Below are positions 1 to 64,000 of a stretch of 64,000 nt of DNA, one piece after another. The DNA is from Anaerocolumna cellulosilytica. GTDB taxonomy: Bacteria; Bacillota; Clostridia; Lachnospirales; Lachnospiraceae. A program made the translations under genes and the position numbers. How positions within the stretch are numbered: the first letter of the stretch is position 1; the number at the start of each line of letters is the position of its first letter. The stretch covers positions 1,861,501 to 1,925,500 of the forward strand of contig NZ_AP023367.1 in the NCBI RefSeq assembly GCF_014218335.1. The letters are read 5' to 3'. The notes under the pieces were generated by a model. The model did not search any database, was not told the origin of the DNA, and worked only from the letters and a program-made list of their open reading frames with translations.

Positions 1-508
1 TTAATATTCCATTGGTGGATGCTGTAAGCAGCCATACAACCGGTGCAAAAAGCTTAGAAATGAAAGTGATTAATGCAGACATTCCAAGAGCAAGACTTTC
101 CGCTTTCTTCATAGCAACACGTTTTGGTACAAGTTCACCAAATATCAATGTGAAGTAAGAAAGAATAATTGTTATAACAATAACTGCAATCGTATCAAGT
201 GTTTTTTCAGGTATGGTTACACCTAAGCTTACAAGCCAAGTGGTAAGATACTCTGAAAAGTTATCAGCTGCAAAGGCACTGCCTAAAAATCCGGAAAGGG
301 TTATGGCAACCTGTATGGTAGATAGGAATCTGGCTGGCTGGCTGGTCAGTGTTGCAAGTCTTATTGCCTTTTTATTACCTTCCGCAGCCATTTTTGCAAG
401 TTTATTATCATTTATAGAGATGACAGCAATTTCAGCACAGGCAAACACTGCATTAAATGCAATCAGAATGACCTGTAAAATTATCTGCCATATTATATTA
501 TCGTTCAT
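1..508 (-). CDS. CNNM/CorC-HlyC-type membrane protein (5' part, runs off the window)
   Basis: The reading frame begins at 508 with AGGAGG six bases upstream of ATG and stays open to the window edge, giving 169 residues. It starts MNDNIIWQIILQVI and carries the DUF21 (CNNM) transmembrane module: hydrophobic segments near residues 8-25, 100-120 and 135-160, with the family motifs FACAEIAVISIN and FGELVPKRVA. Members, often annotated hemolysin family protein, sit in the cytoplasmic membrane with C-terminal CBS and CorC_HlyC domains and are linked to magnesium/cobalt efflux; those domains would lie outside the window. A long leader (509-775) with its own short open frame precedes it, so regulation through the leader is possible. 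Family assignment is firm; substrate is not shown. Confidence 0.88.
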   Translation of the reverse strand, partial: MNDNIIWQIILQVILIAFNAVFACAEIAVISINDNKLAKMAAEGNKKAIRLATLTSQPARFLSTIQVAITLSGFLGSAFAADNFSEYLTTWLVSLGVTIPEKTLDTIAVIVITIILSYFTLIFGELVPKRVAMKKAESLALGMSALITFISKLFAPVVWLLTASTNGIL

Positions 509-580
509 AAATTTCCTCCTAATATTATCTTTAACAATATCCATTAAGTATAAACATTTTGTTATTAAGATTTATGAGCC

Positions 581-667
581 TCAGCATCGAAGAACTATTT
601 TTTTAGAGAGCCGGCAAGTGCTTACTTTGCTTCTTAGATACCAAGGCCTTTGCTGGTGATTTTCCAT
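581..667 (-). other. Possible 28-codon leader ORF upstream of the CNNM gene
   Basis: An ATG frame of 28 codons starting MENHQQRPWYLRSK lies in the leader of the membrane-protein gene. AAGGAG stands 12 bases upstream of its ATG, a little far. The peptide is basic and has no recognised family. It could be a regulatory upstream ORF or chance. Nothing else recognisable was seen in 509-775. Confidence 0.25.
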
Positions 668-775
668 TCGGAAAGTACACTCCTTTCTTTCACGTATATA
701 TCTGTACCAGTTAATCTGATACAACAATTGAAAAGAATTTCCATATCAAAAGTTTTATTTCAAACCGGAATACGC

Positions 776-819
776 AAAAAAGCATAGCCCACAGTTTGAT
801 ACAACTGCAGGTTATGCTT
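776..819 (-). terminator. Rho-independent terminator, minus strand
   Basis: A 17-base stem with two mismatches (AAGCATAACCTGCAGTT paired with AACTGTGGGCTATGCTT) and a 6-base loop is followed on the minus strand by a T run. It closes the short unit driven by the promoter at 931-959 and separates it from the membrane-protein gene. Confidence 0.8.
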
Positions 820-821
820 CA

Positions 822-893
822 TTATGTATGATAATTTATATGAATAATAAATTCAGTATTAAGATTCGCGTCGCTACTGTCGCCGTCATCCAT
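822..893 (-). CDS. Possible 23-residue small protein
   Basis: The frame starts ATG GAT GAC and encodes MDDGDSSDANLNTEF then a short hydrophobic tail ending in HT. AAAGGAA lies about 13 bases upstream. It sits between a consensus sigma-A promoter and a strong terminator, so a transcript of roughly 150 nt must contain it. No family is recognised. It may be a genuine small protein, the remnant of a longer gene, or an incidental frame in a small RNA. Confidence 0.3.
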   Translation of the reverse strand: MDDGDSSDANLNTEFIIHINYHT

Positions 894-930
894 GATATTG
901 AAAAATTCCTTTCTTAGATAAATATGTCTT

Positions 931-959
931 ATTATAATCAATTGATTCTGAAATGTCAA
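931..959 (-). promoter_or_regulatory. Consensus sigma-A promoter, minus strand
   Basis: On the minus strand, TTGACA (954-959) and TATAAT (931-936) are separated by exactly 17 bases. This perfect match drives the miniature unit at 776-893. The insertion sequence ends about 20 bases upstream of the -35 box, so the promoter itself is intact. Confidence 0.8.
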
Positions 960-968
960 TAGAACAAT

Positions 969-979
969 AAGAAGCGGAC
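969..979. repeat. Direct repeat flanking the insertion sequence (left copy)
   Basis: AAGAAGCGGAC occurs here and again at 2224-2234 immediately outside the other end of the element, as expected for a target-site duplication of about 10-11 bp. Confidence 0.75.
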
Positions 980-981
980 AC

Positions 982-996
982 GACAAACGCATGAAT
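982..996. repeat. Left terminal inverted repeat
   Basis: GACAAACGCATGAAT, an exact inverted match to 2206-2220; similarity continues imperfectly inward for about five bases. Confidence 0.8.
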
Positions 997-1037
997 GTGT
1001 TCTATTAACAAGCACTTGAATGTATCTTTTTTAAGTA

Positions 1038-2144
1038 TTACAGATTCAGAATGTTTTCCAAGTGTCTTTCAGGATTCGTTCCAATTGCAAAGCGTTTCAT
1101 TTTCAGGCTCATGGGCGTTTTCCTTAATTCATATATCCTTAATACGTTCAATGCCAGTTTTCTCATGATATTTAAATTAAATGCTGCCTGCTTTTCAAGG
1201 GTGTGGTTGTCATCCTCTCGAAAGGTTACATCCAGATGCCAATGAAAACTTTCCACCATCCAATGTCCCCGAATCGCTCGGGCAATTTCGCTGACCTCTA
1301 GTGGTAGACTACTTATAAAATATCGGGTTTCCGTTATCTCTACCTCGTTTCTGACTATAGTATTGCGTGTCATTGCAATGGATTTCAGCCCTGCCCAGTC
1401 CTTCTTCTGCTCTAGCCATGCAATATCTACACTCTGCCAGTATTCGCGCTTCTCTATGCCGCCTCGCGCTTTCTCTATTGTCTTTGTATAGGCACACTGC
1501 TCCAATAATCCAACATCATCAAAATATAATTTCACATCCTCATGAAGTCTTCCCTGATTTCCTTTTAGGGCTAGCACGTAATCGGCTTTCTTTTTCCATA
1601 TCTTCTTTACAATCTGCGTTTGCGTTCCCATTGCATCCGTTGTAATGATATGACCTTTCACGTTCAAATCGTCAAGCAGTTCAGGAATCGCTGTAATTTC
1701 ATTGGTCTTTTCTTCTACTCGCTTTTGCCCAAGGCAGATTCCTTTCTCGTCCACTGCACTGACAATATGGTTTGCATTCTGGTCTTTGTTCCTATTTCCA
1801 CATTGTGTTTTTCCGTCAATGGCGAGGATTTTTTTGATTTTTTCTCCTTCTCCGCTACTTAGCATCTCATTCCAAAGCAGTTGGAATTTCTGAAGAAACT
1901 CTGGGGATACCATGCTAAATACACGTTGAATCGTATCGTGAGAAGGAATGCCGTTTGGAAGCTCCAAATATCTTCGCAGAAACTTCTCATGTTCTTTCCC
2001 AAATATTTCTATTGCTATCCATTCGTCTGCATTTGCCAGCATTGCAAAGAATACCAGCGCTATAATATCACTCATCTTGTAAAGAATTTTTTTCTTCTGT
2101 CTTAAATCTTCTACTTGTTCTAAATATTTCAATGTCTTGTGCAT
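1038..2144 (-). CDS. ISAs1-family transposase
   Basis: A 368-residue DDE transposase of the ISAs1/H-repeat-associated type, normal length for the family. The N-terminal helper domain contains IPSHDTIQRVFS; catalytic acidic residues are visible in ILAIDGKTQCG, ITTDAMGTQ and the C-terminal MVESFHWHLDVTFRED segment. It would cut and rejoin the inverted repeats of its own element. I place the start at 2144 (MHKTLKYLEQ) because AAGGGGG sits eight bases before that ATG; an in-frame start at 2174 would add ten residues but has no ribosome site. No stop or frameshift is seen, so it is probably active. Confidence 0.92.
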   Translation of the reverse strand: MHKTLKYLEQVEDLRQKKKILYKMSDIIALVFFAMLANADEWIAIEIFGKEHEKFLRRYLELPNGIPSHDTIQRVFSMVSPEFLQKFQLLWNEMLSSGEGEKIKKILAIDGKTQCGNRNKDQNANHIVSAVDEKGICLGQKRVEEKTNEITAIPELLDDLNVKGHIITTDAMGTQTQIVKKIWKKKADYVLALKGNQGRLHEDVKLYFDDVGLLEQCAYTKTIEKARGGIEKREYWQSVDIAWLEQKKDWAGLKSIAMTRNTIVRNEVEITETRYFISSLPLEVSEIARAIRGHWMVESFHWHLDVTFREDDNHTLEKQAAFNLNIMRKLALNVLRIYELRKTPMSLKMKRFAIGTNPERHLENILNL

Positions 2145-2205
2145 TTTTTCATCCCCCTTGGAATGATTATACACTTTTCCCTTATTCTTATAAACCTTTA
2201 AATAT

Positions 2206-2220
2206 ATTCATGCGTTTGTC
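2206..2220. repeat. Right terminal inverted repeat
   Basis: ATTCATGCGTTTGTC, the exact reverse complement of 982-996. Confidence 0.8.
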
Positions 2221-2223
2221 TTG

Positions 2224-2234
2224 AAGAAGCGGAC
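2224..2234. repeat. Direct repeat flanking the insertion sequence (right copy)
   Basis: AAGAAGCGGAC, identical to 969-979, directly outside the right end of the element. Confidence 0.75.
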
Positions 2235-2250
2235 TGAAAAATGTAAAATA

Positions 2251-2269
2251 CAGGTAAAAATATTACCTG
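2251..2269. promoter_or_regulatory. Palindrome upstream of sugar ABC operon, possible operator
   Basis: CAGGTAA and TTACCTG are inverted with a 5-base spacer, about 85 bases before the binding-protein start. This is operator-like, but no regulator is assigned. Confidence 0.4.
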
Positions 2270-2352
2270 CAAAAGTAAAATATATCCATTCAAAAGAATT
2301 ACATTAAAGGTTACTATTAAATATAGAAATCAGAAAGGATGGATATAAAAAA

Positions 2353-3657
2353 ATGAAAAGAAAACTTATGGGGATATTCTTAACTGGCGTATTGTGTATT
2401 ACAATGCTAGCAGGCTGCAGTGGCAGGGAGTCAGGCAAAAATGTGTCGGTGAACACAGGGGATACAGTTAAAAGCAATGAGGAAATTTCTTTAACGATGT
2501 GGACAATCGCGACGGAAAGTGATTCGTTCCATCAACCCTATCTAGATGCCATTGCTGAATTCGAGGCAAATCATCCGGGAGTGACGATTCAGATGGAAAC
2601 GTTTGAAAATGAATCCTATAAAACAAAAATTAAGGCAGCAGTAGCAGCGAATGAACTGCCGGATATATTTTTTACTTGGGCAGGAGGTTTTTCACAGGCT
2701 TTTGTAGAATCCGGCAAGGTGTTAAGCCTGGATGATTATTACACAGCATATGCTTCTGAAATTACGGAGGCTGCACTGGCGAATGATATGTATAACGGAA
2801 AATTGTATGGTTCCGTTACCTGTACTCCTATTTCCGTTATGTGGTATAACAAGGCTATGTTTGAAAAACAAGGTGTTAAGGTACCTGTGACTTGGGAGGA
2901 ATTTACGGAAGTATGCCAGAAATTTGTAGATGGAGGCATAACACCAATTGGTACCAGTGTTAAAGACACGTGGGTCTTAGCAATGCTGCATGACGGTCTT
3001 GCATTAAAATCGGCAGGACCTGAGAAGGTTGCAAAAGCATTGACCAAACAAGGACAGTCTTATGAGGATGAAGATTTTACGACCGCCGCTGGGTGTATTC
3101 GTGAACTGGTCGACATGGGTGCTTTTTTAGAAGGGGCAGCGGGGTTATCCAATGATGAAGCCAGTGCAGCCTTCTATGCAGAACAAATACCAATGTATTT
3201 TACCGGAAGCTGGATGGGCGGCTCCATTGTAACAGATGCAGAAAAGCCGGAGAACTTCTCCGTTGCGCCAATTCCGGTAGTTAATAGTACCAACGCCTCT
3301 ATAACGGATTTTATGGGCGGTGGTTCCGATACCTTAATGGTATCTGCGGCTACCAAATATCCGGATATGGCAGCTGCAGCCGCCTTTGAAATTACCAGAG
3401 GGGTATCAAAATTCGCTTACCTGAGCGGTGCAGGTATTCCGGCCTGGACAGTTAATTACGATACGGCTGAAGTACCCAAATTAACGCAGGAAGTAGCAGC
3501 GTTGGCAGGAGATGCCACTTCTTATACCTTATGGTTTGATACTCTTATGAATTCTGATGATGCAGGAGAGTACTTATCCTTATTACAGGCTCTTTATACC
3601 GGAGATGTTACAGCGGAGGAGTTTACGAAGGAGATGGATGCCCAGTTAAGCCGTTAA
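2353..3657 (+). CDS. Sugar ABC importer, solute-binding lipoprotein
   Basis: A 434-residue family-1 extracellular solute-binding protein. The signal peptide ends in a lipobox, TMLAGC, so the mature protein is tethered to the outer face of the membrane at Cys23. The mature part shows the family pattern: LTMWTIATESD, ELPDIFFTWAGGF, and NKAMFEKQGVKVPVTWEEF, which forms part of the sugar site. AAAGGATGG precedes the ATG. It is the first gene of an operon with two permeases and is followed by a YesM/YesN pair. No ATPase is encoded, so an MsmX/MsiK-type ATPase elsewhere presumably serves it. The sugar cannot be read from sequence. Confidence 0.93.
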   Translation: MKRKLMGIFLTGVLCITMLAGCSGRESGKNVSVNTGDTVKSNEEISLTMWTIATESDSFHQPYLDAIAEFEANHPGVTIQMETFENESYKTKIKAAVAANELPDIFFTWAGGFSQAFVESGKVLSLDDYYTAYASEITEAALANDMYNGKLYGSVTCTPISVMWYNKAMFEKQGVKVPVTWEEFTEVCQKFVDGGITPIGTSVKDTWVLAMLHDGLALKSAGPEKVAKALTKQGQSYEDEDFTTAAGCIRELVDMGAFLEGAAGLSNDEASAAFYAEQIPMYFTGSWMGGSIVTDAEKPENFSVAPIPVVNSTNASITDFMGGGSDTLMVSAATKYPDMAAAAAFEITRGVSKFAYLSGAGIPAWTVNYDTAEVPKLTQEVAALAGDATSYTLWFDTLMNSDDAGEYLSLLQALYTGDVTAEEFTKEMDAQLSR

Positions 3658-3684
3658 TTAAAACTCTCGATAAAGGTGGAGCCT

Positions 3685-4569
3685 ATGAATAAAGTTCGCA
3701 GAAATAAAGCTGCTATTATAGTTTTTCTACTACCAGCGGCACTCTTATTTTTAACAATTATTATTGTTCCGATTTTTATGTCGGGATATTACAGTTTACT
3801 AGATTGGGATGGTATTACAAAAGGAACTTTCGTGGGATTTCAAAATTACATAGAGCTGGTGACAAGTAAATCCGCCGGATTTCCAAAGACCATTCTAAAT
3901 GCTTTACTGCTTGCTGCATTATCTGTATTTATACAGCTTCCCCTTTCCCTTATGATTTCCCTCGCATTGGCGAGGGGAATCAAGGGAGAACGTGTATTTA
4001 CAGCTGTCTTTTTTGTTCCGGTATTAATTTCCACCGTTGTAATTGGCCAGTTATGGTTAAAAATGTATAACCCACAGTATGGGATTGTAAATAGTTTTTT
4101 AACTATGATTGGACGAAAGGATTGGTGCCGTACCTGGCTTGGGGATAAGAAAACCGCATTAATTTCTGTGTTTATTCCTATGCTCTGGCAGTATGTAGGA
4201 TATCATATGCTTTTAATGTATGCCGGAATTAAGAGTATCTCACCGGATATTAGAGAAGCTGCCTGTATTGATGGGGCAGCAGATGGGCAGATATCCCGGT
4301 ATATTATTATACCTATGATTAAACCAGTGATAAGAATGAGCGTTATATTTGCTGTGACAGGCTCTTTAAAGGCGTTTGATTTAATCTATGTTCTGACCGG
4401 AGGAGGTCCTTCGCATGCAAGTGAAGTACCGAGTACGCTTATGGTTTCTATGATATTTGGAAGAGGCAGATATGGACTCGGAAGTGCAATTGCAGAAGTT
4501 ATTATATTCTTATGCTTCTTTTTTGCTATTTTAATCAAACATCTCATTAAGACAGAGGAGGATTTATGA
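3685..4569 (+). CDS. Sugar ABC importer permease (MalF/LacF type)
   Basis: An inner-membrane permease of about 294 residues with six predicted membrane segments. The EAA loop, EAACIDGAADGQISRYIIIP, contacts the ATPase. I start at 3685 (ATG, with AAGGTGGAG eight bases upstream) rather than the GTG at 3676, which lies inside that ribosome site. It follows the binding protein by 27 bases and overlaps the next permease by four (ATGA), so the three genes are one translationally coupled unit. Confidence 0.93.
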   Translation: MNKVRRNKAAIIVFLLPAALLFLTIIIVPIFMSGYYSLLDWDGITKGTFVGFQNYIELVTSKSAGFPKTILNALLLAALSVFIQLPLSLMISLALARGIKGERVFTAVFFVPVLISTVVIGQLWLKMYNPQYGIVNSFLTMIGRKDWCRTWLGDKKTALISVFIPMLWQYVGYHMLLMYAGIKSISPDIREAACIDGAADGQISRYIIIPMIKPVIRMSVIFAVTGSLKAFDLIYVLTGGGPSHASEVPSTLMVSMIFGRGRYGLGSAIAEVIIFLCFFFAILIKHLIKTEEDL

Positions 4570-5393
4570 GTAAAAAGATAAAAAGCACCGGTCTTTATGG
4601 TGCCTTGGTTCTATGGGCAATTGTAAATCTGTTTCCTATATATTGGATGTTCACCTTTTCTTTAAAAGACAATTCGGAAATTTTTGGTTCTAATGTCCTT
4701 GGACTTCCCAAGGACTGGTTGTGGTCAAACTACGCAGAGGCACTGGGAAAAGGTAATATGGCACTTTACTTTTTTAATAGTATTATAGTTACCTTCTTAA
4801 CAATCGCACTTACGCTCCTTTGCTCTTTAATGGCAGCCTATGCACTAACCAGAATGGAATGGAGGGGACGCAGAACAGTTCGAAATATATTTATGCTAGG
4901 GCTGACCGTACCAATTCATGCGGCAATATTACCGGTCTTTATTATGCTTCGCAGTTTCAAAATGACCAATTCTTATCAGGCGCTGATTCTGCCTTATACT
5001 GCATTTGCACTGGCTATGGCTATTATGATATGCCAAAGCTTCACAGAAAATATTCCGAGAGAATTAGAAGAAGCAGCGTGTATTGACGGATGTGGTGTCT
5101 ACGGAATCTTTTGTCGGATTATACTGCCGTTAATGAAACCAGCATTGTCGACCATAGCTATATTTACCTTCTTGCAGGCTTGGAATGAATTAATGTTTGC
5201 AGTTATTTTTATCAGCGATTCCAGATACCGAACCTTGTCCGTCGGCATACAGACACTATCAGGAGCTTACACCACGAAATGGGGGCCAATTGGTGCGGCT
5301 CTTGTGATTGCTACTTTTCCAACCTTGATAGCTTATGGGTTCTTGGGGAAAGAGATTCAGAAAAGCCTCCTTGCTGGTGCCATTAAAGGATAA
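4566..5393 (+). CDS. Sugar ABC importer permease (MalG/LacG type)
   Basis: A 275-residue partner permease with six membrane segments and the EAA loop EAACIDGCGVYGIFCRIILP. Its ATG overlaps the previous stop codon (ATGA). It forms the translocation channel with the preceding permease and ends the transporter operon. A short hairpin (AAACTC/GAGTTT) just after the stop is too weak to call a terminator with confidence. Confidence 0.93.
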   Translation: MSKKIKSTGLYGALVLWAIVNLFPIYWMFTFSLKDNSEIFGSNVLGLPKDWLWSNYAEALGKGNMALYFFNSIIVTFLTIALTLLCSLMAAYALTRMEWRGRRTVRNIFMLGLTVPIHAAILPVFIMLRSFKMTNSYQALILPYTAFALAMAIMICQSFTENIPRELEEAACIDGCGVYGIFCRIILPLMKPALSTIAIFTFLQAWNELMFAVIFISDSRYRTLSVGIQTLSGAYTTKWGPIGAALVIATFPTLIAYGFLGKEIQKSLLAGAIKG

Positions 5394-5553
5394 AACTCTT
5401 TGTGGAGTTTCGCCTACTCAGTAGGTGTTATAATGGAAGATAAATGGTAGTAAATTATATAATTTTATGGTATAGTAGAAATCAATAACATTACATTTTC
5501 TAAGACAAAAGATTACTGATATAAAATGGGGATAAAGGGGAAGTAGTCTGTTT

Positions 5554-7281
5554 ATGGGGATTCGTAAATGGTTTTTAGCTATGAATTTACAGCGTAAGGT
5601 TCGTGTCTTTTTTTTGCTTCTGATGGCAATCTGCATCTTGTTCTGTTTTTATTTATTCTATGTCATCCTGGAAACGAATATGGAAGCTGCGGTTATAGAA
5701 AAAGAAGGTAATAACCGTGTTTCCATTACAAAAAATTGTGAAATTGCACTGGACAATCTAAACAGTATCAGCCGTTTGATAATGTTAAGTTCCAGTGTAA
5801 CTGCTTATCTGACAGAGGACACAATATCTGCCGCCCAATCCAAAGCAGCCATTCAGGATATATACCGTATTCTGAATTCTTTTAACGTAACCTATTCTGT
5901 AACAGTACTTAGAATGGATCAGAGTTATATCAATACCGGTGTTGGAATAACCTATGTGGATACCGGTTCTTTATTTTATGGGGATTGGATTAAAGATATC
6001 ACTGTAAAAAATGGTGGATATCTGATAAAGACCGGCAGAGATAAGGTCTTTCGGTCTAACACAGAAGAGATACTGACTTTTATAAGAAGTATTAATGATA
6101 TTAACACCCAAAAAGAGATTGGTATACTGGCTATTAATATACCTGTAAGCTTTTTTGGGGAAACCTATGCGGGCCTTTCTGATAACAGTAATCATTTTGC
6201 ATTTTTTGATAAAACAGGGTATTTAATCAGTAGTGATAAAGAATCTATATTTCATCATATCCAATTAGATAAAGAACTAGAGTTGAAGCAGACAGTTAAA
6301 AAAAGATTCTTTAAAGAATCAATACTAACGCTGGCGGAGGTGCCTAAGACTGATTTTGTATTAGTAACTTATTCTCAAGTAGAAATTCTGGAGGGTTTGT
6401 CCCAAAGGCTTGCCTTGGGCATTTTTATCGGTATTCTTTTTTTACTGCTTTATATGAATTTTATTAATACCTACATTGCAAGTAATGTGACAATACCAAT
6501 CCAGAGGCTGGTTGCCAGCATGTCAGAAGTACAAAAAGGCTGGCTTCACCGGGTAAGCATAAATGTTAATAACGATGAAATTGGTTTATTAAAAGACAGC
6601 TATAATGCCATGCTCATTGAAATAAACCATCTGATAGAGGAATTAATCCAGAAGGAAAAGAATCTTCAAAAAGCAGAATTAGACGCTTTACATGAACAGA
6701 TAAAGCCCCATTTCTTGTATAATACCCTAGATACCATAAGGTATCTGGCATTGGAGAACAAAACAGATAAGGTGTATCAAATGTTGGAAACACTGGCAAG
6801 CTTTTATAGGAGCTTCTTAAGTGAAGGCAGGCTTACTATTACACTGAGAGAAGAAATCGGAATTGCCAGAGATTATCTAACACTTCAGAAATATCGGTAT
6901 GAAGATGTTTTTGAGGTTGAATACGATATTGAAGAAGAAGTTGCAGACATTCGGATTCCTAGATTGATATTACAGCCTTTAGTAGAAAATGCAATATACC
7001 ATGGAATACGATTAAAGGGAGAGAAAGGTCTAATCAAGCTTACAGCCTATAAAAAAGATCATCTTTTGTATGTTAAGATTTATGATTCCGGTGTGGGCAT
7101 GAACAAAGAGCAGATACAAGCATTGTTTCAGGGAAATCATACTAAAAGCTTTGGATTTAAAGGCACCATGGAACGAATTCGTTATTACTATAAAACGGAA
7201 GAGGTATTTGACATACACAGTATAGAGGGGGAATATTGTGAAATTGAATTAAAGCTGCCTTGTGAAAGGGAAGATTTGTGA
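5554..7281 (+). CDS. YesM-type sensor histidine kinase
   Basis: A 575-residue membrane kinase. Membrane segments lie near residues 16-40 and 285-310 and enclose an extracellular sensor region; a HAMP linker follows. The His_kinase (PF06580) motif EQIKPHFLYNTLD places the phosphorylated histidine at about residue 386. The ATP-binding domain shows LVENAIYHG and DSGVGMN. AAGGGGAAG lies about 12 bases before the ATG; an in-frame ATG ten codons on (MNLQRK) is an alternative start. It is paired with the regulator at 7417 and directly follows a sugar importer, the usual arrangement for two-component control of such importers by their substrate (inference). Confidence 0.93.
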   Translation: MGIRKWFLAMNLQRKVRVFFLLLMAICILFCFYLFYVILETNMEAAVIEKEGNNRVSITKNCEIALDNLNSISRLIMLSSSVTAYLTEDTISAAQSKAAIQDIYRILNSFNVTYSVTVLRMDQSYINTGVGITYVDTGSLFYGDWIKDITVKNGGYLIKTGRDKVFRSNTEEILTFIRSINDINTQKEIGILAINIPVSFFGETYAGLSDNSNHFAFFDKTGYLISSDKESIFHHIQLDKELELKQTVKKRFFKESILTLAEVPKTDFVLVTYSQVEILEGLSQRLALGIFIGILFLLLYMNFINTYIASNVTIPIQRLVASMSEVQKGWLHRVSINVNNDEIGLLKDSYNAMLIEINHLIEELIQKEKNLQKAELDALHEQIKPHFLYNTLDTIRYLALENKTDKVYQMLETLASFYRSFLSEGRLTITLREEIGIARDYLTLQKYRYEDVFEVEYDIEEEVADIRIPRLILQPLVENAIYHGIRLKGEKGLIKLTAYKKDHLLYVKIYDSGVGMNKEQIQALFQGNHTKSFGFKGTMERIRYYYKTEEVFDIHSIEGEYCEIELKLPCEREDL

Positions 7282-7385
7282 GGATAGAGGTATGTATTTA
7301 GAGAAAAAGGAATCTTTATTATTCTAAGTAGCGGTAATGCTTATGCAAAACATATAACATAAGGTGTGGAATAGCATGATTTGTA

Positions 7386-7411
7386 TGTGCGCTAACGCAC
7401 ACGAATGGGAG
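7386..7411 (+). promoter_or_regulatory. Hairpin directly before the regulator's ribosome site
   Basis: TGTGCG-CTAA-CGCACA forms a perfect 6-bp stem followed at once by CGAATGGGAG, whose GGGAG is the ribosome site of the gene at 7417. The same arrangement, a hairpin then GCA/CGA and ATGGGNG, recurs at 16189, 61560 and 61660. It may tune translation. Confidence 0.4.
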
Positions 7412-7416
7412 TCAAA

Positions 7417-8130
7417 ATGTATAGGGTTATGATTATTGATGATGAAAAACCATTACGGAATCTGTTAAAAATGACCGTTCCGTGGGAAGAGTTAGGACTT
7501 GAGGTAGCAGGGGAGGCGGCAAGTGGAATTGAAGCCATACATACCATAGATGAAATTAAACCGCATATTGTATTTGTAGATATCCGTATGCCTTTTATGA
7601 ATGGAATAGAATTTGCAAAGCTAGCCAAGAAGCGGTACAAAAATATAAGAATTATCATTCTGACTGCCTTTGATGAATTTGAATATGCAAGAACCTGTAT
7701 TGGAATCGGAGTAACAGAATATCTGGTAAAGCCGCTGATAAAGCAGGATATTATCCAAGCTTGTGAGAAAGTAATATCTAGTTTAAGAGAACAGGAACCT
7801 GAGCTGGAAACAGAATCTACAGAGCTATTTACTCATTTTGATAAGATGAAAGAATATATCAAAAGAAATTACCGGAATTCAGAATTGAACCTTACTGCGA
7901 TTGCTCAGGAGTTTGGCTTCAATGCAAGTTATCTCAGTCGAAGATTTAAAGCAGATACCGGTATGAGTATCATAGATTATATTACGAAATGCCGTATGGA
8001 AAAGGCGAAGGAATGTGCAAGGCAGAAAATGCTTATGTATATAACTGCAAAGGAAGTGGGCATTCCGGACCCGAATTATTTTGGTAAATGTTTTAAAAAA
8101 TATACAGGTATAGCTTATTCTGAATTTTAA
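7417..8130 (+). CDS. YesN-type response regulator (REC + AraC HTH)
   Basis: A 237-residue regulator. The receiver domain (1-125) has the acidic pair at 8-9 (IIDDE), phospho-acceptor Asp55 in FVDIRMP, and the Lys in LVKPLIK. The C-terminal AraC-type double helix-turn-helix occupies about 140-237 (FGFNASYLSRRFK; PDPNYFGKCFKKYTG). There is no long middle domain, so it is shorter than many YesN proteins. The start at 7417 is chosen because GGGAG lies six bases upstream; an in-frame ATG at 7405 overlaps that site. Likely target: the importer operon at 2353 (inference from context). Confidence 0.92.
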   Translation: MYRVMIIDDEKPLRNLLKMTVPWEELGLEVAGEAASGIEAIHTIDEIKPHIVFVDIRMPFMNGIEFAKLAKKRYKNIRIIILTAFDEFEYARTCIGIGVTEYLVKPLIKQDIIQACEKVISSLREQEPELETESTELFTHFDKMKEYIKRNYRNSELNLTAIAQEFGFNASYLSRRFKADTGMSIIDYITKCRMEKAKECARQKMLMYITAKEVGIPDPNYFGKCFKKYTGIAYSEF

Positions 8131-8272
8131 AATAAGGGCTAGCCGGTTCTTTCATAGGAATCCTAGTGATTACCTTTATAATTTATCTTGTAACCAGTCT
8201 TTTGTCTTTTATCCGAAAAAATTGGATATAAGAAAATTGATTTAATTAACTCTAAACAGCTAGGCTGTCAAG

Positions 8273-8328
8273 AAGGTTGTATGAGTGTCTGCTCTGTTTT
8301 TACAGGCAGAGGCTCATACAACCTTTTT
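8273..8328 (+). terminator. Rho-independent terminator after the kinase/regulator genes
   Basis: A 13-bp perfect stem AAGGTTGTATGAG / CTCATACAACCTT, with an inner TCTGC/GCAGA pairing, is followed by TTTTT. Confidence 0.9.
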
Positions 8329-8415
8329 ATGGTTTGTGCAGAACTACCTGGATAAGCAGCAAATAAATCGTACTAAAATATAAAAGTCCTATTCCAACAT
8401 ATTTTGACAAAGTGT

Positions 8416-8444
8416 TTGACGAATGGAAAGAAATACATTATCAT
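8416..8444 (+). promoter_or_regulatory. Candidate sigma-A promoter for the diguanylate cyclase
   Basis: TTGACG (8416-8421) and TATCAT (8439-8444) are separated by 17 bases. Transcription from here would leave a leader of about 225 nt before the start codon at 8679. Confidence 0.5.
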
Positions 8445-8503
8445 TAATACATTATTGAAGTAATACCACAGTTTATAATGCATATTGAAAGAAATTAATG
8501 TTA

Positions 8504-8620
8504 CGATTTGCGGAAGAAAGTGTATGATTTAAGCATTTGACGCGGAAGATAACCATAGAAGCAAATCGGGTGAGGACACGCAATTTAAAAAGCAAAAGTT
8601 GTATGCATGCAGATGGGAGT
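8504..8620 (+). promoter_or_regulatory. Structured leader of the diguanylate cyclase gene
   Basis: CGATTTGC (8504-8511) pairs perfectly with GCAAATCG (8561-8568). An alternative pairing TTGCG/CGCAA (8508-8512 with 8579-8583) would exclude it. The region ends in TGCATGCAGATGGGAG (8604-8619), resembling the leader ends at 16203 and 61574. It does not match the c-di-GMP-I or -II consensus I know. Between the terminator at 8328 and this leader nothing else was recognised. Confidence 0.4.
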
Positions 8621-8678
8621 TAGGTTAAGACGAAACACCTTATGGGGCTTATTATAACACATATGTAGGAGGTGTTTA

Positions 8679-10196
8679 ATGAAACGCAAGTATTCCATTT
8701 TTGTAGTAACCTTTATAATTATAATATGCACTGTGGTAAGCAGCCTTTTTTTGCTTTCTATTAATAAGGTAAGCAACATATACATTGATAAAACCCAGGA
8801 ATCCATCTATAGCCTGAAGAGGATTTTTTTAAAAGATACTGTGGACAATTTAGTGAAGGAAATAGATATAGAACGGGAGACTACCGCTGATGATATAAGA
8901 TTAATTGTGGATAATATATATTCTATAATACGATTAGAGCTTAAAAATGCTGATTATTCATTGGAAGAAAGGATTCTCAGCCATTTTAAGTATAATAAGA
9001 ATGATTATTGGACGGTGCTTTTGTGGGATAACAGTAAGAACCAGCCCATATACAATCCTCAGCAGATAAAAGGAGATACATGGAATACAGTAATATATAA
9101 GCTTACCTCAGAGCTGTCCTCTTACCGAATTATAACGGAAGGCAGAATAACTGCAATATTCGGTATTAACAATTCTTATATAGACGAATTGGTTAAAGCC
9201 AAAATTATTGAAAAAATCAGAACGCTACGATTTGAGGAAGATTCCTATATATGGATTAATGAAATATTAAATTATGAAGGCGGAGATAACTATGCCATCC
9301 GGAAAGTCCATCCCAATATGCCGGAAACAGAAGGGATGTATCTTTCCACATCTATGACAGATATAAAAGGAGAACATCCCTACCAGACGGAGTTAGATGG
9401 CATAAAACAAAACGGAGAGTTATTTTTTACTTATTATTTTAAAAAATATGAGAGTGATGAAATCTCTAAGAAACTAACCTATGCAAAGCTGTATAAAGAA
9501 TATGACTGGGTAATTGCAATGGGAATTCAACTAGATGATATGCAGAGTTATATAGACCAGACTACAGGGGAAAGCAAAAGCTTAGCTTCCAGGCTCACCA
9601 TTGCTTTAGTCTTTATTTTCTTTGTTATATTATTTTTAAGCTTTGCTTTGATTTTAGGTATTGAAAAAATGTACCATCATACTGCGAAAAGACAATTAGA
9701 AGCAGAAGTAAATCATGATCCGCTGACAAAAGCTTATAGTAGAAGATATGGGGACAAAGAGCTTAACCATGCCTTTAAAGAGTTTAAACAGACAGGCATC
9801 AGTCCTGGCATAATGTTATTTGATATGGATTATTTTAAAAAAATTAACGATACTTACGGACATGCTGTAGGTGACCTGGTTTTGATTGAAATAGTCAAGA
9901 GTATGAATCGGTTTATAAGAAGTACGGATAAATTAATCCGGTGGGGCGGAGATGAATTTGTTGCCGTTTTTAATGGTTTACAGAAGGAAAATGCCCATTA
10001 TTTCGGCGAAAAGATGTTGATGGTCGCTTCTGCTATAAAGGTGCGGGTTGGTGAGGAAATCATTTATCCTACAATTTCTATTGGGATATCCTACTTTGAG
10101 GAAACAGATATAGACTATACAGATGTGTTAAAGCGTGCTGATGATGCTTTATATCAATCAAAAACTAAGGGTAGAAAGCAAACTACAGTAAATTAA
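8679..10196 (+). CDS. Membrane diguanylate cyclase with Cache sensor
   Basis: A 505-residue protein: membrane segment at about 5-28, an extracellular Cache-type sensor (roughly 35-300, with YIWINEI, HPNMPETEGM and YDWVIAMGI), a second membrane segment (about 308-330), then a GGDEF domain (about 345-505). The active-site motif GGDEF is intact at 423-427, and RSTD at 414-417, five residues before it, is a canonical inhibitory I-site. It should make cyclic di-GMP from two GTP in response to a small extracellular ligand and be product-inhibited. AGGAGG precedes the ATG. No EAL or HD-GYP partner is nearby. The long upstream leader suggests post-transcriptional control. Confidence 0.94.
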   Translation: MKRKYSIFVVTFIIIICTVVSSLFLLSINKVSNIYIDKTQESIYSLKRIFLKDTVDNLVKEIDIERETTADDIRLIVDNIYSIIRLELKNADYSLEERILSHFKYNKNDYWTVLLWDNSKNQPIYNPQQIKGDTWNTVIYKLTSELSSYRIITEGRITAIFGINNSYIDELVKAKIIEKIRTLRFEEDSYIWINEILNYEGGDNYAIRKVHPNMPETEGMYLSTSMTDIKGEHPYQTELDGIKQNGELFFTYYFKKYESDEISKKLTYAKLYKEYDWVIAMGIQLDDMQSYIDQTTGESKSLASRLTIALVFIFFVILFLSFALILGIEKMYHHTAKRQLEAEVNHDPLTKAYSRRYGDKELNHAFKEFKQTGISPGIMLFDMDYFKKINDTYGHAVGDLVLIEIVKSMNRFIRSTDKLIRWGGDEFVAVFNGLQKENAHYFGEKMLMVASAIKVRVGEEIIYPTISIGISYFEETDIDYTDVLKRADDALYQSKTKGRKQTTVN

Positions 10197-10242
10197 ATAG
10201 CAAAAAGTATTTTTCAATGATGGTTACAAGATAATAAACGAA

Positions 10243-10311
10243 TGTAGAATCTGCAAAAAACATGTAGAATAGGCATTACCTCTTGTGAATCTGCGTTTCA
10301 TAAAATATAAT
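10243..10311 (+). promoter_or_regulatory. Promoter with paired upstream boxes (copy 1)
   Basis: Two boxes TGTAGAATNNGC start at 10243 and 10263, 20 bases apart. The -35 element TTGTGA (10283-10288) is a further 20 bases on and TATAAT follows at 10306-10311 after a 17-base spacer. Copy 2 at 10630 has identical spacing throughout. The boxes look like direct-repeat activator sites. Confidence 0.6.
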
Positions 10312-10317
10312 AAAAAT

Positions 10318-10556
10318 GTAAGGATTTTACAATAAAATCTTAATAAAGGAGGGACAGGGAATACATATTGAGTTGGGATATAGTAATTCGATATAACGTG
10401 TTTGTGGGAACACTTTATATCGGATTGGTTTAGCCAGTAAAATCTAAATTTGAAATGGGATGTTTATAACCGTAAATTGGATGGAATAGTGGGATTATTT
10501 ATACGGGGATAGAAAAAGCAGCAGAGGGCACAGGGAATGTCACTGCTGTTTTTTGT
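10318..10556 (+). ncRNA. Orphan leader transcript ending at a terminator
   Basis: From the promoter at 10306 to the terminator at 10517 there is no long ORF. GGAGGGACAGGGAATACAT (10348-10366) parallels GGAGGGCAGCAAAGAATATA in the pectate-lyase leader. A long hairpin CGATATAA/TTATATCG with inner GTGTT/AACAC covers about 10389-10422. Either this is a free-standing small RNA of about 230 nt or a promoter/leader duplicate that lost its gene. A TTG-started frame of about 21 codons (10369) is present but unconvincing. Confidence 0.4.
10517..10554 (+). terminator. Rho-independent terminator of the orphan leader
   Basis: AGCAGCAG pairs with CTGCTGTT and is followed by a run of T at 10549-10554. Confidence 0.7.
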
Positions 10557-10629
10557 ACTATTTTTTTCTTATATAAGTACAAAAAGAACAATGAACGGCT
10601 GTATAAATTTACAATATAAGTTAATAATA

Positions 10630-10698
10630 TGTAGAATAAGCAAAAAAAATGTAGAATAAGCAAGAACTATTGTAAAGTATTAGTAAAAAAAATATAAT
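10630..10698 (+). promoter_or_regulatory. Promoter with paired upstream boxes (copy 2), pectate lyase
   Basis: TGTAGAATAAGC boxes start at 10630 and 10650; -35 TTGTAA is at 10670-10675 and TATAAT at 10693-10698. All spacings equal those of copy 1. The 190-nt leader that follows holds GGAGGG (10733), ATGGGTTGGG (10755) and a hairpin GTATGAAT/ATTCATAC. Confidence 0.6.
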
Positions 10699-10887
10699 AA
10701 AATTGCAACAAGAGTATGTAGTTTATGGAGAAGGAGGGCAGCAAAGAATATATAATGGGTTGGGTTATTTAGAGAAGGTATGAATTTCTCATTAAAGAGT
10801 ATTCATACGGAAAGAAGGCAATCGAATCTGGGGTGGGTTTGATTACTGTGAAACAAGGTGTTTTAAGAGAGGGAGGAAAAATAAGGA

Positions 10888-10929
10888 ATGAATATCTTAG
10901 AAACAAGAATGAATATTTTGAAAACAAGA
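10888..10929 (+). repeat. Tandem 21-bp repeat at the start of the pectate lyase gene
   Basis: Codons 1-7 and 8-14 encode MNILETR and MNILKTR with nearly the same bases, and a partial third copy (AAGAATAAAC) follows. Each unit brings its own ATG, so translation could start at either. Confidence 0.6.
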
Positions 10930-13035
10930 ATAAACAGTAAGTTTATTGTATGTGCACTTGTCCTTGCAATGCTTATGGGTGCCTTTGCCAATGTTAAAAT
11001 CTTTGCAGCTGGTGTTTCAGTAACGGAAAGCGGAAGTTGGTATGAAAGCGCCTATATAAAATGGCAGCCCTTGCAAAGCGCTAAGGGTTACAATGTATAT
11101 GTGAAACCAGCAAATGCTTCCGATTCAGCTTATGTCCAAATTGATAACCAGCTAATCAGACAATATGCCACATACTGGAGGGCGGATGCAGTAGGACTTT
11201 CCGCAGGAAATTATTTCGTAAAAGTAGAGGCAGTACTTTCTAATGGTACGAAAGTAAACCATGTATCCTCTACTTTGGAGGTAAAGGCGCACGACAGAAG
11301 TGGTTTTGCATTTTCTGGTGAGTCACAATATAAAACCGGCTCGGGTGCCTATAAGGAGGATGGAACCTTAAAGGATGGAGCACAGGTTATTTATATAACG
11401 TCCGAGACAGCCAAAACAGTAGAACTGGATGTAATCGTAAATAGTTCCGGTAAGTTACAGACGGGTACTGGCATTGGTGAAATATTAAACTTACGGCAGA
11501 AAGGCTATGATACACGACCTCTTTCCATTCGTTTCCTTGGAAGGGTAACGGATGAAAATATGAGTGGGCAGTTAAATAGCAGCGGTTACCTACAGGTAAA
11601 AGGAAAGTCCTCCTATGCCGAAATGAACATGACACTGGAGGGGATTGGTGAAGATGCAACTGCTTACGGCTGGGGAATTTTATTAAGAAATTGTGGAAAT
11701 GTAGAAGTACGGAATCTAGGAATCATGTTATTTCCTGATGATGGTATCTCTCTGGATACCGGTAACTGTAATATATGGGTACATAATAATGATATCTTTT
11801 ACGGAAGAGCTGGCTCCGATGCAGATCAGGCAAAAGGGGACGGCTCTGCGGATGTAAAAGGTGCATCTACTTATGTTACTATTTCTTATAATCATTTTTG
11901 GGACTCCGGTAAAAGCTCCCTATGCGGTATGAGTGATACGGCAGAATTCTTTGTAACCTACCACCATAACTGGTATGACCATTCTGATTCCCGCCATCCG
12001 CGTATTCGTGTGGCCTCCGTACATATCTATAATAATTATTTTGATGGGAATTCAAAATATGGCGTGGGTACTACAAAAGGCAGTTCTGCCTTTGTAGAAG
12101 CTAATTATTTCAGAAATTGTAAATATCCTATGATGAGTTCGAAACAAGGAACAGATGCGCTGGGCGACGGAACTTTCTCCGGTGAGAACGGTGGTATGAT
12201 AAAGGCTTATAATAATATTGTAGAAGGTGCGTCCAGTCTTATCTATGCCAACTCAGATGCCGGAACAACCAGAGCAGATAACCGCTCCTATGATGCCTAT
12301 CTGGCATCAGAAAGAAATGAAATAGTACCAGCCTCTTATAAAACCATAGCAGGAGGTACAGGCTATAATAATTTTGATACCAGAAAAGATATGGGAGTAG
12401 CTCTTTCTGCGATTGATTCGGTTGGTGATGTAAAGGCGATTGTAACTGCTGATGCCGGTCGTTTAAATGGCGGAGATTTTACCTGGGTATTTGATAATGC
12501 AGTTGATGATAAGTTGTATACGGTAAATACTGCTTTAATGAATAAAATCAGAAATTATCAATCCGAACTTATTTCTGTTGGAGGCAATTCAGAACAAGTT
12601 ACACCTATACCAACTACAATTCCGACGGTAGTACCAACAGCAGTACCAACCGTAACACCGACAGCAGTTCCTACAGTAAATCCAACACCAACACCGGTTA
12701 CTGGCGGTTATATACATAACTTTACCACAGACGGAAAAGATAGTAGTTTTTTTACCATTAAAGGGAACCTATCCTCCAGTAAAGGTTCAGTTATCTATGA
12801 AGGCATAACACTGACCCAGTGTTTGAAGATGGAAAGCTCCACCAATATTGAGTTTACCTTAAGTGAACCGGCTTCCTTAACCTTAGTATTTAATTCCCCG
12901 GATGGAGTGAACGTAAAGATTGATAATACGGAGCATCCGGTAAGAGATGGAATTGTAACCGTTTTACTTGACAGCGGAGTGCATGCTGTTACCAAAGGGG
13001 ATGTTGCTAATTTATACTATATGGAAGTGAAATAA
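10888..13035 (+). CDS. Secreted pectate lyase, family PL1, with FnIII-like and C-terminal modules
   Basis: A 715-residue secreted enzyme cleaving polygalacturonate by beta-elimination. A signal peptide covers about residues 1-41 (hydrophobic core CALVLAMLMGAF). A fibronectin-III-like module follows (about 45-135), then the PL1 parallel beta-helix (about 140-500). The latter shows FPDDGISLD, the calcium-site aspartates near SDADQAKGDG, and SDSRHPRIR with the catalytic arginine region at R369-R374. A Thr/Pro-rich linker (about 568-605) leads to a C-terminal beta-sandwich of about 105 residues, probably carbohydrate-binding. GGGAGG lies about 12 bases before the ATG. The first two heptads, MNILETR MNILKTR, are a near-exact tandem duplication. 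Control is probably through the box-bearing promoter at 10630. Confidence 0.93.
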   Translation: MNILETRMNILKTRINSKFIVCALVLAMLMGAFANVKIFAAGVSVTESGSWYESAYIKWQPLQSAKGYNVYVKPANASDSAYVQIDNQLIRQYATYWRADAVGLSAGNYFVKVEAVLSNGTKVNHVSSTLEVKAHDRSGFAFSGESQYKTGSGAYKEDGTLKDGAQVIYITSETAKTVELDVIVNSSGKLQTGTGIGEILNLRQKGYDTRPLSIRFLGRVTDENMSGQLNSSGYLQVKGKSSYAEMNMTLEGIGEDATAYGWGILLRNCGNVEVRNLGIMLFPDDGISLDTGNCNIWVHNNDIFYGRAGSDADQAKGDGSADVKGASTYVTISYNHFWDSGKSSLCGMSDTAEFFVTYHHNWYDHSDSRHPRIRVASVHIYNNYFDGNSKYGVGTTKGSSAFVEANYFRNCKYPMMSSKQGTDALGDGTFSGENGGMIKAYNNIVEGASSLIYANSDAGTTRADNRSYDAYLASERNEIVPASYKTIAGGTGYNNFDTRKDMGVALSAIDSVGDVKAIVTADAGRLNGGDFTWVFDNAVDDKLYTVNTALMNKIRNYQSELISVGGNSEQVTPIPTTIPTVVPTAVPTVTPTAVPTVNPTPTPVTGGYIHNFTTDGKDSSFFTIKGNLSSSKGSVIYEGITLTQCLKMESSTNIEFTLSEPASLTLVFNSPDGVNVKIDNTEHPVRDGIVTVLLDSGVHAVTKGDVANLYYMEVK

Positions 13036-13044
13036 AACTATTAC

Positions 13045-13082
13045 TTGCCAGCATTATGACAAATTCAGTATAATGCTGGCAA
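13045..13082 (+). terminator. Stem-loop after pectate lyase, probable terminator
   Basis: A 13-bp perfect stem TTGCCAGCATTAT / ATAATGCTGGCAA lies ten bases after the stop codon. Its T tract is poor, so it may act mainly as a 3'-end stabiliser. Confidence 0.55.
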
Positions 13083-13100
13083 TAATTATGAAAAAAAATG

Positions 13101-13155
13101 TTGATTTTTCTGCTAAAGTATGTTATAAATTTAACATACATGTTCTAAAACATGT
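13101..13155 (+). promoter_or_regulatory. Promoter and palindromic operators of the flavin reductase
   Basis: TTGATT (13101-13106) and TATAAA (13124-13129) with a 17-base spacer form the promoter. GTATGTTA/TAACATAC (13118-13125 and 13132-13139) overlaps the -10 box, and a second palindrome ACATGTT-CTAA-AACATGT follows at 13138-13155. The TetR regulator at 15303 is the natural candidate to bind them (inference). Confidence 0.6.
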
Positions 13156-13180
13156 TCTATATTTAATCAGGGAGGAAGTT

Positions 13181-15085
13181 ATGAAGAAAAATTTATTTGG
13201 CAGAACTGGAAAAAGATTTATGGCCTTAGGTCTGACAGCAATGTTAACGGTATCTTTGTTTGCTGGCTGTACAAAGAAAACTGTCCCAAGTAATTCCCAG
13301 TCAGGTGCCGAACCCACGACAGGTGTTGTAACTACGGAGGAAGGAAAGTATACAGCAGGAACTTACACAGCGACAGTAACCGGTATGCATGAAATGACTG
13401 TTACTGTTACAGTATCAGAAACGGAAATTCTGGACATTAAAGTTGACCATCAGGAGACACCGGGTGTCGGAGAACCAGCAGTGGAATCCATTCCAGCTGA
13501 AATTCTTGACATTCAGGGACTTGGCGTTGATACTGTATCCGGTGCCACTTTGACAAGTAATGGTATATTAGAAGGTGTGAAGGAATGTTTAAAACAGGCA
13601 GGCCTTAGCGACGAAGAAATAGAGAATTTGGCAAAAATAAAAAAAGCTGTGGAAGAGGAAGAAGACCAGGAACTGACTGCTGACGTTGTTGTAATCGGAG
13701 CAGGCGGTGCCGGTATGGCAGCAGCAGTTACTGCTAGTCAGGCAGGCAAAAAAGTAATTGTAATTGAAAAAACTGGAAAGATGGGTGGTAACACTATACT
13801 TTCAGGTGGAGCACTAAATGCAGTAGATGAGGGAAGTGAAACGGCTCTTGCCAATAAAGACAGTGTGGAAAATCACTTTAACCAGACTTTTGAAGGAGGA
13901 GATAAAGAAGGGGATTCTGTATTAGTACATTCCCTTGTTGAAAATGCTTGGTCAGGAGTAGAATGGTTAAAGAGCCTTGGTATGGAATTTAATGATGGTG
14001 TGTTTACCGTAACCGGTGGTATGTGGCCTCGTGCTCATAAACCGGTAGAACCGGAAGGCACAGGCTTCTTTAAAACCTACCAGGAATACCTTAATACCCA
14101 TAGTGAAATCACCATGGTGTATAATACAACAGCAAAAGAATTTGTTGTTGAAAACGGCGTGGTAACAGGCGTAGTTTGTACCGGTAAAACTGGTAATACA
14201 ATAACTGTTAAAGCTTCAAATGGTGTAGTACTTGCAACCGGAGGTTTTGGTCAAAATATCGAAATGCGTATAAAGTACAATGATATAACAAAGAAATGGC
14301 CGACCTTGGATGAATCCATACCAAGCACCAACACGAGCGGAATTACAGGTGACGGTATTATTATGGCAGAAGCAATAGGAGCTAATCTTGTTCAAATGGG
14401 TAACATTCAGTTATTACCATTAGGTGATCCTAAGACAGGAAGCCTTTCTGGTAACATAGAACATGCAGTAGAAAGCCGTATCTTTGTTAATCTGGAGGGT
14501 AACCGTTTTGTGAATGAAGGCGGTCGCCGTGATGAAATGACTTTGGCATTATTTGAACAACCTGAAACAAAAATGTATATCGTTATGGATAGCGATACAT
14601 ATAAAGAAGGCAACGAGTTAAATAACTTTGGCGAAAGTATCGCCGATTTAGTAGCTGCCGGACGCGCTTTAAAAGCTGATACATTGGAAGAGCTGGCAGC
14701 ACTTATGGGAGTACCTGCAAAAAATCTTCTGGAAACGGTGGAAAATTACAACCGTTATTGTAAGGGTGGAGATGCAGAAGGACAAACCGATGAATTCGGT
14801 CGTATTTTATTCACAGATACAGATGGTGTAAACAACGGAATCAATAATGGGCCTTTCTATGCAGCACTTCGTGTACCTACCGTACACCATACAATGGGTG
14901 GTGTTCAAATCAATGAACAGGCTCAAGTTATGGATACAAATGGTAATGTAATTCCGGGACTGTTTGCTGCCGGTGAGGTAACAGGAGGCATCCATGGAAG
15001 TAACCGACTTGGAGGTAATGCCTTGACTGACACGGTAGTATTCGGACGTATTGCTGGTACAAGTGCATCAGAATTTACAAAATAA
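13181..15085 (+). CDS. Exported FMN/FAD-dependent reductase (fumarate/urocanate reductase-like)
   Basis: A 634-residue flavoprotein. The signal peptide ends at a lipobox (SLFAGC). An FMN_bind domain (about 45-150) carries SGAT at 120-123, whose threonine is the usual covalent FMN site. The FAD_binding_2 domain (about 165-634) begins VVVIGAGGAGMAA and contains NRFVNEGGRRDEM, the active-site arginine region of the fumarate reductase/FccA family. Such lipoproteins take electrons from an extracellular flavin-transfer chain and reduce an organic acceptor such as fumarate, urocanate or an aryl acrylate; the acceptor cannot be read here. The start at 13181 is set by GGGAGG eight bases upstream; an upstream in-frame extension lacks a ribosome site. 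A TetR gene follows. Confidence 0.9.
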   Translation: MKKNLFGRTGKRFMALGLTAMLTVSLFAGCTKKTVPSNSQSGAEPTTGVVTTEEGKYTAGTYTATVTGMHEMTVTVTVSETEILDIKVDHQETPGVGEPAVESIPAEILDIQGLGVDTVSGATLTSNGILEGVKECLKQAGLSDEEIENLAKIKKAVEEEEDQELTADVVVIGAGGAGMAAAVTASQAGKKVIVIEKTGKMGGNTILSGGALNAVDEGSETALANKDSVENHFNQTFEGGDKEGDSVLVHSLVENAWSGVEWLKSLGMEFNDGVFTVTGGMWPRAHKPVEPEGTGFFKTYQEYLNTHSEITMVYNTTAKEFVVENGVVTGVVCTGKTGNTITVKASNGVVLATGGFGQNIEMRIKYNDITKKWPTLDESIPSTNTSGITGDGIIMAEAIGANLVQMGNIQLLPLGDPKTGSLSGNIEHAVESRIFVNLEGNRFVNEGGRRDEMTLALFEQPETKMYIVMDSDTYKEGNELNNFGESIADLVAAGRALKADTLEELAALMGVPAKNLLETVENYNRYCKGGDAEGQTDEFGRILFTDTDGVNNGINNGPFYAALRVPTVHHTMGGVQINEQAQVMDTNGNVIPGLFAAGEVTGGIHGSNRLGGNALTDTVVFGRIAGTSASEFTK

Positions 15086-15108
15086 TTGAATAAGCCGAGA
15101 ACAATGCT

Positions 15109-15152
15109 CTGTAAAAGGTACATATTAAGTACTTTTTACAGGGTATTTTTGT
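15109..15152 (+). terminator. Rho-independent terminator after the flavin reductase
   Basis: CTGTAAAAGGTAC pairs with GTACTTTTTACAG (one mismatch) and is followed by TATTTTTG. Confidence 0.85.
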
Positions 15153-15302
15153 TTAATGGTAAGGTTTCTTATGACAAGATTAATCGCAAAAAAAGGTGCC
15201 CATTCTTCCTTGGAGCATGAAACGGGTTTTCATTTCTGGAAAAAAATGATATAGTATTAAGGAACCCAAAAGATAAGGAACAGATATAAAGGAGATAGCG
15301 AA

Positions 15303-15890
15303 ATGAACCCGGAAATAAAACACAGGGCAAGAAAACAGGAACTATTTCAGCAGATAAACCAACTGATAGAAAAAGAGGGTTTTGCAAACCTGACAATTCG
15401 GAAAATATGTAAAAACCTTGATATATCTATTGGCACCTTCTATCATTATTTTCCCGATAAAAGCGATATTGCCTGGATACTATTCTCTGATATTGACAAT
15501 TATTTTGAAACAGAGGTAGTTAAGGAATTCAGTGATAAGGAACCGGATAATCTTATAACCTTCTCTATGGAATATGGAGCATTTATTATGAAACGAGGGG
15601 TGGAAAACTGTCGCTGCATTAATTTGGCTCCGCTAAAAAGCAAAGGTCACAGTTATTTAGATGAAGGTAGAAGTATTTTTTTGAACCTCTATGGTATTTT
15701 TCAAAGAGGAACTGAGAAGGAACAATTTGCACTTACTGGTGACAGTCTGGAAACTGCCCGTATGTATATGATATTACTGCGTGGTTATTGCACCGACTGG
15801 GCAAAGCGGGAGGGTAATTATGATTTGGTGGATGCGCTAAAACGTTTCAGCATATTGTTTTGCAAAAGTCTGATAAATAATCCTTCATAG
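15303..15890 (+). CDS. TetR/AcrR-family regulator
   Basis: A 195-residue regulator. The N-terminal helix-turn-helix (about 10-60) includes LTIRKICKNLDISIGTFYHYF, typical of the family with a C-terminal ligand domain. GGAGATAG lies just before the ATG. It has its own short upstream region and sits 217 bases after the reductase. TetR genes beside exported flavin reductases commonly sense the acceptor; here the palindromes at 13118-13155 are the likely targets (inference). Confidence 0.88.
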   Translation: MNPEIKHRARKQELFQQINQLIEKEGFANLTIRKICKNLDISIGTFYHYFPDKSDIAWILFSDIDNYFETEVVKEFSDKEPDNLITFSMEYGAFIMKRGVENCRCINLAPLKSKGHSYLDEGRSIFLNLYGIFQRGTEKEQFALTGDSLETARMYMILLRGYCTDWAKREGNYDLVDALKRFSILFCKSLINNPS

Positions 15891-15961
15891 TAGTATACTT
15901 TAGATATTGAGGTAATTAAATGTATACAGAGAAAAGATATACAAACAAGGGATGTACAGAA

Positions 15962-16008
15962 TAGAATAAGCAGAGCAAAAAATAAGCAAAGTGTTTATAT
16001 ACTATAAT
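15962..16008 (+). promoter_or_regulatory. Promoter with TAGAATAAGC box, ketopantoate-reductase-like gene
   Basis: TAGAATAAGC begins at 15962, 41 bases before TATAAT (16003-16008), exactly the spacing of the proximal box at 10652 and its TATAAT. A second AATAAGCA follows at 15981. No good -35 hexamer is present, which fits an activator-dependent promoter. Confidence 0.45.
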
Positions 16009-16048
16009 AAAGGATAAATCGATAAGACATTTAGAAAAAGAATCATAT

Positions 16049-16212
16049 GAGTGAAAGAAATACAGAAAAAGGAACGGCTGTCACATAGGATACGTTCACT
16101 CTTTACTAATTGTGGCAGTATCACAGGTAACCTGTGATATGCAATGGGGGAAAGGTTGAATAAAGATATAAAACCCCTTGATTTGTACGCGACAAATGGT
16201 CGCAGATGGGAG
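16049..16212 (+). promoter_or_regulatory. Pseudoknotted leader RNA, class of 61560-61690
   Basis: GAGTGAA (16049-16055) pairs with TTCACTC (16095-16101). CTGTCACA (16078-16085), inside that loop, pairs with TGTGGCAG (16111-16118), outside it, giving an H-type pseudoknot. A hairpin TATCACAGG-TAA-CCTGTGATA (16119-16139) follows directly, then TGCAATGGGG. Further on, GCGAC-AAATG-GTCGC (16189-16203) is followed by AGATGGGAG, whose GGGAG is the ribosome site for 16219. The region at 61560-61690 has the same order of pseudoknot, hairpin and ATGCAATGGG with different stem bases. It matches no riboswitch consensus I know. It fills most of the 328-base gap before the gene. Confidence 0.55.
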
Positions 16213-16218
16213 CGAAAT

Positions 16219-17154
16219 ATGAAAATACAAAAGGTTACATTAATTGGTTTAGGTGCAATGGGAGTTTTTTTCGCTCCTCAGTTAGAAGATTTTTTAGGAA
16301 AAGAGAACTTTAGAGTTTTGGCTGATGGGGAACGTAAACAAAGATTGGAAGATAAAGGAGTTACAGTGAATGGAATAAATCACAAATTTCATATCATTAC
16401 GCCCGATACAACAGGTGATGAGGCTGATCTAATTATAATGGCAGTAAAGGATACAGGACTTTCTAAGGCAATTGAGGATATTAAAAATCAGGTAGGAAAG
16501 CATACACAGATTCTTTGCGTAATGAACGGAATAGACAGTGAAAATCAACTTGCAGCGGTTTACGGTTGGGAGCATGTTCTGTATTCCTATATGAGAATCT
16601 CCATTTCTATGAAGGAAGGAAAAGCTGATTTTAACCCGCAGCTCGGCAAGGTACATTTTGGGGAGGCAGATAATACAGAATTAACGGATAGGGTAAAGGC
16701 AGTAAAGGAACTGTTTGAAGCCAGCGGAATCAAGTATCAAATAGATACGGATATGAGAAAAGGTCTGTGGTTTAAGTTTATGTGTAACATAGGAGAAAAT
16801 ATGACCTGCGCGCTGTTAGAAGTTCCTTTTGGTGCTTTTCGTGAAAGTGAACATGCCAATGCTATTAGGCACAAAGCCATGGAAGAAGTGATAGCCATAG
16901 CAAATCGCCTTGGTATTGATTTGGGAGAAGAAGACATAAAACGTCAAGATGCTAGAATACAGCAAATTCCATTTGGCAACAAACCGTCCACCTTACAGGA
17001 TTTAGAGAATGGAAGGCTGACAGAGATAGAGATGTTTGCCGGAAAAGTAGTGGAAATGGGTAAGGAATTAGGGATAGATACACCTTACAACTGGATGTTC
17101 TATCACGCAATTAAAGTAAAGGAAGAAAAACTGTCTGGAAGATTCCTTCCATAA
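16219..17154 (+). CDS. Ketopantoate reductase-family (PanE/ApbA) oxidoreductase
   Basis: A 311-residue NAD(P)-dependent enzyme. The Rossmann motif LIGLGAMG is at residues 8-15; the C-terminal helical domain (about 180-305) shows the family hallmark KPSTLQDLENGRLTEIEMFAG-type segment with E in the substrate pocket. PanE reduces 2-dehydropantoate to pantoate in coenzyme A synthesis, but many paralogs act on other 2-keto acids and no pan genes are nearby. I start at 16219, preceded by GGGAG; an upstream in-frame ATG at 16144 would add 25 residues that lie within the structured leader. Confidence 0.85.
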   Translation: MKIQKVTLIGLGAMGVFFAPQLEDFLGKENFRVLADGERKQRLEDKGVTVNGINHKFHIITPDTTGDEADLIIMAVKDTGLSKAIEDIKNQVGKHTQILCVMNGIDSENQLAAVYGWEHVLYSYMRISISMKEGKADFNPQLGKVHFGEADNTELTDRVKAVKELFEASGIKYQIDTDMRKGLWFKFMCNIGENMTCALLEVPFGAFRESEHANAIRHKAMEEVIAIANRLGIDLGEEDIKRQDARIQQIPFGNKPSTLQDLENGRLTEIEMFAGKVVEMGKELGIDTPYNWMFYHAIKVKEEKLSGRFLP

Positions 17155-17214
17155 TTTTGTTTAAATATATTAAAGTTCATAGCATTATCAATAGAGAAAT
17201 GAACAGGCACAAAG

Positions 17215-18003
17215 TTAGTTTTCGGGGTTTCTTACCTTCTTCCGAAAGGCACCTGGAGTTAAATCGGTGCTTTTTTTAAATTGACGGATAAAGTGATAGA
17301 CCTCACTATATCCTAACTCCTGTGCAATCCGTTTGACTGGTAAATCCGTTGAGGTCAATAACTCTTTAGCACAGGTAATCTTTGTTTGAATCACATCTGT
17401 TATACAGGTTACACCAAACGCTTTCTTATACATAACCTGGAAGTAGGCTTGGGAAAGATGGGCTTTTGCAGCCAATTCCTCTATTGTCCAGGTTTTTTCT
17501 GGTGAATTTAAAATAAGGTTTCGTACGGAATTCAAATCTTCATAATGGGGCAGACAGGTATTTTCCTGCTGTAATAAATCATATTGTTCAGCAACTCGTA
17601 TCATGAGAAGGTGAATTAATAAATCCGTAATCCGATTCCAATATTTATTTTTTGAATTCTCTTCTGCTATTTCTTTTAAGGTTCTGCTAATACAACTATC
17701 CTTTGAGACCTGAATGGGTTTGTTCAAAGGATAAGTCAATTCTTTTAAAAATTCTGTTCTGTCTTTTACTGCAAAATGTAAATAATCGTCAACGTATTTT
17801 GCACCATTTGGAAAGTACTTATGTGGCACGAAATTATCAATAAGTATAACGGAAGGAGCAGACACCGTGAAGACCTCTTTGTTAATAACAAAGGTACTGG
17901 GAGATTTTGCAAAGAGGAACGTAAAATCTGTCCGGCCATTTGGGCGGTCTTGAAGAAAGTCACTTCCATGAACATTATTCAATGAAATAAAATGTATGTA
18001 CAT
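17215..18003 (-). CDS. AraC-family transcriptional regulator
   Basis: A 262-residue one-component regulator. The N-terminal half (about 1-150) looks like a cupin sugar-sensing domain. The C-terminal double helix-turn-helix (about 165-260) shows WTIEELAAKAHLSQAYFQVM and AQELGYSEVYHFIRQFKK. GAGAGGAG precedes the ATG. It is divergent from the GH43 gene at 18241 with a 237-base gap that holds both promoters, and so probably controls it in response to a sugar (inference). Confidence 0.9.
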   Translation of the reverse strand: MYIHFISLNNVHGSDFLQDRPNGRTDFTFLFAKSPSTFVINKEVFTVSAPSVILIDNFVPHKYFPNGAKYVDDYLHFAVKDRTEFLKELTYPLNKPIQVSKDSCISRTLKEIAEENSKNKYWNRITDLLIHLLMIRVAEQYDLLQQENTCLPHYEDLNSVRNLILNSPEKTWTIEELAAKAHLSQAYFQVMYKKAFGVTCITDVIQTKITCAKELLTSTDLPVKRIAQELGYSEVYHFIRQFKKSTDLTPGAFRKKVRNPEN

Positions 18004-18240
18004 CTACGAAACTCCTCTCTATAAAAAACAAATTATATATCAATTATTTGTAATTATACAGCATTGTTGTTGGTCAATCAAGGTTTTATAATAAATATGT
18101 TATGAAATGTGTATAAAAACAAGACTAAAAAAAGCTTTAAAAATGATTAAATGCCTAAAATGTCTATAAAATAGGTTTCGTAAAAACAGTTAAGGGGCAG
18201 ACAATAATTTGCGAACAGGCAAATATAGGAGGACAAAATA

Positions 18241-19773
18241 GTGTGCAGTAATCCAATTATTTGGGCGGATTTCCCTGATTTGGATGTTATTCGTGTAGAG
18301 GATACATATTATATGATAAGTACAACCATGCATTTTATGCCGGGTGGGGTAATACTACGTTCTTATGACTTGTATCATTGGGAATTGGCGGCCTACGTTT
18401 ATGATCGGTTGGAGGAGACGAAAGGTCAGAAACTTAGCGAGGATAAAAATATATATGGGAAAGGTATGTGGGCAGCTAGTCTTCGGTATCATGAGGGTAT
18501 ATTTTATGTCTGCTTTGTTGCCAATGATACCCACAAAACCTATTTATATCAGGCTGAAAATATTGAGGGACCTTGGAGAAAGCAATATATAGACGGATTT
18601 TATCATGATTGCTCCCTGTTGTTCGAAGAGAAACGAGTATATATCGTATATGGGAATAAAGAAATCTATATAACAGAGTTAGATCAAAATCTGTCCGGCC
18701 CAAAGAAGGGCGGTCTTCACCGGATGCTGCTTAAGGATACAAATAACGTTATATTAGGGTATGAGGGATCACATATCTATAAAATCAATAATAAATACTA
18801 TTTGTTTCTTATTCATTGGCCTGCAGAAGGAACAAAACGCAGAGTACAGTCCTGCTTTGTGTCAGATTCCCTTCAAGGCGATTTTGTAGGAAAAGATGTA
18901 CTAGATGATGATTTAGGATTTTTTAATCAGGGAGTTGCACAGGGAGGTATTGTAGATACACCCGCAGGCGAGTGGTATGCTATGTTATTTCAGGATCATG
19001 GAGCTGTAGGAAGAATTCCGGTACTTGTTCCGTTTGTCTGGGAGGAGGATTTTCCGGTCTTTGGATTTGATGGAAAAGTGCCAGGGATACTCCGTGTAGA
19101 AAGTACGCGTAAAGGGCATCTGTATGAGCCACTTGTAGCCAGTGATGATTTCAATTATCTGCCGGATAAAGAAGGCAGAGTACATTTAAAGAAGATGTGG
19201 CAATGGAATCATTTGCCTGAAAATGAATTATGGTCTGTTCTTGAGAATCCGGGTCACTTACAGTTAAAAACTGCAAGTATATGTAAAGGTCTTGAGCAAG
19301 CCAGAAACACCTTGACACAACGTTTAATGGGGCCGGTCTCTCAGGTTTTTGTAACGGTGGAGTACGGCGGTTTAAAAAATGGGGATTACGCCGGTATTTG
19401 TGCATTACAGGGGGATTTTGGATTTATAGCAGTTAAAAGAAATGAGAATAAGAATTATCTTGTTATGGCAGCTAAAGAGGCTGTCCAGACACACCCATAC
19501 GGAGAACAAGTCCGTCAGGAACAGGAATACGCTAAAGTCCCTATAACGGGAACGCAAATTACTTTAATGGTATCAGTTGATTTTTGCAACATGGCAGATG
19601 AAGCGGAATTTTTTTATTTGGAAGATGAGAAATTTAAGAGGCTTGGTCCAATTCATAAGTTAACGTTCAGATTAGATCATTTTGTCGGATGCAGGGTGGG
19701 TCTGTTTTATTATTCTACAAAAGAGTCCGGTGGTAAAGTCAGTTTTAGTGAATTTACGTATAATCAAAAATAG
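18241..19773 (+). CDS. GH43 glycosidase (beta-xylosidase/arabinofuranosidase), cytoplasmic
   Basis: A 510-residue enzyme without signal peptide. The five-bladed propeller (about 1-310) begins NPIIWADFPDLDVIRV. The three catalytic acids are visible: base Asp in WADFPDLD (D13 or D15 region), Asp123 in HDCSLLFEE, and acid Glu175 in GYEGSHIY. A C-terminal concanavalin-like domain (about 320-510) is of the xylosidase C-terminal/DUF1349 type. It should release xylose or arabinose from xylo- or arabino-oligosaccharides. The start is GTG, with AGGAGG eight bases upstream. It is expressed divergently from the AraC gene. Confidence 0.9.
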   Translation: MCSNPIIWADFPDLDVIRVEDTYYMISTTMHFMPGGVILRSYDLYHWELAAYVYDRLEETKGQKLSEDKNIYGKGMWAASLRYHEGIFYVCFVANDTHKTYLYQAENIEGPWRKQYIDGFYHDCSLLFEEKRVYIVYGNKEIYITELDQNLSGPKKGGLHRMLLKDTNNVILGYEGSHIYKINNKYYLFLIHWPAEGTKRRVQSCFVSDSLQGDFVGKDVLDDDLGFFNQGVAQGGIVDTPAGEWYAMLFQDHGAVGRIPVLVPFVWEEDFPVFGFDGKVPGILRVESTRKGHLYEPLVASDDFNYLPDKEGRVHLKKMWQWNHLPENELWSVLENPGHLQLKTASICKGLEQARNTLTQRLMGPVSQVFVTVEYGGLKNGDYAGICALQGDFGFIAVKRNENKNYLVMAAKEAVQTHPYGEQVRQEQEYAKVPITGTQITLMVSVDFCNMADEAEFFYLEDEKFKRLGPIHKLTFRLDHFVGCRVGLFYYSTKESGGKVSFSEFTYNQK

Positions 19774-19793
19774 TCATTGTAAGAAAATGGAAT

Positions 19794-19836
19794 AAAAGAG
19801 AATAAAAGATACAATATGTATATTTTATTCTCTTTT
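19794..19836. terminator. AT-rich inverted repeat, probable terminator after GH43
   Basis: A 14-bp perfect stem AAAAGAGAATAAAA / TTTTATTCTCTTTT, with inner ATAC/GTAT pairing, lies 20 bases after the stop. Confidence 0.65.
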
Positions 19837-19949
19837 ATGATGTAAAAAATATATAAAATATATAAAAATGTATTATTAATATAAAAACTCTTGGATTACT
19901 TTATTACATAAAGTTACAAAAACAGTCTGAAATGAGTGTCTATCATATT

Positions 19950-20018
19950 TAGAAAAGCAAAAAATGATAAGCGAATAGCAACATTTAAGAAGAATTCAAT
20001 ATGCAAAATGTATATAAT
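19950..20018 (+). promoter_or_regulatory. Candidate promoter of the double-transporter cluster
   Basis: TAGAAAAGC (19950) and GCGAATAGC (19971) resemble the TAGAATAAGC boxes and precede TATAAT (20013-20018). Match and spacing are looser than at 10630 or 15962. About 200 bases of leader follow to 20219, in which I recognise nothing further. Confidence 0.3.
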
Positions 20019-20218
20019 TAACACATGAAGGGGAGAGAAAGTATACATATTGAATAAAAGGTAAAAGAGATGACAATCGTTAGAGGAAGGAGCTTAGAGA
20101 GTGAAGTTGAAGTGTCTTTAGATGGCGACAGTGAAAATACTATATTGTTACTGGTATGCCAGCAGGTAAAGTGATTGCAAGGTTCAAGAAGTTGCAAGTA
20201 GAAGGTGAGATGATTGTG

Positions 20219-23119
20219 ATGAGGAAAAAGATAATCGGAATTGTATTGTTAACTGCAATAATAGTTATGGTTTTACGGATAGGAAGCCATGATACCGAGG
20301 GCTACTTCTTTAAGTATGCAGATGCGGTCAATCTTGAGACAGATGTTGAGGGGATAGGGAGAGAAAATACTTATAGCAAATATCTTTTGGAGCATGCAGG
20401 AGAAATTCTGCCCAGAAAAGAGATTGACCTTGATCTTCGGGCAGGAGGCAAGCTGTCAGGAACTGAGATTTTAGAGGAATACGAGGGAGAAGAGGCGGTT
20501 CTACTCACTTTAGAGGAGTCCTTTGTGGAATGGCAGATTTCAGTTTCAGAGGGAGGAATGTACCAAATTTATATAGAATACTATCCTGTAAAAGCAAGAG
20601 GGGTGGACATTGAAAGAAAACTATATATTAATGGTGAACTTCCGTTTTTAGGTGCGGAGGCATTGAACCTAACCAGACTTTGGACGAATGGGACGGAAAT
20701 CATTACAGATAATCAAGGCAATGATATCAGACCCACTCAGGTAGATGTATCGTTGTGGACAGGTGTGTATTTAAAAGATGATATGGGATACTATACCAGA
20801 CCTTATTCCTTTTACTTTAAAAAAGGGATTAATACCATAGGATTAGAAGGAGTGAATGAGCCTATGGTTATCAAAAGTATTACGTTGCAGCCGGTAGCGG
20901 AAAATAATAATTATACAGAATACAGAAAAGAGATGGAACAACTCTCTTTGACTGATACAGTTTTAAATTATAAGCAGGTTATTCAAGGAGAGGCTTCCAC
21001 ATTAAGGTCTTCGCCATCCTTGTATCCCATCTATGATAGGTCTTCCTCTAATACACAGCCGGCCAGTGTGTCAAAGATAAAGTTAAATATGATTGGAGGG
21101 AATGCCTGGCGGGTACCGGGCCAGTGGATAGAATGGGAATTTCAAGTACCGGAGGATGGGTATTACCATATTACAATTAAGGGAAGACAGAACTATAAAA
21201 GAGGCTTTGTATCTACGAGAATATTGTATCTTGATAATCAGATACCCTTTTCAGAAATGGAGCAGGTCAGCTTCCGTTATAGTAATACATGGGAAAATAT
21301 GAGCCTTTCAGATGTGGATAACCAGCCTTATGAATTTTATCTTAAGAAGGGTATACATACGTTACGGCTTGAGGTTACGCTTGGTGATTTGGGGGATATC
21401 TTAAACCGGATGCAGGATTCAGTATACCGCCTGAATGAGATATACCGTAAAATACTTGTTCTTACAGGAACTACGCCGGATAAGTATCGGGATTACAAAA
21501 TTGATACAATCTATCCCGAGGTAATAGAAGGCATGGAGCTGGAAAGCAAACGGTTATATAAGATAGTAGATGATATCGTAGCCTATACCGGGCAAAAGGA
21601 AAGTCAGGCAGCAATTATTCAAACCTTGGCAGAGCAGTTGGAGCGATTTGTTGAAGACCCCTTTAAGATTGCGAGAACCTTTACAAATTTTAAAGATAAT
21701 ATTAGTGCTTTGGGAACTGCTGTCCTGAATTTAAGTGAAGCACCCTTGGATATTGATTATATTACAATAACCGGTCTTAAGGCGGAGGTAGATTCGGTAA
21801 AAGAGAATTTTGCTGATAAAATACTGCATGAAATAAAATCTTTTGCGGCATCGTTTACGGAAGATTATAACGCGGTGGGAGACGTGTATGAAAAGGAAGA
21901 AGCCGTAGAAGTATGGATTTTGACCGGTAGAGATCAGAGCAGCATTTTAAAATCCATGATTGATGATTCCTTCACACCGAATACAGGGATTAAGATTAAC
22001 GTAAAGCTGGTGGAGGCTGGTACAGTGCTTAATGCGGTTATCGCAGGAACTGGTCCGGATGTTGTGTTGTCGGCAGGTCAGGGAGAGCCGGTTAATTATG
22101 CTCTTCGAAATGCAGTGGAGGACTTGACTCAGTTTGATGGATATGAAGAAGTTTTAAACGATTACTATCCCAGTGCATATACACCCTTTTATTTTGAAGA
22201 GGGAATCTATGCCCTGCCGGAAACACAAAATTTTAACGTTATGTTTTACCGGAAGGACATTTTTAAGGAGTTAGGAATTGAGCTGCCAAATACCTGGGAT
22301 GAACTGATTAATATTCTACCCACGATTCAGCAGAATAATATGAATGTGGCTGTTCCAACGACAGAAAGAGTGATTAATAACGTATCTAGTCCGGATTTAT
22401 CTAGTTTTTTTGCCCTGCTATATCAGAATGGGGGCACGGTATATGATGCGTCAGGCAAAAGAACCTTAATTGATGAAGAAAGCGGTGTTAAGGCTTTTGA
22501 AACCTATACCCATTTATTCACCCAGTATAGTGTTCCGACAATATATGATTTTGTGAATCGATTCCGGTCTGGGGAGATGCCCCTTGGGATACAGGATTAC
22601 AGTGTGTTTAATACGCTGGTGGTATTCGCACCCGAAATCAGGGGGGTATGGGATTTTACACTGATACCCGGCACTTTAAAGGAAGATGGAACGATTGACC
22701 GTTCCTGTCATTCTTCCGGTACCTGCTCCATGCTGCTAAAGCAGGAGGACGAAGCAATGAAGGAAAAAGCCTGGGAGTTTCTAAAGTGGTGGTCCAGCGC
22801 AGATACCCAGATTCGCTTTGGACAGGAGATGGAGAGTGTTATGGGAGCTTCTGCAAGATATGCGACAGCTAATACAAAAGCCTTTCAGCAGCTATCCTGG
22901 AGCAGTACACAGCGGGAGGTGTTAGAGGAACAATGGAGGTTTACGGTAGGCTTAAGGGAGGTAGCCGGAGGCTATTATACAGGACGTCATATTACCAATG
23001 CAATCCGAAATGTTCTCAATAAAAAGGAAGATCCCCGGGAGACATTATTAGATTATGCAAGAACCATTGACGAAGAGATTGTAAAAAAACGCTTGGAATT
23101 TGGTCTTGACTTAAGATAG
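20219..23119 (+). CDS. Giant solute-binding protein with N-terminal beta-sandwich modules
   Basis: About 966 residues from the chosen start. After an N-terminal membrane anchor or signal segment (IIGIVLLTAIIVMVL) come two similar all-beta modules (roughly 70-220 and 250-390), each ending in a pattern like FYLKKGIHTLRLE; they look like carbohydrate-binding sandwiches. A helical stretch (about 390-560) leads to a C-terminal family-1 solute-binding domain (about 560-966: VWILTGRDQSS, FNVMFYRKDIFKELGIELPN, WEFLKWWSSADTQI). Ordinary binding proteins are 400-550 residues, and no lipobox is seen. The start at 20219 follows GGTGAG by nine bases; earlier in-frame ATGs (20156, 20210) lack ribosome sites. 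It heads a nine-gene operon with two permeases directly after it. Confidence 0.85.
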   Translation: MRKKIIGIVLLTAIIVMVLRIGSHDTEGYFFKYADAVNLETDVEGIGRENTYSKYLLEHAGEILPRKEIDLDLRAGGKLSGTEILEEYEGEEAVLLTLEESFVEWQISVSEGGMYQIYIEYYPVKARGVDIERKLYINGELPFLGAEALNLTRLWTNGTEIITDNQGNDIRPTQVDVSLWTGVYLKDDMGYYTRPYSFYFKKGINTIGLEGVNEPMVIKSITLQPVAENNNYTEYRKEMEQLSLTDTVLNYKQVIQGEASTLRSSPSLYPIYDRSSSNTQPASVSKIKLNMIGGNAWRVPGQWIEWEFQVPEDGYYHITIKGRQNYKRGFVSTRILYLDNQIPFSEMEQVSFRYSNTWENMSLSDVDNQPYEFYLKKGIHTLRLEVTLGDLGDILNRMQDSVYRLNEIYRKILVLTGTTPDKYRDYKIDTIYPEVIEGMELESKRLYKIVDDIVAYTGQKESQAAIIQTLAEQLERFVEDPFKIARTFTNFKDNISALGTAVLNLSEAPLDIDYITITGLKAEVDSVKENFADKILHEIKSFAASFTEDYNAVGDVYEKEEAVEVWILTGRDQSSILKSMIDDSFTPNTGIKINVKLVEAGTVLNAVIAGTGPDVVLSAGQGEPVNYALRNAVEDLTQFDGYEEVLNDYYPSAYTPFYFEEGIYALPETQNFNVMFYRKDIFKELGIELPNTWDELINILPTIQQNNMNVAVPTTERVINNVSSPDLSSFFALLYQNGGTVYDASGKRTLIDEESGVKAFETYTHLFTQYSVPTIYDFVNRFRSGEMPLGIQDYSVFNTLVVFAPEIRGVWDFTLIPGTLKEDGTIDRSCHSSGTCSMLLKQEDEAMKEKAWEFLKWWSSADTQIRFGQEMESVMGASARYATANTKAFQQLSWSSTQREVLEEQWRFTVGLREVAGGYYTGRHITNAIRNVLNKKEDPRETLLDYARTIDEEIVKKRLEFGLDLR

Positions 23120-23131
23120 GGAGGGAATGAA

Positions 23132-24067
23132 TTGAAAATAATTCAAAAATATATCAAAAAGAAAAGACGGGATATGCATATGTCCTTTAAGAAGGCCAAG
23201 AAATATAAAACCTGTTATTTATTTCTAGCTCCCTATGCAATTCTTTTTACGTTATTCTACATTACACCGGTGGTTGTATCCTTATGCTTAAGTCTTACTT
23301 ATTATAATGTTTTAGAACCGCCTGAATTTATAGGACTGCAAAATTACATTAATTTGATTTTAGCAGACGATGTATTTTTAAAGGCTGTCAAGAACACTTT
23401 TTTAATAGCAGCGATTACAGGACCAGCAGGATATATGGCAGCGTTTTTGTTTGCCTGGTTCATCAATGAATTGCCAAGGTATTTAAGAGCTTTTGCAGTA
23501 GTGGTTTTTTATGCACCGACCATATCCGGGCAGGTATATTTAATCTGGGCAATTATGTTTTCAGGAGATGCCTATGGATATATTAATGCTTTTCTTACGA
23601 ATCTTGGAATCATAAACCAGCCTGTTTTATGGTTGACAAACCCCAAGTATATGCTTTGGGTGGTTATTCTTGTATCCTTATGGATGAGTCTTGGAACCGG
23701 ATTTTTAGCTTTTGTTGCTGGTTTGCAAGGGGTAGATAGAGCTATGTACGAAGCCGGTTATATTGATGGAGTAAAAAACCGGTGGCAGGAGCTTTGGTAT
23801 ATCACTCTTCCGAGTATGAAGCCTATGCTCATGTTCGGAGCGGTTATGACCATAACCCAGTCTTTTGGTGTAGCAGATGTTCCTATGGCATTAACAGGTT
23901 TTCCAAGTACGGATTATGCTACTCAGACAGTGGTATCCCACTTGATTGATTATGGTTCCCTGCGGTTTGAGATGGGGTATGCCTCAGCCATAGCAACACT
24001 TCTTTTTATTACCATGATTTTATGTAACCGTATCATTCAGGCAATGCTTCGGCGCGTAGGTAATTAA
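23132..24067 (+). CDS. ABC importer permease, first pair
   Basis: A 311-residue MalF-type permease with six membrane segments and the EAA loop EAGYIDGVKNRWQELWYITL. The start is TTG with GGGAGGG six bases upstream; an in-frame ATG 15 codons on (MHMSFKK) is a weaker alternative. It lies 12 bases after the giant binding protein and is presumably its channel partner. Confidence 0.9.
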   Translation: MKIIQKYIKKKRRDMHMSFKKAKKYKTCYLFLAPYAILFTLFYITPVVVSLCLSLTYYNVLEPPEFIGLQNYINLILADDVFLKAVKNTFLIAAITGPAGYMAAFLFAWFINELPRYLRAFAVVVFYAPTISGQVYLIWAIMFSGDAYGYINAFLTNLGIINQPVLWLTNPKYMLWVVILVSLWMSLGTGFLAFVAGLQGVDRAMYEAGYIDGVKNRWQELWYITLPSMKPMLMFGAVMTITQSFGVADVPMALTGFPSTDYATQTVVSHLIDYGSLRFEMGYASAIATLLFITMILCNRIIQAMLRRVGN

Positions 24068-24096
24068 TAGGAGGACTAAGAATATGGAGAAAAGCG

Positions 24097-24963
24097 ATGA
24101 AGATTAGGAAGTATTTAAAACGCAGTAAACCCAACCGTTCCAGAGTAGGGGATGCCGGTATCTATCTGTTGCTCATTTTTTTCGGGCTATTTATGGCGTT
24201 TCCGTTAGTTTATGCGATCAATGGAGCGTTTAAGCCTCTGGATGAAATATTTGTTTATCCTCCGAGATTATTTGTAGAAAATCCAACGCTTAATAACTTT
24301 CAGGATTTATTTATAATCATGGGAAAGTCTTGGGTACCTTTTTCCAGGTATTTATTTAACACGGTTTTTATAACAGCAGCCGGAACAGCGGGGCATCTGC
24401 TGATAGCCTCCATGGGTGCTTATGTACTAGCTAAATATGATTTCCCGGGAGGTAAAACTTTCTTTCGGATTGTTGTGACGGCTCTTATGTTTAATGGCTA
24501 TGTAACGGCTATACCGAATTATCTGCTAATGTCCAGAATCGGTTGGGTAGATACCGTATGGTCCATTGTAATACCAGCATTTGCAGCACCCATGGGTCTT
24601 TTCCTTATGAAACAGTATATGGAAGGGATACCGGACGCATTACTAGAGGCAGCAAAGATTGACGGTGCCAGGGAATGGCGAGTGTTTTCTACGATTGTTA
24701 TGCCCATGGTGAAGCCGGCATGGCTGACACTGATAATCCTTTCTGTGCAAAATCTTTGGAATACAAAAGCATCAAACTTTATATATTCTGAGGAATTAAA
24801 GACCCTGCCCTATGCCTTACAGCAGATTATAAGCGGAGGCGTGGCAAGAGCTGGGGTAGGTGCTGCGGTTACACTGGTTATGATGATTGTTCCCATCAGT
24901 ATATTTATCATATCGGAAAGTAATATTATTGAAACTATGGCAAGTTCAGGAATAAAGGATTAA
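24097..24963 (+). CDS. ABC importer permease, first pair
   Basis: A 288-residue MalG-type permease with six membrane segments and the EAA loop EAAKIDGAREWRVFSTIVMP. A perfect AGGAGG at about 24070 precedes a tiny out-of-frame ORF (MEKSDED, 24084) that ends inside this gene; this could couple or dampen translation. The next gene begins ten bases after its stop. Confidence 0.9.
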   Translation: MKIRKYLKRSKPNRSRVGDAGIYLLLIFFGLFMAFPLVYAINGAFKPLDEIFVYPPRLFVENPTLNNFQDLFIIMGKSWVPFSRYLFNTVFITAAGTAGHLLIASMGAYVLAKYDFPGGKTFFRIVVTALMFNGYVTAIPNYLLMSRIGWVDTVWSIVIPAFAAPMGLFLMKQYMEGIPDALLEAAKIDGAREWRVFSTIVMPMVKPAWLTLIILSVQNLWNTKASNFIYSEELKTLPYALQQIISGGVARAGVGAAVTLVMMIVPISIFIISESNIIETMASSGIKD

Positions 24964-24973
24964 GGAGGAGAGG

Positions 24974-26449
24974 ATGAAGTCAAAATTAAAAATATTCTTT
25001 TTCTGTTTTGTTTTAGCTTGGCTGTTTCCAACGGTAACAGTACACGCCGAGAAAACGATATATACCTATAATTATGATTTTTGGGGTATTGAAAGAGAGT
25101 CTCCTGATTCCTATAGAGCTGAAGTTACCGTGATGGGGCACAGTCTGGGAATTGGTGACTTTAAAGATCCCCAGGGGTTATTCGTCAGAGGCAACCTTAT
25201 TTATATTTGCGATACTGGAAACAACAGGATTGTAGTACTAAAAAAAGATACAGAAGCTATAACGGTAGTTGAAGAATTCGGAGAGGTTGGAGGAGAAACC
25301 GCTGCGACCGCCTTATTAGGACCCCAGGATATCTATGCCGCCGCTAATGGCGACATGTACATTGCAGATACCGGAAATCAAAGGATTTTGCACATTGATG
25401 CAGGGCATAGGGTAGTAAAAGAAATGAGAAAGCCCGAGGATGAAACCGTTGATAAGTTATCAGACTTTTTACCAGTGAAGGTTGTAGCTGACAGATCCGG
25501 GAGGACATTTGCACTAGCTAAAAATTATAATAAAGGTTACTTAGTCTACGGAAGTGATGGTATATTTACCGGATATGTGGGTGCCAGTGAGGTTAAGTTT
25601 AATATGGTTGATTATCTCTGGAAGATGGTATCCACAAAGGAACAGCGTGCGCAGCTAGAGCAGTTTGTGCCGACGGAGTATAACAATATTGCTCTGGATA
25701 AGGACGGTTTTATATATACCACTACTTCGGTATTTGATGAGAATGAATTGCTTAAAGATGAAGCCAAGCCGATTCGAAAGTTAAACTCTATGGGTGTGGA
25801 CATATTAATTAAGAATGGCTGGTATCCGCCGATTGGTGATATATCCTGGGGAAATGCAGGTGGAGTAACAGGGCCTTCTAAATTCGTAGATATAACGGCT
25901 CTTGATAATGATACCTATTATGCTCTTGACAGAACAAGGGGACGAATCTTTGGCTATGATTTTCAGGGAAATCTGCTTTATGTCTTTGGTGGTCTTGGTA
26001 ATAAGCTTGGATACTTTCAATTACCTGCGGCAATTGAGCATATGGGACATGAGTTGTTAGTACTGGACTCTAAAAGTGCAGGGCTTACCTTTTTTTCTCC
26101 AACAGAGTATGGAAGTCTGATTAATCAGGCACTAGCAGAATATAAGAGGGGGAATTACGACATTTCCTCAGAGTATTGGGAAAAGGTTCTGATGATGGAC
26201 GGTAACAATGACTTAGCGTATATCGGCATCGGACGTTCTTTATTACGGCAGGGTAAGTACAAAGAAGCAATGACGTATTTCGAACTAAAATATGATGACA
26301 ACAATTATTCCAAAGCTTTTCAATTATACAGAAAACAATGGATTGAGGCCAATATCGGGTGGATTTTTGTTCTATTCTTTCTTGCTGTACTGCTGCCTGC
26401 CGCTGCCGGCTTTGTCAGGAAAGTAAAGAAGGAGGTGGAAGAGATATGA
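24974..26449 (+). CDS. Exported NHL-repeat/TPR membrane protein
   Basis: A 491-residue protein: signal peptide (about 1-25), an NHL-type beta-propeller (about 45-380; DTGNNRIVVL and IADTGNQRILHI are repeats), TPR-like helices (about 385-455; AEYKRGNYDISSEYWEKVL and IGRSLLRQGKYKEAM), and a C-terminal membrane helix (about 460-480) with a basic tail. The propeller should face outward as a binding or scaffold surface. GGAGGAG precedes the ATG. Its last bases overlap the next start (ATGA). No enzymatic residues are recognised; a role in presenting glycans to the two transporters is inference from context only. Confidence 0.8.
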   Translation: MKSKLKIFFFCFVLAWLFPTVTVHAEKTIYTYNYDFWGIERESPDSYRAEVTVMGHSLGIGDFKDPQGLFVRGNLIYICDTGNNRIVVLKKDTEAITVVEEFGEVGGETAATALLGPQDIYAAANGDMYIADTGNQRILHIDAGHRVVKEMRKPEDETVDKLSDFLPVKVVADRSGRTFALAKNYNKGYLVYGSDGIFTGYVGASEVKFNMVDYLWKMVSTKEQRAQLEQFVPTEYNNIALDKDGFIYTTTSVFDENELLKDEAKPIRKLNSMGVDILIKNGWYPPIGDISWGNAGGVTGPSKFVDITALDNDTYYALDRTRGRIFGYDFQGNLLYVFGGLGNKLGYFQLPAAIEHMGHELLVLDSKSAGLTFFSPTEYGSLINQALAEYKRGNYDISSEYWEKVLMMDGNNDLAYIGIGRSLLRQGKYKEAMTYFELKYDDNNYSKAFQLYRKQWIEANIGWIFVLFFLAVLLPAAAGFVRKVKKEVEEI

Positions 26450-27105
26450 TGCTAATCAATAATAAGCGGAAGAATATACGTGCTCTGGCAGAAACCCTCC
26501 GCTATTCCCTGTATGTTATAACCCATCCGTTGGATGGATTCTGGGATTTGACCCATGAGAACAGAGGATCTGTTGGTGCTGCTAATATTATTATAGCAAT
26601 GGCACTGTTAACACAGCTTTTTAAATTGCAGTATACCAGCTTTTTATTTATCAAAATAATATGGGAGCATGTTAATGTGGCTCAGATTATTTTAAGCTTT
26701 CTAGCTCCTATTTTTATAGGGTGTTTAGCGAATTGGGGACTTACCACACTTTTTGACGGAAAGGGCAGCATGAAGCAGATTTACATGGCGGTTGGATATG
26801 CTTTGACACCCTATGTTCTTATTCAGTTTCCAATGATTTTTATCAGCAATCTCATGACGGCGGAAGAGGGAGCTTTTTATTCTTACAGCATAACCTTTTC
26901 ATTGATATGGTGCGGAATACTCATTGTGAGTGCAGTAATGATGATTCATGATTATAGCCTTAGCAAGGCTATTCTGATGCTGGTGGCAACTATAGTTGGA
27001 ATTATGCTGATTGTATTTGTATTGCTGTTATTTTTCAGCTTGGTCAGTGATGCTGTTGCTTATTTTGTTTCTTTATACAAAGAAATTGTTTTTCGTTTTT
27101 ACTGA
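26446..27105 (+). CDS. Yip1-domain membrane protein
   Basis: A 219-residue polytopic protein with about five membrane segments and a Yip1-type arrangement (YSLYVITHPLDGFWDL at the N-terminus, then GYALTPYVLIQFP). The ATG overlaps the previous stop by four bases and GGAGG precedes it. Bacterial Yip1 proteins have no settled function. Translational coupling to the NHL protein suggests the two work together. Confidence 0.8.
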   Translation: MMLINNKRKNIRALAETLRYSLYVITHPLDGFWDLTHENRGSVGAANIIIAMALLTQLFKLQYTSFLFIKIIWEHVNVAQIILSFLAPIFIGCLANWGLTTLFDGKGSMKQIYMAVGYALTPYVLIQFPMIFISNLMTAEEGAFYSYSITFSLIWCGILIVSAVMMIHDYSLSKAILMLVATIVGIMLIVFVLLLFFSLVSDAVAYFVSLYKEIVFRFY

Positions 27106-27118
27106 AAGGTGGCTGGTG

Positions 27119-29641
27119 ATGAAACGTTTAATAAGACTGGGATTATTTCTTCTATCGGCTGTATTGCTTACAGGTTGTACCGGAGCACAAGAGCAGGGAG
27201 AGGTAATGGAACCCTATGCATACACCGGGGATAAAACAATGTATGCGCTTGAAAATGAATTTCTTTCCTTTTCTCTTGATCCTGCTACAACCTATTTTCA
27301 GGTAACGGATAAGAAGAATCATACCGTTTGGAATTCCAATCCGGTGGAGGGAGCCAATGATGAAAAGGCGGATGCGGAAAGTAAAAAGCAAATACTATCC
27401 ACATTGCTTGTAAAATATAGTACGGATGTAGGGATTCAGACAACATACAGTAATTATGAATATAGTATTGCAAAGCAGGTCTATGAGATTGAAGAAGGCA
27501 GCGACTATATTAAAGTGAAATACTCTATTGGGGATGTAGAAAAAGTATTTATATACCCGGAAGCTTTGCCGGAATCTAAAATGCAGATATATCTTAATAA
27601 GATGGACGATAGTCAGAAAAAGCAGATTGATTCCTACTATAGAAAATACGACGTAAACAAATTGCGAGCTTCTGACAACAAGGAAGAGCTGCTTATTAAA
27701 TATCCCGACTTAGAGACAGAAAAAGTCTATGTAATCCGGGATAATTTACAGGAATACATCTCTATTAAGCTGGAAGAAGTGTTTGATGCGGCAGGATATA
27801 CGATGGCTGATTTTGAAGAAGACAGCCACCGGTATGAAAAAGGAGAGGCGAAACAAAAGCCGTTTTATAATATTTCTGTGGTTTACCGGCTAGATAATGA
27901 GGAATTAATCGTTGAGGTGCCCTTTGAGGAAATGCAATGGCCGCATAACTATCCATTAATCGAAGTAACAGTATTGCCTTACTTTTGTTCTGGTTCCGCT
28001 AAGGAGGAGGGATATTTGTTTGTGCCGGAGGGAACCGGAGGAATTATTGAATTCAATAATGGGAAAGTCCAGCAAAATCCATATTATGCGCAGGTATATG
28101 GCTGGGATAATGGTATGAAGCGGGATAGCCTTGTAGATGAGAGCAGAGTGGCTTTTCCGGTATATGGAATTGCTAAGAATAACAGTGCAATGTTGTGCTT
28201 TATGGAGGAGTACAATACCTTGGCAACTTTATCAGCAGATGTCAGTGGTAGAAAACACAGCTATAATTATGTGAATGCTTCCTATACTACACTTCATTCT
28301 GCATCTGTGCAGGTTTCAGCCAAGTCGGATCGTTCTGTTATGGTATATGAAGCAGAAAAACCGGAAGGGGCAATCAGACAAAGATATCGATTTTTTGGAA
28401 CCGATAGTTACTCAGAAATGGCAGGAGGGTACAGGGATTACTTAATTGAAAAATATAATCTGGTTAGATATGAAAAAAGCGGTGTACCTGTAAATATTAC
28501 TTTAATTGGGGCTATTGACGCAGTAAAACAGCGTTTTGGATTTCCTGTATCCGTACCGGTTCCATTAACTACCTATGAGGAAGCAAAAAATATCTTAATG
28601 GAACTAATGAATTATGGATACCAGAATGTATCCGTCCGTTACAGCGGCATGATTAACGGGGGCATCAAGCAAACGATTCTTCAATCGGTAAAGCCGGTAA
28701 GTGAACTAGGAAGCCGGAAGGAGTTAAAGGCCTATTTAAGTTATGCCAAGGAGAATGATATAGCTGTATTTTTGGATAGTGTAGCAGATTATACCTATAA
28801 AGGCGGACTATTTGACGGCTTTTCCGTCAATCGAGATGCATCTAAATATCCAAGCAGGGAAGTAGTAAAGCTCTATGATTTCTCGCCCGTATGGTTTGGG
28901 GAGAAGGATTGGATTGACAGCTATTATGTGTTAAAGCCTCAGCTAGCCGTTTCTGGTATGCAGAACGTGGCAAAGGCAGGGGGCAATTTTGGCACAAGCG
29001 GAATTGCCTTTCGGGATATAGGCTATACATTAAATGCAGATTATAATCCCAAAAATCTGTTAACCAGAGAAAAAGTTGCGATTTTACAGCAAGAGGCACT
29101 AAAAGAAATCAGAGCAGTAGGACAAAAGATTATGGTTAAAGGCGGCAATGAATATGTACTATCCTATACAGATTTTATTGTAGATATGGAGCTTACAGGC
29201 AATCCATATCAAATAATCGACTATGGCGTACCGTTTTATACAATTGCATTGCATGGACTGCTGCCCTATACCGGAACCTCATTAAATCTTTCGAATAATT
29301 ATACAGATATGGTTTTAAAAAGTGCTGAAACAGGGGCAGGTCTTTCATTTACCTTTATGAAGGAGCCGGTAGCGCTCCTGCAAAATACCAACTATACCTA
29401 TTATTTTGGTGCTGATTATGATAAGTGGAAAGAAGAGGCCTATACAATCTATAACAGATATGAAGCCGAGCTTGGAGGTCTTTTTAATCAGTTTATCACA
29501 GGGCATGAACGTCTGGCGGAGGGTGTCTTTGTTACCAGTTATGAGGGCGGAACCAGGGTCTTTGTTAATTATAGCAATGCGGACTATACAGAAGGAACTT
29601 TAAAAGTACCGGCTCGTGATTATAAAGTGGAAGGGAGGTAG
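27119..29641 (+). CDS. DUF5696-domain lipoprotein, possible glycosidase-like fold
   Basis: An 840-residue surface lipoprotein (lipobox AVLLTGC). The N-terminal half (about 30-430) is beta-rich. The C-terminal part (about 470-800) has the alternating pattern of a TIM barrel, with acidic segments such as IAVFLDSVADY, GIAFRDIGYTLNADYN and DFIVDMELTG that could hold catalytic residues. DUF5696 is uncharacterised to my knowledge; glycoside hydrolase activity is inference. AAAGGTGG lies eight bases before the ATG. It sits between the Yip1 gene and the second permease pair. Confidence 0.75.
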   Translation: MKRLIRLGLFLLSAVLLTGCTGAQEQGEVMEPYAYTGDKTMYALENEFLSFSLDPATTYFQVTDKKNHTVWNSNPVEGANDEKADAESKKQILSTLLVKYSTDVGIQTTYSNYEYSIAKQVYEIEEGSDYIKVKYSIGDVEKVFIYPEALPESKMQIYLNKMDDSQKKQIDSYYRKYDVNKLRASDNKEELLIKYPDLETEKVYVIRDNLQEYISIKLEEVFDAAGYTMADFEEDSHRYEKGEAKQKPFYNISVVYRLDNEELIVEVPFEEMQWPHNYPLIEVTVLPYFCSGSAKEEGYLFVPEGTGGIIEFNNGKVQQNPYYAQVYGWDNGMKRDSLVDESRVAFPVYGIAKNNSAMLCFMEEYNTLATLSADVSGRKHSYNYVNASYTTLHSASVQVSAKSDRSVMVYEAEKPEGAIRQRYRFFGTDSYSEMAGGYRDYLIEKYNLVRYEKSGVPVNITLIGAIDAVKQRFGFPVSVPVPLTTYEEAKNILMELMNYGYQNVSVRYSGMINGGIKQTILQSVKPVSELGSRKELKAYLSYAKENDIAVFLDSVADYTYKGGLFDGFSVNRDASKYPSREVVKLYDFSPVWFGEKDWIDSYYVLKPQLAVSGMQNVAKAGGNFGTSGIAFRDIGYTLNADYNPKNLLTREKVAILQQEALKEIRAVGQKIMVKGGNEYVLSYTDFIVDMELTGNPYQIIDYGVPFYTIALHGLLPYTGTSLNLSNNYTDMVLKSAETGAGLSFTFMKEPVALLQNTNYTYYFGADYDKWKEEAYTIYNRYEAELGGLFNQFITGHERLAEGVFVTSYEGGTRVFVNYSNADYTEGTLKVPARDYKVEGR

Positions 29642-29644
29642 AGT

Positions 29645-30553
29645 ATGGCTAAGAAAAAACATAAGGATTTAAGGAAGAGAAAAGCCATTACCGGATATTT
29701 GTACATAGCACCCTTTATTATCGGCTTCCTTGCGTTTATGGTATTGCCCTTAATCGAATCATTTAGGATGAGCTTTTCAAATGTACTAATCGGCAGCGGA
29801 AGTGGTGGTTTTGTCATGGAATTCGTAGGTTTGGCTAATATTAAAAAAGCCTTTTTAGTAGATCCGGAATTCAACCGTTTTTTAACGGATGAATTGTCTA
29901 AAATGGTCATACATGTTCCGACTACTTTGATTGTAAGTTTTTTTATGGCACTTCTTTTGAACCAGTCCTTTAAGGGGAGGGGAATGGTAAGGGCTATATT
30001 CTTTCTGCCAGTCATACTATCCTCAGGGGTATTGGTTGGACTGGAATTTGACAACAGTCTTCTTGCAGGAATGCAGGACTATATTAAGGCAAATACCAAT
30101 ACGGCAAGTATTACGACTGTGTTAAGAGAAATCCTGTCAAACAGTAATTTTGGTACCAGGTTTCTAAAGGTAGTTTTTGAAATTGTGGATGGAGTTTATG
30201 ATGTTGTGATTGCCTCCGGTATACAGATTATTATTTTCTTGTCCGGTCTGCAAACGATTTCAAAAAGCATGTACGAAGCGGCTACCATTGAAGGCTGTAC
30301 CCATTGGGAGAGTTTTTGGAAGATAACACTGCCTATGGTAAGCTCTGTCATACTGGTTAATATGATTTATACGATAATAGATTTCTTTATGCGCACAGAC
30401 AGCGAGATGATGGATAAGATTAGTTCTACGATGATAGCCAAAATGGATTATGGCTTTAGTTCTGCTATGGCTTGGATATACTTTGTGGCAGTCATTCTTA
30501 TTATAGCTGTGTTCAGTGCAATTATTTCAAAGTGGGTGTACTATTATGAATAG
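29645..30553 (+). CDS. ABC importer permease, second pair
   Basis: A 302-residue permease with six membrane segments and an EAA-type loop EAATIEGCTHWESFWKITLP. GGGAGG is just before the ATG, three bases after the DUF5696 stop. It contains an extended periplasmic loop (about 135-180) compared with the first pair. Confidence 0.88.
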   Translation: MAKKKHKDLRKRKAITGYLYIAPFIIGFLAFMVLPLIESFRMSFSNVLIGSGSGGFVMEFVGLANIKKAFLVDPEFNRFLTDELSKMVIHVPTTLIVSFFMALLLNQSFKGRGMVRAIFFLPVILSSGVLVGLEFDNSLLAGMQDYIKANTNTASITTVLREILSNSNFGTRFLKVVFEIVDGVYDVVIASGIQIIIFLSGLQTISKSMYEAATIEGCTHWESFWKITLPMVSSVILVNMIYTIIDFFMRTDSEMMDKISSTMIAKMDYGFSSAMAWIYFVAVILIIAVFSAIISKWVYYYE

Positions 30554-31547
30554 ATTACTTAGTGTGAAATGGAAGGAATTTTATAGCAGGAACAAAAAAT
30601 CAGGTGGATATCTTTTAAGAAAAAAGGTCTGCTATATTTTATACCGCATTATCCGTGCAATACTGTTATTCGGACTGTGCTTTCTGATATTGCAGCCTCT
30701 GATGAATAAGATATCTTTAAGTTTTATGAAAGAGAGAGATTTATACGACCCAACCATTATAGTGGTTCCAAGGAATTTTACAACTGAAAATTATAAGTTG
30801 GTGAACCAGTTAATTGGCTTTTGGAGGGCGTTTGGCAATTCCATTGGAATATCTTTGTTAGTCAGTGTGATTCAGGTGGCCTTTTGTACTTTGGTGGGAT
30901 ATGGTTTTGCAAGATTTCAATTCCCTTTAAAGCGATTTTGGTTTGCCTGTGTGGTTCTGGTTATTGTTGTGCCGCCGCAGACAATTATGTCTTCACTTTA
31001 TCTGAACTTCAGGTTTTTTGATATATTTGGACTTATTACATTAGTGACAGGAAGCACCATAAACTTACAAAAATCAATTGTGCCTTACTTATTATTGTGT
31101 ATGACTTGTATGGGATTAAAAAGCGGACTGTATATTTTTTTAATCAGGCAGTATTTTAGGGGAATACCAAAAGAGCTTGAGGAAGCCGCATATGTGGATG
31201 GATGTGGTAATTTCAATACGTTTATCAAGATTATGCTGCCGGATGCTAAGCCAATATTAATTTCCTGCTTTCTATTTGCTTTTGTATGGCAATGGACGGA
31301 TGCATTTTATTCCAAAATGTTTATCGGTAATATAGCGTTGATTTCAAACAAATTAACATCTATCAGTGGTTTACTCAATGATTATCTAACCTCTATCAAC
31401 GGAACGGCAACAAAGGCTTCCGTAGCCTATGGGCAGATGATGATTTCAACAGGTATGATAATGGCAATTATCCCTTTATTGCTGCTATATATAATAGCGC
31501 AAAAGGGTTTTGTAGAAAATTTAAGCCAGACCGGCTTAAAAATGTAA
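30546..31547 (+). CDS. ABC importer permease, second pair
   Basis: A 333-residue permease with the EAA loop EAAYVDGCGNFNTFIKIMLP. I start at 30546 (MNRLLSVKWKEF), overlapping the preceding gene by eight bases; an upstream in-frame start at 30516 lacks a ribosome site. The long N-terminus is cytoplasmic. Confidence 0.88.
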   Translation: MNRLLSVKWKEFYSRNKKSGGYLLRKKVCYILYRIIRAILLFGLCFLILQPLMNKISLSFMKERDLYDPTIIVVPRNFTTENYKLVNQLIGFWRAFGNSIGISLLVSVIQVAFCTLVGYGFARFQFPLKRFWFACVVLVIVVPPQTIMSSLYLNFRFFDIFGLITLVTGSTINLQKSIVPYLLLCMTCMGLKSGLYIFLIRQYFRGIPKELEEAAYVDGCGNFNTFIKIMLPDAKPILISCFLFAFVWQWTDAFYSKMFIGNIALISNKLTSISGLLNDYLTSINGTATKASVAYGQMMISTGMIMAIIPLLLLYIIAQKGFVENLSQTGLKM

Positions 31548-31566
31548 AATATTTAAGGAGGATGGT

Positions 31567-32991
31567 ATGATGAAACAAGGTATGAAAAAATGGCTGGCGT
31601 TATTAGTGACAGTGGTTTTATGTGCAGGTTCTTTTACTGCCTGCGGCGGTGAGAACGGAAAACAAACAGTAGGAGAGAGTACAGTAACACCGGAGGCAAC
31701 AGAGGCTGCGCAGACAGAAGTAACACCGGAGGCAGAGGAAGAGCCGGCTATGGATTTGGGCGGAATGGAAATTGTAATAGGTGACTGGTGGTCATCAGAG
31801 ACAGAGGCTGAGCCGGCAAATGCTATGGAGGAAGCCAGACTGGAATACAGAGAGATGATTCAGGAAAAGTACAACTTTACGATGAAACAGGTCTCGATCT
31901 CTAATTATGATGGCATGCAGGAATTGTTTACGACCTCAGTTATGGCGGATGATCCGGCAGCTCAGATATTTTTGCTGTCACCTGCATGGATATCCCAGCC
32001 TCTTGCCAATGGCTTGCTATACGATTTGTCAACCTTAAACAGTCTGGATTTTAACCAAAACAAATGGATACGTAATGTAAAAGAAATTATGTCCTTTGGA
32101 GATTCCATTTACGGTATGGCTGCCGGCAAAGCAGAACCAAAACTTGGTGTCTACTGGAATAAAAGATTATTTAAGGAAGCCGGACTTGACCCAGATCTGC
32201 CCTATGATTTACAAGCAAGCGGAGAATGGACCTGGAATAAGTTCGAAGAGCTGTGTAAAAAATTAACCATTGATAGTAACAATGACGGAACCATCGACAG
32301 CTATGCTATGGCGAATTTTTCTATTGATTTCTTCCGAGGAGCTGTAGTATCCAATAATGCCAGATTTATAGGTAAAGATGACGCGGGAAAATTCTATAAT
32401 GCAACCAATGAGCCAAACTTTTTAGAGGCACTCCAATGGGGTGTTGGACTTATTGAAAAAGGGTATGAAATGCCGGTACCTACGGATGCAGAATGGGATT
32501 GGTTTATCTCAGCATTTCGTGATGCCAAAGTTGCAATGCAGGCAGCAGAGCAGTATCAGGTCGGTACATGGGAAGAGATGCCGGATGATTGGGGATTTGT
32601 CTTATTTCCTAAAGGACCTAAGAGTGATACGTACTCTGTGTATTTTGGGGATAATGTAGCAGTTATACCTTCCTGCTATGATAAAGAAACAGCGGAAAAA
32701 ATTGCATTTGCTTATAATTTATGGACAGAGCCTACGCCAGGTTATGAAGATGAAGATTCCTGGAAAGACGGCTACTATACCAGATTCCGTGATGAACGGG
32801 CAGTGGATGAGACTTTGACGATGATGTATGATGGAACCTCAGTTGAAAACAATGATAACCTTCCACTGGTATATGGAACTAGCTACGGGGATATCTTATA
32901 TGCCGTTTATGCACTGGAAAAGACGCCGGCTGAAAAGATTGAAGAAATAGCTGCAACTTGGAAGGCGCTCATTGAGGATGCAAACAAATAA
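31567..32991 (+). CDS. Solute-binding lipoprotein, second transporter
   Basis: A 474-residue family-1 binding protein with lipobox FTACGG and a Thr/Glu-rich linker before the folded domain. Ligand-domain features include YWNKRLFKEAGLDPDLPYD and GEWTWNKFEELCKKL. GGAGGATGG precedes the ATG. It closes the nine-gene cluster, giving the second permease pair its own receptor. The ATPase is again absent. Confidence 0.9.
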   Translation: MMKQGMKKWLALLVTVVLCAGSFTACGGENGKQTVGESTVTPEATEAAQTEVTPEAEEEPAMDLGGMEIVIGDWWSSETEAEPANAMEEARLEYREMIQEKYNFTMKQVSISNYDGMQELFTTSVMADDPAAQIFLLSPAWISQPLANGLLYDLSTLNSLDFNQNKWIRNVKEIMSFGDSIYGMAAGKAEPKLGVYWNKRLFKEAGLDPDLPYDLQASGEWTWNKFEELCKKLTIDSNNDGTIDSYAMANFSIDFFRGAVVSNNARFIGKDDAGKFYNATNEPNFLEALQWGVGLIEKGYEMPVPTDAEWDWFISAFRDAKVAMQAAEQYQVGTWEEMPDDWGFVLFPKGPKSDTYSVYFGDNVAVIPSCYDKETAEKIAFAYNLWTEPTPGYEDEDSWKDGYYTRFRDERAVDETLTMMYDGTSVENNDNLPLVYGTSYGDILYAVYALEKTPAEKIEEIAATWKALIEDANK

Positions 32992-33057
32992 ATTAATACA
33001 CAAAAAAGCTGACACCAAAGGCATGTGAATACAGACAGCAAGCAGGAGGAACGTAAA

Positions 33058-34524
33058 ATGGTTATAAAAGAAGAGTTAAAATCTTTGTTTCAGGAAGTAG
33101 AATGGAAAGAAAGTTATAGAAAAGAAGGGGAAAATAATCCACTGATAACAAGCTGTTATGGGGCGGATCCTTATGCACTGGTATTTGGCGATCAGATTTA
33201 TGTTTATATGACAAATGATGAGTATATGTATGATGCACAAGGAAATATCACAGCAAATACGTATTCTAATATACGAAGCATAAGGTGCATTTCATCAGCA
33301 GATTTGGTGAATTGGACAAATCATGGCTTGATATTCGTCAAGGGAAGCGGTGGGGTTACAAGCTGGGCTCATAATTCCTGGGCACCTGCTGCAATCCATA
33401 AAAAAATTAATGGAAAAGATAAATTTTTTCTTTATTTTGCAAACTCAGCTAGCTCTATTGGCGTATTAACAGCAGATTTTCCGGAAGGTCCTTTCTCTGA
33501 TCCACTGGGAAAACCAATCATAACAAGAGAAACACCGAATTGCTCTGGGGTAGTGTGGCTGTTTGATCCGGCTGTCTTTACAGATGATGATGGTGTATCT
33601 TATCTTTACTTTGGTGGAGGCGTACCGGAAGGGAAAACGGAGTTTCCAGGGACGGCAAGGGTGATTCGATTAAGCGAGGACATGATTCACACGGAGGGCA
33701 GTGCAGTTGCCATTGATGCCCCCTTTATGTTTGAAGATTCCGGCATTAATAAAATTGGAGATACCTATGTCTATTCTTACTGCTCCAATTGGGACAGTAG
33801 GGAACATACCGTAAGTGAACACGTACCTGAGATAGGGGAAATTATATATATGACCAGTAAAAATCCCATGGGACCTTGGGAATACAGAGGTTCCATACTA
33901 AAGAATCCAGGAAAATTTTTTGGTGTTTATGGGAATAATCATCATTGCATGGCAGAATTTAGAGGCAGTTGGTATATGTTTTATCACACACAGGTTCTTC
34001 AGGAGAACATCGGTGTGAAAGGAGGCTATCGGAGTACCCATGTAAATGAGGTTAAAATGGGGGAAGACGGCAGTATTAAGCCAATTCAGGCAGATAAAAA
34101 CGGAGTAAGCCAGTTAAAGCACATGAATCCTTATGAAACCGTATTGGCAGCTACTAGGTCCGACCAAGGAGGCAAACGGCTAAAGGAAACGCTAAAGTAC
34201 TCTCAGGAAACGAAGCAGATACTGCCAGATGAGATTGAGACAGGGGATTGGATAAAGGTTAGTGGATTGAATTTTGGAGAGACTGGTGCAAAAACATTCA
34301 CGCTTCGAGTAATTTGCAAGAAAGCAGAAGGAGCAGTCAGAGTGACAAAAGACAGCTTACAAGGGGAAGACATTACCTATGCTAAAATAAACGGCTTAGA
34401 TAGTAAGGGAGAAGTTCTAGATATTACAGTACCTGTAAAAGAAATAACGGGAGTACATGATATATATATTTCTTTTGTGGGAAGTGGATATTCGTTAGAA
34501 GCTTGGAAATTCGAAAAAGCATAA
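33058..34524 (+). CDS. GH43 arabinofuranosidase-type enzyme with C-terminal CBM6-like domain
   Basis: A 488-residue protein without signal peptide. The propeller (about 15-330) shows catalytic acids in CYGADPYAL, VWLFDPAVF and FEDSGINKI, and HSWAPAAIH-type strands seen as HNSWAPAAIH. A C-terminal beta-sandwich (about 355-488) resembles CBM6. Enzymes of this layout remove arabinofuranose side chains from arabinoxylan. The start at 33058 follows GGAGG; an in-frame GTG at 33025 is weaker. It follows the transporter cluster by 66 bases and precedes the GH127 gene. Confidence 0.88.
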   Translation: MVIKEELKSLFQEVEWKESYRKEGENNPLITSCYGADPYALVFGDQIYVYMTNDEYMYDAQGNITANTYSNIRSIRCISSADLVNWTNHGLIFVKGSGGVTSWAHNSWAPAAIHKKINGKDKFFLYFANSASSIGVLTADFPEGPFSDPLGKPIITRETPNCSGVVWLFDPAVFTDDDGVSYLYFGGGVPEGKTEFPGTARVIRLSEDMIHTEGSAVAIDAPFMFEDSGINKIGDTYVYSYCSNWDSREHTVSEHVPEIGEIIYMTSKNPMGPWEYRGSILKNPGKFFGVYGNNHHCMAEFRGSWYMFYHTQVLQENIGVKGGYRSTHVNEVKMGEDGSIKPIQADKNGVSQLKHMNPYETVLAATRSDQGGKRLKETLKYSQETKQILPDEIETGDWIKVSGLNFGETGAKTFTLRVICKKAEGAVRVTKDSLQGEDITYAKINGLDSKGEVLDITVPVKEITGVHDIYISFVGSGYSLEAWKFEKA

Positions 34525-34566
34525 GTACTAACCTTTTACCAGTAAAACTATCCTTAAAATATTTTA

Positions 34567-34616
34567 TTGACCTGCCAATGCTGTTACAATAAAGATAGTT
34601 AAGAGAAATTGTAACA
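34567..34616 (+). promoter_or_regulatory. Promoter and inverted-repeat operator of the GH127 gene
   Basis: TTGACC (34567-34572) and TAAAGA (34590-34595) with a 17-base spacer form a promoter. TGTTACAAT (34582-34590) and ATTGTAACA (34608-34616) are inverted across it, bracketing the -10 box, so a repressor there would block transcription. The GH127 gene can thus be controlled separately from the upstream cluster. Confidence 0.55.
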
Positions 34617-34651
34617 ATAGCAGGCAGTACAATGATTAAGACAGGAGAGGT

Positions 34652-36625
34652 ATGAATATGGATATGAACGCATCTAATCCGTTATCTTTAAAAGAGGTTC
34701 ATGTAAAAGACAGCTTTTGGTCAACCTATATAAAGCTGGTAAAAGAGGTAGTAATTCCCTATCAATGGGAGGTTTTAAATGACAATGTAGCGGAAGCGGA
34801 ACCAAGTCACGTTATGAAAAACTTTAGGATTGCAGCAGGTCTTGAAGAGGGGGAATTTTATGGATTCTTCTTTCAGGATACAGATCTTGCCAAATGGCTT
34901 GAAGCAGTTGCATACAGCTTACAAACAACGACTGACAAGGAACTTGAAAAACTGGCAGATGATGCGATTGACTTAGTGGAAAAGGCACAGCAGCCAGACG
35001 GGTATCTAAACACCTATTTTACAATCGGACGAATGGAAAAAAGATGGACCAACTTAGAAGAATGCCACGAATTATATACTGCCGGTCACTTTATTGAAGC
35101 CGGTGTAGCTTACCACCAAGCAACAGGTAAACGTAAATTACTTGATGTTGTATGCCGTTTTGCAGACTACATAGACAGTGTATTCGGACCGGAACCCGGA
35201 AAGATAAGGGGGTATGACGGTCATCAGGAAATCGAACTGGCATTGGTTAAATTATACCGGGAGACTGGCAATGATAGGTATTTGAATCTGAGCAGGTTTT
35301 TTATAGAAGAACGTGGGCAGGAGCCTTATTATTTTCAAGAGGAATGGAAAAAAAGAGACCGGATATCCTTTTGGGACATGAGAGTTTCAGGGCCACCAGC
35401 CGACCGGAAAAAATATCTGCAAACCCATCTCCCGGTAAAAGAGCAAAAAGAAGCCGTAGGTCATGCAGTTCGCGTAGTCTATATGTTGACCGGTATGGCG
35501 GAGGTTGCCAAGGAAACCGGTGATAGTATGCTTTATAATGCCTGTAAGGAATTGTGGAATAACATTGTAACAAAGCAAATGTACATTACCGGAGGAATCG
35601 GTTCCACCTCTATAGGGGAGGCTTTTACCTTTGATTATGATTTACCCAATGACACCGTATATGCGGAAACTTGTGCATCCATTGGATTGATTGTATTCGC
35701 GCAGAAAATGCTCCAAATAGAAAATAAAAGCTGTTATGCAGATGTCATTGAGCGGGCTTTATATAATGTGATTATTAGCTCCATGTCAAGGGATGGGCGG
35801 CATTTCTTTTATGTAAATCCATTAGAGGTATGGCCAAAAGCCAGCGAAAAGAATCCGGTTAAAAAGCACGTAAAACCGGTTCGTCAAAAATGGTTTGGCT
35901 GCGCCTGCTGCCCTCCCAATCTGGCAAGGTTAATTACTTCCCTTGGTCAGTATATCTATACCCAGAAGGAGAGAACCCTATTTGTACACCAGTTTATCAG
36001 CAGTTCTGCTAATTTAGAGATTGACGGAAAAAGAGTATGTATTCATCAGACCACTGAATATCCATGGTACGGTAATGTTCGTTTAGAGTTAGAATTAGAG
36101 GGCAGGGAAGAGTTGGAACTGGCAATCCGAATTCCTGGCTGGTGTAAGGAATATACTGTACGTATGAGTGGCAAGGAACAGCTTAGGGAACAGGCAGTTG
36201 TTGATAATGGCTACCTTATCCTTGCCGGTGAATTTACAAGTGGTACATTTATTGAACTGAAACTTGATATGCCGGTAACACTGATGAAGGCAAACCCTAA
36301 AGTAAGGGCAGATGCAGGAAAAGTCGTTATGCAGAGAGGGCCTGTAATCTATTGTCTGGAAGAAGTGGATAATGGAGAAAATCTATCTAATATTACGCTG
36401 GACCCGGATGCACCGGTGTCAGTACAGTTTGATTCAGAACTTTTAGATGGTGCCATAACTCTGATAACAAAGGGATATCGGGATGTTTTTGACGAGAAAG
36501 CAGCCCAAGGAGATTTATATCAGCCTTACAAAAAGGAGAGAGAAGAAGTGTCTATAAAAGCAGTACCATACGGAATCTGGGGAAATCGTACACCGGGTGA
36601 GATGTTGGTATGGGTTCGGATTTAG
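34652..36625 (+). CDS. GH127 beta-L-arabinofuranosidase
   Basis: A 657-residue cytoplasmic enzyme, typical length for the family. The zinc/cysteine catalytic site known from HypBA1 (E338, C340, C417, C418) is present as E339 and C341 in ETCASIG and C419-C420 in CACCPPN. The (alpha/alpha)6 barrel spans about 1-440 and the beta-sandwiches follow (LELAIRIPGWC; NGYLILAGEF). It releases beta-L-arabinofuranose from short oligosaccharides such as those of hydroxyproline-rich plant glycoproteins. GGAGAGG precedes the ATG. With the neighbouring GH43 genes it points to arabinose-rich plant glycans as the cluster's target. Confidence 0.93.
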   Translation: MNMDMNASNPLSLKEVHVKDSFWSTYIKLVKEVVIPYQWEVLNDNVAEAEPSHVMKNFRIAAGLEEGEFYGFFFQDTDLAKWLEAVAYSLQTTTDKELEKLADDAIDLVEKAQQPDGYLNTYFTIGRMEKRWTNLEECHELYTAGHFIEAGVAYHQATGKRKLLDVVCRFADYIDSVFGPEPGKIRGYDGHQEIELALVKLYRETGNDRYLNLSRFFIEERGQEPYYFQEEWKKRDRISFWDMRVSGPPADRKKYLQTHLPVKEQKEAVGHAVRVVYMLTGMAEVAKETGDSMLYNACKELWNNIVTKQMYITGGIGSTSIGEAFTFDYDLPNDTVYAETCASIGLIVFAQKMLQIENKSCYADVIERALYNVIISSMSRDGRHFFYVNPLEVWPKASEKNPVKKHVKPVRQKWFGCACCPPNLARLITSLGQYIYTQKERTLFVHQFISSSANLEIDGKRVCIHQTTEYPWYGNVRLELELEGREELELAIRIPGWCKEYTVRMSGKEQLREQAVVDNGYLILAGEFTSGTFIELKLDMPVTLMKANPKVRADAGKVVMQRGPVIYCLEEVDNGENLSNITLDPDAPVSVQFDSELLDGAITLITKGYRDVFDEKAAQGDLYQPYKKEREEVSIKAVPYGIWGNRTPGEMLVWVRI

Positions 36626-36706
36626 AGTTGAGTAAAGTCTCTTTCACATTCAGAACTGTTTTAGTAAAGATAAACGAGACAGCACCCAAGTGTTAATAAG
36701 TATTTA

Positions 36707-36775
36707 AAACAAAGGTTTTCCTGCACGACTCAAACGGTAACAAATACGGTTGCATGCAGAGAAAACCTTTGTTTT
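36707..36775. terminator. Bidirectional terminator between convergent genes
   Basis: AAAACAAAGGTTTTC pairs with GAAAACCTTTGTTTT, with an inner CTGCA/TGCAG pairing. T runs occur on both sides, serving GH127 (plus) and the deacetylase (minus). Confidence 0.85.
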
Positions 36776-36816
36776 TGAAACATTAATTCGTTAAGAGGTG
36801 CTCATCTAAGGAGCTC

Positions 36817-37704
36817 TTAATCGTTACGGTACTTTAAAGTTTCGATTCCATCCTTTAAAAGTTCTGCCATAGGATATCTGTGGGAACGGCACATTCGTCT
36901 GAGTCCATATAAGGTTTCTGGATTATTATCTATTAAATTCACACCATAGGTACAGGATAAGGTGGCTTTAAATCCCAGCTTTTTGATAATATCTTCAGTG
37001 TTATTATTATATTTTCCATAGGGATAGGTAAAGGTATTGGGAGCTTTTTCTGTTACCTCTTCAACAATTTCTTGAAGCTTCATAAAGTCTTCCGCTAACA
37101 CGGTTTCATAATCTATGAAAGCCTCTCCATTCTTCTGGTAGACGCCATATCTTCCATTTTTAATTTTATGTAAATTATAAGAATGATTCTGTATTTCTAC
37201 ATGTCCGGAGGCGGACATTTCCTTAATCTGATTCCATGTTGTACTGGCATAATTAATGTTATCGTCAAAGACTTTGGAGAAATCATCCACAGTTTTACCT
37301 ACTACGGAAAGAACAATTTTCATATCATATTTTTTTAGTAAAGGATATACATTCTTATATGTATTTAGATAACCATCATCAAAGGTCAGTATAATAGGGT
37401 TACCAGGTAATGCTGTACTGTTATACACATAGTCTATTAATTGGGTCATGGTTATGGTGTTGTACTTATTATCCTTTAGGTATTGTAAATCACTTTCAAA
37501 TTCAGTAGGACTTATTACATCTTTACCAAAACTATTATCCTTTACCTGATGATACATAATAATAGGAACGCATATTTTAGGATTAGAGGAAGAAACCTCA
37601 TAGATATCATAGATACTGCTAGCGATGGATAAAGTTAATAGAATAAAAGCAATTGTAACTAATATGGTTTTATAATATTGTTTGCATTTTATCAATACTT
37701 TCAA
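36817..37704 (-). CDS. Membrane-anchored polysaccharide deacetylase
   Basis: A 295-residue NodB-type deacetylase with one N-terminal membrane helix (about 13-33). IIMYHQV and LTFDDGYLN (metal-binding Asp pair) and the histidine motif in IQNHSYNLHK are intact, as is the C-terminal FTYPYGKYNN. It should remove acetyl groups from a cell-wall or surface polymer outside the membrane. The start is TTG at 37704, with GAGAGGAG seven bases upstream; the longer frame to 37752 has no ribosome site. Confidence 0.87.
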   Translation of the reverse strand: MKVLIKCKQYYKTILVTIAFILLTLSIASSIYDIYEVSSSNPKICVPIIMYHQVKDNSFGKDVISPTEFESDLQYLKDNKYNTITMTQLIDYVYNSTALPGNPIILTFDDGYLNTYKNVYPLLKKYDMKIVLSVVGKTVDDFSKVFDDNINYASTTWNQIKEMSASGHVEIQNHSYNLHKIKNGRYGVYQKNGEAFIDYETVLAEDFMKLQEIVEEVTEKAPNTFTYPYGKYNNNTEDIIKKLGFKATLSCTYGVNLIDNNPETLYGLRRMCRSHRYPMAELLKDGIETLKYRND

Positions 37705-37942
37705 CTTAAACTCCTCTCTGTGTGAAGTGCCATGCAGGGTATACTTGCACACCTATAAAATATAATGTTGTCTTTTATAGAAGTATATGACGCTTCTTAA
37801 AAAATCTTCCTTTAAAAAATTTTACTTTAGATTTTTTTATAGTTTTTGAAAGGTTAATCATCTGATAGATACATTTAAGACGAGGAAATATAAAAGATTA
37901 CAAACAGAATCTGAATATTCTATAAACAATGGATTTGGTATC

Positions 37943-37996
37943 TTGACAGTAAAAGTTAAAATCATATAATGGTACTATAAAAACCAAATCAGTACC
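37943..37996 (+). promoter_or_regulatory. Consensus promoter and GGTACT operator of the GNAT gene
   Basis: TTGACA (37943-37948) and TATAAT (37965-37970), 16 bases apart. GGTACT (37971-37976) and AGTACC (37991-37996) are inverted directly downstream. The tetR promoter at 38635 carries the same TAATGGTACT at the same place. Confidence 0.65.
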
Positions 37997-38024
37997 TATA
38001 TTGATATTATAGAAGGGAGAGAGT

Positions 38025-38630
38025 ATGGAAGTTAGCATTGTAAAAGGGAATCCTATGTCAGAGGCGGGGGCGAGGCTGAACCAGATGGCACTGGATTATA
38101 TGGCTTATTCATTGATTGGTTCAAAGGATGGCAATATGATTGAAAGAACGTTAAGAAGTCTTTGGAAGCAAAAGGAAAACCGATTCAGCCATGAATATGC
38201 ATTTGAAGCAAAGCTTATGGGAGATACGGTTGGAATGGTAACCTGTTACTCAGTAACTGTAATGAATGAGTTGGCCTGGCCTACCACTAGAAGACTTTTA
38301 AAACTTAGAAGGTGGGAATTGGTAAAATATGCATTGCTTCATTTGAATGAAATAATAGCTATGCTAGCTTTAAAGGAAGGAAGAGATGGAGAATATCATA
38401 TTGGAACGTTGGCTACCTTACCGGAAAGCAGAGGGTACGGAATCGGCTCAAAACTAATTGCTCATGTGGAGGCATATGCAATACAACACGGTTTCCAAAG
38501 AATATCCTTAACGGTAAAAAAGGATAACGAAAAAGCACGTAAGCTTTATGAAAAACTAGGCTATCAGATTGTTGGATCTATAAATAAAAAGCCGTTTTTC
38601 TTGTATCGAATGGCAAAAAAGCTTTGCTAA
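38025..38630 (+). CDS. GNAT-family N-acetyltransferase
   Basis: A 201-residue acetyltransferase. The acetyl-CoA motif ATLPESRGYGIGSKLI (Q/RxxGxG/A type) and the C-terminal ARKLYEKLGYQIVG are clear. The substrate is unknown. It is followed by a TetR gene whose promoter region resembles its own, so the two are probably co-regulated by that TetR protein. Confidence 0.88.
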   Translation: MEVSIVKGNPMSEAGARLNQMALDYMAYSLIGSKDGNMIERTLRSLWKQKENRFSHEYAFEAKLMGDTVGMVTCYSVTVMNELAWPTTRRLLKLRRWELVKYALLHLNEIIAMLALKEGRDGEYHIGTLATLPESRGYGIGSKLIAHVEAYAIQHGFQRISLTVKKDNEKARKLYEKLGYQIVGSINKKPFFLYRMAKKLC

Positions 38631-38634
38631 AGGA

Positions 38635-38701
38635 TTGACAAAGTAAAAAGCTCTCATCATAATGGTACTGGTAATACTAAATATGTACCATTTGATGAGA
38701 G
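38635..38701 (+). promoter_or_regulatory. Promoter and nested inverted repeats of the tetR gene
   Basis: TTGACA (38635-38640) and CATAAT (38658-38663), 17 bases apart. AATGGTAC/GTACCATT (38661-38668 and 38685-38692) lies inside CTCTCATC/GATGAGAG (38651-38658 and 38694-38701). The inner repeat is the probable autoregulatory operator; the whole could also fold as an RNA hairpin. Confidence 0.6.
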
Positions 38702-38713
38702 GCAGAGAAGGAC

Positions 38714-39271
38714 ATGGATGAAAAAATATATTTTAAGGTATTAAAATTATTTGGTAATAAAGGTACCCGTTTTACAACCGATGACTTGGCTAGAGAACTT
38801 GGCACCAGTAAACGAACCATATACAACTATTTTGCCAGCAAAGATGAGATAATCGAAAAAACCATTGGCTTTGTATTCCGGGATATGCATCAGGCAGATG
38901 AGAGGATTCTTAAGGATGATTCAATAACCCTGCCGGAGAAACTAAAATTAGTATTGGAAAACATTCCCGATGCCTATAATCTTGGTGCAATCATACGACA
39001 CAAAGATGATTTGCAGAGATTCTATCCTAATTTATGGGATGAAGTTAATAAGCATCTTAATGAAGCCTGGGATGACCTTCTTGAACTGATAGAAGTCGGG
39101 ATACATGAGCAGGAATTGGCAGAAGTGAATACAGAAGTACTTCGATTGATGTTAAATGAAGCCTTGAGAAAGCTTTTAGATTATGAATATCTTGCCCAAA
39201 AGTCCTTTAGCTTTGAAAGCGGCATGAAAGCAATGTATGATATTATACTGTACGGAATATTAAAGCGTTAG
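38714..39271 (+). CDS. TetR-family regulator
   Basis: A 185-residue regulator with N-terminal helix-turn-helix FTTDDLARELGTSKRTIYNYF at about 18-40 and a helical ligand domain. GAGAAGG precedes the ATG. It is likely autoregulated through 38661-38692 and likely controls the upstream GNAT gene. Confidence 0.88.
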   Translation: MDEKIYFKVLKLFGNKGTRFTTDDLARELGTSKRTIYNYFASKDEIIEKTIGFVFRDMHQADERILKDDSITLPEKLKLVLENIPDAYNLGAIIRHKDDLQRFYPNLWDEVNKHLNEAWDDLLELIEVGIHEQELAEVNTEVLRLMLNEALRKLLDYEYLAQKSFSFESGMKAMYDIILYGILKR

Positions 39272-39432
39272 TAGTTAGATAGGGTCAAATATTTAGTTTA
39301 GTAATCTAGATTATATCCTCTTTATGCAGATAAATGAAGATTCTTTATAATAACAAAAAAAGGACAACGTAATAAGGTATGACTGAAAGGACTTCTCAAT
39401 ATACATTAATATAATAGTTGTTGGAGTTATAT

Positions 39433-40239
39433 ATGGTCAAAATAAACTACAAAAAGATTCTCCTCTATGCCGTGGTTTTTACCCTCTTGTATTTTTTTGG
39501 AGGGGGAATTGCAATGTTTGTAAATGCTTATGAAAAGGATATACTACAAGCAAGCGAGGAAAACTGGGGTCTTGGCTTTGGGGCGGAAGGGCAGCCTCCT
39601 ACGGCCAATGCAACGGCAGCAGAACTAAAGCAGTTCGATGCTTATTACATTGGTGATACCGGCAAGAAGGTGATTTACCTAACCTTTGATGCGGGCTATG
39701 AAAACGGTTATACCGCTGCAATACTGGACGCACTGAAAAAGCATAATGTATCTGCCACCTTCTTTCTCGTAGGTAATTATATGTCAACTGAGCCGGATAT
39801 GGTAAAACGAATGATAGAAGAGGGGCATAATGTAGCCAACCACACTTATAATCACCCCAATATGTCTAAGATATCATCTATGGAGGCGTTTTCAAAGGAA
39901 ATAGGAGATTTAGAAACCTCTTTTGAAGGGATTACCGGAGAAAAGATGGTTAAATACTATAGACCGCCACAGGGAAAATACAGTGAGAGTAACCTGAAAA
40001 TGGCGAAAGAGCTTGGTTATAAAACATTTTTCTGGAGTCTAGCCTATGTAGACTGGTACAACGATAAGCAGCCTACGAAGGAAGAAGCCTTCAAGAAACT
40101 TTTGGGAAGAATTCATCCCGGGGCAATAGTATTATTACACAGTACATCAAAGACCAATTCTGAGATTTTAGATGAACTTTTAACAAAATGGGAAGAGATG
40201 GGCTATAGCTTTGGTACTCTTAATGATATTACCGGATAA
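39433..40239 (+). CDS. pdaA: PdaA-type polysaccharide deacetylase (spore-cortex muramic lactam)
   Basis: A 268-residue membrane-anchored deacetylase (helix about 9-30). It has the PdaA variant YLTFDAGYENGYT, in which the second Asp of the usual TFDDG is replaced, plus NHTYNHPN, KYYRPPQGKYS and ILLHSTS-like VLLHSTS. PdaA removes the N-acetyl group of muramic acid and supports lactam formation in spore cortex peptidoglycan. The start at 39433 follows TTGGAG by six bases; the TTG at 39418 is a poorer start. cwlD, the partner enzyme, follows 76 bases later, which strengthens the assignment. Confidence 0.88.
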   Translation: MVKINYKKILLYAVVFTLLYFFGGGIAMFVNAYEKDILQASEENWGLGFGAEGQPPTANATAAELKQFDAYYIGDTGKKVIYLTFDAGYENGYTAAILDALKKHNVSATFFLVGNYMSTEPDMVKRMIEEGHNVANHTYNHPNMSKISSMEAFSKEIGDLETSFEGITGEKMVKYYRPPQGKYSESNLKMAKELGYKTFFWSLAYVDWYNDKQPTKEEAFKKLLGRIHPGAIVLLHSTSKTNSEILDELLTKWEEMGYSFGTLNDITG

Positions 40240-40315
40240 GGAATACATGGATTTTTGCATGAAACTTTTACTACGACGAATATATATTTAAAAATGCAAT
40301 TGTGGTGTTCCTGAC

Positions 40316-41032
40316 ATGAAAAAAAAATATTTTAATATAATCAGTCTGTTCATCGTACTTTTAGCAAGTAATCTGTTATCCAAAAATGGAGTTGCAGTTA
40401 TAAAAGAAATATTAGGTGAGAAGGACAATAGAGTAATTATAGTTATTGATGCAGGTCATGGAGGTTTTGATCCCGGTAAGATAGGCATAAACAAGGCTCT
40501 GGAAAAGGATATTAATTTAAGCATCTCTAAAAAATTAAAAGGATATCTGGAGCAAAAAGGTATAAAAGTAATTATGACACGAGAAGAAGACAAAGGGTTG
40601 CATGATGAGAATACAGGAGATAAGAAAAGGGCAGATATGCGAAAACGAGTATCAATTATCAATGAAAGTGATGCTCTGATTGCAGTCAGTATCCATCAAA
40701 ATAGCTTTACTGCGGAAAGTTCAAAGGGGTTTCAGGCTTTTTATTATCAAAACTCAGTGGAGGGAAAGCTATTAGCAGAAACTTTGCAGGAAAAGGCAAA
40801 GGATACTTTAAAAGACGGTAACCGCCGAGAGGCAAAGTCAAACCAAAGTTATTATATGTTAAAGAATACAAGGTGTCCTTTGGTTATAGTGGAATGTGGA
40901 TTTCTTTCCAATTGGACGGAAGCAAAATTACTGTGTGATGAGGAATATCAGAAAAAAGTAGCCTGGGCAATACATCTTGGGATACTGGAATATCTGAATC
41001 TAAAAGCAGCAGACCTAAATACACTAAATTAA
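40316..41032 (+). CDS. cwlD: CwlD-type N-acetylmuramoyl-L-alanine amidase
   Basis: A 238-residue Amidase_3 enzyme with an N-terminal signal/anchor. Zinc ligands and catalytic residues are visible in IDAGHGGFDPG, AVSIHQNSF and VIVECGFLSN. CwlD strips the peptide side chain from muramic acid in the spore cortex so that PdaA can complete the muramic-delta-lactam needed for germination. Adjacent to pdaA and followed by a strong terminator. Expression in the mother cell is expected from biology; I could not identify a clear sporulation-sigma promoter. Confidence 0.88.
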   Translation: MKKKYFNIISLFIVLLASNLLSKNGVAVIKEILGEKDNRVIIVIDAGHGGFDPGKIGINKALEKDINLSISKKLKGYLEQKGIKVIMTREEDKGLHDENTGDKKRADMRKRVSIINESDALIAVSIHQNSFTAESSKGFQAFYYQNSVEGKLLAETLQEKAKDTLKDGNRREAKSNQSYYMLKNTRCPLVIVECGFLSNWTEAKLLCDEEYQKKVAWAIHLGILEYLNLKAADLNTLN

Positions 41033-41050
41033 TGTATTAGAACCTATATA

Positions 41051-41091
41051 GCACCTCTGTACCCGAAGGTATGGAGGTGCAGCTTTTTTTT
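41051..41091 (+). terminator. Rho-independent terminator after cwlD
   Basis: GCACCTC-TG-TACC / GGTA-TG-GAGGTGC with loop CGAA, followed by eight T. Confidence 0.92.
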
Positions 41092-41209
41092 GTACCGGTC
41101 AAAAAACAATTGACAAACAGGAAAATTTAAATTACAATAAAAACATCAGAAATTTCATATAATTCATATAAAATTACTATGAAATAAAAACATTTCAAGA
41201 GGTAGAACC

Positions 41210-41290
41210 ATGTCTAAGTTTCATCAGGTAGAATTTAATAATTGCTGCTGCTTATGCATGTTTCCTGCCGAAATGGATATTTGCATATAG
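41210..41290 (+). CDS. Cysteine-rich leader peptide of the amino-acid importer
   Basis: A 26-codon frame with AGAGG eight bases before its ATG. It reads MSKFHQVEF then NNCCCLCM and ends in DICI: five cysteines, four of them within five residues. A terminator hairpin follows at 41341-41367 and the importer genes begin at 41461. Its binding protein resembles cysteine-binding receptors. The simplest reading is a ribosome-stalling leader peptide that senses charged tRNA-Cys and controls the terminator. The frame and codons are direct observations; the mechanism is inference. Confidence 0.65.
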   Translation: MSKFHQVEFNNCCCLCMFPAEMDICI

Positions 41291-41315
41291 TAGTTGTGTA
41301 AGAGTACTTATAATC

Positions 41316-41367
41316 TTGCAATGATGCAAAAAATCTTTAGGCAGGTGCAGGTGCAACTGCTATTTTT
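41316..41367 (+). terminator. Attenuator-like terminator before the importer operon
   Basis: GCAGGTGC-AGGT-GCAACTGC (41341-41360, one mismatch) is followed by TATTTTTG. An upstream segment TTGCA (41316-41320) can pair either with TGCAA (41325-41329) or with TGCAA (41352-41356) inside the terminator stem, giving mutually exclusive folds. Confidence 0.55.
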
Positions 41368-41460
41368 GTGCAATTAAATTCAAAAATCATATAAGCGATA
41401 AAATAGGAATCTCCGGCAGTTGACTGCAGGACAGAGCCAGAAGTATGGAGAGGTTTTACT

Positions 41461-42120
41461 ATGGATTTTCAAGTCATTAGAGAATATATTCCGCTGTATC
41501 AGGAAGCTGGTATATTAACTGTAAGAATCGCTTTAATCGGAATAATAGGTTCGATTGTAGCCGGTTTTTTATGCAGCCTTATCCGGTATTTTAAGATACC
41601 GGTACTGCATCAGATTACAGGAGTCTACATTGAGCTTTCCAGAAATACACCGTTATTAATTCAATTATTTTTCTTGTATTTTGGATTACCTAAAATCGGC
41701 ATATTGTTAAGCTCAGAAACCTGTGCCATTGTAGGTCTTATATTCTTAGGCGGCAGCTATATGTCAGAGGCCTTTCGAAGTGGCTTAGAAGCCATACCTG
41801 ACATTCAGAAAGAATCCGGTTTAAGTCTCGGACTTAAAAAAAGGCAGGTTATCTGGTATGTTTTGTTACCACAGGCAATATCCATATCCGTACCGGCATT
41901 TGCAGCTAACGTTATATTTCTGATTAAAGAGACCTCCGTATTCAGTGCGGTAGCTCTGGCAGATTTAATGTATACAGCGAAAGTATTAATTGGTATGTCC
42001 TATAATACAGATGAGGCATTGTTTATGCTGGTTATCGCCTATTTGGTTATATTATTACCGGTATCTGCTTTGTTTACTCTATTGGAAAGGAAATTAAGGT
42101 ATGCAGGATTTGGGAATTAA
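41461..42120 (+). CDS. Amino-acid ABC importer permease (probable cysteine)
   Basis: A 219-residue HisM/GlnP-type permease with about five membrane segments and the polar-amino-acid motif VYIELSRNTPLLIQLFFLYF. The EAA region is ESGLSLGLKKRQVIWYVLLP. GGAGAGG precedes the ATG. It overlaps the next permease by 20 bases. Cysteine specificity is inferred from the leader peptide and binding protein. Confidence 0.9.
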   Translation: MDFQVIREYIPLYQEAGILTVRIALIGIIGSIVAGFLCSLIRYFKIPVLHQITGVYIELSRNTPLLIQLFFLYFGLPKIGILLSSETCAIVGLIFLGGSYMSEAFRSGLEAIPDIQKESGLSLGLKKRQVIWYVLLPQAISISVPAFAANVIFLIKETSVFSAVALADLMYTAKVLIGMSYNTDEALFMLVIAYLVILLPVSALFTLLERKLRYAGFGN

Positions 42121-42778
42121 TGTTCTGTTTCAGGGCAGAAATTTTATAAGGCTGTTAAACGGTTTATGGATTACCATAGAGATTTCCTTTCTATCGGTTA
42201 TTTTATCCATGTCTCTTGGAATTATAATGGGTATGATTATGACTATAAAAAACCCGGTAATAAAAATTATCACCCGGGTGTATCTGGAATTTGTACGGAT
42301 TATGCCGCAGCTTGTATTATTGTTTCTTATGTATTTTGGAATAACCAGAGCCTTTCAGATTAATTTATCCGGTGAAGTGGCGGCAATAATCGTATTTACC
42401 CTTTGGGGAACCGCAGAAATGGGAGACTTAGTTAGAGGAGCCTTAGAATCTATTCCCAAGCATCAGTATGAAAGCGGTAAGGCCATTGGTTTAACGAACA
42501 TACAGATATTTATGTATGTAATTATGCCCCAGACTATCAGAAGGCTGGTTCCTCAGGCAATTAATTTAGTAACTAGGATGATAAAAACAACCTCACTTAT
42601 AGCCTTAATTAACGTGGTTGAAGTAGTGAAGGTAGGGCAACAGATTATTGAAGCTTCCAGACTGACAGTTCCAAGTGCGGCTTTGTGGATATACGGTACT
42701 ATATTTTTCATGTATTTTATTGTCTGCTATCCCATCTCAAGATTGGCAGCCAGACTTGAAAAAGCCTGGAAGAACTGA
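42101..42778 (+). CDS. Amino-acid ABC importer permease (second subunit)
   Basis: A 225-residue permease of the same family (VYLEFVRIMPQLVLLFLMYF; ESGKAIGLTNIQIFMYVIMP). It overlaps the previous gene by 20 bases, implying translational coupling, and forms the channel with it. A 150-base gap with hairpins separates it from the ATPase. Confidence 0.9.
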   Translation: MQDLGINVLFQGRNFIRLLNGLWITIEISFLSVILSMSLGIIMGMIMTIKNPVIKIITRVYLEFVRIMPQLVLLFLMYFGITRAFQINLSGEVAAIIVFTLWGTAEMGDLVRGALESIPKHQYESGKAIGLTNIQIFMYVIMPQTIRRLVPQAINLVTRMIKTTSLIALINVVEVVKVGQQIIEASRLTVPSAALWIYGTIFFMYFIVCYPISRLAARLEKAWKN

Positions 42779-42848
42779 GTGCCTTACAAATTTAACAGAT
42801 GCTTCTAAGTGGTTCATAGAAAAATAGATGCAGTTATAGACGGCTTAG

Positions 42849-42908
42849 GATGGAAGTGTGAAGAAAAATCGTCTTCCATCATTGTATGTGATGCCGCCAA
42901 AGCGCATC
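42849..42908 (+). promoter_or_regulatory. Two hairpins before the ATPase gene
   Basis: GATGGAAG (42849-42856) pairs with CTTCCATC (42873-42880), and GATGC/GCATC (42890-42894 and 42904-42908) follows, just before the ribosome site GGGAAGG. No T tract is present, so these are more likely RNA-processing or stability elements than terminators. Confidence 0.35.
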
Positions 42909-42928
42909 GTATCGGGAAGGTTGAATAG

Positions 42929-43702
42929 ATGAGTATAAAAAATACAATACTGGAAATAGAAAATCTTAAAAAAGCCTATGATGAAATTAAGGTACTTAAC
43001 GGAGTATCTCTTGACATTAAAAAGGGCGAAGTAGTAGTTATAGTGGGGCCTTCTGGCTGTGGAAAAAGTACTCTTCTTCGATGTATTAACGGACTGGAAG
43101 AAATACAAGGTGGGGAGATACGGTTGCAGGGAGAGATTATCAGCGGCAGACAAAAGAATATCCATCTGGTTCGGCAAAAAATCGGTATGGTGTTTCAGAG
43201 CTATGATTTATTTCCACATATGACTATTTTAAATAATATTCTGTTAGGTCCTGTTAAGTCCCAGCGCCGAGACAAAAAAGAAGTGACAGAAGAAGCAGAA
43301 AAATTATTAGAAAGAGTCGGACTTTTGGATAAAAGAGATGCATATCCCAGACAATTGTCCGGTGGTCAAAAACAAAGAGTTGCTATAGTAAGAGCCTTAT
43401 GTATGCATCCGGAGGTTATGTTGTTTGATGAAGTGACCGCAGCTCTGGACCCGGAGATGGTTAGAGAAGTCTTAGATGTTATGCTTGGTCTGGCAAAAGA
43501 GGGCAGTACTATGGTTATTGTAACACATGAAATGCAGTTTGCACGTGCTATTGCAGACAGAGTTATCTTTTTGGATAAAGGTGAAATTGTAGAAGAAGCC
43601 CCTCCTGAACTCTTTTTTACGAATCCGGCAACAGAGAGGGCAAGGAAATTTCTGAATGTCTTTGAATTTGATACTGTAAAAGGTATTAAAAATATAGAAT
43701 AA
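42929..43702 (+). CDS. Amino-acid ABC importer ATPase
   Basis: A 257-residue GlnQ/HisP-type ATPase. Walker [10 protein letters not shown], signature [15 protein letters not shown], Walker [15 protein letters not shown] and H-loop VTHEM are intact. GGGAAGG lies upstream of the ATG. Unlike the sugar importers in this window, this operon brings its own ATPase. Confidence 0.95.
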
Positions 43703-43716
43703 AAGAGGAGAATACT

Positions 43717-44571
43717 ATGAAGAAAATGAAAAAGGTATTTACATTACTATTATTGCTTAGCCTTGTTACAGCGGCAATAACCGGTTGTAAAAGCAGCTCC
43801 CAGGAAGGACAGGGAAATACAGCTAGAACCTTGGAAGATATCAAAAAAAGCGGAAAAATCATAATTGGTGTATTCAGTGATAAAAAGCCTTTTGGTTATG
43901 TAGATGAAAACGGCCTATATCAGGGTTACGATGTATACTTTGGAAATCGTATTGCCAAAGACTTAGGTGTTGAGGTAGAATATGTCTCTGTAGAAGCAGC
44001 AAGCCGTGTAGAATATCTGGTAACAGCAAAGGTAGATATCATCTTAGCAAACTTTACGGTAACAGAAGACCGTGCTGAAAAAGTTGATTTTGCACTGCCT
44101 TATATGAAGGTAGCTTTAGGGGTGGTATCATCTGATAATGCTTTAATAACAGATGCTTCTCAGCTAAACGGAAAAACTTTAATTGTTAACAAGGGTACTA
44201 CAGCTGAAACTTACTTTACAGAAAATTATCCGGACATCAAATTATTAAAATTTGACCAGTATAGTGAAGCCTACGGTGCATTATTAGATGGACGTGGTGA
44301 TGCCTTCTCAACGGATAATACAGAAGTTCTTGCTTGGGCTATTGAGAATAAAGGGTATACTGTAGGGATTGAATCTTTAGGTAACTTAGATACGATTGCA
44401 CCTGCTGTTCAAAAAGGTAATACTGAATTATTAAACTGGCTCAATGACGAAATCAAAACACTTGGAGAAGAAAACTTCTTTCATAAAAATTATGAAGAAA
44501 CACTGGCTCCGGTTTATGGTAATGCGGCTAATCCTGAGAATTTAGTAGTAGAGGGCGGCGTAATAGAGTAA
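43717..44571 (+). CDS. Amino-acid-binding lipoprotein, cysteine-receptor type
   Basis: A 284-residue family-3 solute-binding protein with lipobox AITGCK. The segments GVFSDKKPFGYVDENG, VDIILANFTVTEDRAEKVDF, LPYMKVALGVVSS and LIVNKGTTAETYF closely follow the cysteine receptors typified by Campylobacter CjaA/Cj0982 as I remember them. GAGGAG precedes the ATG. It is the last gene of the operon, before a terminator. Cysteine or cystine is the best ligand guess, supported independently by the leader peptide at 41210. Confidence 0.88.
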   Translation: MKKMKKVFTLLLLLSLVTAAITGCKSSSQEGQGNTARTLEDIKKSGKIIIGVFSDKKPFGYVDENGLYQGYDVYFGNRIAKDLGVEVEYVSVEAASRVEYLVTAKVDIILANFTVTEDRAEKVDFALPYMKVALGVVSSDNALITDASQLNGKTLIVNKGTTAETYFTENYPDIKLLKFDQYSEAYGALLDGRGDAFSTDNTEVLAWAIENKGYTVGIESLGNLDTIAPAVQKGNTELLNWLNDEIKTLGEENFFHKNYEETLAPVYGNAANPENLVVEGGVIE

Positions 44572-44631
44572 ACAGGAAAATAACGGCTTTAGGAAAATGA
44601 TTGCATATAATAAAGATTATAGAGTAAGATG

Positions 44632-44683
44632 AAAACTCTCTTTGGATAAACAGCTCTTGTTGTTTAACCAAAGAGAGTTTTTT
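44632..44683 (+). terminator. Rho-independent terminator after the amino-acid importer
   Basis: AAAACTCTCTTTGG / CCAAAGAGAGTTTT with an inner TAAACA/TGTTTA pairing, followed by TTTTTT. The rest of 44684-44908 holds a TATAAT at 44779 and no other recognised element. Confidence 0.9.
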
Positions 44684-44908
44684 AGTAAGAACGTGTTTAG
44701 TGTGCTATAAGTCCTTTTCTTGGAGCAAGCTGTTTTTGTTACGCTAAGTTGCAGTAATATAAAATAATGAATATTTACTATAATATACAACATTTACAAA
44801 TACTGGTGTAGTGCTTAATATAAAATTACTTGAAGATTATCTGATTTTTCTATGGAGAGAAAGGGGAAGCAATATCATGTAATAAACTTGATAATGCAAA
44901 TGGGTGAT

Positions 44909-47900
44909 ATGAAACAATTATTTAATGATAGCTGGAAATTTTCAAAACAAGAATTATTTACAGAACCGGAGAGTTTGGATAATGATACTAGTATGTGGCA
45001 GGAGGTTGACCTTCCTCATGATTGGCTGATTTATAATACGGAAGATTTATACGAAACCGGTGAAGGCTGGTATAAGAAGACATTTTATATAGAAAATACA
45101 CAGGTTACGAAAGAGAATCAGATACACAAGCAGTACTATAGCATCTATTTTGAAGGTGTCTATATGGATTCCACAGTCTATGTAAACAATGCGGCAGTGG
45201 GAGAATGGAAATATGGCTACGCATCGTTTGAATTTGATATAACTAAGTATTTAAAACCCGGAGAAAATGAAATCAAGGTAAGAGTGGTGTATCAGAATCT
45301 GAATACAAGGTGGTACTCCGGTGCGGGGATTTATAGGAATGTATGGTTAAAAACCACTGAAGAGGCTCATTTTATAACGGATGGAATTTATATTGCTGCA
45401 AGCCCGTTGGGTGATAACTTTTTAGTAGAGATAGAAGCTGAAATCATTGATGAAGCGGGCAGCAGCAAGGGTACGTTGTGTAATAGGGTTTATAACAGAG
45501 AAGGACAAGAGGTTGCAGTTGCTTTTTCTAAGATACAACTCCTAAAAGACAAGAATGTATATAAACAGGAGATAACCCTACATAATCCGGTACTTTGGAA
45601 TTTGTCAGACCCATACCTGTATGAGCTTAAAACAGAGCTATTGATAGAGGACAGAATTGTGGATACGATTTGTCAGAAGTTTGGACTGCGTACCTTAAAG
45701 TTTGACAGTAATGAAGGTTTCTTCCTAAATAATAACCATATAAAGTTATATGGCGTATGTGAACATCATGACCTGGGAGCGCTTGGTGCAGCATTTAATA
45801 AAGCGGCACTGGCTCGTAAATTCACTATTTTAAAAGAAATGGGAGTGAATGCTCTTAGAACCTCTCACAATATGCCGGCAGTGGAATTCATGGAACTGGC
45901 AGATGAAATGGGATTGTTAGTCGTATCCGAGGCATTTGACATGTGGGAACGTCCTAAGACAGAGTATGATTATGCAAGGTTTTTTAAGGAGTGGTGTGAA
46001 AAGGATGTGGCGAGTTGGGTTAGAAGAGACCGGAATCACCCAAGCCTTATCATGTGGAGCATCGGAAATGAAATCTATGATACTCATGCAGATGAGAGAG
46101 GACTTCAAATCACAAAAATGCTTCGGGATATGGTTTATAGTCATGACCCAAAAAACAATGGCTATGTAACAATTGGTTCTAACTACATGAGCAGTGAAAA
46201 TGCCCAGAAATGTGCTGAGGAGCTGCCGGTTGCAGGCTATAACTATGCAGAACATTTATATGAAGAACATCATAAAAAATATCCTCATTGGGTTATTTAT
46301 GGAAGTGAAACCGCATCTACCATTCAAAGCAGGGGAATTTACCATTTTCCTGCAAGTAAAGTAGTGGTTACCCATGAGGATGAGCAGTGCTCTTCCCTTG
46401 GAAATTGTTCCACAAGCTGGGGAGCCCCCACTTCACAAAAGAATATTATTGATGACAGGGATACTGTCTTTAGTTTAGGACAGTTTATCTGGACCGGATT
46501 TGATTATATCGGAGAACCGACCCCTTACTTTACAAAGAATTCTTACTTTGGCCAGGTGGATACAGCGGGTTTTAAAAAAGACGCCTTCTATATCTACCAG
46601 GCTGAATGGACGGATTATAAAGTAGCTCCAATGGTACATATTCTGCCTTATTGGGATTTTAACAAAGGACAGTTAATTGATATCCGAATTTACTCCAATG
46701 CACCTAAAGTCGAACTTCTTTTTAATGAAAAATCACTGGGAGAGTTTGTAATAGATCATAAAAAAGGGAGACAGCTAAGCGGAGAGTGGCAAATACCTTA
46801 TGAAAAAGGAACCATAAAGGCAGTTGCCTACGATGAGAATGGCTGTATTATTGCAACGGATAGCAGAAGTTCCTTTGGAGATGCCAAAAAGCTGGTGCTA
46901 ACAGCAGATAAGGATACCCTGGCAGCAGACGGGCGTGATATGATATTCGTAGAAATATCCACAGAAGACGAAGACGGTAATCCGGTAGCGAACGCTAACA
47001 ACCGGGTAGAGGTATCTGTAACCGGAGCAGGGCGTTTAGTAGGGCTTGATAACGGTGACAGCACGGATTATGATTCCTATAAGGGTACCAGCAAAAGACT
47101 ATTTTCCGGTAAACTATTGGTAATGATTGCTGCAAAGCAGGAAGCGGGTAATATTACACTATCCGTTAGTTCTAAGGGACTTAAGACGGAAGAAATCACA
47201 TTGCATGCTAAAACCTGCGATTTGGTTCCGGGCATATCAGCAAAGATGGAGAATACACCGTCTGTAAGAATGTCTGAAATACCGATACGAAAAATAGAGC
47301 TTACCAATCAAGGAAGCAATCGATTGAATAAGGAGAATTCAACGGCTGTAGTAAGTGCCAGGGTTTATCCGGACAATGCTACCTACGAAGCGTTAGAGTG
47401 GAAAGCCGTAACATTAAATGGAATTGTAACAAACAATGCAGTATTACAGGAAAAGGATAAAGAGGTTGTTATTACAGCAATAGGCGATGGTGATTTCAGG
47501 CTGCGTTGTACTGCAAAAAATGGAGGGAAGAACCCTCAGGTACTATCAGAACTGGAATTTAGCATATCGGGACTGGGGGCAGCTTCCATTAATCCGTATC
47601 AGTTTGTATCCGGTGGTTTGTATAACTCCGGTAACAGGGAATTTCACAGCGGACTTTTAGGTGGAGTTGCAACAGAAGCAGGTGAGAATAGAATCAGCTT
47701 TAAGGGATTGGATTTTGGCAGCTATGGTTCGGATGAACTGACCATACCTATTTATTTTTTAAGTAATGAACCGGCACCTCTAAAGATATGGGAAGGTATT
47801 CCGGGAGAAGAAGGAGCGCAGCTTTTACTGGATACGGTTTATCACAAGAACTATATCTGGAACACCTATCAGGAAGAAACCTTTAAGCTGTCAAAACGGT

Positions 47901-48352
47901 TGACGGAGATTACCACCCTTACCATCTGTGTGAAGAATAAATTGGATATTAAGGGCTTTTCCTTTACCCATTATGAAAAAGCTTATGAGAGGTTATCCGT
48001 GAAGGCGTATACCACCCTTTATGGTGATACATATACTGAAGAATCCGATACCATTGAAAAAATCGGGAATAACGTATCCATTGAATTTAATGAGATGGAT
48101 TTTGGAGAGGAAGGCTTAAATGGGCTGATTTTATGCGGACGATCAAGAAATGACAAGAATACCGTACAGATTCAATTTACTAGCGAAGAAGGGCAGGATA
48201 GGCAAAGTATTGAGATTCCTTATTCAGAAGATTATAGAGAGTATGAATTTAATATAAAACCGGTTACGGGATTACAGAAAGTAAGTTTTATGTTTCTGCC
48301 GGGAAGTAATTTTGACTTTAAGTGGTTTCAGTTTCAGAAAGGGGAAAAATGA
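44909..48352 (+). CDS. GH2 glycosidase, beta-galactosidase type, multidomain
   Basis: About 1147 residues, no signal peptide. Order: sugar-binding jelly roll (about 1-165), Ig-like domain (about 165-270), TIM barrel (about 275-590) with acid/base Glu388 in SIGNEIYD and nucleophile Glu467 in YGSETAS, a DUF4982-type domain, an invasin/Big-like domain (about 650-770), and C-terminal carbohydrate-binding-like sandwiches (about 880-1147). It probably acts on beta-galactosides or related linkages inside the cell. The start is uncertain: the frame is open from 44852, but homologs begin near FNDSWKF, so I use the ATG at 44909, preceded by GGGTG. The GH1 gene follows after six bases. Confidence 0.87.
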   Translation: MKQLFNDSWKFSKQELFTEPESLDNDTSMWQEVDLPHDWLIYNTEDLYETGEGWYKKTFYIENTQVTKENQIHKQYYSIYFEGVYMDSTVYVNNAAVGEWKYGYASFEFDITKYLKPGENEIKVRVVYQNLNTRWYSGAGIYRNVWLKTTEEAHFITDGIYIAASPLGDNFLVEIEAEIIDEAGSSKGTLCNRVYNREGQEVAVAFSKIQLLKDKNVYKQEITLHNPVLWNLSDPYLYELKTELLIEDRIVDTICQKFGLRTLKFDSNEGFFLNNNHIKLYGVCEHHDLGALGAAFNKAALARKFTILKEMGVNALRTSHNMPAVEFMELADEMGLLVVSEAFDMWERPKTEYDYARFFKEWCEKDVASWVRRDRNHPSLIMWSIGNEIYDTHADERGLQITKMLRDMVYSHDPKNNGYVTIGSNYMSSENAQKCAEELPVAGYNYAEHLYEEHHKKYPHWVIYGSETASTIQSRGIYHFPASKVVVTHEDEQCSSLGNCSTSWGAPTSQKNIIDDRDTVFSLGQFIWTGFDYIGEPTPYFTKNSYFGQVDTAGFKKDAFYIYQAEWTDYKVAPMVHILPYWDFNKGQLIDIRIYSNAPKVELLFNEKSLGEFVIDHKKGRQLSGEWQIPYEKGTIKAVAYDENGCIIATDSRSSFGDAKKLVLTADKDTLAADGRDMIFVEISTEDEDGNPVANANNRVEVSVTGAGRLVGLDNGDSTDYDSYKGTSKRLFSGKLLVMIAAKQEAGNITLSVSSKGLKTEEITLHAKTCDLVPGISAKMENTPSVRMSEIPIRKIELTNQGSNRLNKENSTAVVSARVYPDNATYEALEWKAVTLNGIVTNNAVLQEKDKEVVITAIGDGDFRLRCTAKNGGKNPQVLSELEFSISGLGAASINPYQFVSGGLYNSGNREFHSGLLGGVATEAGENRISFKGLDFGSYGSDELTIPIYFLSNEPAPLKIWEGIPGEEGAQLLLDTVYHKNYIWNTYQEETFKLSKRLTEITTLTICVKNKLDIKGFSFTHYEKAYERLSVKAYTTLYGDTYTEESDTIEKIGNNVSIEFNEMDFGEEGLNGLILCGRSRNDKNTVQIQFTSEEGQDRQSIEIPYSEDYREYEFNIKPVTGLQKVSFMFLPGSNFDFKWFQFQKGEK

Positions 48353-48358
48353 GCCGTT

Positions 48359-49720
48359 ATGGGAATAGCAAAGGATTTTATATTTGGAACAGCAACCTCT
48401 TCTTTTCAGATAGAAGGAGGGTCTAAGGAGGATGGAAGAAGCCCCAGTATCTGGGATGATTTCTGTCAGATACCGGGAAGAGTCCTAAACGGTCATACAG
48501 GAGAGACAGCTTGTGACCATTATCACAGGTATAAAGAAGATATTGCAAGAATGCATGAGCTGGGAGCCGACAGTTATCGTTTTTCTATAAGTTGGTCTAG
48601 AATATTTCCACAACAAGGTATCTATAATCCGAAAGGAATGGAATTTTATAAAGGTATCTTAAATGAATTGAAACGCTATCACATGACGGCTATGGTTACT
48701 TTGTACCACTGGGATTTACCAAGTTGGGCTCAGCGTAGGGGAGGATGGCTAAACAGAGAGTCGGTCAATTGGTTTTTAGAATACTGTAAAAAATGCTTCG
48801 AGGAACTAGATAATGATGTAGAATTCTGGATAACCCATAATGAGCCTTTCTGCGCTTCTTTCGTCAGTTATTTTGAAGGAAGGCATGCTCCGGGACACAA
48901 ACATCTGGAGGAGGCAGTAAAGGCAGCCCATCATATATTATTGTCCCATGGCAGAGCAGTACAATTATACAGAAAGTGCAGCGGTAAAAAGCAGATAGGA
49001 ATTGCGCTTAATATGACACCGGCCTATCCTGCAACAGACTCCTTTGCAGACCAATTAGCGGCAAATAACCGGAATGGTTATATCTGCCGTTGGTTTTTAG
49101 ACGCAGTCTTTAAAGGAAGGTATCCTAAGGATATGGTCAATCTGTATGCTGGTCAGTGCAAAATTGATTTTTCCTTTATAGAGGATGGAGATTTAGGGCA
49201 GATAGCTGAGCCATGTGACTTTTTAGGAATTAATTATTATTTCATAGATTTGATAGAATATGATTTAACCAATATATTATTAAGCAGAAAAGCGTATTAT
49301 TCTACTTATAAACAAACTGATATGGGGTGGGATATCGGAGTGGAGGAGTTCATCCAGTTAATTACCTGGATACGAAAGGAGTATACGACACTGCCTGTTT
49401 ATATTACAGAGAATGGTTCAGCATGGGATGATACAGTGGATCATGGAGAGATTCACGATATAGACCGAGCAGAATATCTGATAAAACATTTGGAAGCCGT
49501 TGAACAGATGAATGACCTGGGTTTACTTGTAAAAGGATATTATTATTGGTCCTTTTTAGATAATTTTGAATGGGCATGGGGATATTCAAAGCGATTTGGT
49601 CTGGTATATGTAAACTATGAGACGCAGGAGAGAAAGAATAAAGACAGCTTTTATACATATCAAAAATACATAAGCCAGGCAAAACAAAGTAAGGGAAATT
49701 TTAACCAGGAACGAGAGTAG
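48359..49720 (+). CDS. GH1 beta-glucosidase
   Basis: A 453-residue cytoplasmic beta-glucosidase/beta-galactosidase, standard length. FGTATSSFQIEGG at the N-terminus, acid/base Glu162 in THNEPFC, and nucleophile Glu351 in YITENGSAW are intact; the C-terminal EWAWGYSKRFGLVYV region is typical. It hydrolyses cellobiose-like disaccharides. It begins six bases after the GH2 stop, so both are one transcript. Confidence 0.93.
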   Translation: MGIAKDFIFGTATSSFQIEGGSKEDGRSPSIWDDFCQIPGRVLNGHTGETACDHYHRYKEDIARMHELGADSYRFSISWSRIFPQQGIYNPKGMEFYKGILNELKRYHMTAMVTLYHWDLPSWAQRRGGWLNRESVNWFLEYCKKCFEELDNDVEFWITHNEPFCASFVSYFEGRHAPGHKHLEEAVKAAHHILLSHGRAVQLYRKCSGKKQIGIALNMTPAYPATDSFADQLAANNRNGYICRWFLDAVFKGRYPKDMVNLYAGQCKIDFSFIEDGDLGQIAEPCDFLGINYYFIDLIEYDLTNILLSRKAYYSTYKQTDMGWDIGVEEFIQLITWIRKEYTTLPVYITENGSAWDDTVDHGEIHDIDRAEYLIKHLEAVEQMNDLGLLVKGYYYWSFLDNFEWAWGYSKRFGLVYVNYETQERKNKDSFYTYQKYISQAKQSKGNFNQERE

Positions 49721-49966
49721 ACTTACATAAAGAATCAAGCATGAAAGGGGGGGCGGATGTACAAAAGACGGGTGTGCTAAAACGAATTGTTCATGAGGTT
49801 CTAAGCCAGTACAAGTAAGGTTTTGGCATGAGTAAAAACACAAGAAAGGAGGGTTAGCGAGGGGGTTTTCTGTTTCATATTAAGTTAAGTAGACGATTGC
49901 GATAAAGACGGATAAAGTGTTCCGCGATTACCTAATAAAGCTTACGTTTGAAAGGAGAAGGGGTAT

Positions 49967-51385
49967 ATGTTACATAAAAAGAGAATTAAAAAGGCAGTAT
50001 CTACAATAATGGCTTTCGTATTGCTGCTACTGGTTTTACAAGCAGGAAGTATTCAGAAAGTAGGGGCAGTGGATACCGGAAATGATGACTGGCTGCACAG
50101 TGTAAATAATAAAATATATGATAAATACGGCAATGAGGTGTGGCTAACTGGTGCTAACTGGTTTGGCTTTAATTGTACGGAAAATGTATTCCATGGAGCA
50201 TGGTACGATGTAAAAGAAATACTGACTGAAATTGCAAACCGGGGTATAGGATTATTAAGAATTCCCATCTCCACCGAGCTGTTGTACAGTTGGATGGTGG
50301 GCACACCGAACAAGGTGTCTAGTGTAACAGCTGCGAATAACCCGCCCTATCATGTTTGCAATCCGGATTTTGTAGACCCTGCTACCGGAAAAGTAAAAAA
50401 TAGTATGGAGATCTTTGATTTAATTATAGGCTATTGTAAAGAACTTGGCATCAAAGTTATGATAGATATCCATAGTCCGGATTCCAATAATTCCGGACAC
50501 AATTATCCGCTCTGGTACGGACTGAATACAGCCACAGCAGGAGAAATTACCACACGTAAATGGATCGATACGCAGGTATGGCTTGCGGATAAGTATAAAA
50601 ATGATGATACCATTCTTGCTTTTGATTTAAAAAATGAACCCCATGGAACAAGAGGTTATGCAGCAGAGGAACCAGATAACTTTGCTAAGTGGGACAATAC
50701 AACAGATGAAAATAACTGGAGGTATGCGGCAGAAACCTGCGCCAGAGAAATTCTTTCTGTGAATCCGAATCTGCTGATTGTTATTGAAGGAATTGAACAG
50801 TATCCAAAGACTGAATTAGGCTATACCTATCAGACGCCGGATATCTGGGGAGCCAGTAAAGAGCAGTCTCCTTATAACGGAGGCTGGTGGGGTGGTAATC
50901 TGCGAGGCGTAAAAGATTATCCCGTAGACCTTGGAACACTGAATTGTCAGATAGTATATTCACCTCATGATTATGGTCCTTCTGTATACAACCAGAGCTG
51001 GTTTGATAAAGACTTTACAACCCAGACCTTGTTAGATGATTACTGGTATGATTCCTGGGCATATATAGATGATCAGGGAATCGCGCCGTTACTAATCGGT
51101 GAATGGGGCGGACATATGGACGGCGGTAAAAATGAAAAATGGATGACCTTACTTAGGGATTACATTGTAGATAAGAGACTTCACCATACCTTCTGGTGTA
51201 TTAATCCGAACTCCGGGGATACCGGTGGTCTGTTAGGGCATGACTGGAAGACCTGGGATGAAGCAAAGTACCAATTGTTAAAACCGGCTCTGTGGCAGAC
51301 AGACGATGGTAAATTCATTGGTCTTGACCATGAAATTCCGTTAGGGAAAAATGGGATTTCCCTGGGGGAATACTATCAGAATTAA
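49967..51385 (+). CDS. Secreted GH5 endoglucanase (cellulase)
   Basis: A 472-residue secreted enzyme. The signal peptide (about 1-34) precedes a single GH5 TIM barrel with WLTGANWFGFNC, acid/base Glu224 in LKNEPHG and nucleophile Glu379 in LIGEWGG. No carbohydrate-binding module or dockerin is attached, so it is a free catalytic domain. It should cut internal beta-1,4-glucan bonds. AAAGGAGAAGGGG precedes the ATG. The 246-base upstream gap, containing a GGAGGG at 49846, has no recognised motif, and a terminator follows the gene. Confidence 0.92.
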   Translation: MLHKKRIKKAVSTIMAFVLLLLVLQAGSIQKVGAVDTGNDDWLHSVNNKIYDKYGNEVWLTGANWFGFNCTENVFHGAWYDVKEILTEIANRGIGLLRIPISTELLYSWMVGTPNKVSSVTAANNPPYHVCNPDFVDPATGKVKNSMEIFDLIIGYCKELGIKVMIDIHSPDSNNSGHNYPLWYGLNTATAGEITTRKWIDTQVWLADKYKNDDTILAFDLKNEPHGTRGYAAEEPDNFAKWDNTTDENNWRYAAETCAREILSVNPNLLIVIEGIEQYPKTELGYTYQTPDIWGASKEQSPYNGGWWGGNLRGVKDYPVDLGTLNCQIVYSPHDYGPSVYNQSWFDKDFTTQTLLDDYWYDSWAYIDDQGIAPLLIGEWGGHMDGGKNEKWMTLLRDYIVDKRLHHTFWCINPNSGDTGGLLGHDWKTWDEAKYQLLKPALWQTDDGKFIGLDHEIPLGKNGISLGEYYQN

Positions 51386-51420
51386 TAGTTCTAAATCATA
51401 TTTATATTAATTAAATGATG

Positions 51421-51485
51421 AAGCACCATGATTTTCCTTATGCACTGTTCTCAAGACACAGGACAGGAAAGTCATGGTGTTTTTA
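51421..51485 (+). terminator. Rho-independent terminator after the GH5 gene
   Basis: GCACCATGATTTTCCT pairs with AGGAAAGTCATGGTGT (one mismatch) and is followed by TTTTTA. Confidence 0.88.
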
Positions 51486-51621
51486 CTGTCATTCCCTTGA
51501 GTTCATCAAATTAGTACAGAGAAAAATCGTTGCCATTAGTATGTGTCAGTCCATTTTTTCATTCAAGTATGCAAACCATGACATTCCTCACTGGCGGAAT
51601 AGAGCACCATCCTTTATACTT

Positions 51622-52299
51622 TTAAATAGTGTAAAGCTCCTTTAAATCTGAAATAGTATACGTGGCTTTTATATCTTCTTTTTCTGGCTGTCCCTTTTGA
51701 TTAAACCAGCAGGTGTCAATACCAGCAAGAATTCCGCCTTTGATATCGGTACTTAAGGAATCACCGATTATAAGAGTATCCTTATAGTTAAAAGTAGGGA
51801 TATGTTCAAATACAAAATCAAAAAAGCCCTCGAATGGTTTTTGATAGCCGATGCTTTCGGAGGTAAAGATATTCTCGAATAAATCATGTAGTCCGGCAAG
51901 CTGTAACCGTTTCATCTGTGTAACAGTGACTCCGTTTGTTACAACAAATAGACGGTGGTCTTTAGAAAGGATCTTACAGACCTCTAGAGCTCCTTCAATC
52001 AACTGGTGTCCGTTACCAAGGTGTTGGCGGTATTGGGATTCCCATGCGCTGCCATCTACAGTGACTCCAAGTTCATTCAATGTTCTGGAAAATCTGGTAT
52101 TTAGCACTTCTGTTAAAGGAATTCTTCCATTCTCATAATCCGTCCACAGTTGTTTATTTATATTGTGATACAATTGCAAGATGTCCTTGTTTAATGCAAT
52201 ACCGTTACTGTGAAAGAGTTTATCCAGGGAATCTGCTTCATTGGCCGCAAAATCCAGCAGTGTATCGTCTAAGTCAAAGAGTAGTATCTTGTATTTCAT
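51622..52299 (-). CDS. YjjG-family HAD phosphatase (pyrimidine nucleotidase)
   Basis: A 225-residue HAD hydrolase. Motif I FDLDDTLLDF, motif II VVTNG, the Lys in YQKPFEGFF and motif IV IIGDSLSTDIKGG are complete. YjjG-type enzymes dephosphorylate (including non-canonical) pyrimidine nucleotides in the cytoplasm. It is a single gene, convergent with GH5 and divergent from the helicase. Confidence 0.9.
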   Translation of the reverse strand: MKYKILLFDLDDTLLDFAANEADSLDKLFHSNGIALNKDILQLYHNINKQLWTDYENGRIPLTEVLNTRFSRTLNELGVTVDGSAWESQYRQHLGNGHQLIEGALEVCKILSKDHRLFVVTNGVTVTQMKRLQLAGLHDLFENIFTSESIGYQKPFEGFFDFVFEHIPTFNYKDTLIIGDSLSTDIKGGILAGIDTCWFNQKGQPEKEDIKATYTISDLKELYTI

Positions 52300-52554
52300 A
52301 AAATATTAAGTCCTTTCTGTATGAATTGTCATTGCACCGTCAATCTTTTAATAGTAATGCAATACAATTCAGTTTAATAATTCCTGCTATTATAACATAG
52401 ATTTTATTCTTTTTCTATGGAGTTTCTTATTACGTCATCACAATCATCTAAGGATAGGTTGCTTAATAAACTGTAGTTTTCCCATATTTAGGGTTGCATT
52501 TTAATGCCCCGGAAGATAAAATTATAGTAAAATTCACAGACTGGAGGACATTAA

Positions 52555-55500
52555 ATGGCTTCAAAGGAACTTTCGATTTTTAGTAAGTACACCATAGATT
52601 GGTTTACACAATCCCTTGGAGAACCCACAGCGGTACAAAAAGATGCCTGGCCGGCTATTGCAAAAGGTGGTGATACGTTGGTATCTGCACCTACCGGAAC
52701 CGGCAAAACACTGTCCTCTTTCCTGGTATTTATTGATCGACTAATGGCTATGTCCAGAGAAGGAAACCTAAAGCAAGAGCTTCAATTAATCTATGTATCT
52801 CCTCTAAAGGCTTTGGCGGGTGATATCAGAGAGAATTTAAGACGTCCCTTGGATGGGATACTCTGTGAGCAACAGAAATCCAAACCACATAATACGGAAG
52901 TGAAAGGTCTTGACATTGCCATTCGAACCGGTGATACCACCCAGAAGGAACGCCGGCAGATGATAAAAACACCTCCTCATATTTTAATTACTACGCCGGA
53001 ATCCTTGTATCTTTTGTTAACCAGCAAGTCAGGGCAGACTATATTACAGACGGCAAAATATATAATAATAGATGAATTACATGCCTTAATAGATTCTAAG
53101 CGGGGTGCCCATCTTATGTTATCCATTGCAAGACTTGATAAGTTGTGTGAGAAACCCCTGCAAAGAATCGGTTTATCAGCAACCATAGAGCCTCTAAGTC
53201 AGGCTGCACAGTATTTATCGCCGGAGAATGTAACTATTGTTGCACCTAAGATGGAAAAAGAGATTCAGTTTCTTATAACGAGTTCTATGGCAGAGGAAAA
53301 AAAACTTAGAAAAGACCCGGTATGGCAGGAGATAGCGGAGACTATTTTTTCTTTTTGCAAAGACAGTAAAAGTGTAATAGCCTTTGTGGAGGGGCGGGCC
53401 TATGCAGAGAAACTGGCCTATTATGTGAATCAGTTGGGTGGGGAAGGCTTTGCAAGAACCCACCATGGAAGTCTTTCCAAGGAACACAGGTTTGAAGTAG
53501 AGCAAGCTCTTCGGGAAGGGAAGCTTCGTCTGTTGTGCGCAACATCATCTATGGAACTTGGAATTGATGTTGGTGATATTGATCAGGTATTCCAGATTGG
53601 GTGCCCCAGGACAATTTCTAGTACCATGCAGCGGTTAGGACGTGCCGGACACAATCCGGGACGAGTAAGTATCATGCATATGTTCCCAAGGGCAGCAGCA
53701 GAAGGCTTGTACTGTGGCATGACAGCTGAAGTGGCAAGAAACGGCGGCGTAGAGTATTCCCGCCCGCCAAAGCTTTGTCTTGATGTATTGGCACAGCATC
53801 TGGTATCCATGGCGGTAACAAAAAGTTATAGTGTCGATGAGGTTGTGAAACTGCTGTCAAGAGCGTACCCTTTTTTAGAGGTGTCAAAAGAAGATATTCA
53901 TGAGGTGTTGTGTATGCTCTCTGGTGATTTTGAACATGAACAGGATATCCCGGTGCGTCCAAGACTACTGTATGACAGAATCCGTGAATTAGTGGAGGGA
54001 GACAATTACAGTAGAATGCTGGCAGTTTCTACCGGCGGTACCATACCGGATAAGGGACTGTATACAGTCAGGACGGATACAGGTGTTAAGCTCGGAGAAC
54101 TGGACGAAGAATTTGTTTTTGAAACCAGAGTAGGAGACCGTTTTTTATTAGGTACCTTTGCCTGGAGGATAGCCTCCATACAAAAAGACACTGTATTTGT
54201 TACCCCAACGGCAACAGCCGGTGCGAGACTTCCTTTCTGGAAGGGAGAAATTAAGGGTAGAAGTATACAGACAGGGATTTCATTTGGAAAGATTTTGCGC
54301 AGGCTTGAAGAAGCAGAAATGCTCGGAAGACTTGAAAAGGAACTCATGGGGCTGGGACTTGATAAGACAGTAGCCAATGGGGCAGGAGAATATATTAAGA
54401 GACAATTAGGTGCGACCCAGGGTCTGCCAAGTGACGAGACGATTATCATTGAGCATTTTCGAGATGAGACAGGTGCGCAAATGATGGTACATTCTGTGTT
54501 TGGACGCCAGATAAATAGCCCTCTTGCCATATTGGCAGCAGAAACCGCCAAAGAAGAAGTCAACATGAATATAAATTATGTTGAAGATGATGATGGCTTC
54601 TTATTACTGCCTTACAGTGAAGGCAGCATTCCGGAAGGACTTTTATACAGAATATGTCCGGAGACGGCAAAGGCAGTCTTAGCAGCTCTTTTGCCGGCAA
54701 CGCCTTTATTTAATATGAACTTTCGATACAATTCTGCCAGAGCGTTAATGATGGGGGTGAGTAAGGCAAAACGTAATCCACTTTGGGTTCAGCGTTTACG
54801 AAGTGCTGAAATGTTGGATTCATTGGTAAAAATAGAACGTCATCCTCTGATCAGAGAAACAAAAAGAGAGTGTTTGGAGGATTATTGGGATTTACCGGGA
54901 CTAATGCAGGTACTGCATGAAATTCAGGCTGGCACCATCCGTGTCCGTGAGATGTATGTGGAAACACCTTCCCCTATGTCCATGAAATTACGGCAGCAGA
55001 CAGAAGCCTCTATGATGTATGATTATGCTCCCACACCAATGGGAATCCAGGCAGCGGCAGCAGAAGCCTTAAAGGAAGCTAAGCAGGTGGTACCGGACTT
55101 AGAGCATCTGACGAAAGTCTCGGAAAGAACAAAGCTTCCTCAGGATGCAAGACAGCTCCATTCTCTTCTTATGGCAGAAGGAGATTTAATGGCAGGTGAA
55201 TTACAGGTGCCTATAGAATGGCTTGAGGAACTGGCAGTTCAGGAGAAAGTGCTGTATATAGAACCGGGATTGTGGATTGCGGCGGAACAAAAAGGCAGAT
55301 ATGAAAATGCGTTAATAGAAGGAGAGCAAAAGGCAAGGGAATATATTGTGCGTCAGGCATTAAGATACCGCGGCGCATTTACTAGTAAGGAGATAGCAGA
55401 TCGTTATCTTTTTACAGAAACAGATACAATGGAGATACTTCATTCACTTTGTGTACAGAAGTTAGTGATTGAGCGGGAAGGCATTTACTATCACGGAGAA

Positions 55501-56685
55501 TTGTATAACAGAGCGGCTAAGGAAACCATTCAGAGCAGAAGGCAGGTTAAGACCTTACCGGCAGAAAACTATGCCGCATTTCTTGCAGGCAATATAAAAC
55601 AGGCGGCTCCTCCTTCTGAGCAGTTAAGAGAAGGTCTTCTTAAACTATGCGGAAAGTCATATCCAGCAGCACTTTGGGAAAGTGTCATACTGCCGTCAAG
55701 AGTGCAGGGGTACCGTCCGGAACTATTAGATACCCTTCTCTCACAAGGACTGCTATTTTGGAAATTAGCAGAAGACGGAGGTGTTAGTTTTCATATGTAT
55801 GAAGATATGGACTGGGAGGCAGAGGTTTCTTCTGTTACCAGCTCCCTTAGTGAAGAGGAGAGTACCCTGTATGAAGGCTTATTAAAAAGAGGTGCCAGCT
55901 TTATGCAGAGGCTTGCACCTTTAATCGGAGGTGCTTCCCCCTATGACAGCCTTCTTACTCTTGCACAAAAAGGTCTGGTATTTGCAGACAGCTTTCTACC
56001 TGTTCGTCAATGGCAGCTGAGAGATAAGCTGGAAAAGACCACAACAAGACAAAGGGCTGCGGCACGCAGCAAGGCAATGACTACCGGCAGATGGGAGGTT
56101 TTAAGGCCTTTACAGCAGTTGACCATAGAACAGCAGCTAGAGCGGGCGTTTGACCGATCAGCTCTGCTTTGCCGGGAAACGGCAGGAGGGATTAACTGGA
56201 GTGAAGCCCTTTCAGTGCTTCGTGTGTGGGAATATACGGGGCGTGTACGCAGAGGCTATTTTATTGAGGGACTTTCAGGAATTCAGTTTATTCGTGACAA
56301 GGATTATGAAGGAGTCTTTAAGCATCTTAATCAGCCGGCTAATCAGATTCTTTGGCTCCCGGCGATTGACCCTTTTCAGCCTTATGGCAAGATAATACCC
56401 CACAAACCGGACAGAGCCTTCATAAATGTTGCAGGAACAATCGTTGCCTTGCAAGCCGGTATGCCAATCGCAGTTATGGAAAGGCAGGGAAAGGTATTGC
56501 GTATATTTGAAGAAGCTTTTATAAGTGAGGTACTGAAAGAATTTGCCAAAGATTTTGAAAGACGCAGGTTATTTCCGGGACAAAACCGTATCATTGTAAA
56601 ACAGTATCCATTGGAAGCCAAAAGAGCACTTTCAGAAGCAGGATTTATAAAGGAAATAACCGAGTATACTTTATATCGAAAATAA
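52555..56685 (+). CDS. lhr: Lhr-type ATP-dependent helicase
   Basis: A 1376-residue superfamily-2 helicase. The Q motif (PTAVQKDAWP) and Walker A (SAPTGTGKT, 44-52) lead the first RecA domain with DELH and SAT; the second has SSMELGIDVGDIDQV and QRLGRAGHN. The Lhr core winged-helix and beta domains follow (about 440-850), then a long C-terminal region (about 900-1376) as in bacterial Lhr. Lhr is a 3'-to-5' single-strand translocase tied to DNA repair. GGAGG lies before the ATG. It is monocistronic. Long antisense frames within it (e.g. 54006-54566) are shadows. Confidence 0.93.
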   Translation: MASKELSIFSKYTIDWFTQSLGEPTAVQKDAWPAIAKGGDTLVSAPTGTGKTLSSFLVFIDRLMAMSREGNLKQELQLIYVSPLKALAGDIRENLRRPLDGILCEQQKSKPHNTEVKGLDIAIRTGDTTQKERRQMIKTPPHILITTPESLYLLLTSKSGQTILQTAKYIIIDELHALIDSKRGAHLMLSIARLDKLCEKPLQRIGLSATIEPLSQAAQYLSPENVTIVAPKMEKEIQFLITSSMAEEKKLRKDPVWQEIAETIFSFCKDSKSVIAFVEGRAYAEKLAYYVNQLGGEGFARTHHGSLSKEHRFEVEQALREGKLRLLCATSSMELGIDVGDIDQVFQIGCPRTISSTMQRLGRAGHNPGRVSIMHMFPRAAAEGLYCGMTAEVARNGGVEYSRPPKLCLDVLAQHLVSMAVTKSYSVDEVVKLLSRAYPFLEVSKEDIHEVLCMLSGDFEHEQDIPVRPRLLYDRIRELVEGDNYSRMLAVSTGGTIPDKGLYTVRTDTGVKLGELDEEFVFETRVGDRFLLGTFAWRIASIQKDTVFVTPTATAGARLPFWKGEIKGRSIQTGISFGKILRRLEEAEMLGRLEKELMGLGLDKTVANGAGEYIKRQLGATQGLPSDETIIIEHFRDETGAQMMVHSVFGRQINSPLAILAAETAKEEVNMNINYVEDDDGFLLLPYSEGSIPEGLLYRICPETAKAVLAALLPATPLFNMNFRYNSARALMMGVSKAKRNPLWVQRLRSAEMLDSLVKIERHPLIRETKRECLEDYWDLPGLMQVLHEIQAGTIRVREMYVETPSPMSMKLRQQTEASMMYDYAPTPMGIQAAAAEALKEAKQVVPDLEHLTKVSERTKLPQDARQLHSLLMAEGDLMAGELQVPIEWLEELAVQEKVLYIEPGLWIAAEQKGRYENALIEGEQKAREYIVRQALRYRGAFTSKEIADRYLFTETDTMEILHSLCVQKLVIEREGIYYHGELYNRAAKETIQSRRQVKTLPAENYAAFLAGNIKQAAPPSEQLREGLLKLCGKSYPAALWESVILPSRVQGYRPELLDTLLSQGLLFWKLAEDGGVSFHMYEDMDWEAEVSSVTSSLSEEESTLYEGLLKRGASFMQRLAPLIGGASPYDSLLTLAQKGLVFADSFLPVRQWQLRDKLEKTTTRQRAAARSKAMTTGRWEVLRPLQQLTIEQQLERAFDRSALLCRETAGGINWSEALSVLRVWEYTGRVRRGYFIEGLSGIQFIRDKDYEGVFKHLNQPANQILWLPAIDPFQPYGKIIPHKPDRAFINVAGTIVALQAGMPIAVMERQGKVLRIFEEAFISEVLKEFAKDFERRRLFPGQNRIIVKQYPLEAKRALSEAGFIKEITEYTLYRK

Positions 56686-57213
56686 ATGAATTAAGCATTT
56701 GGGACTTAATTTAACTTACTTATATATATAGTAACGGTAGTTCTTAATTAAGACTTACAATCTGTAATATTTTATTAAAAAATATTAAAAAAAGTCAATA
56801 AAAAGTGTCACAGCCTGACCTTCTATTTCGTTTATAATATGGAAGATGATTAAAGTAAAAAAATTGATTCATTCTTCCGGGGGCCTCCATACGGAGGGGA
56901 GTGTAATTAATATAGAATTATGGAAGAAGGCATAGTATTATCAGATTTTCTGGCTGCAAAGGCAGTGATGATTTATTGTATGATACAATGTGCGATATAC
57001 CGATGTACGTGATTCAAGGCAGAAGTACTGTTATAATAATGATATCTACTTTTCAGCATTCTATGGGGAGCGGCTGTTTTAATGGACATTCTAAGGGCAG
57101 GAAAGTCCAAGTAGTTTAAGTTATAAGTACGACTGACCCTTTAGAGGTATAAAACCATATATTTAAAAGTCATTAAATCTGAGAAAATACGAAGAGGGAA
57201 AATCGCGAGAATT
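56686..57213 (+). other. Non-coding stretch with possible structured RNA
   Basis: No convincing gene. TTCTTCC (56873-56879) pairs with GGAAGAA (56922-56928) and encloses CCTCC/GGAGG (56884-56897). ATTGTA-TGA-TACAAT (56975-56989) is a further hairpin. A TATAAT-like box at about 56834 could drive a transcript. A 30-codon frame from the ATG at 56920 (MEEGIVLSDFL) has no well-placed ribosome site. The ORF density and stems suggest a small RNA but no family is recognised. Confidence 0.25.
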
Positions 57214-57217
57214 TAAG

Positions 57218-57253
57218 AAACCCATTGAAGGACTGGTTAACTTCAATGGGTTT
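57218..57253 (-). terminator. Terminator of the sigma-factor operon
   Basis: A 13-bp perfect stem AAACCCATTGAAG / CTTCAATGGGTTT lies 15 bases past the stop of the minus-strand gene at 57268; T-rich sequence follows on both strands. Confidence 0.7.
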
Positions 57254-57267
57254 CTTATGTTGTTTGA

Positions 57268-57702
57268 TTAATAGGTGGTTTCACCGCTTTTTAAGCTCAC
57301 GGTTTCGGAACTGCTTTTACTTTGGGCAGTAACTGTTACAGAAACCCTGTACTTATACCCTTTTGATACAGCTTTAGTTTCATAAAGGGAAGCATAGTCA
57401 GAATAGTCCGTTACGTTAAAGGTCTGTAAACTATACCAGTAACCGTTTTTATATTGTTGTAAGCTGGCGGAAATGTTAATCTGTGTAACACTGCTATAAC
57501 CGATTACACTGCTTTCTATATGGGCGGTTCCGTTTGAATCAATGGTTAAGTTACAATTTGCTTTGGCTATGTAGGTTAACATAGGGCGTATAATTGATTC
57601 TGAAGGTGGAAGAAGAACCATAGAAGCATTGGCAGTAACAGGCGATAAAGTACTTAATAGCAGACAGATGCCAAGTCCTCCGATTAATAATTTTGATTTC
57701 AT
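57268..57702 (-). CDS. Small secreted protein, unknown function
   Basis: A 144-residue protein with a signal peptide (about 1-27, ending ANAS) and a mature beta-rich domain containing LTIDSNGTAHIESSV, QQYKNGYWYSLQTF and YRVSVTVTAQS. The family is not recognised with confidence. It is the last gene of an operon with an ECF sigma factor and DUF4367 membrane protein, so it is probably part of the same envelope-sensing response. Confidence 0.75.
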   Translation of the reverse strand: MKSKLLIGGLGICLLLSTLSPVTANASMVLLPPSESIIRPMLTYIAKANCNLTIDSNGTAHIESSVIGYSSVTQINISASLQQYKNGYWYSLQTFNVTDYSDYASLYETKAVSKGYKYRVSVTVTAQSKSSSETVSLKSGETTY

Positions 57703-57713
57703 TTTAATACCTC

Positions 57714-58403
57714 CTATTTATTATTGTAACCTTCTGAAATAATTTGTTCAGAAAGTTCAAGAAGCATATGGATATTCAGATCAGATACCAGAGAAAAGAA
57801 ATATTCATCCTGACTCCAATACACCTGAGAAAGTTCTTTGTTAGTAAAATAATGTAGTTCAATGCCCTTAATGCTCTTTGTTTGAAGCAGCAAGGTATCT
57901 TCAGTATCTAAAATCATCTGATTATTGGTTATATAACTTTGCTCAAAGAAAAGTTTGTTTTCTCCGTTTGTATAAACAGCAGAGAAGGAACTGTTTGTTT
58001 GAGTTGACTGCACTTTGGTATAGCCGTTGGGCAGTTGAGGAATTGAATAGATTAAATCAAAGTCCTGTCCTGTGTTTTCTGTTATAAAGGTTACAGAGGT
58101 AAAATCTGAATAGATTTTATACAGCATGCAAAAGAAGTGATTGCGTAATGCTTCAACACTCATAATTGTAGTAAAAGCCATAGAAAGCACGATAATTAAG
58201 AGTATAGCTATTTTTCTTAGCATTTTCATAAATACAAGATAATTCACGCTATTTTTGCGAATGAGCTTCCTCATCTTTCTATCAAATGACTTGGAAAACT
58301 TGTGATTTAGCACCCTGTCATCTGGGAGCTTATTCAGTCTTATTACTTCTGCGTCTGGAACAAAACGTCTTAAAAAATCATCAGAAATATCAATAGTATT
58401 CAT
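57714..58403 (-). CDS. DUF4367 membrane protein, probable anti-sigma factor
   Basis: A 229-residue protein: N-terminal cytoplasmic region (about 1-60), one membrane helix (about 64-85, IAILLIIVLSMAFTTIM), and an extracytoplasmic DUF4367 domain (about 115-229; LPQLPNGYTKV-like IPQLPNGY, and SQVYWSQDEYFFSLVSD). Such proteins beside ECF sigma genes typically hold the sigma factor inactive. Its ATG at 58403 lies within the end of the sigma gene (14-base overlap), so the two are translationally coupled; the zinc anti-sigma motif is not visible. Confidence 0.8.
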   Translation of the reverse strand: MNTIDISDDFLRRFVPDAEVIRLNKLPDDRVLNHKFSKSFDRKMRKLIRKNSVNYLVFMKMLRKIAILLIIVLSMAFTTIMSVEALRNHFFCMLYKIYSDFTSVTFITENTGQDFDLIYSIPQLPNGYTKVQSTQTNSSFSAVYTNGENKLFFEQSYITNNQMILDTEDTLLLQTKSIKGIELHYFTNKELSQVYWSQDEYFFSLVSDLNIHMLLELSEQIISEGYNNK

Positions 58404-58941
58404 CAAAATGAATCCCCCCCTCTTCTAAAATTTTTTTCAACTTGGCTTTTGCCCTTGCAATGCGCTGTCTGACATTATCCACTTTGATAGATAAGATAGC
58501 CGCAATTTCAACATCTGAATACCCATGACTGAACTTTAGTGTCAATACCGATGCATAATTAAAAGGTAACATTGCTATTGCAGCTGCAACCGGATTACCG
58601 TCAGAGAATTCAGTGGTTGCGGCAGCTTCTTCCCCAAGATACTCTTCCATATCATAAAACGATATGCTGTTCTCCCGCTTTCTCTTACGATACATATCAA
58701 TAGCAATATTTTCGGTAATTATTACAACAAAGCTCTTCGTCCGACCGGATTTAACTTCCTCTATCTTATCTATATGGTTAATGATTCTAAGGAATGCCTG
58801 ATGTACTGCATCTTCAGCAAGGTAAGTGTCCTTCAATATATTATTTGCGGTATAAAACATGGTCTGTCTGTAAGTATTGTAGAGCTGTTCAAATTTTGAC
58901 TGCTCCTCGTCACTGTCAATCATTGCCAAGTAGATAAACAA
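58390..58941 (-). CDS. ECF-type RNA polymerase sigma factor
   Basis: About 183 residues. Sigma region 2 spans about 15-85 (FEQLYNTYRQTMFYTANNILKD, split here only by description, and DAVHQAFLRII); region 4 lies at about 120-178 with SDVEIAAILSIKVDNVRQRI. The start I prefer is TTG at 58941 (FIYLAMIDSDEEQ), with GGGGAG seven bases upstream; homologs begin at this point. It directs RNA polymerase to a stress or envelope regulon and is presumably restrained by the next gene product. Confidence 0.9.
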   Translation of the reverse strand: MFIYLAMIDSDEEQSKFEQLYNTYRQTMFYTANNILKDTYLAEDAVHQAFLRIINHIDKIEEVKSGRTKSFVVIITENIAIDMYRKRKRENSISFYDMEEYLGEEAAATTEFSDGNPVAAAIAMLPFNYASVLTLKFSHGYSDVEIAAILSIKVDNVRQRIARAKAKLKKILEEGGIHFDEYY

Positions 58942-59045
58942 ATTACTTCTCCCCTTATTGCTGTTCAATTGTGTTGCTATTTTAGATAATTAAAGTATAG
59001 CATAATCAAATAAATATTTCCATATTTTACATGTAAAAAGATTAC

Positions 59046-59651
59046 TTATTTTTCTAATAGAGTCACAATTGTGTGAATCGCAAGTAACTTACTGGTATTC
59101 AGTTCTTCCTGTGATAGTTTTCGTTGAATATAATAATGACAAACCTGCTCAACTAAGCCATAACTAATTCTTATTTTTTCAAGTAAATTACGCCTAGAAA
59201 ATCCAGCGGTTAGCAATAACTCATAAAATATCATTAGTACAGTATTTTCAAAATCGTTAAATAGGATTAATATGTCTTCTTCAAGTAGGGACAGAGCCAA
59301 AAACTCATTATGCGCCTCAACATGCATGGTGTGTGATGCAATAGATATGTCTATAAACTGTTCGATTCTAGTGGGCAGATTGCTTTTAGTGATAGGGGCA
59401 GATAGTAGGGGCTGAAACTGCTCCGACAGTATAGAAATATAAAACTTAATTACTTCTAAGAGAATGTCCTTTTTATCTTGAAAATAGTTGTATACAATGC
59501 CTGTAGAAACACCAGCTTCTTGTGCAATTTCAGCAGTATTAGTTTTATAGTAGCCTTTATCACAAAAAAGTTTATAACTTGCCATTATTATACTTTGCTT
59601 TTTCTCTATTGACCGCTTTTGTTTTGGTTCCCTAATTTCTTGTTTAGCCAT
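59046..59651 (-). CDS. TetR-family regulator (palindrome-binding candidate)
   Basis: A 201-residue regulator. The helix-turn-helix TAEIAQEAGVSTGIVYNYF lies near residues 34-52 and the C-terminal ligand domain is helical. The start at 59651 (MAKQEIREPKQ) follows GGAG by about eight bases; the longer frame to 59732 runs back into the operator. It is divergent from the small membrane protein at 59857, and two 32-bp palindromes with the same core lie between them. Confidence 0.88.
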   Translation of the reverse strand: MAKQEIREPKQKRSIEKKQSIIMASYKLFCDKGYYKTNTAEIAQEAGVSTGIVYNYFQDKKDILLEVIKFYISILSEQFQPLLSAPITKSNLPTRIEQFIDISIASHTMHVEAHNEFLALSLLEEDILILFNDFENTVLMIFYELLLTAGFSRRNLLEKIRISYGLVEQVCHYYIQRKLSQEELNTSKLLAIHTIVTLLEK

Positions 59652-59708
59652 TTTTTTCTCCAATCTTAGGTGTATAGATATATTATATAACAAAGATTTT
59701 GTGAACTC

Positions 59709-59740
59709 AATAGAATCTGAAATATATTTCATATTCTATT
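59709..59740. promoter_or_regulatory. 32-bp palindrome, TetR operator 1
   Basis: A palindrome with one mismatched pair, arms AATAGAAT/ATTCTATT around the core TGAAATATATTTCA. It overlaps the -35 box of the plus-strand promoter at 59739. Confidence 0.75.
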
Positions 59741-59767
59741 GACGATACCAACGAAGTGTGATATGCT
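59739..59767 (+). promoter_or_regulatory. Promoter of the small membrane-protein gene
   Basis: TTGACG (59739-59744) and TATGCT (59762-59767) with a 17-base spacer. The two operators cover its -35 and -10 ends. Confidence 0.65.
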
Positions 59768-59796
59768 TTAACCTGAAATATATTTCAGGTTAAAGC
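59765..59796. promoter_or_regulatory. 32-bp perfect palindrome, TetR operator 2
   Basis: Perfect palindrome with arms GCTTTAACC/GGTTAAAGC around the same core, TGAAATATATTTCA, overlapping the -10 box and start region of the plus-strand promoter. Confidence 0.8.
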
Positions 59797-59856
59797 AACA
59801 AACAGATGTGGCGGCATATAACGAGAGCAATTAACGAAAAAGGAGTATTTACTAAT

Positions 59857-60273
59857 ATGAAACAGTCAAATAAGAATCTTACAATCAGGCACTATAAGTT
59901 TTATCTTATATTTATGCTTATTGCTTGTGGTGGAGCATTCATCTGGCAATTTGGCCTTCCGGAATTAGGTGGGCAATTTACAAGTTGGGGAAATAATATT
60001 GGTTGGCAGCGTGAAATAGCTTTATGGAACGTTGGCATTATTGGTGCAATTATAGCAGCATTTATGAAAGATAACATCGAATATATGAAGATACTGACAA
60101 TTCAATCAACGATTCTCTGTTGGGTACTGGGCATAAATCATCTTATTTCATTACTACAAGATTTTTCACTAACCTATATGATTCACGTTATGGGGATTTT
60201 TGAGATTTTGCTCTTAGGTGGTATTTGGGGAGCACTTTTACTCTACAAATCAAAAAGGCAGGCAAAAGGGTAA
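59857..60273 (+). CDS. Small four-helix membrane protein, unknown function
   Basis: A 138-residue protein with four predicted membrane segments (about 13-32, 55-72, 78-100 and 107-130) and a basic C-terminus (SKRQAKG). The family is not recognised. AAGGAG lies 11 bases before the ATG at 59857; an earlier in-frame ATG at 59806 has no ribosome site. Given the divergent TetR gene and operators it is probably induced by a compound the TetR protein binds, for example as a drug-tolerance or membrane-stress protein (inference). Confidence 0.75.
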   Translation: MKQSNKNLTIRHYKFYLIFMLIACGGAFIWQFGLPELGGQFTSWGNNIGWQREIALWNVGIIGAIIAAFMKDNIEYMKILTIQSTILCWVLGINHLISLLQDFSLTYMIHVMGIFEILLLGGIWGALLLYKSKRQAKG

Positions 60274-60463
60274 CTTTTAAGTTATGACGAAAATAATAGT
60301 ATCAGAAAGATGATTATACGAATACAGATTCATGGGGTGGCATCAAGCTGTATGATATGATACAATGTTCTTGGGAATTATCCTCTTGACCGCCAAAAAG
60401 GAGGATTTTCTCTGACGGGATATCATAGAGAAGCAGGAATTAAAACCAGGAAAGGAAATAATT

Positions 60464-61255
60464 ATGTTTACGAAAAATGACCTGATTCATGCAATTAAAA
60501 ATATGGGTATTTGCCATACGGATACCTTACTTATACATTCATCTATGAAAGCGATTGGTGAGGTAGAGGGTGGAGCAGATACGGTGCTTGATGCTTTTAT
60601 GGAATATTTGTCTGAGGGGCTTTTACTTTTGCCTACCCACACGTGGGCCAATATGAGCGAAACATATAACAGATTTGATTCAGATAAGGAGCCATCTTGT
60701 GTAGGCTTATTGTCCAACTTATTTATGAAACGACCAGGTGTTGTACGTTCACTGCATCCTACCCACAGTATGGCAGCCTATGGAAAAGACAGCAAGGAAT
60801 ACATAAAAGGTGAAGAAGCAGTAACGACTCCATGTGCTGAGGGAGGCTGCTATGACCGTCTGCGGGCGAGAAATGGAAAGATTCTTCTGCTGGGAGTAAC
60901 TCATGCAAGAAATACTTTTATGCATAGTGTGGAGGAGGTGCTTCGGGTACCTGAACGATTTACTGAACATCCAGTCAGGTTTGAAATTGTGATGCCGGAC
61001 GGAAGTATAAAGGAGAGTCAGGTGTATCGTCATTTCAACAAGATGAGTGCACATATTTCAGAGAATTATGACAAACTGGCAGAGGCATTCTATGACTGTA
61101 ATGCTGCAAAAAAAGTTACTTTTGGTAATGCGGATTGTATTCTATGTGATGCTAATGGAATCTTTGAAGTGATGAAAAAGGTATTAGCGCATGAAATCAA
61201 TTGTCTTATAGAGAGGGAAGTAATACCTAAAATATGGTGGAGTGAAAAAAATTAG
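60464..61255 (+). CDS. AAC(3)-family aminoglycoside N-acetyltransferase-like enzyme
   Basis: A 263-residue member of the Antibiotic_NAT family. Characteristic stretches are TLLIHSSMKAIGEVEGGADT, LLLPTHTW, RSLHPTHSMAAYG and KILLLGVTHARNTFMH. The family transfers acetyl from acetyl-CoA to the 3-amino group of aminoglycosides, but many chromosomal members in Firmicutes have other or unknown substrates. GGAAAGG precedes the ATG. The 190-base gap before it contains a weak hairpin ATCCTC/GAGGAT (60380-60406). Real resistance cannot be concluded from sequence. Confidence 0.87.
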   Translation: MFTKNDLIHAIKNMGICHTDTLLIHSSMKAIGEVEGGADTVLDAFMEYLSEGLLLLPTHTWANMSETYNRFDSDKEPSCVGLLSNLFMKRPGVVRSLHPTHSMAAYGKDSKEYIKGEEAVTTPCAEGGCYDRLRARNGKILLLGVTHARNTFMHSVEEVLRVPERFTEHPVRFEIVMPDGSIKESQVYRHFNKMSAHISENYDKLAEAFYDCNAAKKVTFGNADCILCDANGIFEVMKKVLAHEINCLIEREVIPKIWWSEKN

Positions 61256-61320
61256 CGGTATACCTAAAGATATCTGCTATAAAATTTAAACAATTATTAC
61301 ATATGTTTTAATTCAATCAT

Positions 61321-61370
61321 TGCCGTTGCCAAACGCTTTAAACAGCGTTTACTTCGGCATATTTTATTTT
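61321..61370 (+). terminator. Rho-independent terminator after the acetyltransferase gene
   Basis: TGCCG/CGGCA encloses AAACGC/GCGTTT and is followed by TATTTTATTTT. Between here and 61510 nothing else was recognised except an eight-codon frame (MDKIVIKP, 61459). Confidence 0.7.
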
Positions 61371-61559
61371 AAAAATAAATGTATATTTAAAAGTGTTACA
61401 TGAAATAGTTAAGTATTGAGCCAGTTATTAAGGGAAAAATTACAAAGAAGGGATTATAATGGATAAAATCGTAATAAAACCTTAAAGGATATTTAATTGT
61501 ACTTTTCATATTCCAATGATAGAATACCTTAAAAAGAAAGGTGGTTGATAAAAATCATT

Positions 61560-61690
61560 GCGGCTAAAGGTCGCAGATGGGAGATTTGGTTGAAAGAAAA
61601 TATAAAATATGAAAGGGATGCCACACAAGGATTCTTTCAACCTGTTTGTTTGTGGCAGCACTGCAAGCCGGCTTGCAGTATGCAATGGGT
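61560..61690 (+). promoter_or_regulatory. Pseudoknotted leader RNA, class of 16049-16212
   Basis: GCGGC-TAAAG-GTCGC (61560-61574) is followed by AGATGGGAG. Then GGTTGAAAGAA (61588-61598) pairs with TTCTTTCAACC (61632-61642), 11 bp; TGCCACA (61619-61625), inside that loop, pairs with TGTGGCA (61651-61657), outside it, giving an H-type pseudoknot. A perfect 20-base hairpin ACTGCAAGCC/GGCTTGCAGT (61660-61679) follows directly, then ATGCAATGGG seven bases before the start codon at 61697. Stems differ in sequence from the copy at 16049 but pairing and order are conserved, as expected for selected RNA structure. Confidence 0.6.
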
Positions 61691-61696
61691 GTATTT

Positions 61697-62791
61697 ATGA
61701 AAAAAATTTCGTTTATAATAAGTTTAGTATGCATTAGCAGTATATTTGGGGGGTGTAAAAAGGACACGGTTCAAAACCCTGCACCTACCGGACAGGTAAC
61801 AGAAGCACCGTCACAGGCGGTGACTAAAGTACCGGATAATACAGAAAAGCAGGAGGAGCTTACCGGTATTATGGAGTATCTGCCCGAAGTAATTGACTCT
61901 GCAGAATTTATTTATGAAGGGGAAGGAAATGAATACGCCTCTTTTCATGCATATGTGGATTTTGCTGACAAGGAAAAAGGGCTTTACCAGGTAAGAACCA
62001 ATAATGGAGGAACTGAAAAAGTTGATGTCTATCAGATAAAGGATGGAATGGTCTCCATAGTAGCCACCAGACAAGAAATCTACTACAGGGACAATCTTTT
62101 AAAAGAAGAAATAGCAAAGGAAAATCAGGAAATAGTGTTAATGGAGCCTCTTGTAAAGGGTACAGAATGGAAATTGCCGGATGGGAGAAAAAGGTATATC
62201 TCAGCGGTAGATGAAAAAGTTAAAACCTTGTCGGGTGAGGTTAGTGCAATAGAGGTTACAACAGAGGACAGTGGAAGTATAACAAAAGAATATTATGCCA
62301 AAGGGATGGGGTTGGTACAAAGAAACTATGTATCGGAAGGTTTTGATATTACATCTTCTTTAGCCGAAATAAAAAAAGAAGTTCCTATGACGCAAGATAT
62401 AACCTTGTACTATATAGACATGGATGAAAGTATTAAAGAACAGACAAAAGAATTAAAATTTAACACCAACGATTCCACTGCATTAAAAATGCAGGAATTA
62501 TTACAGCAAGAAGGAATTGAAGGCGCCAGAGCTTTAATTAGCAAAAATACAAAGATAAACGCACTATATCTTTCAGAGGACAATATAGTACATGTAGATT
62601 TTTCAAAAGAATTTGTATATGAAATGAATGCAGGAGCAGGATATGAATCTTTAATATTAAAAGCAGTTGCCAACACCTTGGGAAATTATTATGGTGCCGA
62701 TGAGGTATTACTGACATTAGAACAAAAACCTTACGAATCCGGTCATGATGTATTTGAGGAAGGTCAGACCTTGCTTGTAGAAAAGAAATAA
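61697..62791 (+). CDS. GerM-domain lipoprotein (sporulation/germination)
   Basis: A 364-residue lipoprotein (lipobox SIFGGC). After a Pro/Thr-rich linker comes a beta-rich middle domain (about 45-230), then a GerM domain at about 240-345: MTQDITLYYIDMDE, VHVDFSKEFVYEMNAG and LILKAVANTLGNYYG. GerM domains occur in spore-assembly and germination proteins. The start at 61697 (MKKISFIISL) gives a proper signal peptide and uses the GGGTG of the leader as ribosome site. It is monocistronic behind the structured leader. Confidence 0.83.
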   Translation: MKKISFIISLVCISSIFGGCKKDTVQNPAPTGQVTEAPSQAVTKVPDNTEKQEELTGIMEYLPEVIDSAEFIYEGEGNEYASFHAYVDFADKEKGLYQVRTNNGGTEKVDVYQIKDGMVSIVATRQEIYYRDNLLKEEIAKENQEIVLMEPLVKGTEWKLPDGRKRYISAVDEKVKTLSGEVSAIEVTTEDSGSITKEYYAKGMGLVQRNYVSEGFDITSSLAEIKKEVPMTQDITLYYIDMDESIKEQTKELKFNTNDSTALKMQELLQQEGIEGARALISKNTKINALYLSEDNIVHVDFSKEFVYEMNAGAGYESLILKAVANTLGNYYGADEVLLTLEQKPYESGHDVFEEGQTLLVEKK

Positions 62792-62812
62792 ATAAAGTTC
62801 CACTCTTTTTCC

Positions 62813-62841
62813 TTTACCTGGGAAATAACTTGTGCTATACT
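62813..62841 (+). promoter_or_regulatory. Promoter of the preQ1-controlled gene
   Basis: TTTACC (62813-62818) and TATACT (62836-62841) with a 17-base spacer, placing the transcript start about 25 bases before the aptamer. Confidence 0.6.
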
Positions 62842-62870
62842 ACTAGAGCATTTGTGAAAGCAAGCATGAG

Positions 62871-62912
62871 CTTGGACTGGTTCGAGAACTTCCCAGGATA
62901 AAAAACTAAGGA
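62871..62912 (+). ncRNA. preQ1-I riboswitch aptamer
   Basis: CTGG (62877-62880) pairs with CCAG (62893-62896) around the loop TTCGAGAACTTC, and the tail ATAAAAAACTAAGGA (62898-62912) is the conserved A-rich strand that forms the pseudoknot in preQ1-I (queC-type) riboswitches. A terminator follows at once, so preQ1 binding probably ends transcription. Recognition rests on the consensus sequence and fold, not on a search. Confidence 0.88.
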
Positions 62913-62916
62913 TTGA

Positions 62917-62951
62917 AAGCGTAGTGAAGATCTCACTACGCTTCTTTTCTT
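62917..62951 (+). terminator. Riboswitch-linked Rho-independent terminator
   Basis: AAGCGTAGTGA / TCACTACGCTT, an 11-bp perfect stem followed by CTTTTCTT, five bases after the aptamer tail. It is the expression platform of the riboswitch. Confidence 0.88.
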
Positions 62952-63037
62952 ATATAGGTAATTGCGAAATTCTTTATATAAATAAGGAAGTGGTCGCAAT
63001 CGCCTATTTTCTTATAAAAGAAAAGGAGATTGGAAAT

Positions 63038-64000
63038 ATGAATGCGAAAAGTAAAGTAATTATTGACTGTGACCCCGGCATTGATGACAGTCTGGCACTG
63101 ATGTTAGCCATAACCTCAAAAGAAATGCATATTCTTGGAATTACTGTAGTATGTGGTAATGTACCTGTAGAAACAGGGGCAGAGAATGTGCTGAAAATCC
63201 TTAAGCTTATGGACAGACTGGACATTCCGGTATATATAGGAGAAGCTAAACCTATTGTACGGGAATACGTTAGTGCACAGGACACGCACGGAGTGGATGG
63301 ACTTGGAGGGAGCAACTATCCGTCAGTAGAAATAAGTGAAAAAAATGACCCTCGTGGTGGGATAAAGAGGGAGGGAGCGGTAGAATTTATCGTTAAAGCA
63401 TTAAAAGAATATCCGGATACATCTATTGTTGCGCTGGGGCCCCTGACTAATCTTGCAAGGGCAATAGAGCTTGATGAAGAAGTGTTTACCAATCTAAAGG
63501 AATGTGTGTCTATGGGAGGCAATTACAGAAGCTTTGGTAACTGCTCTCCGGTTGCAGAGTATAATTATTGGTGTGACCCTCACGCTGCCAAGACAGTATA
63601 TAAGAATTTTTCAAAGATAGGTAAAAAAATACATATGGTAGGTCTGGATGTTACCAGAAAGATAGTGCTTACTCCCAATATTCTAGAGTATATGAAGCGT
63701 CTGAATCCAATACTTGGTGGTTTTGTGGAAGATATAACACGCTTTTATTTTGAGTTTCACTGGAAGCAAGAAAAAATTATCGGCTGTGTTATAAACGATC
63801 CCCTTGCAATAGCTTATTTTATCAATAAAAAGATTTGCTCCGGATTTTCTGCATATACAGATATTGAGACAATGGGTATCACCGCAGGTCAGTCTGTAGT
63901 GGATTCACAGGGTTTTTATGGATTTTCTCCAAACAGTATTATACTTACAGAAGTGGATTCCTTTGAATTTATGAAAATGTTCCTGATAGATGTCTTTTTA
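63038..64000 (+). CDS. Nucleoside hydrolase under preQ1 control, candidate queuosine hydrolase (QueK), 3'-partial
   Basis: 321 residues to the window edge with no stop yet. It is an inosine/uridine-type nucleoside hydrolase: IIDCDPGIDDSLAL carries the calcium-binding aspartates (D10, D12, D16, D17), and GVDGLGG, VALGPLTNLARA, SMGGNYRSFGN and INDPLAIAYF are family motifs. AAGGAG lies upstream of the ATG. Because a preQ1-I riboswitch controls it, I infer it belongs to the QueK group reported in Clostridioides difficile, which splits queuosine to queuine so the base can be salvaged. The rest of the operon (queuine lyase or transporter genes) would lie beyond 64000. Confidence 0.85.
   Translation, partial: MNAKSKVIIDCDPGIDDSLALMLAITSKEMHILGITVVCGNVPVETGAENVLKILKLMDRLDIPVYIGEAKPIVREYVSAQDTHGVDGLGGSNYPSVEISEKNDPRGGIKREGAVEFIVKALKEYPDTSIVALGPLTNLARAIELDEEVFTNLKECVSMGGNYRSFGNCSPVAEYNYWCDPHAAKTVYKNFSKIGKKIHMVGLDVTRKIVLTPNILEYMKRLNPILGGFVEDITRFYFEFHWKQEKIIGCVINDPLAIAYFINKKICSGFSAYTDIETMGITAGQSVVDSQGFYGFSPNSIILTEVDSFEFMKMFLIDVFL

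Follow-up and report, generated by a model that had tools for sequence, protein, structure and literature searches.

Comparative sequence analysis suggests that a short leader upstream of an amino-acid importer operon in Anaerocolumna cellulosilytica is very probably a cysteine-responsive, ribosome-mediated transcription attenuator, and that the importer would most likely be opened when ribosomes run short of cysteine. The leader was studied in a window of 64,000 nucleotides (NZ_AP023367.1, positions 1,861,501–1,925,500), to which positions below refer unless stated otherwise, from the 5.43-Mb genome of this organism (G000). A first-pass annotation of the window had proposed trp-like attenuation by cysteine, and among the readings weighed here this is the one that best fits the comparative evidence: recurrent Cys frames, terminators, and an exclusive antiterminator predicted in the window's own type of leader (type A1).

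A Cys-rich leader frame precedes a probable cysteine importer

The leader frame, MSKFHQVEFNNCCCLCMFPAEMDICI, comprises 26 codons and encodes five Cys, four of them within five residues, while an AAGAGG ribosome site (41197–41202) lies 7 nt 5′ of its ATG. The frame thus corresponds in coordinates, Cys content and ribosome site to that described in the first-pass annotation. Seven leaders of the window's type (A1) were aligned over the interval spanning Cys run and U tract; the three leading Cys codons are invariant at their first two positions and vary between C and T at each third position. The short frame, run of matching codons and ribosome site expected of a leader-peptide attenuator are all present in the sequence, and the frame is presumably translated. 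Comparable promoters precede the leaders of relatives. The upstream neighbour encodes a CwlD-like amidase (E 6.7e-65; 218.7 bits, just below the cut-off of 221.55), and its gene is followed by a terminator-like site at 41051–41080.

The four genes downstream (Table 1) encode an ABC importer of the polar amino-acid type. Its binding protein is closest to the solved structures 1xt8 (CjaA; E 1.8e-82) and 2yjp, with 280 and 279 bits compared to 133 for the next match, confirming the earlier proposal that it resembles CjaA-type cysteine receptors. The database listing names both structures amino-acid binding proteins, and we take both to bind cysteine. Cysteine is the probable substrate of the importer, such that the controlled genes would, by homology, import the same amino acid that dominates the leader.

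Table 1. Positions of leader and operon features in the window.
Feature	Position	Strand	Basis
Promoter, −35 TTGACA, 17 nt, −10 TACAAT	41110–41138	+	11/12 consensus matches
Candidate operator, inverted repeat TAATTCATAT-N7-CTATGAAAT, just behind −10, outside the attenuator proper	41160–41185		sequence, recurrence
Ribosome binding site region of leader frame, AAGAGGTAGAACC	41197–41209	+	sequence
Leader peptide frame, MSKFHQVEFNNCCCLCMFPAEMDICI	41210–41290	+	ATG 41210, TAG 41288–41290
Proposed stall site, codons TGC TGC TGC TTA TGC (Cys-Cys-Cys-Leu-Cys)	41243–41257	+	sequence
Predicted antiterminator helix, 5′ arm	41264–41277	+	alignment A1, covariation, RNAalifold
Predicted antiterminator helix, 3′ arm, overlapping terminator 5′ arm	41333–41345	+	covariation, RNAalifold
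Predicted intrinsic terminator, stem 41340–41348 with 41353–41361 (G.A mismatch), then AUUUUU	41340–41367	+	folding
ABC amino-acid importer permease 1	41461–42120	+	HEQRo_perm_3TM above cut-off
ABC amino-acid importer permease 2	42101–42778	+	HEQRo_perm_3TM above cut-off
ABC importer ATPase	42929–43702	+	nearest models GlnQ and TcyN, both below cut-offs
Substrate-binding protein, CjaA-like	43717–44571	+	homology to 1xt8/2yjp

Cys-rich frames recur upstream of related importers

The best 80 of 559 loci with related binding proteins in named genomes, 16 stretches from relatives and the window gave 97 loci. The first permease had an assignable start in 87 of these, and removal of five duplicates left 82 regions, window included, a set that is biased toward importers like the window's. 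Within 400 bases upstream, 23 of the 82 regions contain a frame with at least four Cys in six codons, compared to 0/82 on the antisense strand and 0.04 in dinucleotide shuffles; at a threshold of at least three Cys, the counts are 32/82 in sense, 3 in antisense and 2.6 in shuffles. The 23 include the window and five similar leaders (L117, L121, L122, L125, and L127).

A draw not chosen by leader covered 397 genomes of the family, 71 of which have a permease at E 1e-62 or better, and contributed 67 further upstream regions (the other four being the window and three already included). Frames with at least four Cys lie within 700 bases in 6/67 of these regions versus 0/67 in antisense, while frames with exactly three Cys are no better than chance in the 67 regions (6 sense, 4 antisense). 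A terminator stands behind the frame in four of the six leaders (L163, L165, L171, and L173); the frames of L185 and L201 have none and may be due to chance. These proportions indicate that the device is recurrent but patchy. The search for Cys-rich frames before this importer family, which the first-pass annotation had recommended, was therefore positive both in the collected regions and in the draw, and a chance origin of the Cys frame appears very unlikely from its sequence distribution.

Terminators accompany most of these frames. In a non-redundant set of 91 importer regions with a clear promoter, a terminator is located downstream of the −10 in 20 of the 23 regions with a frame of at least four Cys, compared to 24 of the 68 without one (Fisher p 2e-5), and 11 of those 24 carry a three-Cys frame. 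The median distance from the −10 to the gene is 288 nt with the frame and 85.5 nt where there are at most two Cys.

Leaders that combine at least four Cys with a terminator occur in Anaerocolumna (L050, L053), Herbinix (L052, L055), Lacrimispora (L114, L121, L127), Lachnoclostridium phytofermentans (L101), Hungatella (L125), Clostridium sp. HBUAS56010 (L095), a Peptoniphilus (L072), and several further bins, with the same peptide present in L171 and L101. Weaker leaders with three Cys, in Butyricicoccus (L069) and a Faecalibacterium bin (L115), have terminators with poor U tracts. Across 15 genomes of the genus, the leader is present in G000, G006, G007, G008, and G010; G011, G012, and G014 have a terminator only, G009 has neither frame nor terminator, and G002 and G004 lack the frame, while the contig of G001 starts inside the operon and G003, G005, and G013 gave no binding-protein match.

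Close relatives also include loci with a terminator and no frame (L128–L130), with neither (L131), and without a frame (L137, L141). The four best binding-protein matches all lack the frame, suggesting that the leader is easily lost. Loss of the frame in close relatives had been named beforehand as evidence against the attenuator; this is partly borne out, the frame being absent from L128–L131. Cys-run frames recur in many clostridia. By sequence, L128–L130 may represent an attenuator without its sensor or one placed under another signal. Upstream of the first permease, these three loci carry the hairpin GCAGATGC...GCGTCTGC, or one near it, followed by TTATTTTT, and no Cys frame.

We also searched for the leader as nucleotide sequence. 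In a DNA search of 41 genomes, matches outside its own genome at the importer covered the 3′ part only (query 117–179) and fell in G006, G007, G008, G010, and G011; three further short matches were found, and the one in G010 apparently lies in coding sequence, as judged by eye. A covariance model of A1, run with stricter filters, gave a single location in each of 5 of 116 genomes, the source genomes of five of its seven training sequences. On 25 sources, the model matched L058 and L052 (E 0.001 and 0.004) and L163 (E 0.022), outside its training set, at the expected place, along with weaker matches in L055, L064, and L129 and wrong-strand matches in L050, L053, and L082. In L054, two near-identical hairpin-rich copies with a core of about 65 bases were seen by eye in the roughly 300 bases preceding the first permease; this duplicated sequence is possibly a small mobile repeat.

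A predicted antiterminator overlaps the terminator

Folding predicts an intrinsic terminator between the leader frame and the first gene, with the structure GGCAG.G.UGC-AGGU-GCA.A.CUGCU (41340–41361; −10.4 kcal/mol including flanks) followed by AUUUUUG. A simple terminator scan of the window missed this site, whose stem contains a G.A mismatch. All seven A1 terminators fold at −7.9 to −10.7 kcal/mol, each with a U tract, and since their pairs hardly vary, they carry little information.

The predicted antiterminator helix uses positions 41340–41345, which are also used by the terminator, making the two predicted helices mutually exclusive. In A1 the antiterminator has 13 pairs, and 90.1% of the 91 cells are paired, compared to 36–51% when the partner is slid; two pairs are changed on both sides, and RNAalifold recovers the helix unprompted. 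Covariation is modest, with the number of compensated pairs reached by 172 of 500 shuffles, the covariation score by 12 of 500, and the paired cells by 8 of 500. The terminator that the first-pass annotation saw before the importer is recovered by folding, and its mutually exclusive hairpins have a predicted counterpart in the A1 helix. Of the covariation between terminator and antiterminator that it had suggested examining, the helix itself is kept across A1, but the covariation is limited and its support from shuffles modest.

In L048, L050, L051, L053, and L060, the leader frame ends with ACGGAATAA or TGGAATAA, which places the end of the antiterminator 5′ arm immediately ahead of the stop codon. 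The window's stop codon is located further 3′ and the pairing there is different (CCUGCC with GGCAGG); a ribosome at this stop codon would sit just downstream of 41264–41269, a looser fit than in the relatives.

A second leader type has a similar layout

A second type, A2, is represented by eight leaders like those of Lacrimispora and Hungatella, some of them near copies (L122, a near copy, and L171, which has the L101 peptide, were left out). By eye, the A2 sequences look unrelated to those of A1. The A2 terminator consists of 11 pairs with 98.8% of cells paired; four pairs are changed on both sides, a number that 23 of 500 shuffles reach, while its paired cells and its covariation score are each reached by 0 of 500. 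A candidate antiterminator, UAUCUG with CAGRUR, pairs 91% of cells compared to 56–57% for two slid versions. The candidate shows no covariation among the eight sequences, and RNAalifold does not choose it but picks the terminator. Its 5′ arm runs into the stop codon in five of the eight leaders (L095, L101, L117, L121, and L125). The layout common to the dissimilar A1 and A2 leaders, noticed after the fact, is suggestive. A2 additionally contains a three-pair helix between frame and terminator (columns 85–87 with 96–98 in L095, L114, L117, and their relatives), all three pairs of which change on both sides between subgroups.

Folding with ribosome positions

In equilibrium folding of the window's leader, the probability of the terminator is 0.00 with a ribosome at the first Cys codon, 0.96 with a ribosome at the stop codon, and 0.68 without a ribosome. 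The folding and occupancy tests covered 31 leaders picked by eye for having a frame and a terminator, a selection that favours the attenuation hypothesis and that contains near copies (L117, L125, and L127). Equilibrium folding separates the stalled from the finished ribosome in 6 of the 31 (the window, L048, L051, L052, L053, and L059). L050 and L060, which are of the window's own type, show no such separation, and in most other picked leaders the terminator wins in every ribosome state. Without a ribosome, the terminator probability is at least 0.95 in L048, L059, and L060 but at most 0.05 in L050, L051, and L053.

Occupancy of the antiterminator 5′ arm at the moment the arm has just been made averages 0.74 with a stalled ribosome, 0.41 with a ribosome at the stop codon and 0.61 in shuffles over the 31 leaders, although some of the gap between stalled and stop is to be expected from the shorter second fragment. 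Occupancy exceeds shuffles at p ≤0.1 in 11 of the 31 leaders, three of the 11 being near copies; the window gives p 0.15, no other A1 member reaches p 0.1, and in L050 and L060 occupancy moves in the wrong direction between stalled and stop. A duplex-energy test of the antiterminator, which is cruder and whose automatic choice of frame or terminator was wrong for several loci including the window, L048, and L050, listed 43 loci, of which 33 were testable and 5 reached p 0.05 (L060, L072, L108, L165, and L181). Outside the window's type, the signal from these folding models is mostly weak.

Proposed mechanism and alternative explanations

We infer translation, stalling, termination, read-through, and a cysteine signal, which would be connected as follows. 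RNA polymerase would start near 41145, and a ribosome would translate the leader frame. When Cys-tRNA is plentiful, the ribosome would reach the stop codon at 41288 and disturb the region behind the Cys codons; the antiterminator would then not form, the terminator would, and transcription would end before the importer. When Cys-tRNA is short, the ribosome would wait at 41243–41251, and the arm at 41264 would stay free to pair with the 5′ arm of the terminator, allowing the importer to be transcribed.

We regard as improbable a translated switch that senses general translation speed rather than cysteine and for which the Cys codons are merely slow. In any such device the stall position decides and not the amino acid, and leader peptides of this sort exist for antibiotic resistance genes, but the residue that recurs here is Cys, in leaders otherwise unlike one another in sequence and length, and the importer that follows has a binding protein similar to cysteine receptors.

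Still less probable is an active peptide product, in which a short peptide rich in Cys would bind metal or respond to redox state and act on expression of the importer. The frame's good ribosome site would be consistent with such a role and CCCxC clusters can bind metals; however, peptides of different types look dissimilar apart from their Cys run and vary in length between 13 and about 60 residues when counted from the first start codon, and the RNA helices behind the frames are kept within each type (A1 and A2).

The promoter carries a further candidate element. A repeat, TTCATAT-N7-ATATGAA, stands behind the −10 with at least 12 of 14 positions matched in 26 of 91 importer promoters, compared to 0.35 expected from shuffled letters, and is found in loci with and without a leader. 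The window's copy is one that we take to resemble CymR-type (CymR/Rrf2-like) sites; the passage on CymR in PMC2869319 gives no binding motif. Its occurrence irrespective of the leader, together with the frameless terminators of L128–L130, would agree with regulation by a CymR-like repressor at the operator alone, the leader being a relic or a weak constitutive attenuator. We assign this an equally small probability as the active peptide, given that the third positions of the A1 Cys codons vary while the residues stay, and that frame and terminator recur together in many genera. The two controls are compatible, and an operator and a cysteine-responsive attenuator can coexist.

That the frame arose by chance in an untranslated region has next to no probability, for although TGY runs are common in genome DNA (TGY-TGY-TGY-N(0-3)-TGY alone is not rare, with 113 genome hits versus 20 for the reversed pattern), the 23/82 sense frames stand against 0/82 in antisense and 0.04 in shuffles.

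A cysteine T-box in the same genome

The genome G000 has 18 T-box matches, 12 of them above the cut-off. The T-box at 1044624–1044854 of G000 (L150:1501–1731) precedes cysE-cysS and has a UGC specifier, as read from its alignment to the Rfam model; T-boxes before cysE are also present in the other four leader-bearing genomes, the UGC specifier being the reading for G000. The leader therefore stands beside T-box machinery for cysteine in one genome. The first-pass annotation had called cysteine attenuation unusual where T-boxes, S-boxes, or CymR ordinarily serve; the leader is there as it described, yet the organism has the UGC T-box before cysE-cysS as well.

A T-box was considered as the control of the importer itself and rejected: above gathering score, the only Rfam match in the window is a preQ1 riboswitch at 62871, and Rfam 15 gave no match in the leader. 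The riboswitch (RF00522) occupies 62871–62915 on the + strand with 44 bits. A scan of 48 loci (16+14+18), picked mostly for having no Cys frame (L078 has a distant one and L142 a four-Cys one), revealed no Rfam element, T-box and S-box included, on the importer's strand in its upstream region. The hits in these loci were tRNAs, one sRNA model (L087), and one opposite-strand RNA (L120), and in L065 a SAM riboswitch lies downstream of the binding-protein gene.

Comparison with known systems

In the E. coli trp attenuator, the position of the ribosome chooses between terminator and antiterminator, and the proposed leader would resemble it in this respect. Unlike in trp, the arm that forms the antiterminator is situated 3′ of the Cys codons, and it reaches to the stop codon in several relatives. 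Judged by sequence, the leader fits the classical attenuator class as a Firmicutes representative. A literature search of open-licence PMC articles, mostly of titles and abstract openings, found no cysteine leader peptide in Firmicutes, and frames as short as this one are easily missed in annotation.

We see about an even chance that clostridia possess a broad, so far undescribed class of Cys leader attenuators on the CjaA-type importer, in which dissimilar leaders arose or were rebuilt several times upon one design (Cys run, antiterminator arm near the frame end, terminator), and which operates in cells that also control synthesis genes through a cysteine T-box. If so, import and synthesis would read the same tRNA pool via two RNA devices, and an RNA route of sulfur control would be added beside T-boxes and S-boxes. 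With one genome and one amino acid, leader and T-box would form an easily testable pair of devices.

The uORFC-8-2 motif precedes cysS in Rhodobacterales, and the authors presume ribosome stalling at its Cys codons; as presented in PMC8632094, it shares with the present leader two stems, a 3′ U run, and a frame that carries Cys codons in tandem, but differs in belonging to Alphaproteobacteria, in preceding a tRNA synthetase gene, and in having two tandem Cys codons. The present leaders, which we liken to it by layout, are mostly clostridial, precede an importer, and have 3 to 5 Cys in 6 codons.

Mycobacterial leaders have reportedly been the subject of later experimental work by Canestrari in 2020. 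According to passages of PMC1262725, Cys leader peptides precede cys operons of Mycobacterium and Propionibacterium acnes and cbs of Bifidobacterium longum; these are like the present leaders in being short Cys-run frames before cysteine genes, but they belong to Actinobacteria, their Cys codons lie near the stop codon, and they have no conserved terminator hairpin.

For Firmicutes, the sections of PMC2940859 on cysteine control describe T-box, S-box, CymR, and LysR-type regulation. Cysteine T-boxes of Clostridium perfringens precede transporters and cysKE, and resemble the present leader in premature termination that answers charged tRNA-Cys; they differ in sensing the tRNA directly, translation being unneeded (PMC2940859). 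The same source, in those sections, points out that cysteine genes of several clostridia have no T-box in front of them, and allows for other mechanisms; a cysteine leader device would be one such alternative.

A paper on branched-chain amino acids in Listeria mentions a "leader peptide" and an "attenuator" (PMC5864092). In bacilli, His leader peptides precede hisZ and hisS*, as set out in the portion of PMC2965389 concerned; they are alike in representing leader-peptide attenuation in Firmicutes, and differ in amino acid (histidine), in host group (bacilli), and in controlling synthetase-type genes. By that portion of the same account, no leader-peptide attenuation was known in 2010 outside Proteobacteria and Actinobacteria apart from ermC, and a clostridial attenuator would lie outside both groups to which the mechanism has long been tied (PMC2965389).
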